Assembly: GCA_034401795.1 (NCBI GenBank)
Contig: CM067370.1
Location: 62,288,369-62,352,368 of the forward strand
Length of the DNA stretch: 64,000 bases
DNA from: Chaetoderma sp. LZ-2023a
Taxonomy: Eukaryota; Mollusca; Caudofoveata; Chaetodermatida; Chaetodermatidae
Direction: 5' to 3'
Under the pieces are notes generated by a model. It was not told the DNA's origin and made no database searches. It saw only the letters and a program-made list of their open reading frames with translations. This document shows positions 1-64,000 of the stretch, piece by piece; the first letter of the stretch is position 1; each line of letters opens with the position of its first letter. Made by a program: the position numbers and the translations under genes.

Positions 1-761
1 CCTGGTGTAGTACATCTAGGATCTTTGAGCGTTTTATTGTGTCAAAGGCTCGTGACATGTCAATGCCCATTTTGTGGAAATCCCAGTGTTTGGACATGAC
101 TACCGATACACGCATGCGTTGAGCCCATACAATGTCTGCGCAACTGTGTGCACGTTTGAAACCACTGACATGATCCTGTGAAGTAATCGATCCTGTCTCG
201 GATGCGGCATTGAGTAACATTGGATAGGATTTTCCGTATGCTGTTGATTAGCACAATGGGCCACAGATTGGCTGGGGACCCAGGTGGCTTCTTGGGCTTG
301 GGTAGTGCGATAAGGGTGCCTTGGCCTACAGCGGTGATGGGAAGGTGGTGCATAAAAGCTGAATTGATTAGGTGCATGATAGGTTTTGAGATAATGTCAC
401 TTGCATATTTGAATAGTTCATTGCTCATGCCATCAGGTCCAGATGCACGTCGATTTTTCAGGGCTTTAAGTGCCTTCTCAACTTCTGCTGTTTTAATTGG
501 TGTTAGTAATGGCCTTGGGGGGTCTCTTGAGAATGGGTGCAAGGGCTCATTATCGTTGTCAGTGAACTGTTCCTTGAACCATTCTCGGATCGCCTTGACT
601 TTTCCCTTGTCAGTCCCGATAAAGTGTCCTTCAGAGTTGTGTGCAGTGAGTGGTGGTGTGCAATCAGCAACTCTCAGGGCTCAGGCTGCCCGAAACGTTT
701 TGTGATAGTCATCCGTGGCAGTGATTTCAACTGCTAGGGAGTCTGCCTGTTGAATAACAAG
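1..761 (-). mobile_element. Non-LTR retrotransposon (LINE) copy A, part 1: linker and RT N-terminus
   Basis: Minus-strand translation gives the N-terminal part of a LINE reverse transcriptase: a segment like PIVLINSIRKILSNV, then RIRDRIDYFTGSCQ, then a decayed stretch covering the conserved MSRAFDTIKRS region. Homologous segments occur at 30260-29050 (-), 39585-40880 (-) and 55324-56625 (+), so the family was defined by comparison within the window. The copy runs off the left edge, so its RT palm and 3' end are not visible. It is interrupted at 761/762 by a DIRS-type element and resumes at 6305. Frames are broken, so this is a dead copy. The clade was not resolved; the APE-type endonuclease in part 2 excludes restriction-like-endonuclease LINEs. 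Confidence 0.85.
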
Positions 762-930
762 TTCTCCTTCGATCAATACTCACCATTCTATTACTTCTGA
801 TACAAGCTATCCTGGATAGCTGGGCCCTAGGACTATAGACTTAGTAAGCTTTACCGGCTCCTGGAACCGGGTACTCGGCTCCCAACTGCCGAGTACCCGT
901 TTGCCATGAAGCTCATTCTTGTTTGCATAG
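762..930 (+). repeat. DIRS left inverted terminal repeat
   Basis: Reverse complement of the segment ending at 6304. Shared blocks include CAATACTCACCATTCTATTA, AGCTATCCTGGATAGCTGGG and the GGTACTCGGC...GCCGAGTACC palindrome. The left arm lacks the ~35-bp outer extension seen on the right arm, as expected for the unequal ends of DIRS elements. Confidence 0.88.
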
Positions 931-1828
931 CAACAACAGCTACATGCTTTTTTGCAGTTGGAAGTCTTAAAGTTTGCTAAGTCTTTTTCTGTGATTGTGA
1001 TAGCTTTGTGTTCTAAGGATTATTTGGATTACCACGGAAGGAGCCGATGATAACCAGGTTGTATATTTCCATGTTATTCCATAGTTAAAAGACTTAGGTC
1101 TCCAAAATTTCGTGTGTGTGGCATGTTCCAATTTCTTACCCCGAATCTGGGACGTGTGTTAACAACGAAATATGCCAGATTGATCGCCTTCCTTTAACCC
1201 CAACAGGCGATCGGCAGATATGAAATAAGGTGTTGGCTATGCGGTGTTTAACACGAAAATCGGCTGACGTCGTTCTCTGTATGATCCGAGCGGGTGACGT
1301 CACACCTGAGTTGTATCAGATTTTTATGTGAAGAAAATGTTTCATTAATTCGCGCATCTGATTCTGGGTGCTGCGTACTGTATTGGTATCAGAAAAACTG
1401 GAATTTTCAAGTTTTGCGTGTTATCACGATCTGTTTGCAATGATCCTTGGTTTCAAAATTCTTGATTTAGATGTGTGGTCTGCGGTTTTAGCGTGTGCTA
1501 CAGCAGTTTGTTTACATTTTGTTGTTTCTTCACATAACGTTTTGGCCTTTGTTAGGAGTATAATTTATATTGATTAGTGAATATACCCCGAATGCTATGC
1601 GATATGGTTCCTGGTTCCGTTTATACATCCTTGAGGATCAGTTTATGGGTGTATCTTGCCCGCTTCGTTCTTGTCATCATAATCAATGCGATCTTTGCTG
1701 TAACGTTGCGAGGTGAGGTGCGGGAGGGTTAACATTTAATTTATGATCAAATTATTTGAAAATTATTTGTCTGCCTTCCATTCCTGGGTCGTTCCGCTTG
1801 CTTATTGTAGGTTTGTGTTTATTTATAG

Positions 1829-3857
1829 GCCAAGCCAGCCCCGCCATCATGTGACGAGTGCCATAAGTTCGTGAGGGTTCTGTTTAAGGACCATGTCTGC
1901 TTTAGATTTACAAATTGTAATCTTGATAATAGGTGTAACATTTGTGCAGTGTGGTCGTCCGATATGATGGTCTCCTTGCCCAGAAGGACTTGGCAGGGTC
2001 TGACGCGGGGTCAGGCGGTCTGAAAGTAAATCGTGGAGCGTCCGTTTCGGCCCCTGGGGGCGCGCCACATCTGCAACCAGAGGTTGCGGAGATGGCACTG
2101 CCGGCATGGTTTGGACCTGCTATGCAAGGCTTCCTGCCTGCCCTGGTGTCGTTCCTGCTTCCAAAAGTTGTAGGACAGTCTTCCCGTGCTTGGTATGGAC
2201 CCTGTCCTTGGACAGGGCTCTGGACTGGCCACCAAGGGAGCCGTCTCATACGGCTACCTGGCAGTCCCGTTGGGCTCTGGCCTGATGGGTTCTGTCTCTC
2301 TGCGGCCACCTCCGGGTGGTTCAGTAGCGGTGGCCGGTCTGTCAGGCATGGGAGCCATACTCCAGTGTTTCCTCGTCTGGTGACGACTCTTCGGAGTCGG
2401 AAGACGAGGAGGCCGAAGAGGAGAGATTGCTGCGGCCTGAGATGCCGCGGGTGGAGAGCATGGAGGTTGATTCCGTCCTGGACGGAACCACCTTCCATCT
2501 GTCTGGCTTGGCGCAAGCCAGGACAGCGGCTCCGCCCTTGGTTGAGGCCACTCCGGTACCGGGCACCGGTCCCGTGATGGTTGGTTTCCCGCCAACCGAC
2601 ATGGTGACGGGTGTGGCTGGCCAGGCGTGGTATACACCTATCTCGCCTGGTTCAGCGGTCATGCATGGGTGCCATTGGCGCCCGTGCTTGGCCATGGTTT
2701 TTCAACCGTTGCGGGAACCTGTGGTGACCTACTCCATGAACTGGTGTTTTCCATGGGGTGGCGGCGGAACCGTATGGTACCAGAGTTCCTGGCGTATCAG
2801 CAATGGCGTATCAGAGGCCGTTGCTGGTAGGGCCGTGAGCACGTCAATGGGTGACGTGTTCACGGAAGTGTCCTCTTCGGAAACAGACTGGTCGGAGGCT
2901 CTGTCTTGGCTAGCCAGGGTGGACCCGTCTGGGATTTCGACCACGGCCGAAGAGGATGCACCCCGTCCATCGGTGGCATCGATTAGGATGGGGATCTTGC
3001 CTGCAGCCCGGATCCAGTCTATTGGACTGGATCCAAGGTTTATGGAGTTGTTGGATGCTATTTATAGCAAACAGCTCCTGACCAAGGGCCAGCTTCTTGT
3101 GGCCTCCAGGGAGGTGCGGTCGACGTGTCGTATCCCACGGGGGGAATACAATAGATATGGTGTTGTTCCAGCGGTCACTGAGGATCGCTGGGTGCTGGGT
3201 GTCCAGAGTGCTGGAGCGGGTGACCCTGCCCCGACGCTGGTGGACAAGTCCAAGGGGCACCATGATGAAGTCCTGTCCCTATGTGATGAGGGGTGAGGGC
3301 AGCAATGTGCTGTCAATCACTCTTATCGCCTTCTTCAATCGGTGTGGGCTGAAGCGGGGGCAGGCTACGCTGTGCCACCTGTGGCGCTATCGTGTGTCAA
3401 TGATGGCCCGGTGCTGTCTATGGACGCATTGGCAAGGGTGCAAGCGCGAGTGACGAAGTGTGTGTATGGCTACTGCCGTTATGGAGCGTCTTCTTGGAAC
3501 GCCCCTTACTGGCCCTAGCATCTTTGGTGGCCAAGGGCGGGCCATCTTAGAACACACTGCCAGCATCGCGCAGAATCGGTTAGTGGTGAATCTGCAGCTG
3601 AAACTAGTGCGACAGGCGCACGCACTAGGGGCTGTAGCCAGGCCACTGACCGGGCAACCTTCTAAGTAGCAGAAAAAGCATAAAAGCAAGGCGAAAGCCA
3701 AGCCTACTGGGTCTTCTCACCTGCCTCCGGCGAAGAAGGCCAAGAAGGTTGTGGAGGCTCCTATCCACCCCAATGTTGCTCCTGATCACCCGAGATGCGG
3801 GAAGGGGAAGGGTAAGTCCTCGAAGGGCGGAAAGAAGGGAGCGGATCGTACCTGAGG
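1829..3857 (+). pseudogene. DIRS gag-like ORF, decayed
   Basis: The first readable frame (1829-2023, opening right after a TTTATAG acceptor-like sequence and ending at TGA 2021) encodes a cysteine/histidine cluster of the kind at the N-terminus of DIRS gag proteins: CDECHKF, then DHVCFRFTNC, then CNICAVWSSD. Coding-like sequence then moves between frames: about 2030-2430 in a second frame, about 2427-3294 in a third (acidic, Ser-rich, with SETDWSEALSWL and RFMELLDAIYSKQLL), ending in a strongly basic Lys-rich tail at about 3665-3850. These shifts and an internal TAG near 3667 show decay. The function, a nucleic-acid-binding structural protein, is inferred from position and composition. Confidence 0.6.
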
Positions 3858-4905
3858 GTACGAGGGCTCCCTTCGTATCTGCCTGGACCGCACCTGTGCG
3901 ACAGGAACAGCGGTGCCAGTTAGACCGGTCAAGCCAGGACCAAAATGGTTCTCTCTCTCTCGTCAACAGTCTGTTTATTTAGGGATGCGATTCGATCTCG
4001 AGGAGGGCAGGGTTTACCCGTCAGACCCCAGAGTGGTGTCTCTGTTAGCCGTCGATTGGGAAACCACATTCAGGCGAGGCGGTTTCTTCAGATGCTGGGC
4101 ATGATGGTCTCCATGGAGCAGGTAATCCCGTACGCTGCTCTGATGCGAAGACATATCCAGTTGTATCTGATGTCTGTGGAAACAGAGAACAGAACCCCTG
4201 TCAAAGCTGGTGCCAGTTTTGGAGCGTCAGAATCTCCTAGTAGGGGTTTCCCTGCACCTACCCCACCCCCGGCTGTCCGTGTACACGGATGCATTGCTGG
4301 AGGGATGGGGGGGGGCCTGCCTGGGAGAACACCAGGTCTCGGCCACATGGACTCTCCAAGAGAGCCAGCTGCATATCAATCTGTTGGAAATGATGGCAGT
4401 GCAACTGGCGTTGGAAAAATTTCTTCCGAAAGTCAGGGGCAAGGCGATATTGATACGGTCGGACAACTCGACAGTAGTATCATACATAAATCTTCGAGCA
4501 TTGGGGGAAACCCAACGGGGACTTGTTCACCACAAAGGAAAATGCTCAAATCATGACTTATGTCTCGCCGATTCCAGATCCAAATGCCATCGATACAGAT
4601 GCTCTGGTGATAAGCTGGAGAGAGATGCATGCTTACGCGTACCCACCCACCATTCTTCTACCGAAGATTTTGGTGAAGATCAGGAAGGAACCGTGCCTGG
4701 TCCTGCTAATAGCGCCATTTTGGCCCAGCAGGGCATGGTTCAAGGATCTTCTAGATCTGCTGGTGGACAATCCAGTGCAGTTACCCGAGATTCCGAACAT
4801 AATCTCCCAGGCCAAGGGACGCTTCCTACACGAGCGTCCCGAAATGTTCAAATTGACTGCGTGGATGTTATCAAACAACGTTCCACGTCGGAAGGTTTTT
4901 CTCGA
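3858..4905 (+). pseudogene. DIRS RT remnant with RNase H domain
   Basis: The region opens with what aligns to the very end of a DIRS reverse transcriptase (QQSVYLGMRFDLEEGRVYPS at about 3964-4023) and the following conserved segment (VSMEQVIPYAALMRRHIQLY). The RT fingers and palm, including the YxDD box, are absent: only about 80 bp separate the gag tail from the thumb-like segment. RNase H is recognisable at about 4270-4510, with candidate catalytic residues in VYTDALLEGWGG, HINLLEMMAV and RSDNSTVVSYIN. The segment shared by DIRS pols between RNase H and recombinase follows in another frame (YAYPPTILLPKIL, LLIAPFWPSRAWF at about 4630-4745). It cannot make an active RT. Confidence 0.8.
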
Positions 4906-5948
4906 CAAGCTGCGAAATTCATCACAGCTGCGAGGAGGTCAACCTTCAAGTCATATAACAACAAGGTTAACAGATTTACAGACTGGTGCGAAGGAAAGGG
5001 TATTGATACCTTTCAATCCACTATTCAGCAAATAGCACACTCTGTGAGCTGTACTTTTCAGGACTAGCTCCTGTCACAATTGCTGGATGCAAGTCGGCTT
5101 TGGCATCAGTTATCCCTTGTCTAGCCAACATGGATAGTCCAAAGGTGGCCCAGTTAAATGTGATGGTGAAGGGAATGAGCAATCTCCGACCGAGACAACC
5201 GGTAGTCATTCCAGCCTGGAGTCTATCTTTAGTGCTTAATGTACTGGCCAAGCACCCTTTCCAACTGTTGCGTTCGGCTAGTCTAAAGCATTTGACTCTA
5301 AAGGCAGTCTTTCTATTGGCAGCTTCCTCAACTAGAAGGCGCAGTGAGATCCATGCACTTTCAGCAGAGAGGGACCGATTTATTGTCTCCGGAGAGGGTC
5401 TGTATCTACTGCCAAGAGCAGAGTTTATGTCAAAGAATGAATCTTTGAAATATCTCGGCAAACGGATCATTATACCGAAACTAACTAGGTTTGATCGTGA
5501 TGCCAGTGTCTCGTGCTCAGACCATGCTTTAACTAAGTACCAAAGAGGGACAGACTCGTTACGGTCGAATGATAGACATCTGTGGATCTGCCATAAGAAG
5601 CCATATTGTGCCGCATCCATGGATTCTTTCTCTCATTGGGTAGTCGAATGCATTCAGACTACCCATGAGATTGCGACTGGGTACCAGGTGCAATGCGCAA
5701 GGGCAGACGATGTTAGAGGAATAGCCGCCTCAACCGCCCTTTACAATGGTGTTCCGTTAGAGGACATCATGGCTGTTGCACAATGGCACTGTGAGTCCTC
5801 TTTCACGGATTACTATAGGAGGGATGTGTCAGACTCCGCCAATCCACCCGCTTTAGCTGTTTTGAAACGAGAGTTATACGACCACACTGCTCTTCTCCCT
5901 TTTTTGGCATTTGTAAGACTTGCCCCTTCCCACCAGGCTACTGTCTAA
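4906..5948 (+). pseudogene. DIRS tyrosine recombinase, frameshifted
   Basis: The N-terminal SAM-like DNA-binding half lies at about 4906-5040 (ARRSTFKSYNNKVNRFTDWC). A frameshift near 5040 moves the frame, which continues as LCELYFSGLAPVTIAGCKSA and stays open to 5948. The catalytic half shows the first Arg in SSTRRRSEIHAL, then RADDVRGIAAS where DIRS recombinases normally have a His two residues before Val-Arg (here Asp, codon GAC), and the Tyr box in SSFTDYYRRDV. The enzyme family integrates circular DIRS cDNA without duplicating the target. The His-to-Asp change plus the frameshift predict inactivity. Confidence 0.82.
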
Positions 5949-5959
5949 ATCTGGTGTAT

Positions 5960-6057
5960 ATCAGAAGTAATAGAATGGTGAGTATTGATAGAAAGAGAAT
6001 GAAGGAAATTTCAATTTCCCTTTCTCCGAGATCTAACAATACTCACCATTCTATTAC
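5960..6057 (+). repeat. DIRS internal complementary region
   Basis: The left half (about 5960-5997) is the reverse complement of the outer left end of the element. The right half (about 5999-6057) is the reverse complement of the outer right end, including its AAGGAAATTTCAATTTCCC block. The two are fused head to tail as they would be in the circular intermediate. This is the classical template feature used to regenerate DIRS ends. Confidence 0.88.
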
Positions 6058-6109
6058 GGACCAGCCTCCCAGGCCCACGGAGGCAAGCCATGGGTATCTC
6101 TTGTTTGGT

Positions 6110-6304
6110 GGCTATGCAAACAATATGAGCTTCATGGCAAATGGGTACTCGGCAGTTGGGAGCCGAGTACCTGGTTCCAGGAGCCGGTAAAGTTTACTAC
6201 GTCTATAGTCCTAGGGCCCAGCTATCCAGGATAGCTTGTATCAGAAGTAATAGAATGGTGAGTATTGTTAGATCTCAGAGAAAGGGAAATTGAAATTTCC
6301 TTCA
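6110..6304 (-). repeat. DIRS right inverted terminal repeat
   Basis: Inverted copy of 762-930 plus an outer ~35-bp extension (GATCTCAGAGAAAGGG and AAATTGAAATTTCC) that is absent on the left but present in the internal complementary region. It ends at CCTTCA; the host LINE resumes at 6305 with ATCTTCTAAGC. Confidence 0.87.
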
Positions 6305-7740
6305 ATCTTCTAAGCATTCGCTAATGTGGCGCAGAATAATATTGCGCTCCCGGCGTAGTGTGGTGCGGTCTTCACTTTGGCCACTTTGATAGATGCGCAG
6401 CCATAGCGCTTTCTGCTCTGCTGACAGTTTTACTACTAGAGGGTCATCAGTATACCTAGTTTGGTTGTTTTTAAGAACACCTATGGTGCTGGTGGCAGAT
6501 GATTCCATAGATTTCCGTATTTTGGCTAGGGCTTCGTTTGGATCGGAGCTGGTAGCAGATGATTCCATAGATTTCAGTATTTTGGCTAGGGCTTCGTTTG
6601 AATCGGAGCTGACCGATGTCAGCTATCTGCTCCCTGAGGGCTTTTTTGTATGACATTTGAATGTCAACATCGCTGATGAGCTTGGTTAGGTTGTAGGTGA
6701 CTCTACCCTACCCTCTTGCCTGGTATGGTGTTTATATATTATGTAGAGATCATTCATCTGAAGGCGTGTAATAACTAGCTTATGGTCAGAATTGAGGGCT
6801 GTGCCTCCATACGAACGAGCATTCCGGAGTAAGGGTTTTGCTTTTGTCTTGCTTAGTATGAAGTCTATTTGGTTGAAGACAGCTGTTGTAGCCTTAGAAC
6901 CTTTTGGGGCTTTGCGATCAGTAATGTGTTCCGTCCATGTTGTCCGGTGACGGCATGGGTGTTTGAAAGCTGTATTTGTGACAAATAGGCCATTGGAACT
7001 AAGGAATGCCACCAGGCATCTCCATTGCTGGTGCATGTGCCCTCTATAGGATCTCATGCATGAGAATAGTCCTGAACTTTTGTTTGCAATTCCGAGTTTA
7101 CCCAGCTTGGAGTTGAAATCTCCACACACGAACAGTTGCCATCTAGCTGGGATTGTAATGGCGGAGCTCTGTTCTGCATCTAGAAGGAATTTAATATTGC
7201 TGGATTCTCTATGGCTTTTTCGGTAGCTGGGCCGTATGCATTGACAATTTGACACTTAGTGGTGGTGTGTTTTTGTGTAGGTATAGCCAGGTCGATGAAT
7301 GCAACGTGATCACTGACGTATCCAAAACTAATGACATGCTCCAAGACCCTTGGTCCGATTACGAAGCCTAAGCCCCGGTATGTGGCCTGTTTTTGCTCCA
7401 TGAGCACTAGCTTATGGCCTGTCTGTAGTTACTGCTCTGAGTGTTTAGCTACTTTAGTCTCTTGAATGCATGCAATATCGATGTTATAGTGTTCATAGTC
7501 TGCACCTAGGGTTTGCCTCTGATGTTGCACTCAGACCACGTACATTCCACGTAGCTATGGTAAGCTCCTGGGAAGATTGCATTGTCCAAGGATGTCGAGT
7601 ACAGTTTCCTGTTTGAAGAAGGGTAGACATAATCAGAGTTGCCTCTGTATGCGGATGTCAGCCCGCAATCCTTGATGACATAGTTTCCCAACAAAGTTGT
7701 TAATTACGGGGGAGACCGGCGTGAAGGTGTCATCTTTCTT
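6305..7740 (-). mobile_element. LINE copy A, part 2: APE endonuclease and linker
   Basis: The continuation of the LINE split by the DIRS insertion. It carries the endonuclease (entry 6686-7560) and the endonuclease-RT linker. At 6483-6610 the linker contains a ~64-bp direct tandem duplication (two copies around GCAGATGATTCCATAGATTT) that the copy at 40560 does not have. The 5' limit near 7740 is approximate, where similarity to recognisable motifs stops. Confidence 0.8.
6686..7560 (-). pseudogene. LINE AP-type endonuclease domain, frameshifted
   Basis: Reading the minus strand from about 7560 gives the ordered motifs of the exonuclease-endonuclease-phosphatase fold: ATWNVRGL (N-terminal box), NIDIACIQETK (catalytic Glu), QIVNAYGPATEK, FVCGDFNSKLG (catalytic Asp-Asn), HRTTW, VFNQIDFILSK (Asp) and NSDHKLVITRLQM (catalytic Asp-His). 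At least one in-frame stop (about 7425) and a frame change (about 7190) break it. In intact elements this enzyme nicks the genomic target to prime reverse transcription. Confidence 0.85.
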
Positions 7741-8914
7741 CCCCATGAATCCTGATATTAAATGCTAAATTTTAACTATCCCCAAATGGCTGAAACTCCC
7801 CCAAATCATCCCTACAAATGTTTTGAATTTGCCACAAAATTACAACTATTTTCGCGCAGAGATCGTGCGATACCTGTAACCAGTGACCATCTTGTCCTGT
7901 ATAAACTCGCTCAGTGAAACTGCGAATAGCTAAAGCTGTTGATATTTGACTGACAAATATCAATGTTATGAGTCAAACATATTGGATATGATTGTAAACA
8001 TACGTTTTACTAATTTTCCTGGCTATCTGCATTGATATATATGTTAGAATAATAAATGAACTTTCCACGATGGCCTGTGCTTTATAGGATGAATTTGCAA
8101 TGGACAAAACCACCAGGAAACATGGAAATCTCCGCGCAGGGGTACAACTTAGCCATTATAACACATACATGTAGGCCTACTAAATAGACTACCATATGCT
8201 GCGAATACATTGGCCTAAGCTCGCTCTCATTGCAGTAGCTTGTATCGATCGATACCTAATGATACCCGCCAACATAAGAAGTGAATAAAGCTCTCGGGAA
8301 TTCAGAAGTTTTTGTCATATTGTCGGGTTCCTCTTTACTTGGGCTGTTGGGCAGTCACTACAAAGGCGCACAATTCTGGGAAATCGCTGACCAACCAGGC
8401 TGTAGTAATTGATATAAAATATTACGCAAAATATTCATTTCATATTATGATTTTTCTAGCAAACAACGGGCCGAAATTATAAAATATTAGCGCAGGAAAA
8501 GATAGGTTTTAAACATTTTTAACCATCCGATGTCCTATGATAATAATTAAAATAAGTTTTATTCCATTTGTGTGCGAGAAGTGCATTCTTATAAGTAGGC
8601 AACTTTCGTAGTCGTAATCATTAATTTATCAATCACTCTAACACTAGCCTGCCTCAAAACAACAATTTGACAGCTCTGGATAAATACATTATATGTAAGA
8701 AAAGCATGAAATATCATTTTCCCGTACGAAGAACAGTAACTTATATATCGCTAGACAGCTATATACTATTGAAATATTACTAATGAGAAGCAGATTATCT
8801 GCGTAACAAAATGTTATACCGCTTTTATCTTATATCTCGATATTTTGGTATCAGCAAAATCATATTGGTATGACTAACGGTATAGCAATGATACCAGTAT
8901 TCTGTATAATATCG
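7741..8914. other. No gene recognised
   Basis: AT-rich sequence without convincing ORFs, splice-flanked exons or tandem structure that I could see. Confidence 0.5.
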
Positions 8915-9730
8915 GTATATCGTGAAGGCATAGTTTCCGGATGATAACTCTGTTGCCATTTATCAGATCTCTTTGACACTTCATAGGGTGGTTGGACGTC
9001 GCCTGGTGAAGAAACCTATCTAAATTGACGTTGGTCCGAAATCCAAGATGGCTGCCAGCCACCAGTGGCCATCTTGAAAATTGGTTTCCGGATCGCTTTT
9101 TAGCTTCATAGGGTCATTGAACCATATCTGAGAGGAAGAGATCTATCCAAATTGATGATGATCAGAACTCCAAGATTGCCACCAGCCAACAGTGGACATC
9201 TTGACACTTGGTTTCCAGACGATAACATCATTACCATTCATCGGATCGTTTTAAAACTTTATAGAATGACTGGACTGGTTCTCAGGATGAAACCTATCGA
9301 AATCAATGATAATCCAAAATCCAAGATGCTACTGGTGGCTATCTTGAAAATTGGTTTCTGCATGAGAGCTCTGTTAAAGTTTATCGGATCGCTTTGAAAC
9401 TTGATAGGCTTCTTGGACTAGGTCTGTAGAAGAAACCTATCGATATTGATGATAATCCGAAATCCAAGTTGTCTGCCATCCAAGGGCAGCCATCTTTACA
9501 ATTGGTTTCCGAATGATAACCCCATTTCTGTTTAGCGGGTCGCTTCATAGGTTGATTAGACTACATCTGAGGAAGAAACATATTGAAATAGAAGATGATC
9601 TGAAATCCCAATATGGCCGACAGCTACCAGTGGCCCTCTTGAAAATTGGTTTCCGGACGATATCTCCATGACCATTTAGTAGGTTACTTTGAAACTTCAT
9701 GGATGACAGGTCGAGGTCTGAGGGAAGAAA
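8915..9730 (+). repeat. Diverged tandem array, ~130-155 bp units
   Basis: Six diverged units marked by TTGGTTTCCGGA-like starts near 8928, 9082, 9208, 9351, 9506 and 9647. Each continues with GATAACTC..TTACCATTTA, a GGATCGCTTTGAAACTTCATAGG segment and AAATCCAAGATGGC..CAGTGGCCATCTTG. The GGCCATCTTG core is shared with the larger pearl-like repeats further right. Non-coding. Confidence 0.75.
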
Positions 9731-10384
9731 TTGTTATTTTCTGATAGCGCTCATTCATTGGTTTGTCATTAGGGTGGGGATATTATGTGGCAGAGTTCTT
9801 GTTAAAAATGCCTTAGGTAATCATTTAAAATAGTACTCCTAAAATGTCCTGCCACACTGTTCATGTTTTAAAAAAATAGTTTTTCTGACCAGAACAGGTG
9901 AATTTCTGACAAATGTATATGATTTTACATGTAGAACATGACCTTTCTCCTTGAATTGCCAATGTTCCAGGTGAGCGATAGGGACTCTTCGGGCCTCTTC
10001 TACATTGTAGAGGAAAGTACAATAAATATCATAATCTTTTAAAAATTTCATATGGATAGTGTAACATGGTTATGATATGGCTGAATCTCCAAGTGAAACA
10101 TTTGAAAAATAGAGAGTTCTGTTGCACCAGAATCATATAAAGCATCAATACCACTGGGTCAGAAATTCAGGTAAGTGTCCCGCGCAAGGCAGCAGAGCAT
10201 GGCATGCTATGCAGATAATCCAGGTTTGGAGGAGTCAAGATCTGACAATTGTGGGTGGGTGAGTGCATGTTTGCTAGATAATACTATATCTCTCTGCTCC
10301 CACACAAGTCCTGGCTTGTTGAGTATTTTTACTCCTCTCCCGGATCCACCCCATCACTTTTGCGTTTTCACATGCGGTCGTCAT
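9731..10384. other. No gene recognised; one repeat-tail motif
   Basis: Mostly unassigned sequence. At 9966-9998 a CCAGGTGAGCGA...GGGCCTCTT motif matches the tails of the pearl/Helitron-like repeats, suggesting the end of a decayed copy. Confidence 0.4.
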
Positions 10385-11770
10385 GTTTTTGTCTCACCTG
10401 CGAAGCAAAAAGCGAGACAGGGGTCTCACTTTTCTGACGCTGACAGCAGCGTCAACATTAAGTTTCTGCGTTTAGCAAAACTTCTCAGCTTATATTTCAG
10501 GATCGGTTAAGCCTATTGCAAATAGACTTGGATACACGGTTACCTATAATGATAAGAAGCAGCAAGATGATGTTTGGGTCACAAGGTCAAGGTCACTGAC
10601 ACAGAACTTATTGCGTTTAGCAAAACTTCTCTGCTTATATTTCATGATTGGTTAAGCGTATTGCAACTAAACTTGGATACATGGTTACCTATAATCTTAG
10701 GAAGTAGCATGATGATGTTAAGGTCACAATGTCAAAGGTCAAGGTGGCTGTGACCTTGATACAGAACTCTGCTTTCAACATTAAGTTTTTGCGTTTAGCA
10801 AAACTTTTCAGCTTATATTTCAGGATTGGGTAGCCTATTGCAACTAAACTTGGATACATGGTTACCTACATGTATAATGATATGAAGCAGCGTGGTGATG
10901 TTGGGGTGACAAGGTCATGGTCACTGACCTTGTAAACATAACTCTGTTATTTCAACATTGGGTTTTTGCATTTAGTAAACTTCTCGGCTTATATTTCAGG
11001 ATTGGTTAAGCCTATTGCAACTGATCTTGGATACATGGTTACCTATAATGTTAGGAAGCAGCATGATGATGTGGGGGTCGCAAGTTCAGAGGTCAAGGTC
11101 ACTGACCGTGATACAGAACGTATTGCGTTTAGCAAAACTTCTCTGCTTATATTTCATGATCTTGGATACATGGTTACCTGTAATGATAGGAAGCGGCATG
11201 GTGATGTTGGGGTGACACGGTCATGGTTTCTGACCTTGTAAACATAACTCTGTTATTTTAACATTGGGTTTTTGCATTTACAGTAGTAAAACTTCTCGGC
11301 TTATATTTCAGGATTGGTTAAGCCTATTGCAACTGATCCTGGATACATGGTTACCTATAATGTTAGTAAGCAGCATGATGATGTTGAGGTCACAAGTTCA
11401 GAGGTCACGGTCACTGTGACCTTGATCTGGACCTCTACTTTTTCAACATTAAGTTTTTGCGTTTAGCAAATCTTTTCAGCTTATATTTCAGGATTGGTTA
11501 AGCATATTGCAACTAAACTTGGATACATGGTTACCTTTAATGTTAGGAAACAGCATGATGATGTTGGGTCACAAGGTCAAAGGTCAAGGTCACTGTGACA
11601 TTGATACAGAACTCTGTTATTTCGACATTAAGTTTTTGCGTTTAGCTAAGCATATCAGCTTATATTACAGGATTGGTTAAGCCTATTGCAACTAAACTTA
11701 GTTACATGGTTATCTGTTAGGAAGCAGCATGATAATATTGAGGTCATCAGCGCTGCCATTGGACCAGTCA
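10385..11770 (+). repeat. Tandem array of eight 144-180 bp units rich in AGGTCA half-sites
   Basis: Headed by TTGTCTCACCTGCGAAGCAA (10387-10406), a short foldback also containing GCGAGACAGG. Eight units follow, marked by CTTATATTTCAGGATTGG-like sequence at about 10487, 10632, 10811, 10989, 11145, 11300, 11480 and 11659. Each unit continues with TTGCAACTAAACTTGGATAC, ATGGTTACCTATAATG, AGCAGCATGATGATGTTGGG and a block rich in GGTCA/TGACC. A bivalve pearl-like relative is likely. Short ORFs across it are artefacts of the repeat. Confidence 0.8.
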
Positions 11771-12119
11771 ATACCAGTCATTTTTGTCCGGGTGAGAATA
11801 TATGTTGATTGTTATATATGTATTCATGGAGCCTAATGCTCCTTTTGTTTGTCCTACAGCCATGTCCAGCTCATGTGAGTGAGTCCACTTATCTCCTTAT
11901 TCCAATTTGTTGACAAGTTGTAGTGTCTAACATATTTTATAACGCAAATGACTCACTATTCTAAAAACAAACAATTGTTTTGTTAACATTTAGTATTCTT
12001 TCATTTAATAATACATGACCTACACAACAAAATTACCTGAAATTACAAGTAACATTGTTATAATCTGAGCTCTGATGTTTATTGACAAAGAGGAGGCAGG
12101 CGAGACATTTAATTCCGCG

Positions 12120-12470
12120 GAGTTCTTGTTGTTCAATAACTTTACTTTTTCTTGAAGTATCATGACGAAACTTTGTGGGTCTATGGTAGTAGGGAACAGT
12201 CCTGCACATTATTTTGTGGGTCAGTCAGTCAGTCAGTTCATGCATGCATCCATCTGTCATGTCTGTCTTTCTGACTGTGTGTCCGTCCATCCTTTCAAAT
12301 TTCGGTTCATCATTCGATAACTTTACTTTTGCTTGGAGTATCTTGACGAAACTTCATGGGAAGTTTAATTCTTTTTCAGTTATAGTTTATATTCATAATT
12401 ATTATCATCTCGTCAGTGCATGCATCCATATTATGCAAATCAGTGTGATTATGGAATCCCACTAATATGG
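12120..12470 (+). repeat. Two-unit repeat with GTCAGTCAGT / GTCCGTCCAT microsatellite
   Basis: Two ~180-bp units begin with AATAACTTTACTTTTTCTTG (near 12136) and GATAACTTTACTTTTGCTTG (near 12318). Both continue with AGTATC.TGACGAAACTT and are separated by a CAGT/CCAT-type microsatellite. The arrangement resembles other pearl-like repeats here. It lies within 100 bp of the zinc-finger gene's splice acceptor. Confidence 0.6.
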
Positions 12471-12563
12471 CTGGTGGGATCATTTGATTTATATATTAAC
12501 ATAAATATAACGTATGTCTGTTCTCAGGAATGGCACTATAGCTGACACTTCCCATAGCCTACC

Positions 12564-14777
12564 ATGGCGGATGATTCATTCATGTGCTTTGAATGTGGAG
12601 ATGACTACGGCAGTGAAGCTGAGCTGAACAAGCATTTGGAAACACACAATGTTGCCGCCAATCTTTACGGTGATGATAATGATGTGATAACTGCGGTGGA
12701 AGTTAATCAGTATGGCAGTGAGTCGAATGATGATGAGTGTAATGGTGAGAATATTGAAGCTAAAGATAAGTCTAATACAATGCCAGAGCTTTCTGAGACA
12801 CATGCATCTTTACATGGTAGTTCAGCAGATCATTCAGATGAAAATACATCAGAAAATTTAGTCAACCAGACAGAGGTATTTAGCTGTATTGTTTGTGGTG
12901 GTACCACAGACAGTTATGCTAGTTTTCAGAGACACATGTTGATTCATCTGGATGCATTCCTGGATAAATCAGCATCTAATAATGAAGACAGTGAGATGCA
13001 ACAGCCCAGTGTTGGCGTGAGGGAACAGTCTGTCCTGGCCGAGGATAAATCAGTACCAGGAATCAAAAGTGAGGATCTTGATAATGAACAAGTGACATCA
13101 AATACAATGCAGTGTATTGAATGTGGTGAGGTGTGCGGAACACAAAACTTGCTTGTAGCTCATATCATATCATGCCATGATACAGCTAACAAAACCATAG
13201 ACGAAATAGAAAATGATTCAGCTGAAGGTTCCCAGTTGGATGAAGATAGTGAAGTATCTGATAATGGCTCTGAATCAGGGGATTTTGATGACGTTTCAAC
13301 AGTCTTTACCAAAATAGCTGCAGTCAGTCAGGACAATGATGGATCCGATGAAAAACCTTATTCCTGCTGTGTATGTGGCTCAAGTTTTTCCTCGAATGAG
13401 GAGCTTGCAGAGCATATAGAGAATCATGTTGATGAGGGAGAGCAGGTGGATGGTGATGTTTGTGATCCTGATTATAAACCTCATTCGAAGGTTAATATTC
13501 AGAAAAGACCTGTTAATAAAGAAAAGACAACATATTCACGTAATGTCCATGTACGAATCGGTGCACATGACATTATTCCATTAGATGGACAATATACATG
13601 TCCAGAATGTTCAAAACAGTTTACAGAGCGAGCAGTGTTTAGGCGCCATCTTCGTGGACATTTTAGGAAGGTTCTGCCAGATGGAAACTACACATGCCCA
13701 GAATGTTCAAAAGAGTTTACAGTAGGTGCTGTATTTAGACGCCATCACCGTGGACATTTTAAGAAAATAATACCAGATGGAAATTACACTTGTCCAGAAT
13801 GTTCTAAAGAGTTTGTGACACGATCCGTTTTTACCCGGCACCTTCGTGGACATAAAGACAAGAAGGTATTGGTTGATGGAAGTTACACATGTTCACAATG
13901 TTCAAAGGAATTTACAAAACGGGCTGTTTTTAGACGGCACTGTCGTAGACATAATAAGAAAGTACTGCCAGATGGAAATTACACATGTCCAGAATGCTCT
14001 AAGCAGTTTGTAACGCGGGCTGTTTTTACCCGGCACCTTCGTGGGCATAACGAACTGCGATATAAGTGCCCGGAATGTGATAATAGTTTTACACAGCGCT
14101 ATCTTGTTATACATATGCGTACACACAGTGGAGATAAGCCATTCCCTTGCCTAGAATGTGGAGCACGTTTTGCACGTAATTGCTACCTAAATGAACATAT
14201 GCGTGTGCACACTGGTGAACGTCCATACGCGTGTACAATCTGTTACAAACGTTTTACCCACAAGTGTCATTTAAACTCTCATATTCGTACACATACTGGT
14301 GAACGGCCTTACCAGTGTGATTTTTGTAGTAAGGCATTCACAGAAAGTGGTCGTTTGAAAAAACATCGACGCATCCACACAGGTGAGCGACCATGCTTGT
14401 GTTCTTTTTGTGGTAAAACTTTCACTGAGAACAGCAGTCTTCGGAAGCACATCGCTACACATACAGGTATTAAACCGTTTCCATGTATATTGTGTAAGAA
14501 ATCATTTATGCAGTCGGATGCGCTGACTGGTCATATGAGAACCCATTTGAAAGATAATAATTTATACACTAATCTCATGAAAATGTCAAACTCAAAAACC
14601 AATTCTGATTCTGAAGACTCTATATTAAATGACTATTCTGCTTTCGAGTTGACTCATGGTCCAGTAGAATGTGAGCAAGCAGATGATGCATCTAGTGACT
14701 GTGACAGTCCAGAATACATCCCACATGTAGATGCAATAGAATGTGAAACTGCAGATCATGCAATCATGCCCTCATGA
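12564..14777 (+). CDS. C2H2 zinc-finger protein, 15 fingers, 737 aa
   Basis: An intact single-exon ORF starting ACCATGG, a good Kozak context. Fifteen C2H2 fingers can be counted. Four are dispersed and separated by acidic Ser/Asp/Glu-rich spacers (residues ~8-28, 108-128, 184-205, 268-288). Five near-identical fingers of the form YTCPECSK(Q/E)F(T/V)..(A/S)VF.RH.RGH follow (~344-495), joined by unusually long linkers such as KKVLPDGN. Finger 10 (502-521) has one residue fewer than usual between its second Cys and first His. Five classical fingers (529-661) have TGERP-type linkers. The C-terminal tail is acidic. Likely a nuclear DNA-binding regulator; target unknown. No KRAB, SCAN, BTB or ZAD domain is visible. 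No orthologue can be named, as expected for lineage-expanded C2H2 families. Confidence 0.93.
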   Translation: MADDSFMCFECGDDYGSEAELNKHLETHNVAANLYGDDNDVITAVEVNQYGSESNDDECNGENIEAKDKSNTMPELSETHASLHGSSADHSDENTSENLVNQTEVFSCIVCGGTTDSYASFQRHMLIHLDAFLDKSASNNEDSEMQQPSVGVREQSVLAEDKSVPGIKSEDLDNEQVTSNTMQCIECGEVCGTQNLLVAHIISCHDTANKTIDEIENDSAEGSQLDEDSEVSDNGSESGDFDDVSTVFTKIAAVSQDNDGSDEKPYSCCVCGSSFSSNEELAEHIENHVDEGEQVDGDVCDPDYKPHSKVNIQKRPVNKEKTTYSRNVHVRIGAHDIIPLDGQYTCPECSKQFTERAVFRRHLRGHFRKVLPDGNYTCPECSKEFTVGAVFRRHHRGHFKKIIPDGNYTCPECSKEFVTRSVFTRHLRGHKDKKVLVDGSYTCSQCSKEFTKRAVFRRHCRRHNKKVLPDGNYTCPECSKQFVTRAVFTRHLRGHNELRYKCPECDNSFTQRYLVIHMRTHSGDKPFPCLECGARFARNCYLNEHMRVHTGERPYACTICYKRFTHKCHLNSHIRTHTGERPYQCDFCSKAFTESGRLKKHRRIHTGERPCLCSFCGKTFTENSSLRKHIATHTGIKPFPCILCKKSFMQSDALTGHMRTHLKDNNLYTNLMKMSNSKTNSDSEDSILNDYSAFELTHGPVECEQADDASSDCDSPEYIPHVDAIECETADHAIMPS

Positions 14778-15169
14778 ACCCATAATGAATATATCACATA
14801 CGGTATGGGTTATTTGTACTTCGCTAACTAGAAATGTTTGTCGATGTGATTAGTTGAATTTATTGTCGATCTGTTGAAAAAATTATTGTTTAACACTGTT
14901 TCTCATGGTATCTCAATTTTCTGGTTAACAGGAATGCCACACACTGAAATCTGGGCTTCCAAAGCATGCCAAACTAAACTCTGGTGGCCTTATGCTGAGT
15001 GATATGTTATTTTCCGCAACAGGATATCAATGCGAGATAAAATGGCATTCGTTGTAACCCTATATCGACTTTTCACCCTATAGTGGAAGCGAGTCCATGT
15101 TGTTGTGCCTCTTGCAGCATGTCGGCATCGGTGTATTCTCATTTGGGTTAAAGTGTCTTTTTGTATTTC

Positions 15170-15175
15170 AATAAA
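15170..15175 (+). promoter_or_regulatory. Poly(A) signal AATAAA of the zinc-finger gene
   Basis: A canonical hexamer 393 bp after the stop codon, on the same strand. Confidence 0.65.
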
Positions 15176-15229
15176 ATTTAACAGAGGTCATCGATAACTA
15201 CGGGTGATTTAAAGTTTGTTTAAAAGAAC

Positions 15230-15503
15230 GATGTATGGTAAAAAAATATGGCCATCATGGACCAATAAAGATTTAGAGTTTGGTGGCCATATTGGATTTT
15301 TTTATTAGCTGGATGGAACCTAAGGTTTGATATAATTTTGTTGTCAGCGCCCATCATTAATCTCCTACTAAATATTGTTCGTACAGAATTCCAATTTTCT
15401 ATATTATGTTTCTGCTGAATTTAAAGTATTGTGTCTATTCAAGTGCTAATGGTTCAAATGCTAATAGGCCAGGTGAGCATTAAGCCCCTTGGACCTCTTG
15501 TTT
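15230..15503 (+). repeat. Pearl/Helitron-like repeat, tail fragment
   Basis: Contains ATGGCC.TCATGGACCAAT and TTTGGTGGCCATATTGGATT, typical of the internal units. It ends with GGCCAGGTGAGCATTAAGCC and CCTTGGACCTCTTGTTT, the tail motif shared with 19706-19742, 20474-20512 and 27993-28028. Confidence 0.7.
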
Positions 15504-15699
15504 TTGGAGCGACTTTATGGCCTTCTAATATGTAGGTGGGAACTGTTGGGCATTTAAGATACCACGTGTATTTAAGCACTAAGTCAGTCTGACCTGGTTT
15601 GTGGATAATATATGTCATTGTTAAGTTTTCCTATTGAAATCAATAGTAAATTATGGAGGCACGACATTTCTTCATTTTTAGTTCAACCAACAAGACCAA

Positions 15700-16440
15700 A
15701 TGAGCTTTTGGCATGGTGACCATTCGTCCATCCATCAGTCATCTCTCCATCAACAATTGTTTAAAACGCTGCTCTTCGTCAAGTTCTGTCCAGATTTTAA
15801 CCAAATTTGGCTGGAAGCACAGTAAGATGGTAGGCTTCAAACTATTTATAAAGAAATTTGATTGATCAATTTTTCCTCCAACCACGTTGGCCTTTATAAG
15901 GATTTCCAGGAAATCTGTTAAAAGAGTAACTATCGAGCAATTTGGTTGGATGGATCATCCTAGCAAAGTAGGCTTCAGAAAACATATACCGGAGTTTGAT
16001 TGGTCAATTCTTTTGGCGCTCATTTCAGATTTTCTGAAAATGTCAAGGATATCAATTAAAACGCTATGTACATGTACATGACTTAGTCCTCATTAACCAT
16101 TGGGCCAATTTCAACCAAATTTGACTTAAAGGATCCAGGGGATGTAGGCTTCAGAAAACTAATACATGTAATTTAAACTGATCAATTGGTAAATTTTTCA
16201 GGCATTCATCTTTGATTTCAGCCATCATATATCAAAATTATGTCAGCATGAACTGCATTTCACTCATCAATGAATATCATACAAATTCCAGTCTACACTA
16301 GTTTCTTGAATTTTACATACAATCACCAAACTTGGCGTATAGATTTATCAAAAGTAGGTCAACATGACTTATTCATACTTCACTGAGTATCAAAGAAAAT
16401 TGTCAACATGCCAAATGGTTTCGGAGGAGATAGCTGAATG
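15700..16440 (+). repeat. Pearl/Helitron-like repeat, headless fragment
   Basis: Starts with a decayed head (CAAATGAGCTTTTGGCATGGTG, then CGTCCATCCATCAGTC). Units with AACCAAATTTGGCTGGAAG and GATTGATCAATTTTTCC follow at ~150-bp spacing. Non-coding. Confidence 0.65.
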
Positions 16441-16755
16441 GATGAATGGAGGCGATTGCAATATCCCCTCCATTTTTTCAAACCCTGTTGGAATAACCAG
16501 TACATTTTCAGCTATTTAGGCCAGATATGTTGAATCCATTTTTGAAATTAACTCTTGCCCTTGAAATTCCAGTATCTCTACTTCAAGACAACTCTGCAGA
16601 AAAGCTGTTGAATATCCTAGTCAAATTAGTTTCAAAATATTCAACAGAAGTTATGTATGAATTCCTTAATTTAGATTATATACGTGTTCTGTTCTGGACA
16701 GGTTAAAGGGTTAAGTTCATGTCATATATGTAGGAGAGGAAACCAAGAGGTTTAA

Positions 16756-16994
16756 CCCTTTTACCCTCGAATTTGTTCATGAAATCGAAAATGTCCACTT
16801 GTAGGCCAAGAGAAGACTATTTTTGAAAATTTATCACTGAAAATATTTGAAAATTTACCACTGGATGACTGGCTCGATAACCCAGCCTGTCATCTAGTGG
16901 TAAATTTTCAAATATTTTCTCCTCTTGCTCTTCAAATGAACATTTCTCAAGACCACTGCAGAAGCCGTTTTTGGCTGATATGAGTATTAAACTA
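16756..16994. mobile_element. Foldback MITE family A (TTAA-flanked)
   Basis: Starts CCCTTTTACCCTCGAATTTG directly after TTAA (16752-16755) and ends before TTAA (16995-16998). Internal inverted arms around AAATTTACCACTGGATGACT and a GGCTCGATAA core match the copies at 20815, 21157, 21474, 48577 and 62517. TTAA target with CCCTTT-type ends is the hallmark of piggyBac-like elements; no transposase is present. Confidence 0.75.
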
Positions 16995-16999
16995 TTAAG

Positions 17000-17875
17000 A
17001 CGTGTTAGGCAGCTTAGCATCAGCATCATAAGGCTGTTTGTTAATGAGTATTAGTACTTTTTAGAATACATATACCTATTATACCAATACCATATCTAAA
17101 TGGGAGAAAGCAGGCCTGTCCAAATTGAAAATCTGTGTAACCCCATTTTGGGTTAAGCAAATTTGTTTTAGGTAACCTTTTTTGTTTAGCGCAATTAACA
17201 TTTGAATTGTACATATATGAAATATGACTAATTCAAAGAAAGAGTGGGAACAAAAAAGAGGTTGTGTCAGAAATATTTGCATGAACAAACAATGTGTGTC
17301 CCAAATTTGGACAAGTCTGAGAAAGATATATCTTTAACTTTTTTCACATTTTTGCATTATAGCATTTTTGTGCTCATTAGGTTTTTTTTAACTATAGTGA
17401 AATGTTCTGTTTGTTTACATATATACATGTACTCTATGAGTTCGATAATTATGTACAGTATTTGGGGTCGGGTGGGGTCGTCATATATGATATGATGATA
17501 TATGAAGTGTATTATTTCAGATAAGTTATTTATTGTCACGAGGCTTTGCAGAAATTAAAGTTACGGCATTTCTACAAATATATTTTTGCTTCTTACTGCC
17601 TTTTGATAAAATTTAGGTAAATTTGTAAAAGCAACATATTTTTAGTTCTTAAAACCTTTTGATGAAATTTAATAAAATTTGTAAAAAATAACACATACAT
17701 GTATTTTACAACTTCAGGGAGCATAAAAGTCACTCTAAGATCATTGCTATAATTGCGACTTAGGGAGCTTTGTCAGAAATATAGAGAATCTGACTGACAC
17801 CCTGACCGAAACTTATACTACCATATTCTTCATCATTGTGCGATTTTGTATCCTTAGTGTTTGTTCAAACTAAGC
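17000..17875. other. No gene recognised
   Basis: AT-rich unassigned sequence with no supported exon or repeat structure. Confidence 0.45.
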
Positions 17876-17879
17876 TGAT

Positions 17880-20512
17880 CAACCAATATGACCGGCAGTC
17901 ATCTTGGATTTTGGATGATTTTTAGAAAAATATTTTCAAATCTGAAAATGCTTGGGGGAATCAAATTAAAACTCATGAAGCATCATCTAGGCCTAAACCA
18001 AGTTTGTTCAAGGGAACTTGATTGGCCAAGTGCTTCAGATCTTATCTTAGATAACCTAGTTTTTGCAAAAGTGACTAATCCGCAAACGCTGAATGGATTG
18101 GGCCAGAATTTGAGCGATATGATTGATTAGGGACTAACGGCCATTAAAGTTTATTCAAGGAAAGTTTATACATAAAATATATGGCTGCCATGGGCCAATC
18201 AAAATGTAGTGTGCTTGGCGGCCATATTGAATTTTTTTTTGTCGGAAGGATTTTGAAGCAGAAATTGTTTTTAGCTCACCTGGCCAGAATGGCGAAGTGA
18301 GCTTATGCCGTGGCGACCGTCCGTCGTCTGTCCTGCGTCCATCGTCTGTCCATCAACCTTTTCTTTAAACGTCTTCTCAAGAACCACTTGGCCAATTTCA
18401 AGTATATCTGGCAGGAAGCATCCTTATAGGGCATAGGGATCCAAGTTTGTTCAAATGAAGCTGATCGGCCAATTTTGCTGGTCGCCATCTTGGATTTCAG
18501 CAGATTTTAGGAACATCTATGAAAATCTCTGAAACCGCTTGTGGAATCGATTCAAAACTCAGGAAACATCTTTAATAAGGAAAAATTAGTTACCTCTCCG
18601 GGATGTAGAAATTGTTTGAGTGTAGCTTTCGTGACCATCTCGGTCACTTCTTCAGCACTAACTGACGGTCGCTGGCAATGAAACAGCATCTAGGGAAAGA
18701 GGTAAGCCAACTTTGTTCAGGAGGACTTGATTGACCAACTGATTCGGCGGCCATCTTGGATGACCTAGTTTTCCTGAAAACAACGTCTCCAGAACCGCTG
18801 AAGGGATCGGGCCAAAATTTGAGAGATATGATTAGAGACTAATGGTCGTTAAAGCTTGTTCAAGTGAAGTTTATCTGTCAAAAAACATGGCCGCCATAGA
18901 CCAATCCAAATGTAGCGTGTTTTGGCAGCCATATTGGATTTTTTAATTCGATGGATTTTGAGGCCGAAATTGGTTTTATATAGTTTTTTGGGTATTCTTA
19001 TTTCATATTTGCCATTTTCAAAACTCGGCTAAAGGGTTTGATGGTCATCTTGGGTCTTTTTCCCTCCAAAAACTCATACCAAAGCAATGGGACATTTAAA
19101 ATGCCTTCTCGAGAACCAAAGGGCCGATTTCCATTGTATTTGGCAGGAACAATCTTTAGGACATAGAGATTCAAGCTTGGTAAAAGGAACCCGATCGACC
19201 AATTTGGCCGGTGGCCATCTTGGATTTTGGTAGCTTTTTAAGAATATCTTTAAAAATCTCAGAAACAGCTTGTGGCATCGATTCAAAACTTATGAAATAT
19301 GATCATGGGGAAGAGCTGAACTAAGTCTGTTCAATGGAACTTGATTGGCCAAATAGTTTGACGGCCATCTTGGATGACCGGGGTTTCACGAAAATGACTT
19401 CCGCAGAACCGCTGAACAGATCGGGGTGAAATTTAGCAGTTATGATTAGCGCTGAAACGCCATTGAATTTGTCCATGGAAAGTTGATATGTCGAAAAATG
19501 TGTCCGCCATGAATCAATCAACATTTAGCGTTTTTGGCTGACATCTTCTATTTTCTGCAAATTTCTGAGAAAATCATAAAAAGACCACTTATTAACCACT
19601 GGGCCAATTTGAATCAAACGTGGCTAAACCTTCACAGAAATTTGATTGGTAAATTTTTCCAGTGGTCATCTCATTTTCTTCAGTCGTGCGAGTGGACAAT
19701 AATTCCAGGTGAGCGATTACAGGCCCCTTGGGCCTCTTATTGTATAGGTTTTTGGGTTTGCTGATTTAACATTTGCCATTTTCGAAACTGTCGGATAAAC
19801 GGTTTGGCGGTCAACTTGGATCAGTTTCGTGCCAAAAGCTGCCATACTAAATTAATATCAGATTTAACATGTCTTCTTTAGAACCTCTGGGCCGATTTCA
19901 ATTATATCTGGCAGGATGCATCCTTAGGGCATAGAGATCCGAGTTTTTTCAAATGAACCCGATCGGCCAATTAAATTGTAGGTTTGTGTCTATCTTCAAT
20001 CTTGGACTATTTTTAGACACGTTTGCGATTCATCTAGGGCAACAGCTGATTTAGTTTGTTCAAGGGAACTTGATTGGCAAAATGCTTCGCCAGCAATCTT
20101 GGATGACCTAGTTTTCATGAAAACAACTCTGAATGGATTGCGACAAAATTTCGTAGATCATGTTTAGGGTCCAAGGATCATAAAACTTTGTTCAAGGGAA
20201 CTCAACGCGCTAAAAAACATGGCCACCATGAACCAATCAAAATGTAGCGTAGCATGTTTTGACAGCGATATTAGATTTTTTTATTTGATGGATTTTGTAG
20301 CCGAAGTTGGTTTTATATAGGTTTTTGGGTATGTCGATTTCAAATTTGCCAATTTTGAAACTGTCAGATAAATGGTTTGGTGGCTATCTTGGGTCTTATT
20401 TTTGCCAAAAGCTCCCATACCAAAGCAATACAAAATTTAAAACCTTGTCTAGTTGAAATGCCTACATGTATGTTCCAGGTGAGCGATTCAGACCCCTTGG
20501 GCTTCTTGTTTT
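17880..20512 (+). repeat. Pearl/Helitron-like repeat cluster (fragment, then headed copies)
   Basis: 17880-18250 is the back part of one copy. 18270 begins a new copy with head TTAGCTCACCTGGCCAGAAT, then TGGCGAAGTGAGCTTATGCC and CCGTCCGTCG microsatellite. Units then alternate between a CCGATCGGCCAATT/CGGCCATCTTGGATTTTGG type and an AAAACATGGCCGCCAT type. Tail motifs (CCAGGTGAGCG...CCTTGGGCCTCTT) occur at 19706-19742 and 20474-20512, so at least two overlapping copies are present. Small ORFs are incidental. Confidence 0.8.
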
Positions 20513-20814
20513 AAAAAAACCCTCATATAGTCCCCTCCCCACCACCCACCCCCTTCTCAGAGATGTTGTTTGGAAAGTTGTCATCTTTTCTATTAATCGA
20601 AGCCTGGAGTAGACTATAAAAAGACAGAATATACTAATTGTGAGTCGCAAAGTTCTAGAAACAAATGTCACAACATTTGGGAATTTTTGCTTGTTGTGTA
20701 TCTATTTTGGAATAAAATTAAAACATAGAATTACAGAAATTATTAAGAGGTAATGGGTTAATATGACTGACTTGTTTTTCCCTTTAAACATAGCAGATTG
20801 ATAAAATTCTTCAA

Positions 20815-21045
20815 CCCTTTAATGACTAAATTTGTTCAAAAAATCCAAATATTTACTTATTGAATGTCCATTTGCAGGCCAATAGAAGACTATTTTTGAA
20901 AATTTACCACTGGATTGACTGGCTCGGTTATCGAGCCAGACATTCCAATGGTAAATTTTCAAAAATAGTCTTCTCTTGGCCTGCAAATGGACATTCCTCA
21001 AGACCCCTACAGAGGCTGGTCTTGGCCAGCTTCGTCGTGAAAGGG
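20815..21045. mobile_element. Foldback MITE family A, near-perfect hairpin
   Basis: CCCTTTAATGACTAAATTTG at the left; GAAAGGG then TTAA (21046-21049) at the right. Arms of ~60 bp (about 20866-20929 against 20933-20996) are almost perfectly self-complementary around GGCTCGGTTATCGAGCC, including the flanking TGTCCATTTGCAGGCCA block. A transcript would form a long hairpin. Confidence 0.85.
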
Positions 21046-21156
21046 TTAATAACTATCTAACATGTCTAACAAATATTCAGTTGATTATTTCAAGCCAGTT
21101 TGACTGGACAGCTGGAAACTGCTACTTGTTTGGCTGGAAGCCGCTGAGCTGCTTAG

Positions 21157-21386
21157 CCCTTTAATGGTCAACAACTTTTAAAGAAAATACTTTTTGCTCA
21201 GTCAATGTCCATTTGGAGGCAAAGAGAAGACTATTTTTGAAAATTGACCATTGGAATGACTGGCTTGATTATCGAGCCAGTCATTTCAATGGTAAATTTT
21301 CAAAAATAGTCTTCTCTTGGCCTGCAAATGGACATTCCTCAAGACCACTGCAGAGGCCGGTTTTGGCCGGCTTGACCATTAAAGAG
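21157..21386. mobile_element. Foldback MITE family A, second adjacent copy
   Basis: Same structure as the neighbour at 20815, ~110 bp away: CCCTTTAATGGTCAAC start, long arms around GGCTTGATTATCGAGCC, GTTAA at the right edge (21384-21390). Confidence 0.83.
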
Positions 21387-21473
21387 TTAAGGCACCAACA
21401 GTTTCCAATCAAATGAGTTTCAAAATATTCAACTGCATACTCAGAACTGAAGGGTTGAGCATCTTGATATTCA

Positions 21474-21684
21474 CCCTTTAACCCTAAAATTTGTTCAAGT
21501 ATATTTAATTTTTCTCAGAAATTGTGCGTTTACAGATGAAGAGAATAATTTTGAAAATTTATCTCTTAAATACCTGTCTCGATAACCGAGCCAGTCATTC
21601 CAGTAATACATTTCAAAAATATTCTTCTTTTCGCCTGTAAATGGACAGATGCAGAAGGCGTTTTGGCTGTCTTTTGTTAAATAG
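21474..21684. mobile_element. Foldback MITE family A, older third copy
   Basis: CCCTTTAACCCTAAAATTTG start, more diverged arms around CTCGATAACCGAGCC, ending before TTAA. Three copies lie within 900 bp. Confidence 0.75.
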
Positions 21685-22065
21685 TTAAGCGACTAGGATT
21701 TGAGCTGTTTAAAGCTATCATGTCACATTAAGTATAGAAACATTTGCATGAGATATGAGATGTCTGTTGGTTACTGTGCAATTTAGCCAGCATGTTTGTC
21801 TCACTCTAGATTTGTTGTAATTATTGGACGCCCATTTCATTGAGTCAATTCTATGTATAGGCCAACATTTCTCAAAGAAAAAGTTCACATCTGCACAAGC
21901 AACTTGTTTATCAATTTCCATGAGAAAATACAAGAAAGTTGTTGTATACTTTTACAGTAATGTGTGTGAAAGTTGTTGCTGTCGGTTGTGAAGAGAAATT
22001 TGACTATAAATTGATGACTACTAAGGCTCTACCCTAGATCTTTGTCAAATTGTTATCCATGCAAT

Positions 22066-22406
22066 CAATGGACCTTTCCAGTTTTAGCTATACCCCACCC
22101 ATCTCTGTCTAAGCTCCACCCACACCTCGTCGGTGTTGGGATCAATCGATTTCTGAACTCCCTAACTATCAGTTTCCAAAAGCTTACAGGTAATATTTTT
22201 GAAACTAATTTGTCCAGTCATTAGTTTCAAAATATTTATTAAATGATAACGACATTTTTTAATTCATACAACGTGTAGGACTATTACACATTAAAGACTG
22301 ACTATATCGAGTCATTCATGACATCATGATTATGACATCATCTTACATGTCACGTAGTTGATTATGATGTCATATGATGGATGGATAAACTTGGGAAGGT
22401 CCATTG
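22066..22406 (+). mobile_element. MITE family B with CAATGGACCTT inverted ends
   Basis: Begins CAATGGACCTTTCC and ends GGGAAGGTCCATTG, giving ~14-bp inverted termini over a 341-bp body. Internal landmarks: CACCCACACCTCG, GAACTCCCTAACTATCAGTT, a TTTGAAACTAATTTG.../ATTAGTTTCAAAATATT pair, and GATTATGACATCA. A reverse-oriented relative lies at 54620-55022 and a partial one at 59240-59440. No ORF. Superfamily unknown. Confidence 0.75.
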
Positions 22407-22920
22407 CAAATCTACATGTACCACTGAAATGAGCGGCACAATAAGCTGTCCAGTCGTTTGAGTGGTAAAAAATAGTCATCTCTTGGTGTGTAAATGAGCA
22501 TTCACTAAGCAAAAGTGGAAATTTTCTTGAGCAATTTTCAGAATTTTTACCATTAAACGGTTAACAGGTTAACAAAAGTCTGGAAAATTGGTTAAAAGAC
22601 CTTCCGGTACTCATTATTATTAACAATTGGCCAATTTCAACCAACCATCGCTGAAACGACCCTATGATCATAGGCGTGTGACGATGTATACAGGATTTTG
22701 ATTGGTAAATTTTTCCGGTGGCCATCTTTGATTTTCCAAATTCTTTCTGAAATTCAAAACATATTTTCTTACGAACTAGCCTGATTTTAATCAAACTTGG
22801 CCTGAACAACCTATGATGATAAACTTCAACACTTTTAACAAGAAATTTGATTGGTTAATTGTTCCAATGGCAATGGTGGCTATCTTTGATTTTCCAAAAA
22901 TATTTTGGAAATCAGTATGG
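22407..22920. repeat. Partial MITE A and pearl-like fragment
   Basis: 22407-22563 holds a half copy of MITE A (ATTAAACGGTTAA end). 22590-22915 is a headless pearl-like fragment with two units (CCAATTTCAACCAACCAT; GGTGGCCATCTTTGATTTTCC). Both are decayed. Confidence 0.55.
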
Positions 22921-22937
22921 CATCTAATGTTTCTTTT

Positions 22938-22976
22938 GGGGGTGGGTGGGGGGGGGGGGGTTAGGGGTGGGGGGAG
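22938..22976 (+). repeat. G-rich tract
   Basis: GGGGGTGGGT followed by a run of about 14 G and further G runs. It could form a G-quadruplex and is prone to length error in assembly. Confidence 0.8.
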
Positions 22977-23099
22977 CAGGACCCAGCACAGTGAAATCTG
23001 GATATCCTGGAATGAAGAGTTCCTAGTATCCATGATTTTCCCGGCATGGGGATCGATACCACAGAATCTAAGGTTTTCCCTGGTTAAGATTTCAGCCTG

Positions 23100-24757
23100 A
23101 ATTCCCTGGAATTACAGGTTTATTTCCACACAGGAGCCAATTAGTTTCTAAATATTCAACAGGATATTTCTTCCATCATAAAGAATTGTCGCTTCTGAAC
23201 TGTAAGGGTCTTGGGACTGTCTGTGTGTCTTTAGTGACAACTTTTTATGTTTCTTTAAGACACATTTCAATGAATTATGCTAACTCTATATAGATTTCCA
23301 ATGATAACTCACAGAAAAATATAATGTAATTAATTGATTGTACATGGAATTTAAAGGTTTTTCGTACTATTGATTTCTTTCATTTATATACTGTTCAAAT
23401 AGGATCCAATTAGTCACAAATTACCATGTTCAATACATCAGTTTTACATAGCATTGCTTTAATATTTGTATAAATTAAATATAGTATGAATTTCATGTAG
23501 CGCATTTCATATGAACATTGTAATTAATTACGATCTTTATTATGTTTGATATGTATTGTATACATGTAGGTGATATTGTGTGATTACATGCAATACACCT
23601 TTTCCACATTGACGTCATTACACCGGGATTTCCCTAAATCAATGCTCAGTGCAAAACTGCTGGCTGGTAATGCCGCCAACAAGCAGCTAACCCGCATTGA
23701 GGTACTATTGCACTAAAATACACCGCAATTTAAATAGTTTTTATGATAAACTAAAATCACTATATTATTTAAGTCATACATCATTGGAGAGCGCATTCTA
23801 TTGCCTAAACATTAATGCATTATTTTTCATATTTTTGTAAAACTTTCTCTTGAGTTATTTGCATATATAGAATACACCATTCAACCTAGATGCATTAAAT
23901 CAAGTGGACAATAGGAGCTATTTTAAAATTACAATCAACTGTAATAAATTGTACAAAACTATAAAAACTAATACAGAAATGTGTAGAAAATTGGCTTAAC
24001 TTTCCAATGATGTATGACTTCAATAATATTATGAACTTAAGTTCTTCATATAAACTGCTTAAAGTGCATTGTATCTGATTCTAATAGTAAAGTAATGCTG
24101 TTTGCACGTCTGTCACGGTTATCAGCTAGAAGGGGTAAGCGCAATGCCTTCTGTGAAGGCATTTTCCCAAAAGACGCTAATGTGGGAAAGGTCTATTTAA
24201 TAGTTAAAGTCATGATGATTACTTCGAAACTTATATCTGAATACAGTAAATTATTCCACCTAAATTATGTTCAAAATGTTTCACAAAATATTTCTTACAT
24301 TATAATGTGTGTAATCTCAGTTTTGTAAGGTGGCAATGGTTAATAACACTTATTCGGTTATGGTATTGTAGGGGATGAATGATAGTGTTGATTTTTCTAG
24401 TCATGTTAATGAGTCTGTTATTGTTTTGAGGGCGTACTTACAATACATATAACACAGGTATATTCTGTCCCACTGTGTAAAGTGTCATAAACCCTTCTCA
24501 TGTAGGTAACTCATTTTGAGTTTTGCTGGGTGTTTTTTAATAACACCAGCTGGTAACATCGAGGTTTAGATGACCTTTTTTATTGACACATGGAATGTAG
24601 ACCTGTGTATTATAATTGCGTTAACCATCAAATCACATCTTATTTTGTACAGACTTGAATTGAAACACTTTTTAGCCCAGGTCAGTCATGTTGGTGAGCT
24701 TATTCAAAAGCAATGACAATTTTTCAAATACCACTGTTCCACCCTGATATGAGAACA
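23100..24757. other. Largely unassigned, low-repeat interval
   Basis: A 1.6-kb AT-rich stretch with no convincing exon. A decayed AATTAGTTTCTAAATATTCAAC motif (about 23138-23160) is the solo repeat also found near 16635, 21410, 54873 and 59256. One of the few long intervals here not dominated by pearl-like units. Confidence 0.45.
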
Positions 24758-27700
24758 TTGTTAGCTCACCTGGCCAGAATGGCCAAGTGAGCTTATGGCA
24801 TGGTGACAGTCCATCATCCATCCATCCGTCTGTCCATCAACTTTTGCTTAAAAACGCTACTCATTAACTGCTTGGCAGATTTCAACCTAATTTGGCTGGA
24901 AGGACCCTATTTTTTTCAGGGGGCTGTCTTGAATTTTCCAAAAAATTGCGGGAAATCGTTTAAAACGCTACTCATTAACTGCTTGGACAATTTCAACCAG
25001 CTTTATCTGGGAGGATAACATGCTGGTAGGTTTCAAAACGTGTATACAGAATTTTGATTGGTCAATTTCTTCGGCGGCCATCTTGGATTTTCTGAAAATT
25101 TCTGGAAATCACTTAAAAGCCAACACCTCGATAAGCACCAGGCCGATTTCAATCAAACTTGGATGGAAGAACCCTAGCTTAGTATGCTTCAGAACTTCTA
25201 TACAGAATTTTGATTGATCAATTTTTCCGGCAACCATCTTGGATTTTGAGCTCACCTGGCCTAAAAGGGCAAGTGAGCTTATGCCGTGGCGACTGTCCGT
25301 CCATCCATCCATCCGTCCATCGTCCGTCCATCGTCCGTCAACTTTTGCTTTAAAATGCTACTCCTCCATAACCAATAGCCGAATCTTAACTACATTTTGG
25401 TCAGATGATGCTAATGTGCTCGGATCCGGAACTTCCATTTGGAATTTTGATTCATACATTTTTTGGGTCAAAATCTTAGATTTTATTATAAATTTACCGG
25501 AAATTGTCAAATTGCTTCCTTTCCTTACTCTTTTGACCGATTTCAATCAAATTTGGCTGAAAGGATCCCATTGTCATAAGTTATAGAACTTCCATTCTAA
25601 ATTTTGATCCGTGAACATTTTGGGTGAAAAACACTGATTTTATTAAAAATTTACCAGAAATTGTCAAATTGCTTCTTCTCCTTACCATTGTGACCGATTT
25701 CAACCAAATTGGGCTGAAAGGATCCTATGGACATCGGTTATAGAACATGCATTCAGAATTTTGATTCGTAAATATTTTGGGTGAAAAACACTGATTTTAT
25801 TAAAAATTTACCGGAAATTGTCAAATTGCTTCTTCTCCTTACCATTTTGACCAACTTGAACCAAATTGGGCTGAAACAATCCTATGGTCAAAGGCTCTAG
25901 ATCTTCCATTCAGAATTTTGTTGCATAAATATTTTGTCTGAAAATCCTAGATTTTATTAAAAATTTACCGAAAATTGTCAAATCTCTACTTCTCCTTACC
26001 ATTTTGACAAATTTCAACCAAATTGGACTGAAAGAATTATATTCTATTCTATTGCTCTAGTACTTCTATTCAGAATTTTGATTAATGAATTTTTTGCCTG
26101 AAAATCTGAGATTTTATTTTAAAAATTTCCAAAGATTTGTCAAATTGTTTCTTACCATCTTGACTGATTGTAATGAAACTTGGCTGGGAGAATCCTATGG
26201 TGGTAGGTCTCAGACCTTCTATTCAGAATTTTGATTCATCAATTTTTCCTGTAGCGATCTGAGATTTTCTGAAAAATGGTGAGAAATCGTTTACAATGCT
26301 ACTCTTCATTACCTGCTTGGGTGATTTCAACCAGATTGGGCTGAAGGCCTCTATGGTGGTAGGCTTCAGATCTTCTATTCAGAATTTTCATTAGTCAATT
26401 TTTTCGTTGGCCAAAAAAGTCTAATCATTAACCCCTAGGCTGATTTCAACAGAACATGGATGAGATGACCTGAGGCCAGGAGTGTTCAGAACTCCTATAC
26501 AAAAATTTGGTTGGTATATTTTCCCAGTTGCCATCTTGTATGAAAAATCTACTGGAAATGGTCAAAATGCTACTCCTTAGCTGCTTGACATATTTCAACC
26601 AAATTTAACTAGATGGATTCTATTTTGGTAGGCTCTAGAACATCTATTCAGAATTTTGATTGATTAATTTTTATGGTGAAATTGAAAATCTTAGATTTTG
26701 TTAAAAAAAATGAATGGGAATTTTCAAAATGCTACTCCTTATTAACTGCTTGGTGGATTTCAAACTAGTTTTACTGGAAGGACCCTATGGGTGTAGGTTT
26801 CAGATCATGTATACAGAATTTTGATTGGTAAATTTCTTTTTGAAAATCTGGACTTTTATGAAAATTTACCAGATATCGCCTAAAATGTTACTCCTCATTA
26901 ACTGCTTAGGCGATTTCAACCAGGCTTAGATGGAAAGCCCCTATGGTTGCAGGCTTCAAATCTACTACACAGAATTTTGACTGGCCAGTTTTTGGGTGGC
27001 CATCTTGTATTTTCCAAAAGTTTTGGTAAATCAGATAAAAGCCTACACCTCATTAACCACTTGGCAGATTTCAATCAATCTCAGCTGAAAGGACCCTAGG
27101 TGGGTAGGCTTCAGAACACATATATCTACGATGGTAGATTTCAGCACATGTATACAGAATTTTTATTGGTCCATTTTTCCGGTGGCCATCTTGGATTTTC
27201 TGAAAATTTTGGGAAATCAGTTAAAGGGCTACTCCTCATTAACTGCTTGAACGAGTTCAAGCAAACTCGGCTGGAAGGACCCTAAAGTGCTATGCTTCAG
27301 AGCTGGTATATAGAATTTTGATTAAGTCAATTTATTCGGTGGCCATCTTGAATTTTCCAAAAAATGGCGGAAAATTGTCTTCTCATTAACTACTTGAGCG
27401 ATTTCAACTAGACTGGCTGGAACGAGCCTTGGGCGGTGGTAGGCTTTAGAAGTTGCATATAGAATTTTGATTGGTCAATTTTTCTGGTGGCCATTTTGGA
27501 TTTTTTGAATATTTTGGGAAATCAGTTAAAAAGCTACTCATTAAATGCTTAGCCGATCTCGACCAAACTCAGCTGGAAGAATCCTAGGCCTGTATGCTTC
27601 AGAACTTGTATACATAATTTTGACGGCTTGATTTTGATGGTGGCCATCTTGGGTTTTCTAATAAATGGGAATCCATATAAAATGCTACTCCTCATTTTTT

Positions 27701-28030
27701 TGGCAATTTCAACCAATTTGTATCCTATTTTGTCGTAGCCTGTAGAATTCTATTCAGAATTTCGATAGGTCAATGTTTTGGCAGCAATCTCTGAAAGTTT
27801 TCCGGAGCCATTTAAAAATGGTACTCCTTCAATCAGTAACCAGATTTAAACAAAACTCGGGTGGAACGAACCTATGACGGTAGACAACATATTAAACGAG
27901 TCTTGATTGGTCAGTTTTTTGGTGGCCATCTTGGATTTTCCGAAAATCACCAATACTGTCTATTTAAATGCAAATGGTTTAAATGCCAATGGTCCGGGTG
28001 AGCGCCACAGGTCCTTAGGCCTCTTGTTTA
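24758..28030 (+). repeat. Pearl/Helitron-like element with ~20-unit tandem core
   Basis: The clearest full-length example. Head TTAGCTCACCTGGCCAGAAT / GGCCAAGTGAGCTTATGGC is followed by CCATCCATCCATCCGTCTGTC microsatellite. About 3.1 kb of diverged 150-185 bp units follow (TCATTAACTGCTTGGC.GATTTCAACCA, GGCTGGAAGGACCCTA, AGAATTTTGATTGGTCAATT, GGTGGCCATCTTGGATTTTC). It ends GGTCCGGGTGAGCGCCACAG, then CCTTAGGCCTCTTGTTT. A second internal head with microsatellite at 25248-25340 suggests insertion of one copy in another. Read on the minus strand, the head is a hairpin followed by CTAA, a Helitron-like 3' end. Confidence 0.82.
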
Positions 28031-28172
28031 GCGTGAAGTAACATGGTTTTCCACGGTATTTCATCGTGTTTTTGATCGTTGAGCTACCATGAGGAATAAT
28101 GTTTTGTTAGATCATGGTACTACAGTTTGGGTGCATTGATCACAAACCATGGTCTACCATGGTGACACATCC
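28031..28172. other. Short unassigned spacer
   Basis: Between two repeats. Contains CATGGTAG/CTACCATG-type short palindromes and nothing coding. Confidence 0.4.
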
Positions 28173-31045
28173 ATCATTAGCTCACCTGGCCAGAATGGTA
28201 AGGTAGCTTATGCTGTGGCGATCATCTGTTGTCTGTCAGTCTGTCCATCTCTCTGTCAACTTTTTCTTTGAACAACTTCTCAAGAATCACTGTGCTGATT
28301 TCAATTATATGTGGCAGGAAGCATCCTTAGCACATAGAGAACCAAGTCTGTTCAAACAAACCCAATTGACCAATTTGTCCCATTGCCATCTTGGATTTTG
28401 GCCGATTTTTAGAAATTTCTTTAAAAACTTCCGAAGCCGCTTGGGGGATTGATTCAAAACTCATGAAATATCATCTATGGCAAGAGCGGAACCAATTTTG
28501 TTCTAGAGAACTTGATTGGTCAAATGATTCAGTGGCCATCCTGTACCTAGCTTTCATGAAAATGACTTCTGCAGAACCGTTGAATGGATCGGGCCGAAAT
28601 TTGGGAGCTATGATTAGGGACTAATGGCCATTAAAGTTTGTTCAAGGTTAGTTGATGGGTAAAAATAAAGCCGCCGTGGACCAATCGAAATATAGCCTGT
28701 TTGACAGCCATATTGGATGTTTTGATTTGATGGATTTTGAAGCCAAAATTGTTTTATATAGGTTTTTGGGCATGGCGATTTCAAATTTCCACTTTCGAAT
28801 CAGTGATAAATGGTTGGGCTGCCATCTTGGATATTTTCCCGTCCAAAATTCTCATACTAAAGCAATGCAAAACTTTAAATGTCTTCTCGAGCACCACGGG
28901 TCCGATTTGAAATTATGTTGGGCAGTAAACAGAGATCCAAGTTTTTTCAAATGAAGCCGATCTGCCAGTTTGTCCATGCAGTGACCATATTGGATTTTGG
29001 CTGATTTTTAGGATCAATTGAAAACTCATAAAATATAATTTAGGCCAATGTATGATTACTGTATTCTGCGGCTGTAATCGTAGAAACATCCTAAAGTTGC
29101 AATCATTCCTTCTTCGTGTACCAAGTCCTGCTTTCTAGAGGTCACCTCGTACCACGCTTAGCAGATTTATGCAATGACATCCTCTCCGGGCTTTGTATTT
29201 GCTGCCTCAGAGTAGGGTGAATTCCAAGGCTCTCTGTGCTGGTGTCTCGTCTGGCATCCTTAGCACATGGGCAAACATGAACCATCTTTGCTGGGCGACT
29301 TTTACCGACAGCGGCGACGTATTACACATCTTGTATAGTGCATCTTTGGAAATTGTGCTGTCTGGCCATCGGTGTCCAGTGATGGTGCGTAGGTGTTTGC
29401 GGTGGCAGGCATCGAGTTTGTCTAGAGCTGCCTTAGGAGCTGCTCAGCTGTTACAGTTATACAGCATCAAGGATACGCAGGTTGCATTGTATAAACGTAG
29501 CCTTTTTATCAAGGGCATCTTTGATCTACGAATCTATAGAAGGACTGGAAAGCTATGTTCCCCATGATGCAGCGTGCAGCAATGTCAGCAGTACTACAAA
29601 GCAGTGATCCCAGGATTTTAATTAACCTCCATGGTTCGCAGCCACAAAGTGGATCATCATTTTCTTTAGTTCCATGCTTTGTAGATAGGTATATGTGGGT
29701 GAACTCTGTTTTGGTTTCATTCATAAATAGATTCTCAATTTTGAGTTTGCTTGCAGCTATTGGGAGAGGTTCGTCAAGGGGTTTCTTTTCCTCGTCTATG
29801 AAGTCCATATCTTCGGCATATTCCATCTCTAGCAGCATGTCAAATATTGACACTCTGGGGTTTGGTCTTGTGGAATTTTCCCGCACCGATTTCAATGCGG
29901 CAGCAAGGTAGCAGGTGAAAAGCACTGGAGATAGACCATCTCCCTGTGGGGAGCTGATTGATGTCTCAAATTCTACAGACTTCACTGACTTGACTCGTAC
30001 TCTCAGCTTGGTGCCTGCAAGCAGTAGTCTCACTAGTCATACCGGTAGCTCATCTTCATTGGAACTGGCCTGGCATAGTACATCTAGGATCTTTGAGCAT
30101 TTAATTGTGTCGAAGGCTCGTGACATATCAATGCCCATTTTGTGGAGATCCCAGTGTTTGGACATGACTACCGACACAAGCATGCATTGAGCCCATACAA
30201 TGTCTGATAGGATTTTCCGTATGCTGTTGAGGAAGACAATGGGTCACAAATTGGCTGGTGGGCCAGGGCAAAATCGATCCCCGATATCGATAGGGGAATT
30301 TGAGACAGATGGTTAGGGACTAAGATCCATTAAAGTTTGTTCAAGGGACGTTGATACATAAAAAAACATGGCCGCCATGGACCAATCAAAATGTTTTGTG
30401 TTTGGTGGCTATATTGGATTTTTTATTCAATGGATTTTGAAGCAGAAATTTGTTTTATGTAGTTTTTTTAGGTATGTTGGTTTCAAATTTCCACTTTTGA
30501 AGCTGTCGGATAAATGGTTTGGTGGATATCTTGGATCTTTTTCCTAGCCAATAACTCCAATACTAAAGCAATGGGAAATGTAAAATGTCTGCTCGAGTTA
30601 ACTTCTTGACCGATCTCAGTTATATTTGGCAGGCAACATTCTTAGGCTATAGAGATCCAAGTTTGTTCAAATGAAGCTGATCAGCCAATTTGGCTAGTGG
30701 CCATCTTAGATTTTCGCCGATTTTTAGATATGTATTTAAAAATCTTTTGGGGATCCATGCAAACCTCATGAAATATGATTTAAGGCAAAAGGTGAACCAA
30801 GTTTGTTCGAGGGAACTTGATTTACGAAATGGTTTGGTGGCCAGCTTAGATGACCTCGTTTTTGTGAAAATAACTTCTCCAGAACTGCGGAACGGATCGC
30901 ACCAAAATTTGAGTATGGCCGAAGCGCCGTTAAAATTTGTCCATTGAAAGTTTTTTCTCTAAAATATTTGTGGGGATCAATTCAAACCCCATAGAGCATC
31001 ATTTAGACCAACAGCTGAACCAAGTTTGTTCAAGAGAAGTTAAAG
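28173..31045 (+). repeat. Pearl/Helitron-like repeat interrupted by LINE copy B
   Basis: Head ATTAGCTCACCTGGCCAGAA at 28174, units of the GGCCATCTTGGATTTTGGC type to about 29049, then the LINE (29050-30268). The same repeat resumes at about 30290 (GGGACTAAGATCCATTAAAG). The LINE therefore inserted into an existing copy. Confidence 0.78.
29050..30268 (-). mobile_element. LINE copy B, 5'-truncated
   Basis: The minus strand from 30268 encodes the RT from just upstream of its PIVLLNSI-like segment. It then gives the fingers/palm (NEDEL-type helix), SPQGDGLSPVLFTCYLAAAL, the catalytic box as EYAEDMDFI (the third residue of the YADD box is Glu here), KLKIENLFMNETKTEFTH, and the C-terminal LDACHRKHLR.I.GHRW region. 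The 3' end near 29050-29075 ends GCAGAATACAGTAATCATAC, matching 41338-41358 in copy C. Several frame changes; dead copy. Confidence 0.85.
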
Positions 31046-31716
31046 GAAGGGAAAATGGAAATAACAAATGGTGTTTATTGTTAATTTCATCCAATATTAA
31101 GACACCACCAGTAAAAAATGGAAATGAATCAGTATTATCTGAGAAAAAGCATTTAGTAAATTAAGGAGCGCTGAACTTGGAACCAATTAGTGACGTAGCT
31201 GATGCTTCACACTCGTGTGTCAACTGTGTGTGTAGGTATACCACATACTCGAATATAACAAATGCAAACCTGAATATAGTTTCGTAAGCGGTATGAATAT
31301 TATTCTCTATAGACGCTGATGTACATATAGTGATTAACTTACTACTGTTAATTCACTATTGATCCTTTTGAAAACCGTATATTTGAAAGTCACTGCTTCT
31401 GGTGGAAGCAACAAGTTTCGGTCAAAATGATTTCAAATTACACTGCTGGTTTCCATGATCGCAACATGATGCCTACTAAATATTTTGAAAAGGAATGTAG
31501 ATCCTGTCTCTGGAAACAACGTCTTTCAGTCTAATTGTTTTAAAATTAAAACGCTATTTACCTGCAGGAAGTAGTGGCTAATCGGTTTAACACAAACATA
31601 ATTGAGGTTATATGACCAGCTGTAGCGTGTGTTATTTATTCGCTCGGCATACACCCAGAGTGCACAGCACCAGCTGCGTCACTAATGGGTTGGCGCCAGA
31701 GTGGCAATGGTATTTA
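31046..31716. other. No gene recognised
   Basis: Unassigned sequence between repeats. Short ORFs only; no splice-bounded exon seen. Confidence 0.45.
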
Positions 31717-33772
31717 TTAGCTCACCTAGCTTGAAAGGCCAAATGAGCTTATGTCGTGGCGACCATCCGTCGTCTGTCTGTCCATCCATCCGTCCGTCCA
31801 ACTTTTCCTTTAAACGACTTCTCAAGAACCGCTAGGCCAATATCAATTATATTTGGCAGGAAGCATCCTTAGGGTATAGGGATCCAAGTTTGTTCAAATG
31901 AAGCCGATCGGCCAATTAGGCCGGCGGCCATCTTGGATTTTGGCCGATTTTTAGAAATATCTTTAAAAATCTTCTCCGAAACCGCTTGAGGAATTGAAGG
32001 AAACTTCATGAAATATAATCTATGGCAAGAGCTCAACCAAATTTGGTCACGGGAACTTAATTGGTCAAACAGTTCGGCGGCCATCTTGGTTGACCTAATT
32101 TTAGCGAAAATCAATTCTCCAGAACCGCTGAAGGGATCAGGCTGAAATCTGGCAGATATGATTAGGGACTAAGGGCCAGTAAAGTTTGTTCAAGAGAAGT
32201 TGATCCGTCAAAAAACATGGCCGCTGTGGGCCAATCAAAATATAGTATGTTTGGCGGCCATATTGGATTTTTTATTTGATGTATTTTGAGGCCAAAATTG
32301 GGTTTATGTAGGTTTTTGGGTATTCTGATTTGCAATTTTTGAAACTGTTGGATAAACGGTTGGGCGGCCATCTTGGATCATTTTCCCGCCAAAAGCTCCC
32401 ATACTAAAGCAAGGGGAAATTAAAAATATCTCGAGAACTACTGGGCAGATTTCAATTATATTTGGCATGAAGCATCCTTAAGGCATAGAGATTCAAGTTT
32501 ATTCAAACGAACCCGATCGGCCAATTTGCCCGCCGACCATCTTGGATTTCGGCCAATTTTTAGAAATGTCTTTAAAAATCTTCTCCCAAACCATTTGAGG
32601 GATCGATTCAAAACTCACAAAATATGAACTAGGGTAAGCGCTGAATCAATCTTGGATGACCTAGTTTTCACAAAACTACTTCTTCCCCAGAACCGCTGAA
32701 GTGATCAGGCCGAAATTTGTCATATATAATTAGCAACTAAGGGCGATTAATGTTTGTTCAAGAGAAGTTGATTTGTCAAAAAACATGGCCGTGGAGGACC
32801 AATCAAAATATAGTGTGTTTGGCAGCCATATTGTGTTTTTTTATTTGATGGATTTTGAGGTTGAAATAGGTTTTATATACGTTTTTGAGTATTTTGATCT
32901 CAAATTTACAATTTTCGAAACTGTCGGATAAACGGTTTGGCAGCCGTCTTGGATCATTTTCCTGCCAAAAACTCCCATACTGAAGCAATTGGAAATTTAA
33001 AAGGTCTTCTCGAGAACTACTGGGCCGATGTCAATTATATTTGGCAGGAAGCATCGGTAGGGTGTAGGGATTCAAGTTTGTTCACATGGAGCTGATCGAC
33101 CAATTTGGCCGGCAGCCATCTTGGATTTTAACCCATTTTTAAAAACGCCTTTAGAAATTGCCGAAACCGCTTGGTGGATTGAAGGAAACCCCATGAAATA
33201 TGATCTCGGGCAAGAGCTGAACCAAGTTTGTTCAAGTGAACTTGATTGGTCCCATGGTTCTGCGGCCATCTTGGTTGACCTAGTTTTAGTGAAAACGACT
33301 TCTCCAGAACTGCTAAAGGGATCGAGCCGAAATTTGGCAGGTATGATTAGGGACTAAGGGCCATTAAAGTTTGTTCAAGGGAAGTTGATCCATAAAAAAA
33401 CATGGCCACCGTGGGCCAATCAAAATATAGTGTGTTTGGCAGCCATATTGGATTTTTTTATTTAACAGATTTTGAGGGTGAAATTGGTTTTATATGTGTT
33501 TTTGGTTATTCTGATCTCAAATTTGCAATTTTCGAAACTGTCCTAAACTGTTTGGCAGCCATATTGGATCATTTTCCCGCCAAAAGTTCCCATACTAAAG
33601 CAATGGGAAATTTAAAATGTCTTCTCGAGAACTACTAGGCCGATTTCAAGTATATTTGACAGGAAACATCCTTACGGTGTAGAGATTCAAGTTTGTTCAG
33701 GCGATGCTGATCGGCCAATTTGGGCGGTGGCCATCTTGGATTGTGCCCAATTTTAGAAACGTCTGAAAATCT
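31717..33772 (+). repeat. Pearl/Helitron-like repeat, two long internal units
   Basis: Head ATTAGCTCACCTAGCTTGAA at 31718, AAATGAGCTTATGTCGTGGC, then CCATCCGTCCGTCC. Two ~1.2-kb composite units follow with parallel landmarks: GCCGATCGGCCAATT (31905, 32512), AAAACATGGCCG (32213, 32781), GGCCATATTGGATTTTTT (32263, and 33440 in decayed form). No tail is seen because a DIRS fragment lies across the right side. Confidence 0.78.
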
Positions 33773-34995
33773 CTGAAACTGAAAAATCTAACACTTGGGA
33801 AATAGAAACAGAATCGGGCAAGAAATCACGGTCTGCACACCATTCTCCAAAAATTTTAAGTCGACCCGTGTAAACTGCGGGTCGACTCCCTCCTGGCAGA
33901 ATCAATAATCTCCTGAGATCTTGCAGAAAATTTAATCTCGGGGATCGCACACTCGATATTCTCCAAACACACAGACTGAAAATTCCTGGGTTTGGATGAA
34001 GACATGTGCCCCTCACTTGAGAAAGAAGGTCTGGCAAGACTGGAAGAACATGAGGGAAGTCTACCAGGAGATCGAGGAGATCTACAAACCAAATCCGCTT
34101 TGGCCAAAAGGGAGCTATCAGAAGAACTTCACAGATCTGGTCCCTGACCTTCCTCAAGACCAAAGGAATCAGAATTGTTGGAGGAAACGCATACGTGAAC
34201 ATTCCTGTCTAGGACTGAGATGGTGTCCACAGCCAATTTCTGATTGTCCGGAAAAGGAGACATGAAAGAGGAGATCTGGGCATTCAGACAGGTCGCAAAA
34301 AGATGTACATGGGGATGATCATTGAGCTTGAAGATCGCTCTGGCAACCGACCTCTTAAATGCCACTCTGTGTGGGCGAACTTGTTGGGAGGAGACAGTTG
34401 GTCCGCAAGACAATTCAGACTGCATGGGACATGAGAGGACACTATAAAAATCTGATTCTTGTGGCACCACAAGAGGAGGTTCCATACTTCCAGACAATGG
34501 AGGGATGATCTCGTACCCCCTGTCTGTTGATATAAGAGACCACTGTTGAATTGTCCGATCAAATCGAGATTTTGGGACCTTTCACGCGATCCGACCATGA
34601 AAGGAGAGCCTTCTTGACAGCCCACAACTCCAGAATGTTGATGTTGGCTGACGACTCCTCCAGGGACCAAAGGCCATAAACAGACAGGGAATCCCAGACC
34701 GCTCCCCATCCCTCTTGGGAAGCGTCTGTGAAGATAATCGCCTGTGGAGAGGACTTGACCAGAGGGACACCCAACAGAAGCAGAGAACGATCCTTCCAAA
34801 AATCTAGATGGGGAATAAGGTGTTCTCTGATTGGAATCTAATGGTAAATGGAGTGAACCGACTGTTTCCAAAGGGACATGAGGTACATTTGGAAAGGTCT
34901 CATCAGTGCCGCCCAAGGAATGATACTCTCGACGCTGACCATCAAACCTATCACTCTGAGATAGAAATTGGCTCTGACCATGGAATATCAGAATC
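33773..34995 (-). mobile_element. Second DIRS-type fragment: RNase H and start of recombinase
   Basis: The minus strand from about 34995 gives, in order and across several frames: a segment like VSVESIIPWAALMRPFQMYL (compare 4108-4170 in the first DIRS); RNase H (IIFTDASQEGWGA, NINILELWAVKKAL, then a decayed DNS box); the shared FAHTEWHL and CLADQLS segment; and YAFPPTILIPLVLRKVR with LLIAPFWPKRIWFVDLLDLL. It ends in the N-terminal part of a recombinase-like region near 33773. RT core and recombinase catalytic half are absent. It differs clearly from the 762-6304 element, so it is a second lineage or an older copy. Confidence 0.82.
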
Positions 34996-35540
34996 AATAA
35001 TCAGAGGATAGAATAGAATATCAGAGCCAATGGAGGGGGGGGGGGCGTTGGGGGTGTGTGGAGATAATTGCTTGGTGGCATGTTTTGTCATATTGAGAGC
35101 TACTGACGTCTAACAATATGGTTGGGTACCATTAGCCATAAGCTATCAGGACTAGTATTTATGGTATTATCTTTATGATAATATATTCTCTTATGCATTG
35201 TAGCCAAAGTGGAGGATAGTTCTTTGCGGCACGTTGCAAGTGTTGGCCGTTACGTTAGTGGGTGTCACCATTGCACATATTCTAACACACAACTAATAAG
35301 AAGCCCAAAGGATTTGATACTCAGCTGCCTATAACTCATGATTCTGGGCCGAGATCTACTAAATTCCCATGTAATTTAAACATATTTGGTCAAAATAGCA
35401 TAAACTAATAAAAAATATACTGCTGAATGATTTGCTATTGTTGATATTAGAGGATACGCCCGTGAGAGCACAATTTCCCTGTGATGTGGGAACCATGACC
35501 AGCACTTGATATACCTGACTCATTTAATGTAAGATGGACC
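34996..35540. other. Unassigned; includes a poly-G tract
   Basis: G run at about 35033-35044 followed by GTTGGGGGTGTGTGG; no coding signal seen. Confidence 0.45.
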
Positions 35541-36150
35541 CATAACCCAAGTTTCCTGAGCCCCAAGTTTCGTGGCCATATAGTGCCGAGATGCAGGCTG
35601 GACAACAGTTTATTTGGTGTTCATTGAACTGTAAAACTGTAGGTCGCAGTGACCAACCTTTGATACCGGGCACGCCTTTAGATAACAATGAATCCATACA
35701 CCACTTTTTATTACTGCAAAAATACTTGGAAAATAGAGCATGGACAAGAATTTTCTCTGGTGATCACTAGACCATAAAAATTAGATTTTTCGGGGCTACA
35801 TTTGACATATGATACACCTTTAACGTACAGTGCATTCATATACCAAGTTTGGATACTATATATACAAAAATCTCATGAAACCACGGCCAGGACAATAGTT
35901 TTCTATGATGTACAATGAATCATGAAAGTAGGTCACTTTTTTCTGGTGTCACACCGACTCACCTTTGAGACAACCCAATTTTAGGCATCCATACACCAAG
36001 CTTGGTTGGTGTATACGAAAAACTATTGAACTTGCAGCCCGGAGAAAAATTGTCTGGTGTTCATTGAGCCATGAAAAGTAGGCCAAGCTTTGATTCAGGA
36101 CACGACCTTTGCCTACTACGTATTCATACTCGACATGTGGTTACTGTTTT
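35541..36150 (+). repeat. Diverged tandem repeat, ~165 bp units
   Basis: About four units marked by TGGTGTTCATTGA..CATGAAA and GTAGGTC/GTAGGCCA (near 35619, 35760, 35912, 36056), with CATCCATACACCAAGCTTGG-like segments. A third tandem family with pearl-like unit length. Confidence 0.6.
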
Positions 36151-36334
36151 ATCAAGAATGACATGCGCTGCTGGAATAATTTACTATTGATTGCAATGTG
36201 AAAATTTACCGTTAACCTATATAATTCTTGTTCTTATGTTGCTGGTACCTTATGTCGTCAGGTACCATCCACCATCATATTTAAAGCTCTTGGCTTCTAA
36301 CTTGGTGGGCGGGCGCATGGATTTGTGTATGAAT

Positions 36335-36715
36335 CTATTATTACTGTCGTCCCCTAAGGGGAAGATGGTATTGTGGTCTGTCTGTCTGTCTGTCCACCCA
36401 TCCGATAGTCCATCTACCTGTCTGTTTGTGTTCAGAGCTGTATCTAAAAAAGTACTGTTCTGATTTGCCCCAAATTTTAACACAACAAAGGAACTTGCCA
36501 TGCAAGAGGATTTTCAGACTTTGGTCTTGAACGGATAAAAGAATCTGGATTTGGAGCAGATCAAATTTGAGATCTGTTGAAATCTTGGAAACTACTGAAC
36601 CCGAGAAAGGGTGTGGCCATATAGTAAGATTCTACAACTTTGTGCATGTCCAAAAGAAGCCAGAAAATCTGAAAGATCGCTCACCTGGAACATTGGCTAG
36701 TGAGATTTCTGGATA
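36335..36715 (+). repeat. Pearl-like repeat headed by CCCCTAAGGGGAAG
   Basis: A short palindromic head (CCCCTAAGGGG, 36351-36361) is followed by GTCTGTCTGTCTGTCCACCC microsatellite, a degenerate unit (AAAGTACTGTTCTGATTTGC) and, near 36681, TCGCTCACCTGGAACATTGG. The head-plus-microsatellite plan is the same as the AGCTCACC family. Confidence 0.55.
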
Positions 36716-37552
36716 TACGTGTTTTATATGAGTTCCCGTAAACTTTCGGAAAACCCACGATGGCTACCGCAACTAGCAAGGCCTACAAATAGAGACCTAA
36801 AGAATTTGACATAAAAAGAGAAATTTGTTTTAAATAGAAATTGTAGCTGGAAAACAGCGCAAATGCTAAGAGGACTGCACACCAAATTGACCAATCTGTC
36901 ATTTGAACAATCTGATCCATGAATTAGATTCAAAGGTGTGAAGTCGCATCTTGTACCCATGCGAACGTATATTTTGGAACTTTCACTGTCAAAATTCATC
37001 GACAAACAAAAGCTCGATTTTGATTGGTCCGCGAATAAGCTGAAATCTGATTGGTCGATGGTGGCCATGTTTTTAACGTAGTAAGTTCACTTGAACAACT
37101 CGAATGGCACTTAGTCCCGAATCATACTTCTCAATTTCTGTTGTTGTCAATTTCTGCCTGATCTCTTCAGAGATTTTGGAGAAGAGGTTTTCGTTAAAAT
37201 TAGGCTATCCAAAATGTCTGTCGAAGCATTTAGCCAATCAAGGTCCCTTAAAAAACTTGGTTCAGCTGTTGTCCTAGATGATGTTTCATGAGTTTCAATG
37301 GTTTTATCAGAGTTTCAAAGGCGTTTCTAAAAATCAGCCAAAATCCAAGATGGGCACCAGCCAAATTGGCTGATCCGCTTTAAGCAAACTTGGATCGCTA
37401 TGGCTTAAGGCTGCTTTCTGCCAAATATTATTGAAATCGGCCCAGTGGCTTGTGAGAAGTTGTTTAAAGAAAAAGTTGACAGATACTGGATGGACGGACG
37501 ATCACCATGACCTAAGCTCACTTGGCCAGTTTGACCAGGTGTGCTAAAAGCG
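36716..37552 (-). repeat. Pearl/Helitron-like repeat in inverted orientation
   Basis: Minus-strand copy. It ends (plus coordinates) with GGACGGACGATCACCATGAC, CTAAGCTCACTTGGCC, AGTTTGACCAGGTGTGCTAAAA. Internal AAATCCAAGATGG and GCCAAATTGGCTGATC are reverse complements of units elsewhere. Its terminal hairpin and CTAA are directly readable on the plus strand. Confidence 0.75.
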
Positions 37553-37899
37553 GGTGGTAGAGACTGCAATCTCCGATTGCTCTGCTTTGCCTTGTGAAAC
37601 CATTTGCCTATGTGTCAGACTTGAATTCGTCATGTCAATCTTGAGGCTATATATTTATAACTTCCTCATTTGGTTTTGCAATGGAGATCTTGCGCAGACA
37701 GGTAGTTTGCTTTTCAATAGCAGGCTCTCTTTTCATGGTATCAGTTACAATATTTACTGGCGGTGCCAGTGTCTCAGTAAGTTTCTGGAGTAGCATCGGT
37801 GTTTCAGTGTTTCCGACGACAGGCAACAATAACCCCTCTTAAGCCTTGTCAGTCGATAATTAGTTTTTACGGATAGGTGCCCCTCAGAATGTTAGTGCT
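37553..37899. other. No gene recognised
   Basis: Short unassigned interval. Confidence 0.4.
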
Positions 37900-38545
37900 T
37901 CCAGAGATATAGCAAGATGCCCAGCAATCCGTCTGTCCATCCATCGGTCTGCCCACTTATCAACAAATCTACAGCTTAGTTGTGATTCTTTTGAAACTTG
38001 GTAGTTGTTATCATTACTACCTGAAGATCTGCATGTGCTGTCCTGATGTCTCTAGATCCGCCCGTGTGTCCAGAATGTCCACCAATCTGTCTATCTGTCC
38101 ATTGCTGCAAATCATTTCCTGACAACGGAACTCCTCTCACAGTTTAGTTATGATTCTTTTGAAACTTGATAAGTGCTATCATTACCAGCTGTAGATGTGT
38201 GTGTGTGTGCTATCCGTATGCCTGTTTGCCCATCCATCCATCCATCCATCCATCCAGATTGTCTGTCCATCAATCTCTTACAATCATTTTTGTCAACGCA
38301 ATTCCTATAGCTGCGTTGCAATTTGTTTTAAACTTGATAAGTGTTATCATTACCATATGTAGATGTGCATGCCCTGTCCGTATGCATATACGTCCATCTG
38401 TATGTCCAAAGTTTTCGTCCGTCTGTCTTGTCGGTTAGTCCATTGCTGCCAATCATACTTTGTCAACGCAACTCCTACATTTTAGTTGCTATTGTTTTGA
38501 AACTTGGCCTATCTTACCACTATTATTAAAAGTTATCATCACTTG
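37900..38545 (+). repeat. Tandem repeat, ~165 bp, CCAT/GTCTGTCC-rich
   Basis: Four units with TTTTGAAACTTG.TA.GTG.TATCATTAC (near 37990, 38158, 38330, 38495) alternate with CCATCCATCC/TCTGTCCATC microsatellite (38226-38257 is the purest stretch). Confidence 0.7.
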
Positions 38546-39584
38546 AACTATACAACACAAATTAGTATAGAGATGTCGAACTGGGAACATTTTCCCAAGT
38601 GTTCGTTTTGACACGTGTCCACGTCAGACACCCAACTGGTGTCTTCAGAAGATTTTTAAGCGCATATGACTTTAGCCACCCAAATTCGACAGCTCTGTGA
38701 TTAGTACTCAGAATTAATTGAAGTTCGTTTACCTGGCAGTATGTTTTATTCAGAGAGAACTTTTCTCTTCAATCCGGTTTAGACATTCTTTGGTACCATA
38801 GTCTGCCGTGTTTAGCCATGGGGGACGCCTGCAAAGCGGTCTCAAGAATTTCGTAGCTACGCTAGATCTGTTCTAGTTGTCATTAAGCAGGTGGACGTAG
38901 ATCTATAAAATCATAACAGCGAAAAACTATCCTCGTGTGTAGAGGTTTCGGAGTTGTTTCTGTCACATTGTCAGTCCAGAGTTGTTGGACTTTGATCCTG
39001 TGGCAGACGTGGGCAATTTCTCCTTCCGTTTACTTCTGTAAAATCCTGCGAATGTCCCACTGCCGTATCTAGAACCTAGTTCTTAAAAACTTGGATGCTT
39101 TCTTATGATGTAGTTGAGAAGTTGATCGGGTCCCAGTCACGTTTCTTAGAGACATTGGAGGAGCATGGGACCTCACTTCTATCTCATTGTGCATACGTAT
39201 GCCAGCTTAACGGACGTTGGATATTCAGTATTCATGTTTGGCTGATAGCTACCAGTGGAAAGTGAGGCATTTTCACTACTGACGAGAGGTGAAGGGTTGG
39301 ACGTCTTTCCTGGTCTGTTCCCCCTATCTTGGTTGTCCGGCTTCGTCAGCTTTTGTGGTGATTCCATTAGTGGAGGTGAACACTTATTCTACACACGCAT
39401 GCACACACGGGCGTAACTGGTCTCCCGGAGGAGTTTATATAAATACTCTATAACAGCGCAAAACTCCCCGTAGATGTGTAATATATTAAAGGGAGGTGTG
39501 GTTTAAAAACATGGTTTGCATTACATAGTAATAACATAATATAATAAACTAGTAATAAAACACCTTGACGGACTATATCTTCTA
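38546..39584. other. No gene recognised
   Basis: About 1 kb without recognised gene or repeat structure. AAACTAGTAATAAAACACC just left of the LINE junction is plain AT-rich sequence. Confidence 0.45.
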
Positions 39585-40880
39585 TAGCTCATCTTCATTG
39601 CAACTGGCCTGGCGTAGTACATCTAGGATCTCTGAGCGTTTAATTGTGTCGAAGGCTCGTGACATGTCTATGCCCATTTTGTGAAAATCCCAGTGTTTGG
39701 ACATGACTACGGACACAAGCATGCGTTGAGCCCATACAATGTTTGCGCAGCTGCGTCCACGTTTGAAGCCACGTTGACATGATTCAGTGAAGTCATCGAT
39801 CTTGACTCGGATGCGGCCAAGAGTAACATTGGATATACTTTTCTGTATGCTGTTGAGCAGCACAATGGGCCGCATATTAGCTGGAATGGTGGGTGGGTGG
39901 GGGGGGGAGGGGAGGCGCAGGTATCTTTTTGGGTTTTGGCAGTGCGATAACGGTGCTTTGACCTACAGTGTCGATGGGAAGGAGGTGCATAAAAGCTGAA
40001 TTGATTAGGTGCGTGATCGGTTTTGAGATAATGTCACTTGCATATTTGAATAGTTCATTGCTCATGCCATCAGGTCCAGATGCACGGCCATTTTCAGGGC
40101 TTTAAGTGCCTTCTCAACTTCTGCTGCACACACACCCCCCCCCCTCCTGAGAACGGGTGCAAGGGCTCATCATCGTGGTCAGTGAACTGTTCCTTGAACC
40201 ATTCTTTAATCACATCGGCTTTGCCATGGTCAGTCCCGATAAAGTGTCCTTAAGAGTTGTGTACAGTGAGTGGTGGTGTGTAGTCAGTAACTCTCCGGGC
40301 TCGGGCTGCCAGAAACATTTTGTGACAGTTATCCATGGCTGTGATTTCAACGGCTAGGGAGTCTGCTTGATGAAAAGCAAGATCTTTTAAGCGTTCGCTA
40401 ATGTGGCGCAGAATGTTATTGCGCTCCCGGCGTAGTTTGGTGCAGTCTTCACTTTGGCCACATTGATAGATGCGCAGCCGTAATGCTTTCTGCTCTGCTG
40501 ACAGTTTTACTACTAGATGGTCATCAGTATACCTAGTTCGGTTGTTTTTAAGAACATGTAGAACATGCTGGTAACTGATGATTCTATAGATTTAAGTATT
40601 TTGGTTAGGACATTATTTCGATCGTAGCTTACATCGATGTTAGCTATCTGATCGCCGAGGGCCTTCTTGTATGACATTTGAGTATCAGTGTCGCTGATGA
40701 GCTTTGGCAGGTTGTAGGTGACTACCCTCTTACCTGGTATGCCGTTTATAGATTAGGTAGAAATCGTTCATCTGAAGGCGTGTAATGACTGGCTTATGGT
40801 CAGAATTGAGGTATGTGCCTCCATAGGAACGAGCATTCCGAAGTAGGGATTTTGCTTCTGTCTTGTAGTATGAAGTCACG
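39585..40880 (-). mobile_element. LINE copy C, inverted 5' segment
   Basis: Minus strand, read from 40880 leftwards: the end of the endonuclease (LLRNARSYGG, HKPVITRLQM, about 40860-40740), linker, then the RT N-terminal region (RPIVLLNSIQKSISNV, DDFTESCQRGFKRGRSCANI, IDMSRAFDTIKRSEILDVL), stopping at NEDEL at 39585. A C/G-run interruption near 39890-39915 and frameshifts show decay. The segment is head-on to the next feature, which carries the 3' part of the same element on the plus strand. Confidence 0.86.
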
Positions 40881-41360
40881 AATACATCAATCGGCTCCCC
40901 ACAGGGAGATGGTTTATGTCCTGTGCTTTTCACCCCTTACCTTGCTGCTGCATTGAAATCCGTGCGGGAAAGTTCGACACGACCATAGCTTTGCAGTCCT
41001 GGAAGCTATTGATTCGTAGATCAAAGATGCCTTTGATAAAAAGGCTACGTTTATACAATGCAACCTGCGTATCCTTGATGCTGTATAACTGTAAGAGCTG
41101 GGCTGCTCCAAAGCCAGCTCTAGACAAACTCGATGCCTGCCATCGCAAACACCAACGCACCAACACTGGACACCGATGGCCAGACAGCATAATTTCCAGC
41201 GATGCACTATACAAGATGTGTAATACGTCAAGAATGGACCTGAGGAAGCTAATGATTTTGATTGAGGACAAGACACAGTGGACAAAAGCGAAGATGGGCC
41301 GATTGTCGTTGTAGGATCTTTATACTACTACAGCTGCAGAATACAGTAATCCTACATACT
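40881..41360 (+). mobile_element. LINE copy C, 3' segment
   Basis: Plus strand from 40884 resumes the RT about 30 residues after the point where the inverted segment stops: TSIGSPQGDGL, LAAALKSVRESS. Internal deletions remove the catalytic YADD region (near 40970) and part of the C-terminus (near 41225). The SCKSWAAPKPALDKLDACHR segment and the 3' terminus GCAGAATACAGTAATCCTAC are recognisable. Confidence 0.85.
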
Positions 41361-41714
41361 AATTTTTAGACACAAATTCCAACCCGTCATACATATTTGT
41401 TATTATTTGTTGTTTTTCTGGAAACTCGTTTGCTCGTATGAATTTTCAATTTATGGAAGCATTATATTTAAGAAACAATCCAATTGGAAAGAACTCTTAA
41501 ATCTTAAATATGTCTAGACGTAGCGACCCATACACGATCAATATAATTGACAATAATATTGTCAATTATGAAAATTAACTTGGGCAATATTCTGACGGAA
41601 TCAAAACCCGGTAGATATTTATTGATGGTTACGCAATTTTATTGTGTCGTTGGTGGTACACATTGAGAATATTGATCAATATTTCATTCTGAAGTCAGGT
41701 AGCAAACAGTAACG

Positions 41715-42114
41715 ATGTCCTCCCAAGAGAAGGAAGAAGAAAGAAAATTTATTCTAGATTGCATAGACTTGTATCGTGAACTTTCAGCTCTTTGGAAAGT
41801 TAAAAGCCCCGATTACAACAACCGAGGAAAAAAGATCAAGCATATGAGAAGCTTCTTGCAAAATATAGGAAGCGGTATGAGGATGCAATGAAAAAAGATG
41901 TCAAGAAGAAGTTTAATGCTCTCCGTACTAACTTCAGAAAGGAACTGAAAAAACTAAATGATTCTAATAAATCTGATGCTGGTACAGACGAAGTATATGA
42001 ACCGACCGTGTGGTATTTTGATGCGATGTATTTTTTGCATGATCAGGAGGCCCCAGCCACATCGAGGAGCGCTATTGGAGATAAGCAGCCACTGAAGACA
42101 GCGATATTGAAACA
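41715..42114 (+). pseudogene. Harbinger partner protein, MADF-like N-terminal exon
   Basis: ATG at 41715 opens FILDCIDLYRELSALWKVKS, a typical MADF helix-turn-helix start. The frame changes at an A run near 41829 and continues as YEKLLAKYRKRYEDAMKKDV, KKFNALRTNFRKELKKL, then ending SAIGDKQPLKTAILK before a GTGAGT donor at 42115. The partner protein normally binds DNA and helps bring the transposase into the nucleus. The frameshift could be genuine or a homopolymer error. Confidence 0.72.
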
Positions 42115-42602
42115 GTGAGTACAGAAGGCATTGAAATATTGATTTTATAGACGTAAATTACAATTTATCCCCTAACTACATGTATCAATTTACAAGAAGC
42201 ATAATATTCCAACATATATGTGATGTAGGAAATCGTACATTTCAAGTTCAAAATATATACATGTATGTCACAGAATCACGACTCCTTGACATCCAGAAGC
42301 ACCTTTTAAGAAATTTGATCCATTTGCCATGGAATTGGCCCCTTGTTACAAAAGTAATTTCGAAATATGGCCCTTTTAAATTTCGCTCTGGCACTGAAGC
42401 TTCCTAGGAATGTAGTTTGCATTCAATGAAATTCTCTCTGGAATGCGCGCCACTCCCCATCATTAACTTCGCGATTCGCATCTTCCCAATCAACATTTCG
42501 CTGGGTTATATACCTGGCAGACTTTCTCCTCAAAAAGTTATGTAAATAACAGCACGCTAGGGTGACAATCTGGGCTTTATCATGCGAAAGGAGCATTTGT
42601 CT

Positions 42603-43124
42603 TTAAAAAACGCCAAATCTCGAGGAAAGAATATCAAACGCATTTTCTACAACTCTGAGTGCACCGCTCAAACGATAATTGAAAATACGCTTCTCAACAT
42701 TGAGTTGCCCACTCAATTCACCACTAAATGGCTTCAATAGGTTTTCGGTCATTGCAAAGGTGTCATCTCCAACAAATACATATGGCACACTTATTAAATC
42801 ATTTTCATGTAGTTTCTCTGGCTCAGGTAGCGCAAGTTTGTTTTCTTCTACCATCTTGCCGAACACGGTATGGCTAATGACTCCTCCATCAGAAACTCGT
42901 CCATTAACACCAACATCGACCATCAAAAATTCATATCTAGCATTCACCACTGTCATCAGGACTACATCGAAAAACATTTTGTTGTTGTAATAAAATGATC
43001 CAGATCCAGGTGGCTTTTTTATTGCAACATGTTTACCATCCATCGCGCCAAGACAGTGTGGGAAGTTCCACTGTGCTTCGAAGTCTTGGCTCACAAGGGT
43101 CCATTCTTCCTGTGTTCTTGGTAG
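42603..43124 (-). CDS. Harbinger transposase, catalytic exon (DDE_Tnp_4 type)
   Basis: Opens after a TTTCATTTCCAG acceptor (43125-43126 on this strand) with LPRTQEEWTLVSQDF. The catalytic triad is visible: Asp in CLGAMDGKHVAIKKP, Asp in VDVGVNGRVSDGGV, and Glu in RLSGALRVVENAFDIL. This exon alone is an intact frame of ~174 residues. It nevertheless belongs to a gene whose upstream exon is broken, so a functional product is unlikely. Confidence 0.85.
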   Translation of the reverse strand, partial: LPRTQEEWTLVSQDFEAQWNFPHCLGAMDGKHVAIKKPPGSGSFYYNNKMFFDVVLMTVVNARYEFLMVDVGVNGRVSDGGVISHTVFGKMVEENKLALPEPEKLHENDLISVPYVFVGDDTFAMTENLLKPFSGELSGQLNVEKRIFNYRLSGALRVVENAFDILSSRFGVF

Positions 43125-43167
43125 CTGGAAATGAAAATACATGTATCATAATTTATATTTTTACAGG

Positions 43168-43670
43168 TAGAAGACGTGATCGATACCCCGCGGGATGCCG
43201 ATTCTTCCATTCAAAGTGCACCATCGTCTAGTGAAAAATGCAACAAATACAAAAGACTGAAACTGACCAAACCAGACAAACGGAATGAATTAATATCCTT
43301 GGCTTGCGATTGTCTCAGTCAACCAGCCGATACCAATCTACATTTAGCGACAACATGGGCGCATGAGGTGTCACAGATGGACCCACAACAACAGTTATTT
43401 GCAAAAAAAGCTATTAACGACATTCTGTTTGAGGGTCGGATGGGCACTCTACACCGATATTCTGTGCAGATCAACCCCTCTGCACAGCCCAGCAGATCGG
43501 CACTCCTAACACGAGTTATAGATCTTAACATGAACCTACCATGTCTCCTGACAATGCGGTATTCATTAATTATGATCCAACAACATATGCAGAAAGTAGA
43601 AGTGATGGAAATCGCAGGGATCTTGCCCAGTATTTTTCCAGTTTTCAGCCATAAGAATGCAAAAAGATAG
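43168..43670 (+). pseudogene. Harbinger partner protein, BESS-type C-terminal exon
   Basis: Follows a TTATATTTTTACAG acceptor. It encodes a basic [13 protein letters not shown] patch, then [20 protein letters not shown], the BESS-type helix pair that mediates protein interaction in MADF-BESS factors. The donor/acceptor phases with the upstream exon do not agree as read, which fits the frameshift there. It overlaps the untranslated edge of the transposase gene on the other strand. Confidence 0.7.
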
Positions 43671-43913
43671 TTTAGCTAATTTTGTTGTTTAAAATCATTG
43701 TAGCCATTTATTGAGAAATCTGTTATTTGATGAATTGATTCCAGAAGAAACAATTACGGCATATTTCAGTGTTATTTTGATGAAAACATAATTGTCTTAA
43801 CGCCGAACTGATATTGAGATGAATAAAGAGGACGTGTTTTAATACATAATAATTTCTTTTTTATATGCTTTTTGAAAGTTATATGCAATGTTGTAATAAT
43901 AAAATGTTCTTAC

Positions 43914-44331
43914 CTGTATATACGTCTTCAGACAGCTTATGATGGCCTCACAGGTTTCTATCACAATACGACCGATTGACTAGGGTGATATGGCGCTGAT
44001 GAACTTCAAATTTCTAATGTATTACCTGTCACTGTGTAACGCAAGGTGATGGAGAGGCATTGCATTGGTGAGATTGGCTCACGCATAATTGTCGAATTCT
44101 TCTGTATCAAAGGGGTAACTAATGCCAAAAGTTCATCGAATGCCAGTTCGTCAGTCCGGAGGAAATTTCGATAATCTTCAGGCTCGTGTGTACGAAGTTC
44201 CTCAAGCAACTGGTCGCTGCCAAATTTCTTCCGTTCTAAGTACTATCTCTTGGCCCATTTAGTCCTTTTTCCCGCTGTTTCTTGGGTTTATCAAGCACAA
44301 ATGCAAGCACAAGGGCAACGTAAGGATCCAT
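43914..44331 (-). pseudogene. Harbinger transposase, N-terminal exon, multiply disabled
   Basis: Likely start ATG at 44331. The exon encodes the helix-rich N-terminal region (LLEELRTHEPEDYRNFLRTD, IMREPISPMQCLSITLRYTV) and ends with TCEAIISCLKTYIQ at a CAG/GTAAG donor at 43914/43913. Disabling changes: a frame change near 44270, a TAG at 44243-44245, another frame change near 44020, and a TAG at 43980-43982. This is the decayed half of the transposase whose catalytic exon is intact. Confidence 0.75.
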
Positions 44332-44470
44332 TCCCTCCACCTTCAGCATCAGAGCACAAATGACGATAATATTGAACAATATTATTGCGCCGTTGGTGGC
44401 AAACACAGTTTATTTTCAATAATATTGTACCAATAATATTGTCAATTATATTGATCGTGTATGGGCCGCT

Positions 44471-44943
44471 CATAATTTTCATCTTCTTTGAGATTAAGCA
44501 GTCGTATATATAAGACTTGATGCTAAACTGTCAGTATTGCCCCACTGGAAGCGTTTTATGGACATGGTTCCGTATATTAAATGTATAGCTTTATCATGTA
44601 TAGCCGCTTTAAGGGAAGATGCTGTCTGTCTTTCGATGTTAGCAATAAATCTTTTTAACCATAGTGAAGGATATCTATTAACTGAAATTGCATATGGATG
44701 TTGAAATGAAAATACAGTTGTTATGTTATTTCTTGCATAGGCCTTTCACAGCAGAATGCTTGAAAATAAAATTGTTAAAATTGTATACTTTGAGAGGCTT
44801 AAATCGTGTACATAAATGTAATGAAACGAAATACATCGTTGCATATGATGTTTCATTCCGCATAAATTATATAATTCACAACTTAATAAAATTATATTAA
44901 TTTATACATAATGAAATCACCATATGTTAAGATTTATTTCGTT
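44471..44943. other. No gene recognised
   Basis: AT-rich flank between two transposons; no supported feature. Confidence 0.4.
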
Positions 44944-44947
44944 TCCT

Positions 44948-44980
44948 TGCAGGCGCGTTCTCAGATTATAGGCGCCAATG
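44948..44980 (+). repeat. Terminal inverted repeat, left
   Basis: Reads TGCAGGCGCGTTCTCAGATT followed by ATAGGCGCCAATG. Pairs with 50883-50915. Preceded by TCCT. Confidence 0.87.
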
Positions 44981-45141
44981 GGGTTTAGTAAAGATGAAAA
45001 ATAAACAAACGATTTTTGCTAATGTGGTTTAATAGTCCTTGTCGGTAACATCTCCCCCTTAAAATTCTAGAAGGGGACAAACATCTGTCAATTGGACAAT
45101 GAGTTATGGACACCTAATGTAACCTACTGCATTTCCAGTTT

Positions 45142-45701
45142 GAAATCTACGTTACCATTTTTGAAAAGGATAAATTGACATCCACACATAGTGGCAATGG
45201 CAGAATTAATGAATTGGTGACGAGAAAAAAGACAAGACTGGTTTTCACCTTCATGAAAAAGCTTACTGACAGGGTACAGTGGTTATTTTGATTGAAGTAT
45301 CAATTTGGATATATTGCATAAGTGTAATTTCTAGTCATCAACACATTCAAAATGTAATTTATTAAATTAAATGGTATACACAATTTGATTCTCTGACCTT
45401 TTGTGCTGAATTGTGTTGTAAGTATAATGATATTTGAACTGGGTGACCATCCTCGGCTAATACATCTTCATTTCCATCTGACAGACAAATACAAATGGTA
45501 ACGTAGATTTCAGAAGAACTGCTCTGCTCCGTAACGTAGATTACTATAGCATAATTTCCTTATAATGGTAAGATGAACGCCAATTAGAACTAGTCTAGAA
45601 CCAGAAAATAATATAGCAGTAACATCCAGCCATATTATTAACAATTCCAACGTGTTGCATGGGACGTTTATGGTGGCAACTAAACTGGTAACGTAGATTT
45701 C
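45142..45701. repeat. Left cluster of subterminal 15-bp motif
   Basis: Copies of GGTAACGTAGATTTC at 45142-45156 (minus), 45497-45511 (plus), 45530-45544 (plus, two mismatches) and 45687-45701 (plus). Presumed transposase-binding sites by analogy with subterminal repeats of other DNA transposons. Confidence 0.8.
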
Positions 45702-45835
45702 ACAAGGCAAGGTATATGTGGCTGCTTCATTAAAAAACTTAATATTAACTGCTAAACGTGGCGAGGGAGGATATTCCAAAACTCCAAATGTGGTACTATT
45801 CTCATCTTGATTAAGAGCATATATACTGAGCTTTA

Positions 45836-47893
45836 CTATTCACATTCGTCGCAAAGAAACCTAGGGTCAATGCCCCCTGCACATTCAACATGTACCCACC
45901 GTGCACAACGGATGCACCGTACCATATCTTCAATTGTGTTGTCGTCGCATATGGGGCAGTACCAAGCATCATCTTTGTTTTTCATTTTTCGTTTCTTTGG
46001 TCCTGTCTTGGTACCGCTCTGTCCTTTCTTCGCCTTTGCTTTCCCTTTATTAGTTGTCGTTTTCTTAGGTCTACCTGCTGGTACTATTACTTCTTCATCA
46101 GGTAGGTCAGGTAACGTGGGGGGTGGGGTTGAGGCTACTGTATGCTCCTCCCACGTGCAACTGCTACTTGCAATATCAATGATGCAGTTTCCACAATAAC
46201 AAGAAGTGTCTCGTGTTTTTACCTTCCCTGGTTCGATACCATGAACGGCATGGACTTTCATGGTACCCTTAACAGCCCTTAAAATTGCATTACTAGAAAC
46301 TGTCTTGATATACTGGCTGCACTCTTCCCTTGAGACGAAAGGAAATTCCATCGCCATTCCTGAAGTAACAGCCCACGCATGAAAATCAAATGCATCCTGG
46401 ATTGCTAAATCTGGATTCGATTTGATGGCCTCATCAGCCATTCTTTTTAGCGTCCCTCCCAGTCCATCACACGGCCCTTTGCCATGACCCGCCTCCCAGT
46501 AGTTCCATGTTGCCGCTATGAGATAGCGCGTTTGGTGCAAGCTAATCCAGTTGAAGATTGCCTTGTTGCGATACTGGGATGTTGGACTATCAGTCCAATA
46601 GTGGATCTTTGTTAGATTCGGCTGTGTAGTTTTCATCAGCGGAATAATTTTATCCATGAAACACATTACCGTATTGGCGTTGTGATCCATCTCATTTGAG
46701 ATGATCACGTAACTCTTGTGACACAATTGACCATCTGCATCTTGGTAATAGTGAACAATGGGATGAAGTGTGACCCCTGTCTGGTTCCAGTATGCCGACT
46801 GTACCTCGTTGAGTGGTTTGCAGACGTAATTTTCTGCAAAGTCCATCTGAAGGATCCCTTCATTGGGAGGAAGGTTGTTCTTCAGGCTCTTCATTGCTTT
46901 GAACTGTGTATGTATCCGACAGACATGTTGCCGAAATGCTACATTTTCTCTCATAACATGGTCTATAAAATCCCGACGGCTAAGCCGGACATCTGCAACT
47001 TTCAACTTCTTGCCAGCACCATCTACTTGTTCACTCTTCCACTGTTTGAAAGCGATTTCCTCTGGCTTCTCTGGCAATCCGTTGAGTGTAGCAGCAAGTT
47101 CTGTGTCCGTCAAAGCCTGCAAAGTCTTTTCTGGGTTCGTGTGTACAGGTAGACCTTGGGCTCTCATGGACGACATCAGCATGGCCATGTTCTGATGCTT
47201 GATACAAAGGCAGATATTGCGACTTGCGAAGTTGACAGTGCGAATGTTCGGAGGGCGAATTCTACAGAATGATGACAAGGAGATCTTAAGTCCTATATTT
47301 TCCGAAGTGAACTTCGAATGCAGGTTCCCTAAGTAGTCATTCAACACAAAACGTTGCTCCATTTTTCCTGTCTCGTCTTTGTCGGCATCCCTCTTCCCCG
47401 GCATAGTTCTCGAGTTGTCCTCGCGCTGTAGGAACTTGATTACTACAGAACTCTCCCGAGCAATAAGAGAACAGTACCTCGCCTGGAGTTTTGGAAGACC
47501 CTTTCCCGTCACGTTTCCTAGTGCCCTGCGGCACAGACCAGTTTCCTTGTGGAGTGTCCTTAACAATCTATATTTCTTTGAAACCTTGCCACTGACTATT
47601 TTGTGCAACAGTTTGATAGTTCCCCTAGAGTTGCCATCCTTTGAATCTTTAATTTCCTGACAAATTACATTTGCTAAGAGGAGTTTGCGCGACACCAACT
47701 TTCTTCCACGTTTCCGGGTAGACTGGAGCACACTTATGTCTGCCCGTGTCTTGCTTTTAGGCGTCAATTCGGTCATCTCAATACCACTTTTGGGTGACGA
47801 TTTGCGCCTCTCCCTTTCAAGTCGTTTTTCAGTACGTCTACATCGTTTTTTCAATTTCTCAATGGTTTTGTATGCCCTTCCGAGTGATCTTGG
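45836..47893 (-). CDS. Candidate DDE transposase with AT-hook-like segment and C-terminal PHD finger
   Basis: An open frame of ~685 codons on the minus strand; numbering here starts at the TTG codon at 47854. There is a basic N-terminal region, then a core with candidate acidic triad Asp338 (ILQMDFAENYVC), Asp422 (IHYWTDSPTSQYRNK) and Glu454 (WEAGHGKGPCDGLGGTLKR). A CYCGNC knuckle follows (552-557), a PAGRPKKTTT AT-hook-like segment (~592-601) in a Lys-rich linker, and a C4HC3 PHD finger (Cys633, 636, 647, 650, His655, Cys658, 668, 671) at the very C-terminus. It should cut and rejoin the element's ends; the PHD finger may read histone tails. The triad assignment and superfamily are inference. 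The frame continues upstream past a TGA at 47894-47896. Confidence 0.8.
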   Translation of the reverse strand, partial: PRSLGRAYKTIEKLKKRCRRTEKRLERERRKSSPKSGIEMTELTPKSKTRADISVLQSTRKRGRKLVSRKLLLANVICQEIKDSKDGNSRGTIKLLHKIVSGKVSKKYRLLRTLHKETGLCRRALGNVTGKGLPKLQARYCSLIARESSVVIKFLQREDNSRTMPGKRDADKDETGKMEQRFVLNDYLGNLHSKFTSENIGLKISLSSFCRIRPPNIRTVNFASRNICLCIKHQNMAMLMSSMRAQGLPVHTNPEKTLQALTDTELAATLNGLPEKPEEIAFKQWKSEQVDGAGKKLKVADVRLSRRDFIDHVMRENVAFRQHVCRIHTQFKAMKSLKNNLPPNEGILQMDFAENYVCKPLNEVQSAYWNQTGVTLHPIVHYYQDADGQLCHKSYVIISNEMDHNANTVMCFMDKIIPLMKTTQPNLTKIHYWTDSPTSQYRNKAIFNWISLHQTRYLIAATWNYWEAGHGKGPCDGLGGTLKRMADEAIKSNPDLAIQDAFDFHAWAVTSGMAMEFPFVSREECSQYIKTVSSNAILRAVKGTMKVHAVHGIEPGKVKTRDTSCYCGNCIIDIASSSCTWEEHTVASTPPPTLPDLPDEEVIVPAGRPKKTTTNKGKAKAKKGQSGTKTGPKKRKMKNKDDAWYCPICDDNTIEDMVRCIRCARWVHVECAGGIDPRFLCDECE

Positions 47894-48110
47894 TCACTTG
47901 GTTTGTATATCTCTTTGAAATGGCAGACGCACTACCATTGGTTGCTCTATGTGTCCCAGTGGTGTTGAACAATTGGACTCCACTGAATTATCGCCAATAT
48001 CGCTGGCAATTGTCGTATCTAGGTCGTCTTGTATCCCAGCACGGTGATCCTGAAATACACAAGAGCAATCGGAGATTGCAAATGCTCTCCCCTTCCATTT
48101 TGCCATTTTT
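47894..48110 (-). pseudogene. Upstream part of the transposase frame, cut by an in-frame TGA
   Basis: The frame MAKWKGRAFAISDCSCVFQD ... RDIQTK ends at TGA 47894-47896 and is exactly in phase with the large ORF that follows (PRSLGRAYKTIEKLKKRCRR). It is best read as one exon broken by a single nonsense change, possibly CGA to TGA. It could instead be a 5' leader if translation begins downstream, but no good ATG is present there. Confidence 0.6.
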
Positions 48111-48576
48111 TTAAATCTAGATATTTAGAAAAATTTCTGTTTCCTTTTTACATTGGCGTGGGTTTGTATGATTTCTAAGCTTCGACCTATACTTCTCGTA
48201 GTTCCACATTTTTGTTTTAAATTTGGAGAGGGACATACATCCAGGCAGTCAGACAGGCATGCAGACAAACAGGCAGGCAGACAGGAGGATGGTCGGGTGG
48301 TTGTTTGGCAGGCAGGCAGGCATGTAGGCAGACAGCACTCCGCATATTTACTTATACAATGACTGGAGCTATTGTGCTCTGAAATTGGTGGTTCAGCTCT
48401 TTTGTTTTCTTCATTACTCTCAGGCCATCGCTGTGACAGAATATGCGGACAATTTTGTATTGACAAGATATGGCGACAGTTACAAGAATATACGATTTTC
48501 ATAATATACAATGTACAGCATTAAAATTGTCAGATGTCTTATTAATATCAGGCTTCACTTTGTTAGCGCCCCGGAC

Positions 48577-48808
48577 CCCTTTAATCAAATATAACAGTCA
48601 TCTCCGGCCTCTGCATTGACCTTAATAAATGCCTATTTGCAAACCATGCGAGGACAACCGCCGAAAACATGCCACTGAAATGACCGACTCGGTGACCGAG
48701 CCAGACATCCCAATGATACATTTCCATAAATAGTCCTCTCCTTGCCCACAAACTACAATTTTTTCTGACAAAATGAAGATTTCCAAATTAAATGTAATCC
48801 TTAAAGGG
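48577..48808. mobile_element. MITE family A inside the transposon's intron
   Basis: ACCCCTTTAATCAAATATAA start and CCTTAAAGGG then TTAC at the right. Diverged arms around GACTCGGTGACCGAGCC. Nested insertion, younger than the host transposon copy. Confidence 0.65.
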
Positions 48809-48854
48809 TTACATACCGAGACAATATCATTCCACTTAGTTCATAACATGGCAC

Positions 48855-49070
48855 ATTCATTGCCATGGCATTGATAACTGTCCATTTGCGGACTATGCCT
48901 ATTTGCGGACTAATGGAAGAGTACTCCTGAAAATATATCACTGGAAACTCTGGCTCGATGAAAGAGACAGTGATTCCAGTGATAAATGTCCAAAAACAGC
49001 CCTCTCCATGTGGTATGTGCTAGTGGACCCCAACCCTCCCCACCCACATTTACGGGGGAAAACATTTTCT
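48855..49070. repeat. MITE A-related hairpin sequence
   Basis: CTGTCCATTTGCGGACTATG, arms around TATCACTGGAAACTCTGGCT/AGTGATTCCAGTGATAAATG, and a CTCGATGAAAGAGAC core. A second, more decayed relative of family A; ends not clear. Confidence 0.5.
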
Positions 49071-49084
49071 CTGTATAGGCCCAC

Positions 49085-49282
49085 CTTGACACGTTCACGG
49101 TGACGTCTAAGATTGATGTTGTTCTTCTCTCTCCGCTTTCGTAACTCCCTCCTGGACAGGTCTTGGCTTGGCGTGTAGTACCTTTTCACCCGTGCTCTTT
49201 CTTTCTCAGCCCATGCGATTTCATCTTGAGCTTTCTTCCTTTCCCTATACGCCCTCTGTATCTCAGCTCGTGTTTTCCCCAT
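49085..49282 (-). CDS. Putative first coding exon of the PHD transposase gene
   Basis: ATG at 49282 (an alternative in-frame ATG at 49300) opens MGKTRAEIQRAYRERKKAQD and continues with EKERARVKRYYTP, LSRRELRKRREKNNINLRRH: highly charged, predicted helical, plausible as a nuclear-localisation and DNA-contact region. It ends RHRERVK at an AAG/GTGGGC donor (49085/49084). Joining to the exon at 48110 is inferred from order, strand and charge; the phase was not confirmed. Confidence 0.5.
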
Positions 49283-49409
49283 AGTGGCTGAAATGGACAT
49301 ATTCCCAGTGTGACTCTATTTATATTGCAATTTACGTGCTGCTAGACACGGCTAAAATGTTCCTTACCAAAGGGAAAGCGGACAAGTCTATGTCGTGTAT
49401 TATATGCAT

Positions 49410-50521
49410 GAAATCTACGTTACCGATGGTAACGTAAATTTCATAAACGATGGTAGGTCCATATTAATAAATGAATACACAAACTACAATAAAATATGGG
49501 ACTAGGCCTTACATCAGACTCAATATTTATGCGTAATATTGATTAGATTGTTTCAAGCTTGAAAGGTATCAGTTTGGGAAAGTCAATTGATAGAGTAGTG
49601 GAATTCATACCAAATGTATGAGATCTAAATTTATTTGAGCCATTTGTATTAATAACAAGAAAAACATAATTATCCAATTCGAGTTCTAATTAATGGCACT
49701 TCCTATTCTTGTTCTTGTTAAGTTGATTAGAAGCACTTATAGAAATGGATCTTAAAACAAACAAATGTTTACCAGGTATTAAATGAATGAAATCTACGTT
49801 ACCAACGGTAACGTAGATTTCCTAGAGATAAACAAACTATATTTAAACATATCTAAATCAAGGGACAATAATCTCGGTAACCATTCGATATATTGGAATC
49901 TAAATGTATTCATAAACTACACCCATGCGCTATGTATATGTAAGGTACCAGAGAGTAACAAATTACCGTTAACACTATCTCTACTAACCTGAATGTACGG
50001 ATTTATGCAAGTAAACGATGGTCGTCTGTTGAAAAACACCATTGCAATGACGCACAGTCACACGATCACGATGCTGGAGGTCAAACGTCAAAATAATATA
50101 TAGCGCAGCAGCTGTAAAATTAACATCCGGTACTTGCAACCGTGTTCGGTAACGTAGATTGCGGTAACGTATATTTCATCCATGCATAAAATCAACCATA
50201 GTAAATCATAGACAAGAGTATTTCATGGAGCAAACATATATTTTGAAAGTTGAACACAGTCACTATATTACACCTTATAAAGCTCAATGGGCCCGACTCT
50301 CTCTGTGTGAAAAACGATAGTAACGTAGATTTCATTCCCATTTGTCCCCTTTCGATTTGTGCAGTCTTAGACTGTCCCTCAAATTTCGCGAAGGATTTGG
50401 AGTCATAGACCATACTTTATTTTAAACTATATGAATTCACGATCTAAAACAGATAATAATATTGAAAATTCCCTCACTACCCTAACCAGGCCATCCAGTT
50501 TAGCTTGGTAACGTAGATTTC
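49410..50521. repeat. Right cluster of subterminal 15-bp motif
   Basis: Seven copies: inverted pair 49410-49424 (minus)/49428-49442 (plus, one mismatch), inverted pair 49789-49803 (minus)/49807-49821 (plus), 50163-50177 (one mismatch), 50320-50333 (one base shorter) and 50507-50521. A further partial copy is at 50148-50160. The two inverted pairs form palindromes with 3-bp spacers. Confidence 0.8.
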
Positions 50522-50882
50522 AGAAAAAATTTGCGACACGGGTTCAGCATGTAATATCTTTTGAACAAAGTGGTGGAAATGCACCCAGTATAAAGCGTAT
50601 TGAAAATGAGGCATACTTGTCTTTAATGGAGCGGGGCGTCATGGGAATTTCTCAATAGATTTAGATGAAAATGGCACCAATTAAAGGCAGTGGGCATTTG
50701 CGACATGCATAATTTAACACTATTTAGTATAATCTGACCTCTTTCGAGGGCATCTAGTCTAAATGTGCATTATTAAGGACCAAATTTGAAGTTGACACAT
50801 ATCAAACGATTGTCCCCGGTAAATTAATGGTAAAAATGAATAGCAATAACAGCTTTTTCATATAAATAATAATGATAGACAG

Positions 50883-50915
50883 CATTGGCGCCTATAATTG
50901 GAGAAAGCGCCTGCA
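50883..50915 (-). repeat. Terminal inverted repeat, right
   Basis: CATTGGCGCCTATAATTGGA then GAAAGCGCCTGCA, the inverted partner of 44948-44980. Followed by TCCT. Confidence 0.87.
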
Positions 50916-51240
50916 TCCTGGCACATAATTTAAGCCTCCAAAAGTAAATAATTTTAACCGTTTAATTTTGAAGCAATATTTTTGTGAATATGCACCTTTA
51001 AGGCGAAGAAGACAAACGAAGACGCATGTTCCCCTCTGAATAATGCTGGTCGACAATCTGGCTATTAATGTTGAAGAAACATACATTGTAACAACTAAAC
51101 ACAAAATTTGGCATGGCTCAAGATTTTAAAACTCTCCAAGTTAAAAAACAAAATGATTCTGTTGCTGTACCTTTTTCCATTAATGTTTCCAAAATGCCAG
51201 TGTGCTGCCCCTCCGAATGCTGTTTTCCCCCCCACATATC

Positions 51241-51366
51241 AAGGCTATACATGTATCTTTACACAAATCAAGGCTATACATGTATCTTTACACAAATCAA
51301 GGCTATACATGTATCTTTACACAAATCATGGCTATACATGTATCTTTACACAAATCAAGGCTATAC
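51241..51366 (+). repeat. 29-bp minisatellite truncated by assembly gap
   Basis: About 4.3 copies of AAGGCTATACATGTATCTTT-ACACAAATC, starting at 51241, 51270, 51299, 51328 and 51357. The array ends 20 bp before the N run. Confidence 0.88.
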
Positions 51367-51385
51367 ATAACACACGTGTCATGCG

Positions 51386-51885
51386 NNNNNNNNNNNNNNN
51401 NNNNNNNNNNNNNNNNNNNNNNNNNNNNNNNNNNNNNNNNNNNNNNNNNNNNNNNNNNNNNNNNNNNNNNNNNNNNNNNNNNNNNNNNNNNNNNNNNNNN
51501 NNNNNNNNNNNNNNNNNNNNNNNNNNNNNNNNNNNNNNNNNNNNNNNNNNNNNNNNNNNNNNNNNNNNNNNNNNNNNNNNNNNNNNNNNNNNNNNNNNNN
51601 NNNNNNNNNNNNNNNNNNNNNNNNNNNNNNNNNNNNNNNNNNNNNNNNNNNNNNNNNNNNNNNNNNNNNNNNNNNNNNNNNNNNNNNNNNNNNNNNNNNN
51701 NNNNNNNNNNNNNNNNNNNNNNNNNNNNNNNNNNNNNNNNNNNNNNNNNNNNNNNNNNNNNNNNNNNNNNNNNNNNNNNNNNNNNNNNNNNNNNNNNNNN
51801 NNNNNNNNNNNNNNNNNNNNNNNNNNNNNNNNNNNNNNNNNNNNNNNNNNNNNNNNNNNNNNNNNNNNNNNNNNNNNNNNNNNNN
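51386..51885. other. Assembly gap (500 N)
   Basis: Exactly 500 undetermined bases, so probably a placeholder of unknown true length. Confidence 0.99.
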
Positions 51886-52699
51886 CATGAGTTCAGATTA
51901 CGCTACACGTGTTTTCTGATTAGAAGAATCTGGCGTCTACTATAGTTACTAAGCTGGACATCAGCTCAGAGTCAAGCTACAGACACTAGTATTTCTGTTG
52001 CATCTCAATAAAATATTATTCGCGCGATGACATTATGCAACACTATTGTGTTTAAAAATTTTAATACGAATGTATAATTTGACGTGTTTTGATCAGAGTC
52101 TATTTGTGTCCACTTTAAGGATACAAAATGACGGAGCCAGCCGATTTATACACAGTTTTTTGTAGGAAAACTTCAAATTTAAATTATTGTGCGACAAATA
52201 AAAGAACGCCTGTAAATGATTGCTCTTGAAACTATCAATACGCCATAATTTCTGAGATGTAATTATTATCCCTTTACGGCAATGTGACTATATCTGGCAT
52301 TTGGACTGCTAGTTAAGCTTGGTACTAGGTGATATTTTGTACTGTAATCTACATGTTCAAATAGCACAAGCCTGGCCAGCTTTAACCTTTCTAAAGATTT
52401 GAAAAATTAATTATTAAATTTAATTGAACAACATTGCTGATCCATCATATAATTTTAAAGAACCGACACAGTCTGCATCCTCACCCCTTAGCCGGATCAC
52501 GGAAAACCCCTGGAAAAAACCCTAATTGTTGTCTGTTAATTTTTATTAAACATAGCGTCGTAAAGGACGAGTTTAGATGACCAAATATGATAAGATCATA
52601 TCCCTTTTAAATATAGTTTTAGGATAGACTAACTTTAAACAGAATCATCTAGTAAATGTCCTTTACACATGTACTTTATGAAGCTTATTACTCACTCAC
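51886..52699. other. No gene recognised; may be intron of the exon to the right
   Basis: If the exon at 52700-52798 is real, this interval lies within its first intron. Confidence 0.4.
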
Positions 52700-52798
52700 C
52701 TGTTGTCCAAGGACCGGAATCGGAAGTAGAAGCAGTGGTACAAGGACGAAAAGTATCTGGCGTCGCAGCGACCAGAGATCTTTGAGAAACATCCCCAT
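52700..52798 (-). CDS. Putative first coding exon of an SLC13-like membrane transporter
   Basis: ATG at 52798 starts a 33-codon frame, MGMFLKDLWSLRRQILFVLV then PLLLLPIPVLGQQ, running straight into CAG/GTGAGTGAG at 52700/52699. A charged N-terminus with Trp and Arg-Arg followed by one long hydrophobic helix ending LLLLPIPV resembles the first exon of SLC13 sodium-coupled dicarboxylate/citrate/sulfate transporters, whose first coding exon is of similar length and ends after the first hydrophobic segment. The remaining exons would lie to the left and were not found. A signal-peptide-bearing secreted protein is the main alternative. Confidence 0.5.
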
Positions 52799-54619
52799 AC
52801 TGGATTATCTAATATTACCGTGATTTAATATCCTAATTGACCGGTCAAGTAAAACAACAACTGCTCAATTTGATCAGGATAATAAGCGCGTTCGAGTATT
52901 TTAGCCTGCTACTTATCAATTGTGATCAATTGTAAAAAGTGATTACATGAATAATCACAATATTCTGAATTCTACTGTTAGTTGGAAAGATGCTTTATAT
53001 TGAGGAATATCTCTATTTTTCAGTTCGGTCTTAGTATGAAGAGATTGATTCAAACATATATCGTAAATGCATATATAGATTTATGCAATTCTTCACCAAA
53101 CTGCCAAAGTGTGATGAAACCGTCTGACACGTAGGTGTACGCTATCGATTCTCGAATGAGCTAAATAATGATTGCACTGATTTTAGTTGAGATTCGAAAT
53201 GTCATCATCGATATAGTGAACAATCGTTAGTCAGCTAGTTTCTATATATGGTCTGATCTGCCGTTATGCTTATGACTGGCTAAATATATAGTAATTTAAA
53301 TTAACCCCTTTAGTTGTATTTGTTATAAATACTATTTACTGAGGACTATACGGCATAATTAACTCTTGAACTGCTCAATTGCATGTTAGGCTATCTTCTT
53401 AAAATCGCATTAACAGGGTAAGTAATGTTTATTTTACGAATTACGATACCGAAACATGTTGCTGCCGATGACAGCAACATCATTTGGCAACACTAGACTG
53501 AACATATGTTTGCCATTTGACAAGCAATATATTTAATTAAACTTTCGTTTGTAGCAGAATAAGTGCTCTTCTCGTGATAGTTTCGTGAAATAACTGGACA
53601 TTCGACCAAATTGTTTTAACCATGTCCAGCGTGTTTCATCTCAAGATCTCTTGAAAGTTCACATTATTGGGTATCCATGTTGACAAGGCTGTCCCCTTTC
53701 ATACCGGACTGTAATTTGTAGGCATTTTAAAACGGAGCATTAGATTAAGTTGTGCGGCTGCTTGACTTCCTATTGGCCAGATTGGTGTGTCCGTGATGGT
53801 GAGTCGTCAGCTTGAGTTGAGCGCTGGGCTATATAAATTATGGATGGATCTATATCCTTGTATTGTATGTTTATGTGATTTGTGTTATTACCAGTCTAGC
53901 CTGCTGGTCATTGGCCGTTAATTTTGTTTTATGCATACGTTTGTTGATATTGACCCAAATTACAAAAAGGTACATGTCACAAATAAATAATAAAAAATCA
54001 TGATAATAAGTATCAAAATCAAAATGGTGACACCGATGGGTTTGTTCGTTTCTCAATAATCCGATGATCTCGGTCACCATCCTAGATCATGATCATGAAC
54101 TCAGAAAAGAACATACCGGATCATTTTTTACAAAACATGTCAATAGGGGCGCGATCGATTGAGCGATACGCGTGCTCCGCGTACAGTGTGTTACGCGTAC
54201 TCAGAAGCGGCACTCTAGCGTCCACATACAAGAGTCAGCCTACTTTGACTGCGAAAGGTTGATGCCAGAATATTTCACAAATATAGACGCTACATGTTTC
54301 CTACTAATGAAAATCTTTACACCGAAAACGTTTCTATGTGAATATAAGGGTTTTTTAACCTGTTATGTTAATAAATAAAGAAATATTGTTTTCAAAATCG
54401 ATAGACACCTATGTTTACTCCAACGCCATTTTATCTCTCACTGACATTTGTCATGTGAACCAAAGTTGTCCCGTGATTATTGAAATGATCTGACGACCCC
54501 ACTCGCGAGTAGCATCCTGAGATCCGTATCATATGGTCTGGGCCACTGTCGAGCATACTGTCGATCACGATCATATAGAAACAAACAGAACAGATCCTAT
54601 GGTCCAGATTATCGAATCA
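52799..54619. other. Upstream region of the putative transporter exon; no gene recognised
   Basis: AT-rich with many short hairpins (for example GATCATGATCATGA near 54086). No supported exon. A promoter is likely here if the exon at 52700 is real, but no element stands out. Confidence 0.4.
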
Positions 54620-55022
54620 TCCCAATTGAGCTTTTTCAGTTTATTCATCCAACTTATGACGTCGTGATTAGCTACGTGACATGTAGGATGACACCATAAT
54701 CAATTACAGCGTGAATGGCTCGATTTAGTCCGTCTTAAACGCTTAATAGTCCGACACGTTGTAAGAAGTGTATGACTTTACTATTTAATAAACATTCTGT
54801 CGAAAGATTTGAAACTAATTTGACCTGGCGCTGGTGATGCCATAGGCAGCAACAGCATCCAATCAAATTAGTTTCAAAATATTCAACAACTTACCTGTAT
54901 AGTTGTCTGGAAATTGATAGTCAGGGAGTTCAGGGATCGATCGATCCCAATGCGAGCGAGGTGTGGGTGGCGCTTAGATAGAGATGGGCGGGACATAGCT
55001 AAAACTCGAAAGGTCCATTGAA
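54620..55022 (-). mobile_element. MITE family B, inverted relative
   Basis: Read on the minus strand it follows the 22066-22406 copy: CAATGGACCTTTCGAGTTTT, CATCTCTATCTAAGCGCCAC, CACACCTCG, GAACTCCCTGACTATCAATT, then the ATTAGTTTCAAA pair and TGACGTCATAAG-like end. Inside, 54808-54895 forms a TTTGAAACTAATTTG.../CAAATTAGTTTCAAA foldback. Confidence 0.7.
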
Positions 55023-55292
55023 CAGGCCATATAGGCCTAGGCCACGCCATTAAAATCGCTATAATGCTTAAAGGGAATACAAATAGAGGACGTTCATATC
55101 ATATCAAACGATGGTTTGCGTATTTTCGAATACCTTACTAGTAAATTTCGTCACTGAAAACCAGTTTCTTCAATTTCTGAGCATCAGGTAATGACGCCAT
55201 CACGTAAATGATTGGTGTGGTATGACTTCATCGCGTGAATATTATTTTGTTGTTAATGATTGATAGCTCAAGCCTAAGAAACCACATGCCCC

Positions 55293-55322
55293 CCCCCCCC
55301 CCCTCCCACAACCCCACACACA
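55293..55322 (+). repeat. C run with CA-rich tail
   Basis: About 15 consecutive C then CCTCCCACAACCCCACACACACACC, directly upstream of the LINE 5' junction. A similar G/C run interrupts the same point of LINE copy C (39890-39915), so it belongs to the element. Confidence 0.75.
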
Positions 55323-55323
55323 C

Positions 55324-56625
55324 ACCCAGCCAATCTGCGGCCCATTATGCTCCTCAACAGCATACGGAAAATCCTATCCAATGTTACTCTATGCCGCATC
55401 CGAGACAAGATCGATGACTTCACCGGATCATGTCAAAGTGGCTTCAAACGTGGACGCAGCTGCGCAGACATTGTATGGGCTCACCGCATGCTTGTGTCGG
55501 TAGTCATGTTCAAACACTGGGATCCCCACAAAATGGTCATTGACATGTCACGAGCCTTCGACACAATTAAACGCTCACATATCCTAGATGTACTACACCA
55601 GACCAGTTGCAATGAAGATGAGCTACGACTAGTGAGACTACTGCTTGCAGACACCAAGCTGAGAGTACGAGTCAAGTCAGTGAAGTCTGTAGAGTTTGAA
55701 ACATCAATCGGCTCCCCACAGGGAGATGGTCTATCCCCTATGCTCTTCACCTTCTACCTGGCTGCTGCATTGAAATCCGTGTAGGAAAGTTCCACAAGAC
55801 CAAACCCCCGAGGGTCAATACTGGGTATGCCGATGGAGATGGAATATGCCGACGATGTGGACTTCATAGACGGGAAAATAAATCCCTTGACGAACTTCTC
55901 CCAATAGCTGCAAACAAACTAAAAATTGAGAATCTCTTTATGAATGAACCCAAAACAGAGTTCACACACATACACCTATCTACAAAGCATGAAACTAAAG
56001 AAAATGACGATCCACTTCGTGGCGGCGAACCATGGAGGAAAAGTAAAATCCTGGACTCACCGCTTTGCAGTACTGCTGACATTGATGCACGCTGCGTCAT
56101 GGGGAACAAAGCCTTCCAGTCCTTCTGTAAGCTATGGATTCGTAGATAAAAAATGCCCTTGATAAAAATACTACGTTTATACAATGCAACCTGCTGATCC
56201 TTGATGCTGTATAACTGTAACAGCTGGGCAGCTCCAAAGGCAGCTCTAGGCAAACTCGATGCCTGCCACCGCAAACACCTACGCACCATCAATGGACACC
56301 GATGGCAAGATAGCATGATTTCCAATAATGTACTATACAAGATGTGTAATATGTCGCCGCTGTCTGTGAAAGTCACCCAGCAAAGATGGTCCATGGTTGG
56401 CCATGTGCTTAGGGCGCCAGAAAACACACCAGCACAGAGAGCCTTGGAATTCGCCCTACTCGGAGCCAGCAAATACAAAGCCAGGAGAGGACGTCATTGC
56501 ATAAATCTGCTAAGCGTGCTACGAGGTGACCTCAGGAAAGCAGGGCTCGGTACATTCAAGTCAAGAATGCACGTAAGAAAACTAAGGATTTCGGTTGAGG
56601 ACAAGACACAGTGAGCAAAAGCGAA
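55324..56625 (+). mobile_element. LINE copy D, RT region
   Basis: The best-preserved RT of this family in the window. An open frame 55347-55784 gives MLLNSIRKILSNVTLCRIRD, DDFTGSCQSGFKRGRSCADI, IDMSRAFDTIKRSHILDVL, NEDELRLVRLLLADTKLRVR and IGSPQGDGLSPMLFTFYLA, ending at a TAG. The catalytic box follows in another frame as MEYADDVDFID (about 55839-55872, YADD intact). The C-terminal segment (NSWAAPKAALGKLDACHRKH; QQRWSMVGHVLRAPENTPAQ) runs to about 56613. 5'-truncated, with no endonuclease. Confidence 0.9.
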
Positions 56626-56639
56626 AGATAGTGCAATAG

Positions 56640-57585
56640 AAGATTTCTTTCTTAGCTTGAAAAAATGAGTCATATTTTGCCTATAAAGCTGGCGTGGTCG
56701 AAATAGAATCATGTTTATCACTAATTCTGCTACTACAAATTGACCCAATGATATATGCTACGTAATGCACGTAATGCACCCTCCTACATATTGACTGTGT
56801 CCGAGATCTATTGTTAGTGGAAAGAAAAGCAACACATGATCCCGATCTCTGGTAGTTTTCGTGCATACCACAATAGTGGATATCACAGCTTTCGACTGGT
56901 GATTCTGATTTCTGACGCTTAACCTGGACTTAAGATAAGATAACAACATGACAATTAGGTGACTTGCTCAACAAGTTATTTATGTTAGAGAACTATGAAT
57001 GTGATTGGCGCTTTAGAGTAAGCTACGTGGAATAACATGCGACCCCCATTGCGGGTGATTCGAGAACTGGATCACTTTGAATGTCACAATTATAAACAGA
57101 GACAGTAGTAAAGCCTCTCAAATGACGCCTGGGTACACAATGTGACGTCTTAACCTATATCCAGCTTCACAAATCACATGGCTTCCACACGAGTATACAA
57201 GCGGCTGCATTTAGTCAGTCACGACTAACCCGTGTACAAAGAAACACTTCAAGTAGAATGTATGTAGTGCATTGCACCACACCTACCAACTGGGAATATG
57301 TATGACAGTTTTAAAAACGTGCAATTTAACTCTACGGATCAGGATTTCGTTATTCCTACAATTCCCGCAATCGTCTGAAAACAGAAATATATCGATAATG
57401 AAATGATGCGAAATAACTATTAACATATGGTGATTTCATTCTGTATAAATTAATAGAATTATCCTATTTAGTTATGAAGTTGGTTGAATCGGGGATACGT
57501 ATCCGTAATTCAAATTCACAACTAATCAAGCGTGAACGCGCCATTGTTGAGACTCAGGCAACTTTGTCAGAAATGTAAAATTTTT
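56640..57585. other. No gene recognised
   Basis: Unassigned sequence; ATATGGTGATTTCATTCTGT near 57425 resembles the LINE-free flank near 44915, suggesting a shared old repeat. Confidence 0.4.
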
Positions 57586-57603
57586 GACAGACAGACAGAC
57601 ATG

Positions 57604-57646
<43 letters not shown>

Positions 57647-57680
57647 ACAACCAGACAGACAGACAGACAGACATGCAGGC
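57586..57680 (+). repeat. Compound (CAGA)n-(CAGG)n microsatellite
   Basis: CAGACAGACAGACATGCAGG then ~10 CAGG units, a short interruption and more CAGA units. A similar mixed tract lies at 48240-48330. Confidence 0.92.
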
Positions 57681-57823
57681 TTATATTAGTTCTGAGTCTC
57701 AACTAAAAATTATATGAACATATACTGAAGGAAATTATCGTGTGCCACATTTTATTTCGTTACATTGCATTGAGATACTTCTAAAACTATACAATTTATT
57801 TATTTGAACGTGAACTTTAAGCA

Positions 57824-57905
57824 ACCCCCCCCCCCCCCCACCCCTTCACCCCACACACGCACGCACGAACGCACGCACGCACATACACACGCACAAACAC
57901 ACACA
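57824..57905 (+). repeat. Poly-C and (CACACG/CGCA)n tract
   Basis: About 15 C, then ACACACGCACGCACGAACGC and related ACAC/ACGC units. Confidence 0.85.
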
Positions 57906-58244
57906 TAAGGATTGCAAAAGCCCACCGTACAACCGGCAAAGAATAACACTGAGACATCGAGGGGCATCGGTAACATCGATAAAAAAAATAAATGGCGCGT
58001 AATTTGAAGCGAGTTGATAATTCATTATTTTTTCTGGTACATGCTCTTATTGTGGGATATAAATTTTGGCATACATCTTACAATGAATGTTCGAATGTTG
58101 TGCATGTAAATTTCATACGGTCAACACCATGTTGTTAATTCGTGGTATGCCGTTAAGTTGAAACTTCTCTGAAAATGTATCAACATTTGTCACTTGAAGC
58201 CTTGTTTCCCGAGTTTGCCCAATCTATTGGAAAGAATAAATATA

Positions 58245-58440
58245 CCTGTAGGAACTTTGGTCCCTCATCTTCCTGATCACCAAAGAACACATCCCACCTG
58301 CATCAGGGTTTCTCAGAACATGATTGCAAACACGCATAGGGTAGGCAGTATAATAGCAGTCGGGAACAACGGATAATGCAGAGAATGGTAAAAAAAATGG
58401 CAATCGGGAACACAATGATTCTCAGCTGTAATTGTACGCC
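58245..58440 (-). pseudogene. Decayed inverted copy of the 60.4-kb exon
   Basis: The minus strand contains TATCCGTTGTTCCCGACTGC and ends GGTGGGATGTGTTCTTTGGT, GATCAGGAAGATGAGGGACC, AAAGTTCCTACAG before GTATATTTATTC. This parallels the 60404-60643 exon including its donor and following intron (GGCAAACTCGGGAAACAAGG). The 3' part still reads WDVFFGDQEDEGPKFLQ, but an inserted ~50 bp and frame changes disrupt the middle. Confidence 0.6.
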
Positions 58441-58554
58441 AAATACATGTTAATTTACTAAGTTCAACATCAGAAATACATTGGAACCTGTGTATACCGA
58501 CAAGTTTATGGTACAGTAATCGGCATTTGCTAAACAGGGCTTTACTATATATAT

Positions 58555-58599
58555 ATAATTAGTGGTTTTGCGGCCACAAGATTGCGGCTGTTTAAGATG

Positions 58600-58697
<98 letters not shown>

Positions 58698-58945
58698 CAT
58701 CTTAAACACAAAAACCACTAACTAGTTTAAGATGTTATATATATATATATATATATATATAATTAGTGGTTTTGCGGCCACAAGATTGCGGCTGTTTAAG
58801 ATGTTATATATATATATATATATAACATCTTAAACAGCCGCAATCTTGTGGCCGCAAAACCACTAATTATATATATATATATATATAACATCTTAAACTA
58901 GTTAGTGGTTTTTGCGGCCACAAGATTGCGGCTGTTTAAGATGTG
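58555..58945. repeat. (TA)n-linked palindromic modules
   Basis: Five copies in alternating orientation of a ~45-bp module (TTAGTGGTTTTGCGGCCACA, AGATTGCGGCTGTTTAAGATGT) at about 58559, 58694 (partial, inverted), 58760, 58827 (inverted) and 58890, separated by (TA)n tracts of ~20 to ~95 bp. The same module forms the 3' part of the adjacent SINE-like unit, so these are probably amplified or rearranged SINE tails. Confidence 0.75.
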
Positions 58946-59160
58946 TGGTCTTTTGACCGCTCATCTTAAAGAATAACCACTTTCTGGGCCCAAAATCAGA
59001 CGGTCGCTATAGGCAGGGTCAGGGTACGTTGTAGAGTCAATGGATAGATCTGTTTAGTAATAAAAATGATGACGCCTGACAGTCGACAAGGATTTGAACA
59101 CCGCCCAGCTGATTACCAGACGACCACGCTACCACCACGGACAATCGTCTCTCCTCTGTG
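58886..59160 (-). mobile_element. tRNA-derived SINE-like element
   Basis: The minus strand shows RNA polymerase III promoter-like boxes: A box GGTAGCGTGGT (59133-59123) and B box GTGTTCAAATCC (59101-59090), 21 bp apart, in tRNA-like context. The body follows leftwards and ends in a hairpin (TTAAGATGAGCGGTC/GACCACACATCTTAA, ~58974-58938) and the GCGGCC module with a (TA)n tail. The source tRNA is not clear. Confidence 0.6.
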
Positions 59161-59239
59161 TGTCTTGGGATAGATTTATATACTGTGAACACTGCCTTCC
59201 CAGAATACCATTTTCAAGGCAGCTATCCAGGTGAGCTGT

Positions 59240-59440
59240 TGAATACGCGTCCAGTCAAATTAGTTTCAAAATTTTCAACATATCATTTTTGTTAAATAGT
59301 AAAGACATACAATTCGTGCAACTGCCGGACTATTGCAAGTTTATGACGGAATATTTCTTCAATTATGATTGTGACGTCAGTCTACATGTGACGTAATTGA
59401 TTATGGCGTCATATATCTGAGGGGTAGATTGGATTCATCT
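59240..59440 (+). repeat. MITE family B fragment
   Basis: CAAATTAGTTTCAAAATTTT then TTATGATTGTGACGTCAGTC and GACGTAATTGATTATGGCGT, matching the right half of 22066-22406. Confidence 0.65.
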
Positions 59441-60087
59441 ATTACCAGTGAAAAAGTGAGACCTTACTTAGAGATTTGACTGTTATTCTAGACAATCACC
59501 ACTGGATGCCGACGTTATATGCCCGCCTCTAGAAAAGACAGGTTGTAGTTTTATTTGAGAACATTCCTTTCCCTACCATGCTTCGCGGAAATTGGTGGTG
59601 CATTCAAATCATCATTGATGATTGATCTTAAAGGGGCATATTCAGACCAGACTACTTGAAAATAAAAGGTCATTTGTTAGATAGCATGTAATTGTCCCAC
59701 ATCCACATGCCCTGTGACACCGCAGATGTTTCCATGCGACGACAACGTAAAAAAGTAAACAAGATGGGGTATGTTATGTTGTTGATTTACATTTTGTAAT
59801 ATACACACCGGTACTAACTAGCTATGAAATACGTTTGTAAATGTACATGATAGACCCAGTCATTTTACAAGTCGGAATTAACAATCTAGAATTAACAATG
59901 TATTGCTTGTCATTATTATGGTGGCGCATTGGTCAGTACTCAGTGATGCGCCACACTGACGATAAATAGAATCTCAAACTCGACTACATTTCCTATCATT
60001 ATTATCAACCTCGTCGATAAAGCTCGTGTAGTGTGATAATTTTTTATTAGTTGATAATAGGGATATGAAATGGGACCTCGTTCCAGA

Positions 60088-60090
<3 letters not shown>
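59441..60090. other. No gene recognised
   Basis: Unassigned interval. Confidence 0.4.

Positions 60091-60145
<55 letters not shown>
60091..60145. repeat. (TA)n microsatellite
   Basis: Uninterrupted ~55-bp TA run. Confidence 0.97.
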
Positions 60146-60147
<2 letters not shown>

Positions 60148-60403
60148 ACAGGAATCATCTTATGTTAAGATGTATTACATTGAGCTACATAATTTAATCC
60201 TCTAAAAGTATACAATTGGAAATTTTGTATTTTAACTCACACTAGTGTGAATGTGTGTCTTTAATGAGCTACGTCACATCTTTCACGTAGCTCCTGCTTC
60301 CAGTGGTAATTGGCTAGAATTGCTGTCAAACCCGCCAGTTATGTTCTCGTTTAACAGATAAATATGTGTGCCATTGCAACACATCAGATTTTACAGATAA
60401 TTT

Positions 60404-60643
60404 TTGCGGTGGCCAGAATTCACAGAGGGCATACGATTTCAGAATAACTTGAAAAATAAACATGGTATTCCTGTCTCAAACATCACATTATATCCGTGCC
60501 CACGGTGCCAGCAATCTGTGGAATCCGATTGCTTCAAAAATGTATCCGTTGTTCCAGACTGCCATTACTTCCTACCCCACGACTTGTATGGGTGGGATGT
60601 GTTCTTTTATGATCAGGAAGAGGAAACACCAAAGTTCATACAG
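60404..60643 (+). CDS. Unrecognised internal exon
   Basis: An open frame reading WPEFTEGIRFQNNLKNKHGI, PVSNITLYPCPRCQQSVESD, CFKNVSVVPDCHYFLPHDLY, GWDVFFYDQEEETPKFIQ, ending at CAG/GTATAT (60643/60644). The Cys pattern (CPRC..., DC, DC) and aromatic-acidic tail look like a real protein. The acceptor is uncertain: TTTTACAG ends at 60396, but an in-frame TAA (60398-60400) follows, so the exon probably starts a little later (for example after GGCCAG at 60415). A decayed inverted relative at 58440-58245 supports coding origin. No family recognised. Confidence 0.5.
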
Positions 60644-60655
60644 GTATATTTATTT

Positions 60656-60830
60656 TTTTCAGTATATGGGACAAACTCCGTAACTAAGGCTTCAAGTGAC
60701 ACAGTTTGATACATTTTGAGGCAAATGATCGTTAGCGATCCTTTTCATTATTTACATCTTAATATAATAAAAATTTATCAAACTGTGTCACTTGAAGCCT
60801 TAGTTACCGAGTTTGTCCCATGTATATATA
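60656..60830. repeat. Inverted repeat / hairpin in the intron after the exon
   Basis: TATATGGGACAAACTCCGTA, ACTAAGGCTTCAAGTGACAC (60662-60710) is matched in reverse at about 60777-60826 (GTGTCACTTGAAGCC, TTAGTTACCGAGTTTGTCCC), with a ~65-bp loop. The same arm sequence appears after the decayed exon at 58190-58235. A foldback element or the remains of an inverted duplication. Confidence 0.75.
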
Positions 60831-61281
60831 GTAAGATGTAAATAATGAATAATTGAGCTGTCCACCAATTACCCATATGTATATATAAATTGTATAATTT
60901 GTTATTCCTATGATATACCATAGTTTTCTTTTTATGATAGATTGCATTTATTATTTGTCATGTATTGTCTGTATTCGTACTTGCCATATCCCCCTGTTTG
61001 TATTATTGCAATAAAGAATCGGAATCACCACGTGGGTTTAATATCCACGTAGTTCCTGAATAAGTGTTAAGTGTACTCTATCTATATAATTATTGCATTC
61101 ATAATCGCTCTTGATCTCTCATCACAGGGGATCCCTCACTTCACATTGAGTTCTAGCACGTGACAGCCACATTCATAAATCTCTTACTTAATGTCACCAC
61201 TATTTGACACGATATAGTAGTACATTATTGGGTCAAAACTAATTAGGGGTAGTTTTGTTGTACTGGTACGTAAACTAAGTC

Positions 61282-61355
61282 ATACTGCTGCTGTTGCTGT
61301 TGTTGCCGTTGTCGTTGCCGTTGTCGTTGCCGTTGCCGGGTGCTGCTGGTGGTGG

Positions 61356-61444
<89 letters not shown>

Positions 61445-61485
61445 GGTGGTGGTGGTGGTGGTGGTGGTGGTGGTGGTGGTGATGG

Positions 61486-61516
<31 letters not shown>

Positions 61517-61596
61517 AGTGGTGGTGGTGTTTGTGGTGGTGCTGCTTGTAGTGGTGGTGGTGGTGGTGGTGGTGGTGGTGGTGTGGTGAGGTAAAA
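61282..61596 (+). repeat. Compound trinucleotide microsatellite (TTG)n-(GGT)n
   Basis: GCTGTTGCTG and GTCGTTGCC interruptions, then ~27 TTG units (about 61348-61430) and ~50 GGT-type units (about 61431-61590). The long low-complexity ORFs on both strands across it (poly-Pro, poly-His, poly-Thr, poly-Val, poly-Gly) are not genes. Confidence 0.96.
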
Positions 61597-61599
61597 TGA

Positions 61600-62510
61600 G
61601 ACACATAAATCGAAGACTGTGGTGTGATCGAGGTAACTAGTTACTGGCAAGCTTCTACAAGGTGGGCCAGGAAGATTGATGGCATAAAATCAACAAAATC
61701 TTAATGCCGATACCGACATCGTTTGGATCAAGGAATCCAATGTGCACTCGCATGTATAACACTCCATCTGTCAGTCAACACGCACGGACATACATGCTTT
61801 CGTCCATCCGTGATCTCGGGCTGTAGTTTCAATACATCTCTACAGCCATATATTTGCCAATAAGGAGATGAGTGCATCTTAGTTTAATGGTGTGTTATAT
61901 ACCAAAGTTAGGCCAGGGTGATTGTTCACTGGTCACTTACTCACATGGGAAATCCACACGAATAATATATCCATCGTATGCTACATATGTAAGATGTACG
62001 TCATGATGTCATGATACGTGGCCAAAATAAATATGTATTCTTGATTTGATGGTTTTTATCAGGCATCTTTCCAGATCATTATACTATTTTCCGTCACATT
62101 ATTATGTGATTGTGCACACTTACGAGCCAAATGCTTACTTTGTGATGAATATATCCTTCAATTTTCCCGATTCTTTATCATTAGATCATGAAATCTAGAC
62201 ACAAAATAGGTTCCCTCGCTGTATAATTTTGATACTAATTTGACTGGATAGTGTTGCTGCCGAAGGTATCAAGACCTTTCATTCAAATTATGCTTAAGAT
62301 ATGCAACAGCTTAACAGCATGCCTTGAGTTCTAATAGTAGTGTTGAAATGGTTAGATGCTGGAGACAATATATTGCGTAGACCTACTATATTGGATGTAA
62401 ACTCACGGGAGTATATGTACGTGAGTTTGTGTGCGTGTGGAAGCGAGTGTGTGCGATTGGGAGGGCATGTGCTTTGGTGAGTTCTTAATTTCAGCAGCCT
62501 ATATATGCCT
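61600..62510. other. No gene recognised
   Basis: Unassigned. A decayed foldback with TTTGATACTAATTTGACTGG (62228) belongs to the same solo repeat as in MITE B. Confidence 0.4.
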
Positions 62511-62516
62511 AGTTAA

Positions 62517-62835
62517 CCTTTAAGATGCAACCCTTCGAGTGAACCTTCTGATGTTATCCTACATTATGAATTGCTGTCAAATTTGGTGATTCTTACGCTC
62601 TTTGACTCATAAATGCACACGCCTAGAGGCAAGTCCATAAAATGGGCTAGAGAAATGGCCATTTGCAGTCCAGAGGACTATTAAAAAATTTATGACAAGA
62701 ACGACTGTCGCGATAATCGAGCCAGCCTTTCCGGTGGTATATTTCCAAGAATGGAATTGTCTTGTTCTGGAAACGGACATTTCACAATAGATAGGCCTAA
62801 TCGAAGTTTTCTTGTCAAATTTAGTCACTAAAGGG
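62517..62835. mobile_element. MITE family A with intact TTAA duplication
   Basis: CCTTTAAGATGCAACCCTTC start and AGTCACTAAAGGG end, directly flanked by TTAA on both sides (62513-62516, 62836-62839). Arms around GTCGCGATAATCGAGCC. At 319 bp it is longer than the other copies. Confidence 0.75.
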
Positions 62836-62839
62836 TTAA

Positions 62840-63301
62840 GTTAAGACATTCGCCGGCGTGGGTAATGATAATAATTCTACTAAATCTATTATTTCTGTAT
62901 GTATGTATAATCGTATGTTATAATGTGCTTAGCTGTATTTGTCTACGAAATTGAGAATTAGTTTCTATATTTTAGCACATAAATATATCGTTATTTATGT
63001 TTCCTGCATGTTTCCAAAGCATTTCAGCAGAAAAGAAAGGAATTTACTTTACAGTGCTGAATATATCAATGGTAATTTGATTAGAAGTTTGCTGTTGTTG
63101 AAAGCATCAGTAGCTTTTGTTCAGATTACTCTTAATACATTCAGAATATTATATGATTATAAGAAATAGATTCCCTAAGTTCCTTGTCTGTACATAGATG
63201 TATAAATTTGTACATATTGTATAAAAATTATGTATATATGTTAATGAAGGACTCTGCTAGATCAGGCCGTGTACTTGAAGTGCTACCCTCAATAAATAAC
63301 G

Positions 63302-63346
<45 letters not shown>
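62840..63346 (+). repeat. Possible retroelement 3' end with (ATT)n tail
   Basis: AT-rich sequence ending CCTCAATAAATAACGATTATT then ~14 ATT units (63301-63344). A poly(A)-signal-like motif followed by a trinucleotide tail is common at non-LTR 3' ends. No coding part recognised. Confidence 0.4.
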
Positions 63347-63470
63347 GTTATGCGCATTTGACGGGCGTGTCTATGATATGTTTATAATAGCTTTTGCTAA
63401 CGAACATGTCTTTTTGTCATTTTAATAATTCTTTGTGATGTAAAAATATGTTTCATGTAGCTAAATGTTA

Positions 63471-63665
63471 CTTTTAGCTTTTGTAATCCCTTTCCTTATT
63501 TGCATATTATTGAGCCCATATTCAAATACTACCTGATCGAAATATGTATACTTCGTAACTTGCTCTAGTTTTTCTCCATTTATGGCCACTGTTATTACTT
63601 TCTTTTTTCCTATGAACATTATCTGGGTTTTCGCTATGTTTATCTCAAGACAGTATTGTGCATGA
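63471..63665 (-). pseudogene. Fragment of a different LINE RT, post-catalytic region
   Basis: The minus strand reads YCLEINIAKTQIMFIGKKKV, ITVAINGEKLEQVTKYTYFD then MQIRKGITKAKSNI, which follows the pattern after the YxDD box in many non-LTR RTs (G-L-x-I-N..K-T-x-x-M, then I-x-G-x-x-L-E-x-V..F-x-Y-L-G). It is not the same family as copies A-D. Confidence 0.65.
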
Positions 63666-63965
63666 GCTGTACGCGTACCATAGTTCCGTAACATCAGCGT
63701 AGCTTCAGGAGTGTACCATATATATATGACTAACTTGGGATAAAACGAAGAATGAAACGGGCATGTTTCAGATATTTCAACAAGCCTTTTCAACATTAAC
63801 ACTGTTACAATATTCCATGAAATTAATAAAGGCTTTTATTGGACTAAATTTGCTGGTGTGAGCATCAACAACATAGGCTATAAGACACGTTGACGATACA
63901 GCTATGGTAGCGGTCCACTCCTGAAGCTACGCTGATGTTACGGAACTATGGTACACGTACAGCTC
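63664..63965. repeat. 50-bp inverted repeat with ~200-bp loop
   Basis: Left arm 63664-63713 and right arm 63916-63965 are complementary over 50 bp with one mismatch (GAGCTGTACGCGTACCATAG at the outer left). A foldback or MITE; the internal sequence is not coding. Confidence 0.88.
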
Positions 63966-64000
63966 ACAATATATACTGAGCCAATAAAGCTTAGCAACAG

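Follow-up and report, generated by a model that had tools for sequence, protein, structure and literature searches.

The question raised by this locus is what kind of mobile element encodes a transposase ending in a PHD finger, and what such a finger would do there. The window, a 64,000-nucleotide stretch of the Chaetoderma sp. LZ-2023a genome (contig CM067370.1, positions 62,288,369 to 62,352,368), contains one copy of a DNA transposon that, judging from its sequence, moves by cut and paste and has been mobile recently. The reading that we favor, with moderate confidence, is that this is a young transposon of a widespread animal family in which a PHD finger replaces a Tudor-like domain and tethers the transposition complex to chromatin.

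Sixteen distinct young copies were found in the genome, differing from their consensus by a mean of 0.24%, and at only 3 sites was a minor base seen in more than one copy. L016, identical to L015 including the flanks, was left out of this set. Copy numbers are lower bounds, because only the best candidates from the genome searches were scored (66 of 2,796). Comparison of the 16 copies placed the transposon ends at GGCGC...GCGCC. The first-pass annotation had described inverted ends of about 32 bp. The inverted ends were confirmed, but the true repeat was 29 bp: the outer four bases (TGCA) differ among copies because they are flanking DNA, and once these were trimmed the other genomic copies had the same ends as the window element. 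A 32-base pattern made from both ends, with differing bases ambiguous and up to 3 mismatches allowed, occurred in the window only at the two ends, with none expected there by chance.

The target-site duplication had been given as TCCT. This was dropped, since alignment of the copies put the duplication at TGCA, and the TCCT just outside it is a coincidence. That the duplications are 4 bp long was borne out. Fourteen copies had both ends (L009 and L020 had one end each), and the duplication was perfect in 9 of these, had one mismatch in 4, and two mismatches in 1. The earlier description of the element as a mobile DNA transposon whose transposase carries a PHD finger was thus supported, the ends being shared between copies and the duplications real. 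An empty site, within a repeat copy, was found for one insertion. A test for palindromic targets gave 25 of 98 pairs against 25.8 under the null, no significant difference, and a CGC-NNNN-GCG target preference was both derived from and scored on the same 14 sites.

The large gene between the ends was confirmed, but it was predicted to consist of two exons rather than a single open reading frame. The 672-residue frame reported initially (45836-47854) sits inside predicted exon 2, and the full prediction, a model from homologs and splice signals rather than from a transcript, has 803 residues (Table 1). The in-frame stop at codon 118 was private to the window copy, being absent from all 11 other readable copies (L017 and L021, unreadable there, were left out), and the gene frame was open in 5 of the 14 copies. 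The window copy probably no longer makes the full-length protein.

Table 1. Features of the transposon, in window coordinates.
Feature	Position	Strand	Remarks
Whole transposon	44952..50911	.	5,960 bp; boundaries by comparing 16 distinct copies
Left target-site duplication TGCA	44948..44951	+	equals right copy
Right target-site duplication TGCA	50912..50915	+	from copy comparison
Left terminal inverted repeat	44952..44980	+	29 bp, 3 mismatches to right; length read from sequence
Right terminal inverted repeat	50883..50911	-	29 bp
Predicted transposase exon 1 (MGKTRAEIQRAYRERKKA...)	49085..49282	-	66 codons; tblastn of 3 homologs; donor AAG/GTGGGC
Predicted intron	48050..49084	-	1,035 nt
Predicted exon 2	45836..48049	-	acceptor TTTCAG/GATCAC through to stop; homologs and splice signals
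Premature in-frame TGA, window copy	47894..47896	-	codon 118
Candidate catalytic Asp338	46841..46843	-	close to invariant (≥90% of 60 aligned proteins)
Candidate catalytic Asp422	46589..46591	-	invariant in 60 aligned proteins
Glu454, candidate third catalytic residue	46493..46495	-	invariant in 60 aligned proteins
Asp463, other candidate third catalytic residue	46466..46468	-	invariant in 60 aligned proteins
Cysteine cluster CxCxxC...C	46157..46201	-	common to homologs
Basic linker with AT-hook-like GRP	45971..46081	-	computed charge about +14
PHD finger, C4HC3	45842..45958	-	where family has Tudor-like domain
Subterminal repeat GGTAACGTAGATTTC	45142..45156	-	
Subterminal repeat	45497..45511	+	
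Subterminal repeat	45530..45544	+	2 mismatches
Subterminal repeat	45687..45701	+	
Subterminal repeats, inverted pair	49410..49442		49410-49424 minus, 49428-49442 plus
Subterminal repeats, inverted pair	49789..49821		49789-49803 minus, 49807-49821 plus
Two adjoining subterminal repeats	50148..50177	+	50148-50162, 50163-50177
Subterminal repeat	50319..50333	+	
Subterminal repeat	50507..50521	+	

The acidic motifs put forward earlier as catalytic candidates, Asp338, Asp422 and Glu454, are indeed present, but Asp463, equally invariant as Glu454, had been overlooked. By analogy, we infer that Asp463 would be the third catalytic residue in preference to Glu454. The motifs resemble the ones found in RNase H-like (DDD/E) catalytic cores, and such a fold is a candidate for this region. 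The four cysteines of the cluster (C552, C554, C557, and C566) were also invariant in 60 aligned proteins.

The transposon had been called apparently undescribed. As a statement about its kind this was not supported, because the transposase has 547 homologs in a widespread family, whose features agree with Sola as described in print. Sola elements have a DDD transposase, a 4-bp duplication, a length of mostly 2-9 kb, inverted repeats of 11-1124 bp, and variable ends according to excerpts of PMC10741241, and compared by this description only, the 4-bp duplication, 5,960-bp length and 29-bp repeats of the window element are within the ranges. A DDD-type transposase would be a further likeness, suggested here by D338, D422, and D463, but E454 is conserved as well. 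Marks of other superfamilies were looked for and not found. Elements of the piggyBac type duplicate TTAA, which was found in 0 of the 14 duplications, and the Pfam scan contained neither a piggyBac family nor, at E values up to 10, the retroviral-type integrase domain expected of Ginger. The ends of Chapaev/Transib are CAC, and those of the window element start with GGCGC. The portions of the Sola literature that were searched make no mention of a PHD finger. The transposase motif strings were found in no paper, and the literature search returned nothing combining PHD finger, DNA transposon, and Sola, and none combining four or more of the Tudor, transposase, PHD, DNA transposon, and target-site terms.

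Relatives with a different C-terminus were found in this genome (C1:35805714, C14:117938026, and C12:27479929) and among 'uncharacterized proteins' of Ruditapes, Haliotis, Branchiostoma, and others. These have in common with the window element the N-terminus MGKTRAEI..., the acidic motifs, and the cysteine cluster. They differ in being encoded in a single-exon frame (859 residues in L070, and 859 or 839 in five copies) rather than in two exons, and in ending in a Tudor-like domain without a PHD finger (the C-terminus was read in the C1 copy, L067). The Tudor-like profile matched 104 of the best 120 of the 547 homologs, 56 of these 120 having been used to build it, and all 6 relatives of other families that were sampled in the genome; the PHD pattern was found in 0 of the same 120 and 0 of the 6. 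No Tudor-like match was obtained in any of the six frames of the window element (best E 1.6), and a search with residues 546-672 for PHD-bearing homologs elsewhere gave 66 candidates, none of them significant. No prokaryotic or viral relatives were confirmed: 9 and 55 stretches matched two short patterns each, and none encodes a relative. In the phylogenetic tree the window protein was on a long branch (1.18), and no grouping supported at 95 or more contained it. On sequence comparison, the basic linker and PHD finger replace the Tudor-like domain in the lineage of the window element, and it is the PHD finger, not the transposase family, that is the unusual part.

The Tudor-like assignment of the family C-terminus is weak. 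Sixteen matches of the profile to solved structures were listed, each weak (E 0.026 and up), of which we take 13 to be Tudor/Agenet domains (PHF19, PHF20, PHF20L1, DUF724, SPF30, and a named Agenet entry). Among 12 Tudor-like members the most frequent Pfam match was the unrelated GH97_C (6 of 12), followed by MORC2 chromo-like (5 of 12). The analysis as a whole also suggests that, among invertebrate 'uncharacterized proteins', many are transposases with a Tudor-like, chromatin-type domain.

The C4HC3 PHD motif named in the first-pass annotation was confirmed by a match of the spacing pattern to residues 633-671. Pfam PF00628 was matched over its full model length (E 0.008) with a score of 16.6 bits, below the curated cut-off of 24, and the best matches among sequences of solved structures were MLL-family PHD fingers (weak, E from 0.037 upward). 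The finger is also present in older relatives from this genome, although in L062, a dead copy with 11 stops, one zinc-ligand cysteine is gone. The dN/dS of the PHD finger was 0.13 against L062 and 0.10 against L025, below the values for the core (0.23 and 0.38), over 44 codons at a dS near 0.9, both of these older relatives being dead copies; that of the linker was 0.71 against L062. The low PHD values therefore point to purifying selection. A finger captured by chance with a host exon, a passenger with no role, would be in keeping with its presence in only one of the lineages seen, but given these values, and PHD remains retained in L026 as well, we consider it extremely improbable.

PHD fingers of the H3K4me3-reading type have an aromatic cage of Tyr, Met, and Trp, as in ING2, and the young family has Y632, M644, and W653 at these positions. 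In L062 and L025, both of the older relatives readable there, codon 653 is CGG (Arg), and 632 and 644 are unchanged. The arginine in both speaks against an ancient methyl-lysine reader. A more specific scenario is that the exchange of the Tudor-like domain for a PHD finger retargeted the element with the same end recognition, and that a burst followed when the change at 653 made the finger a reader of methylated H3; we judge this unlikely. That the finger replaces a domain whose nearest solved matches we take to be Tudor/Agenet, and has MLL-family fingers as its own best matches, all of them weak, argues against its being a protein-protein or structural module, for dimerisation or host factor contact, that binds no histone. 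Such a module would suit the purifying selection, which shows a function and not which one, as well as a cage tryptophan that is not common to the older relatives, and RING, FYVE, and PHD fingers have a common fold and widely differing targets (excerpts of PMC8086355). A module of this kind is in our estimate somewhat unlikely.

Overlooked initially were 12 subterminal copies of GGTAACGTAGATTTC in the window element. The core of this motif, GGTARCGTA, occurred 10 times in the element and 8 times in each of three Tudor-type copies (L070-L072), and was found 0 times in the remaining 58,040 bp of the window, in the flanks of L070-L072, and in 50,035 letters of sampled background. In L025, 113 of 120 motif bases were conserved versus 871 of 1,212 elsewhere in the noncoding sequence, with some right-half sites lying in short alignments that may pair non-corresponding repeats; conservation in L026 was not significant (37 of 45, p 0.28). 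The left end GG..C.TTCTCAGAT was also common to the window element and the Tudor-type family, which had 4-bp duplications in 3 of 3 copies. The shared left end, duplication length, and motif core make it look as if end recognition was kept through the exchange of the C-terminal module.

The 12 subterminal repeats would suit a PHD-like finger that binds the transposon's own ends or internal repeats and has no chromatin role. The piggyBac transposase offers a precedent: its C-terminal domain, a cross-brace finger resembling a PHD, recognizes a motif repeated at the ends of that transposon (PMC8086355, in part). However, the Tudor-type family lacks a PHD finger and yet has the motif core and the left terminal sequence, so recognition does not seem to need one. 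The PHD core is also strongly acidic (computed pI 4.46), although charge tells only imperfectly what a finger binds. PiggyMac has an acidic zinc finger that binds H3 but not DNA, weakly, not methyl-specifically, and not by a canonical PHD fold, and PgmL fingers with very different isoelectric points gave similar H3 signals, as reported in excerpts of PMC8086355; this behaviour makes charge a poor guide to a finger's target. Binding of the element's own ends or repeats by the PHD finger, in place of a chromatin role, appears quite unlikely.

Under the favored reading, tethering to chromatin, the conserved part of the transposase would bind the ends and the GGTARCGTA repeats, and the enzyme would cut and then insert with a 4-bp stagger. 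The acidic PHD finger would bind a histone H3 tail and the basic linker would bind DNA, so that the complex would be held at one class of chromatin, a part that the Tudor-like domain may play in the relatives. As had been proposed at first, target choice may then be histone-directed via the PHD finger, and the replacement of the Tudor-like domain by this finger may shift the element's insertion sites in chromatin. The flanks of the insertions had a mean CpG observed/expected ratio of 0.90 versus 0.70 in background (16 versus 34, p 0.0085), whereas GC content did not differ from background; the control was one small set with coordinates hand-picked on 11 large contigs and L051 left out (N). When the controls were 30 windows of one kb drawn from 15 regions, p was 0.0059.

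Whether chromatin readers guide the target choice of eukaryotic DNA transposons is difficult to establish, since reader and ends tend to vary together. In this genome, two families have terminal sequence, duplication length, and repeat core alike and differ in the C-terminal module, which provides a ready-made comparison. Since the PHD family is so young, its insertion sites should still approximate an unselected pattern.

Two known systems come close to this arrangement. In piggyBac and PiggyMac, as in the window element, a C-terminal cross-brace zinc finger is found on the transposase (excerpts of PMC8086355). The C4HC3 PHD pattern sets the window element apart from both. The ends and core of the RAG1-RAG2/Transib system differ from those of the window element. 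The likeness there is a PHD finger associated with a transposase, which in the RAG system is located on a separate protein, RAG2, together with a six-bladed propeller (PMC4411706, in part).

When the 2.44 Gb host genome was searched with 653 bases of the window element's left end as probe, 17 near-identical and two divergent places were returned, and the 18 places besides the window were fetched with their flanks. Two fetched loci, L015 and L016, on the small contigs C2408 and C1210, were identical across the element and both fetched flanks, indicating that the assembly contains duplicated pieces. With this pair counted once and the window copy included, the tally of distinct young copies is 16. 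Both ends were present in 14 of these, the other two (L009 and L020) being cut off. Comparison of the copies placed the left end at GGCGC and the right end at GCGCC (GCACC in locus L010), which sets the element at the boundaries listed in the table and gives it 29-bp terminal inverted repeats with three mismatches. The inverted ends and 4-bp duplication proposed in the first-pass annotation were thus both real, but the boundaries shift inward, the outer four bases of the proposed repeat being flanking DNA, and the duplication at the window copy becomes TGCA.

Perfect 4-bp duplications were found in 9 of the 14 two-ended copies, those outside the window being GTGC, TGCC, GCTA, TATA, AACA, GCTA, GAAG, and TATA. 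The others had one mismatch (four copies) or two (one copy), and were at L015, L018, L019, L021, and L022. This mismatch rate is far above the divergence of the elements themselves and exceeds what is expected from mutation since insertion. An empty site like that of L022, preserved in a repeat copy adjoining the L021 insertion, has a single ATAA, which agrees with a 4-bp duplication; in this comparison the left duplication copy was the one that differed. At L018, similarity between the left and right flanks extends over several overlapping segments, each about 150 bp long, which places the insertion in repeated, perhaps tandem, DNA.

The young copies averaged 0.24% divergence from their own consensus and had almost no derived bases in common (3 sites), as would be expected of a single recent burst. 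Searching the genome at protein level, with the best 66 of 2,796 candidates scored and copy counts therefore lower bounds, added a young fragment on contig C5. It also found the older relatives L062 on C16 (68% identical) and L069 on C862, besides L025 and L026.

Many of the best 120 of 547 transposase homologs, at 800-900 residues, start like MGKTRAEIQRAYRERKKA. On the minus strand, position 49282 marks such a start, which a 1,035-nt intron with plausible donor and acceptor would join to exon 2, for a predicted protein of 803 residues. Under this two-exon model the frame was open throughout in 5 of 14 copies, with L021, unreadable for want of identifiable landmarks, counted as not open. In the window copy, codon 118 is an in-frame TGA stop, absent in all 11 other copies readable there. 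Named protein relatives were mostly from molluscs, lancelets, and sea urchins. Two homologs, P0098 and P0109, have names that assign them to a metagenome assembly of a bacterium (Sedimenticola sp.); they are probably animal DNA in that assembly, since no relative from a prokaryotic genome was confirmed.

The core was aligned across 60 proteins, the window protein and 59 of the 120 best homologs. D422, E454, and D463 (numbered in the 672-residue frame of exon 2) were invariant and D338 nearly so, and a CLCxxHQN segment and a CxCxxC...C.W cluster were likewise conserved. The Pfam search suggested in the first-pass annotation matched no transposase family to the window protein at E up to 10, and a scan of 60 members gave none among the 25 listed of the 113 families matched (E up to 1). 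The helix that bears KELK-like residues in integrases begins with the third acidic residue, and by this analogy D463, in GPCDGLGGTLKR, would be a better candidate for the third catalytic residue than E454.

The C-terminus differed between the window element and its relatives. When the C-termini of 56 homologs were combined into a profile, it matched 104 of the best 120 homologs at E < 0.001, and the remaining 16 mostly end early. Of its 16 listed matches to solved structures, 13 are Tudor or Agenet domains (DUF724, PHF19, PHF20, PHF20L1, SPF30, and one carrying the name Agenet), each a weak match (best E 0.026). Pfam scans of 12 members were also weak, with the unrelated GH97_C commonest (6 of 12), a chromo-like MORC2 family in five, and several Tudor and Agenet families in one member each. 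The C4HC3 pattern that matches the window protein occurred in none of these 120 homologs, and no trace of the Tudor-like domain was found in six frames of the window element (best E 1.6). All six sampled relatives of other families in the same genome carried the Tudor-like profile (E 1e-13 to 1e-31), and the PHD pattern was found in none of the six. In a 60-row tree of the core (quick method, midpoint root), the window protein was a long branch whose exact place was poorly supported; Tudor-type members fell to either side of the root. The simplest reading of these sequences would be replacement of the Tudor-like domain by a PHD finger in the window lineage. Among the open-licence papers listed by the literature searches, none dealt with PHD or Tudor domains in members of this family.

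Between the young family and L062 or L025, dN/dS was 0.13 or 0.10 for the PHD finger and 0.23 or 0.38 for the core; for the linker it was 0.71 (against L062). Low PHD values at a dS of about 0.9 indicate that selection has long maintained the finger. L062 and L025 are both dead, with many stops, and L062 has lost one zinc-ligand cysteine, so their history is partly neutral; constraint on the finger while they were active was probably stronger than measured. Tyr632 and Met644 are common to the young family and both relatives. Codon 653 encodes Trp in the young family and is CGG (Arg) in L062 and L025, so a full set of cage aromatics may be a recent acquisition. A pI of 4.46 was computed for the PHD core, and a charge of about +14 for the preceding linker.

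With up to two mismatches, GGTAACGTAGATTTC had 12 sites in the noncoding ends of the window element and none in its coding exons. With three allowed, the whole window gave 14 matches where 1.35 were expected, and 12 of the 14 lay in the element. These sites were conserved at 94% in L025 (113 of 120 bases, 8 sites), compared with 72% (871 of 1,212) for other noncoding bases; in L026, 37 of 45 bases were conserved at three sites, which was not significant. In a Tudor-type family, three copies about 98% similar to one another (L070-L072) have ends GGTACATTCTCAGAT (L072 departs from this at the final three bases on the right), all with duplications (CTTT, ATGT, TGAT), and eight sites like GGTARCGTATCTGA in each. 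A long CTA/CAG-type repeat array lies upstream of their transposase frame. The window element contains 10 occurrences of the core GGTARCGTA, and L070, L071, and L072 contain 8 each; the core was absent from the rest of the window, the L070-L072 flanks, and 50 kb of background. Because the Tudor-type family has this same core, end recognition is probably a property of the protein part common to both families.

CpG observed/expected in 1-kb flanks averaged 0.90 for 16 insertions versus 0.70 for 34 background stretches, a small, hand-picked control set (p 0.0085), and GC content did not differ between the same sets. The higher CpG ratio is consistent with insertions going into DNA that is unmethylated or promoter-like. 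CGC to the left and GCG to the right of the duplication were favoured in 14 copies (45 of 84, 16.8 expected), a pattern chosen after seeing the data. The left duplication copy ended in A in 11 of 14 copies, also noticed post hoc.

Positions of the element, its PHD finger, and other features of the window
Feature	Position	Remarks
Window element	44952-50911	5,960 bp; boundaries by copy comparison
PHD finger	residues 633-671	below Pfam cut-off; full model length fitted
Fragment of another transposase	42603-43142	DDE_Tnp_4, E 4.7e-18
Open frame, 737 residues	12564-14777	about ten C2H2 zinc fingers
Retroelement reverse transcriptase fragment (RVT_1)	29509-30033	E 4.5e-5
Retroelement reverse transcriptase fragment (RVT_1)	55347-55784	E 1.4e-12
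Retroelement RNase H, weak match	4210-5067	E 4e-4
Tandem repeat, about 29 bp	51230-51370	by eye; shortly before N stretch from 51386

The window element is a genuine transposon, young, with a transposase from a widespread family, and the sequences compared indicate that its C-terminal module was exchanged under selection, from Tudor-like to PHD. The earlier description of an apparently undescribed transposon with a PHD-finger transposase stands as to the element and its finger, but the transposase family is not new. Sola elements, in the available part of one source, have a DDD transposase, a 4-bp duplication, lengths mostly of 2-9 kb, and variable ends (PMC10741241); the window element agrees with this printed account, the comparison being by description only. 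Sola1, Sola2, and Sola3 are among the elements of a bivalve survey, in the portion available (PMC10294476). Judged from the accessible text of two further sources, the nearest functional parallels are the C-terminal zinc fingers of piggyBac and PiggyMac (PMC8086355) and the PHD of RAG2 (PMC4411706).
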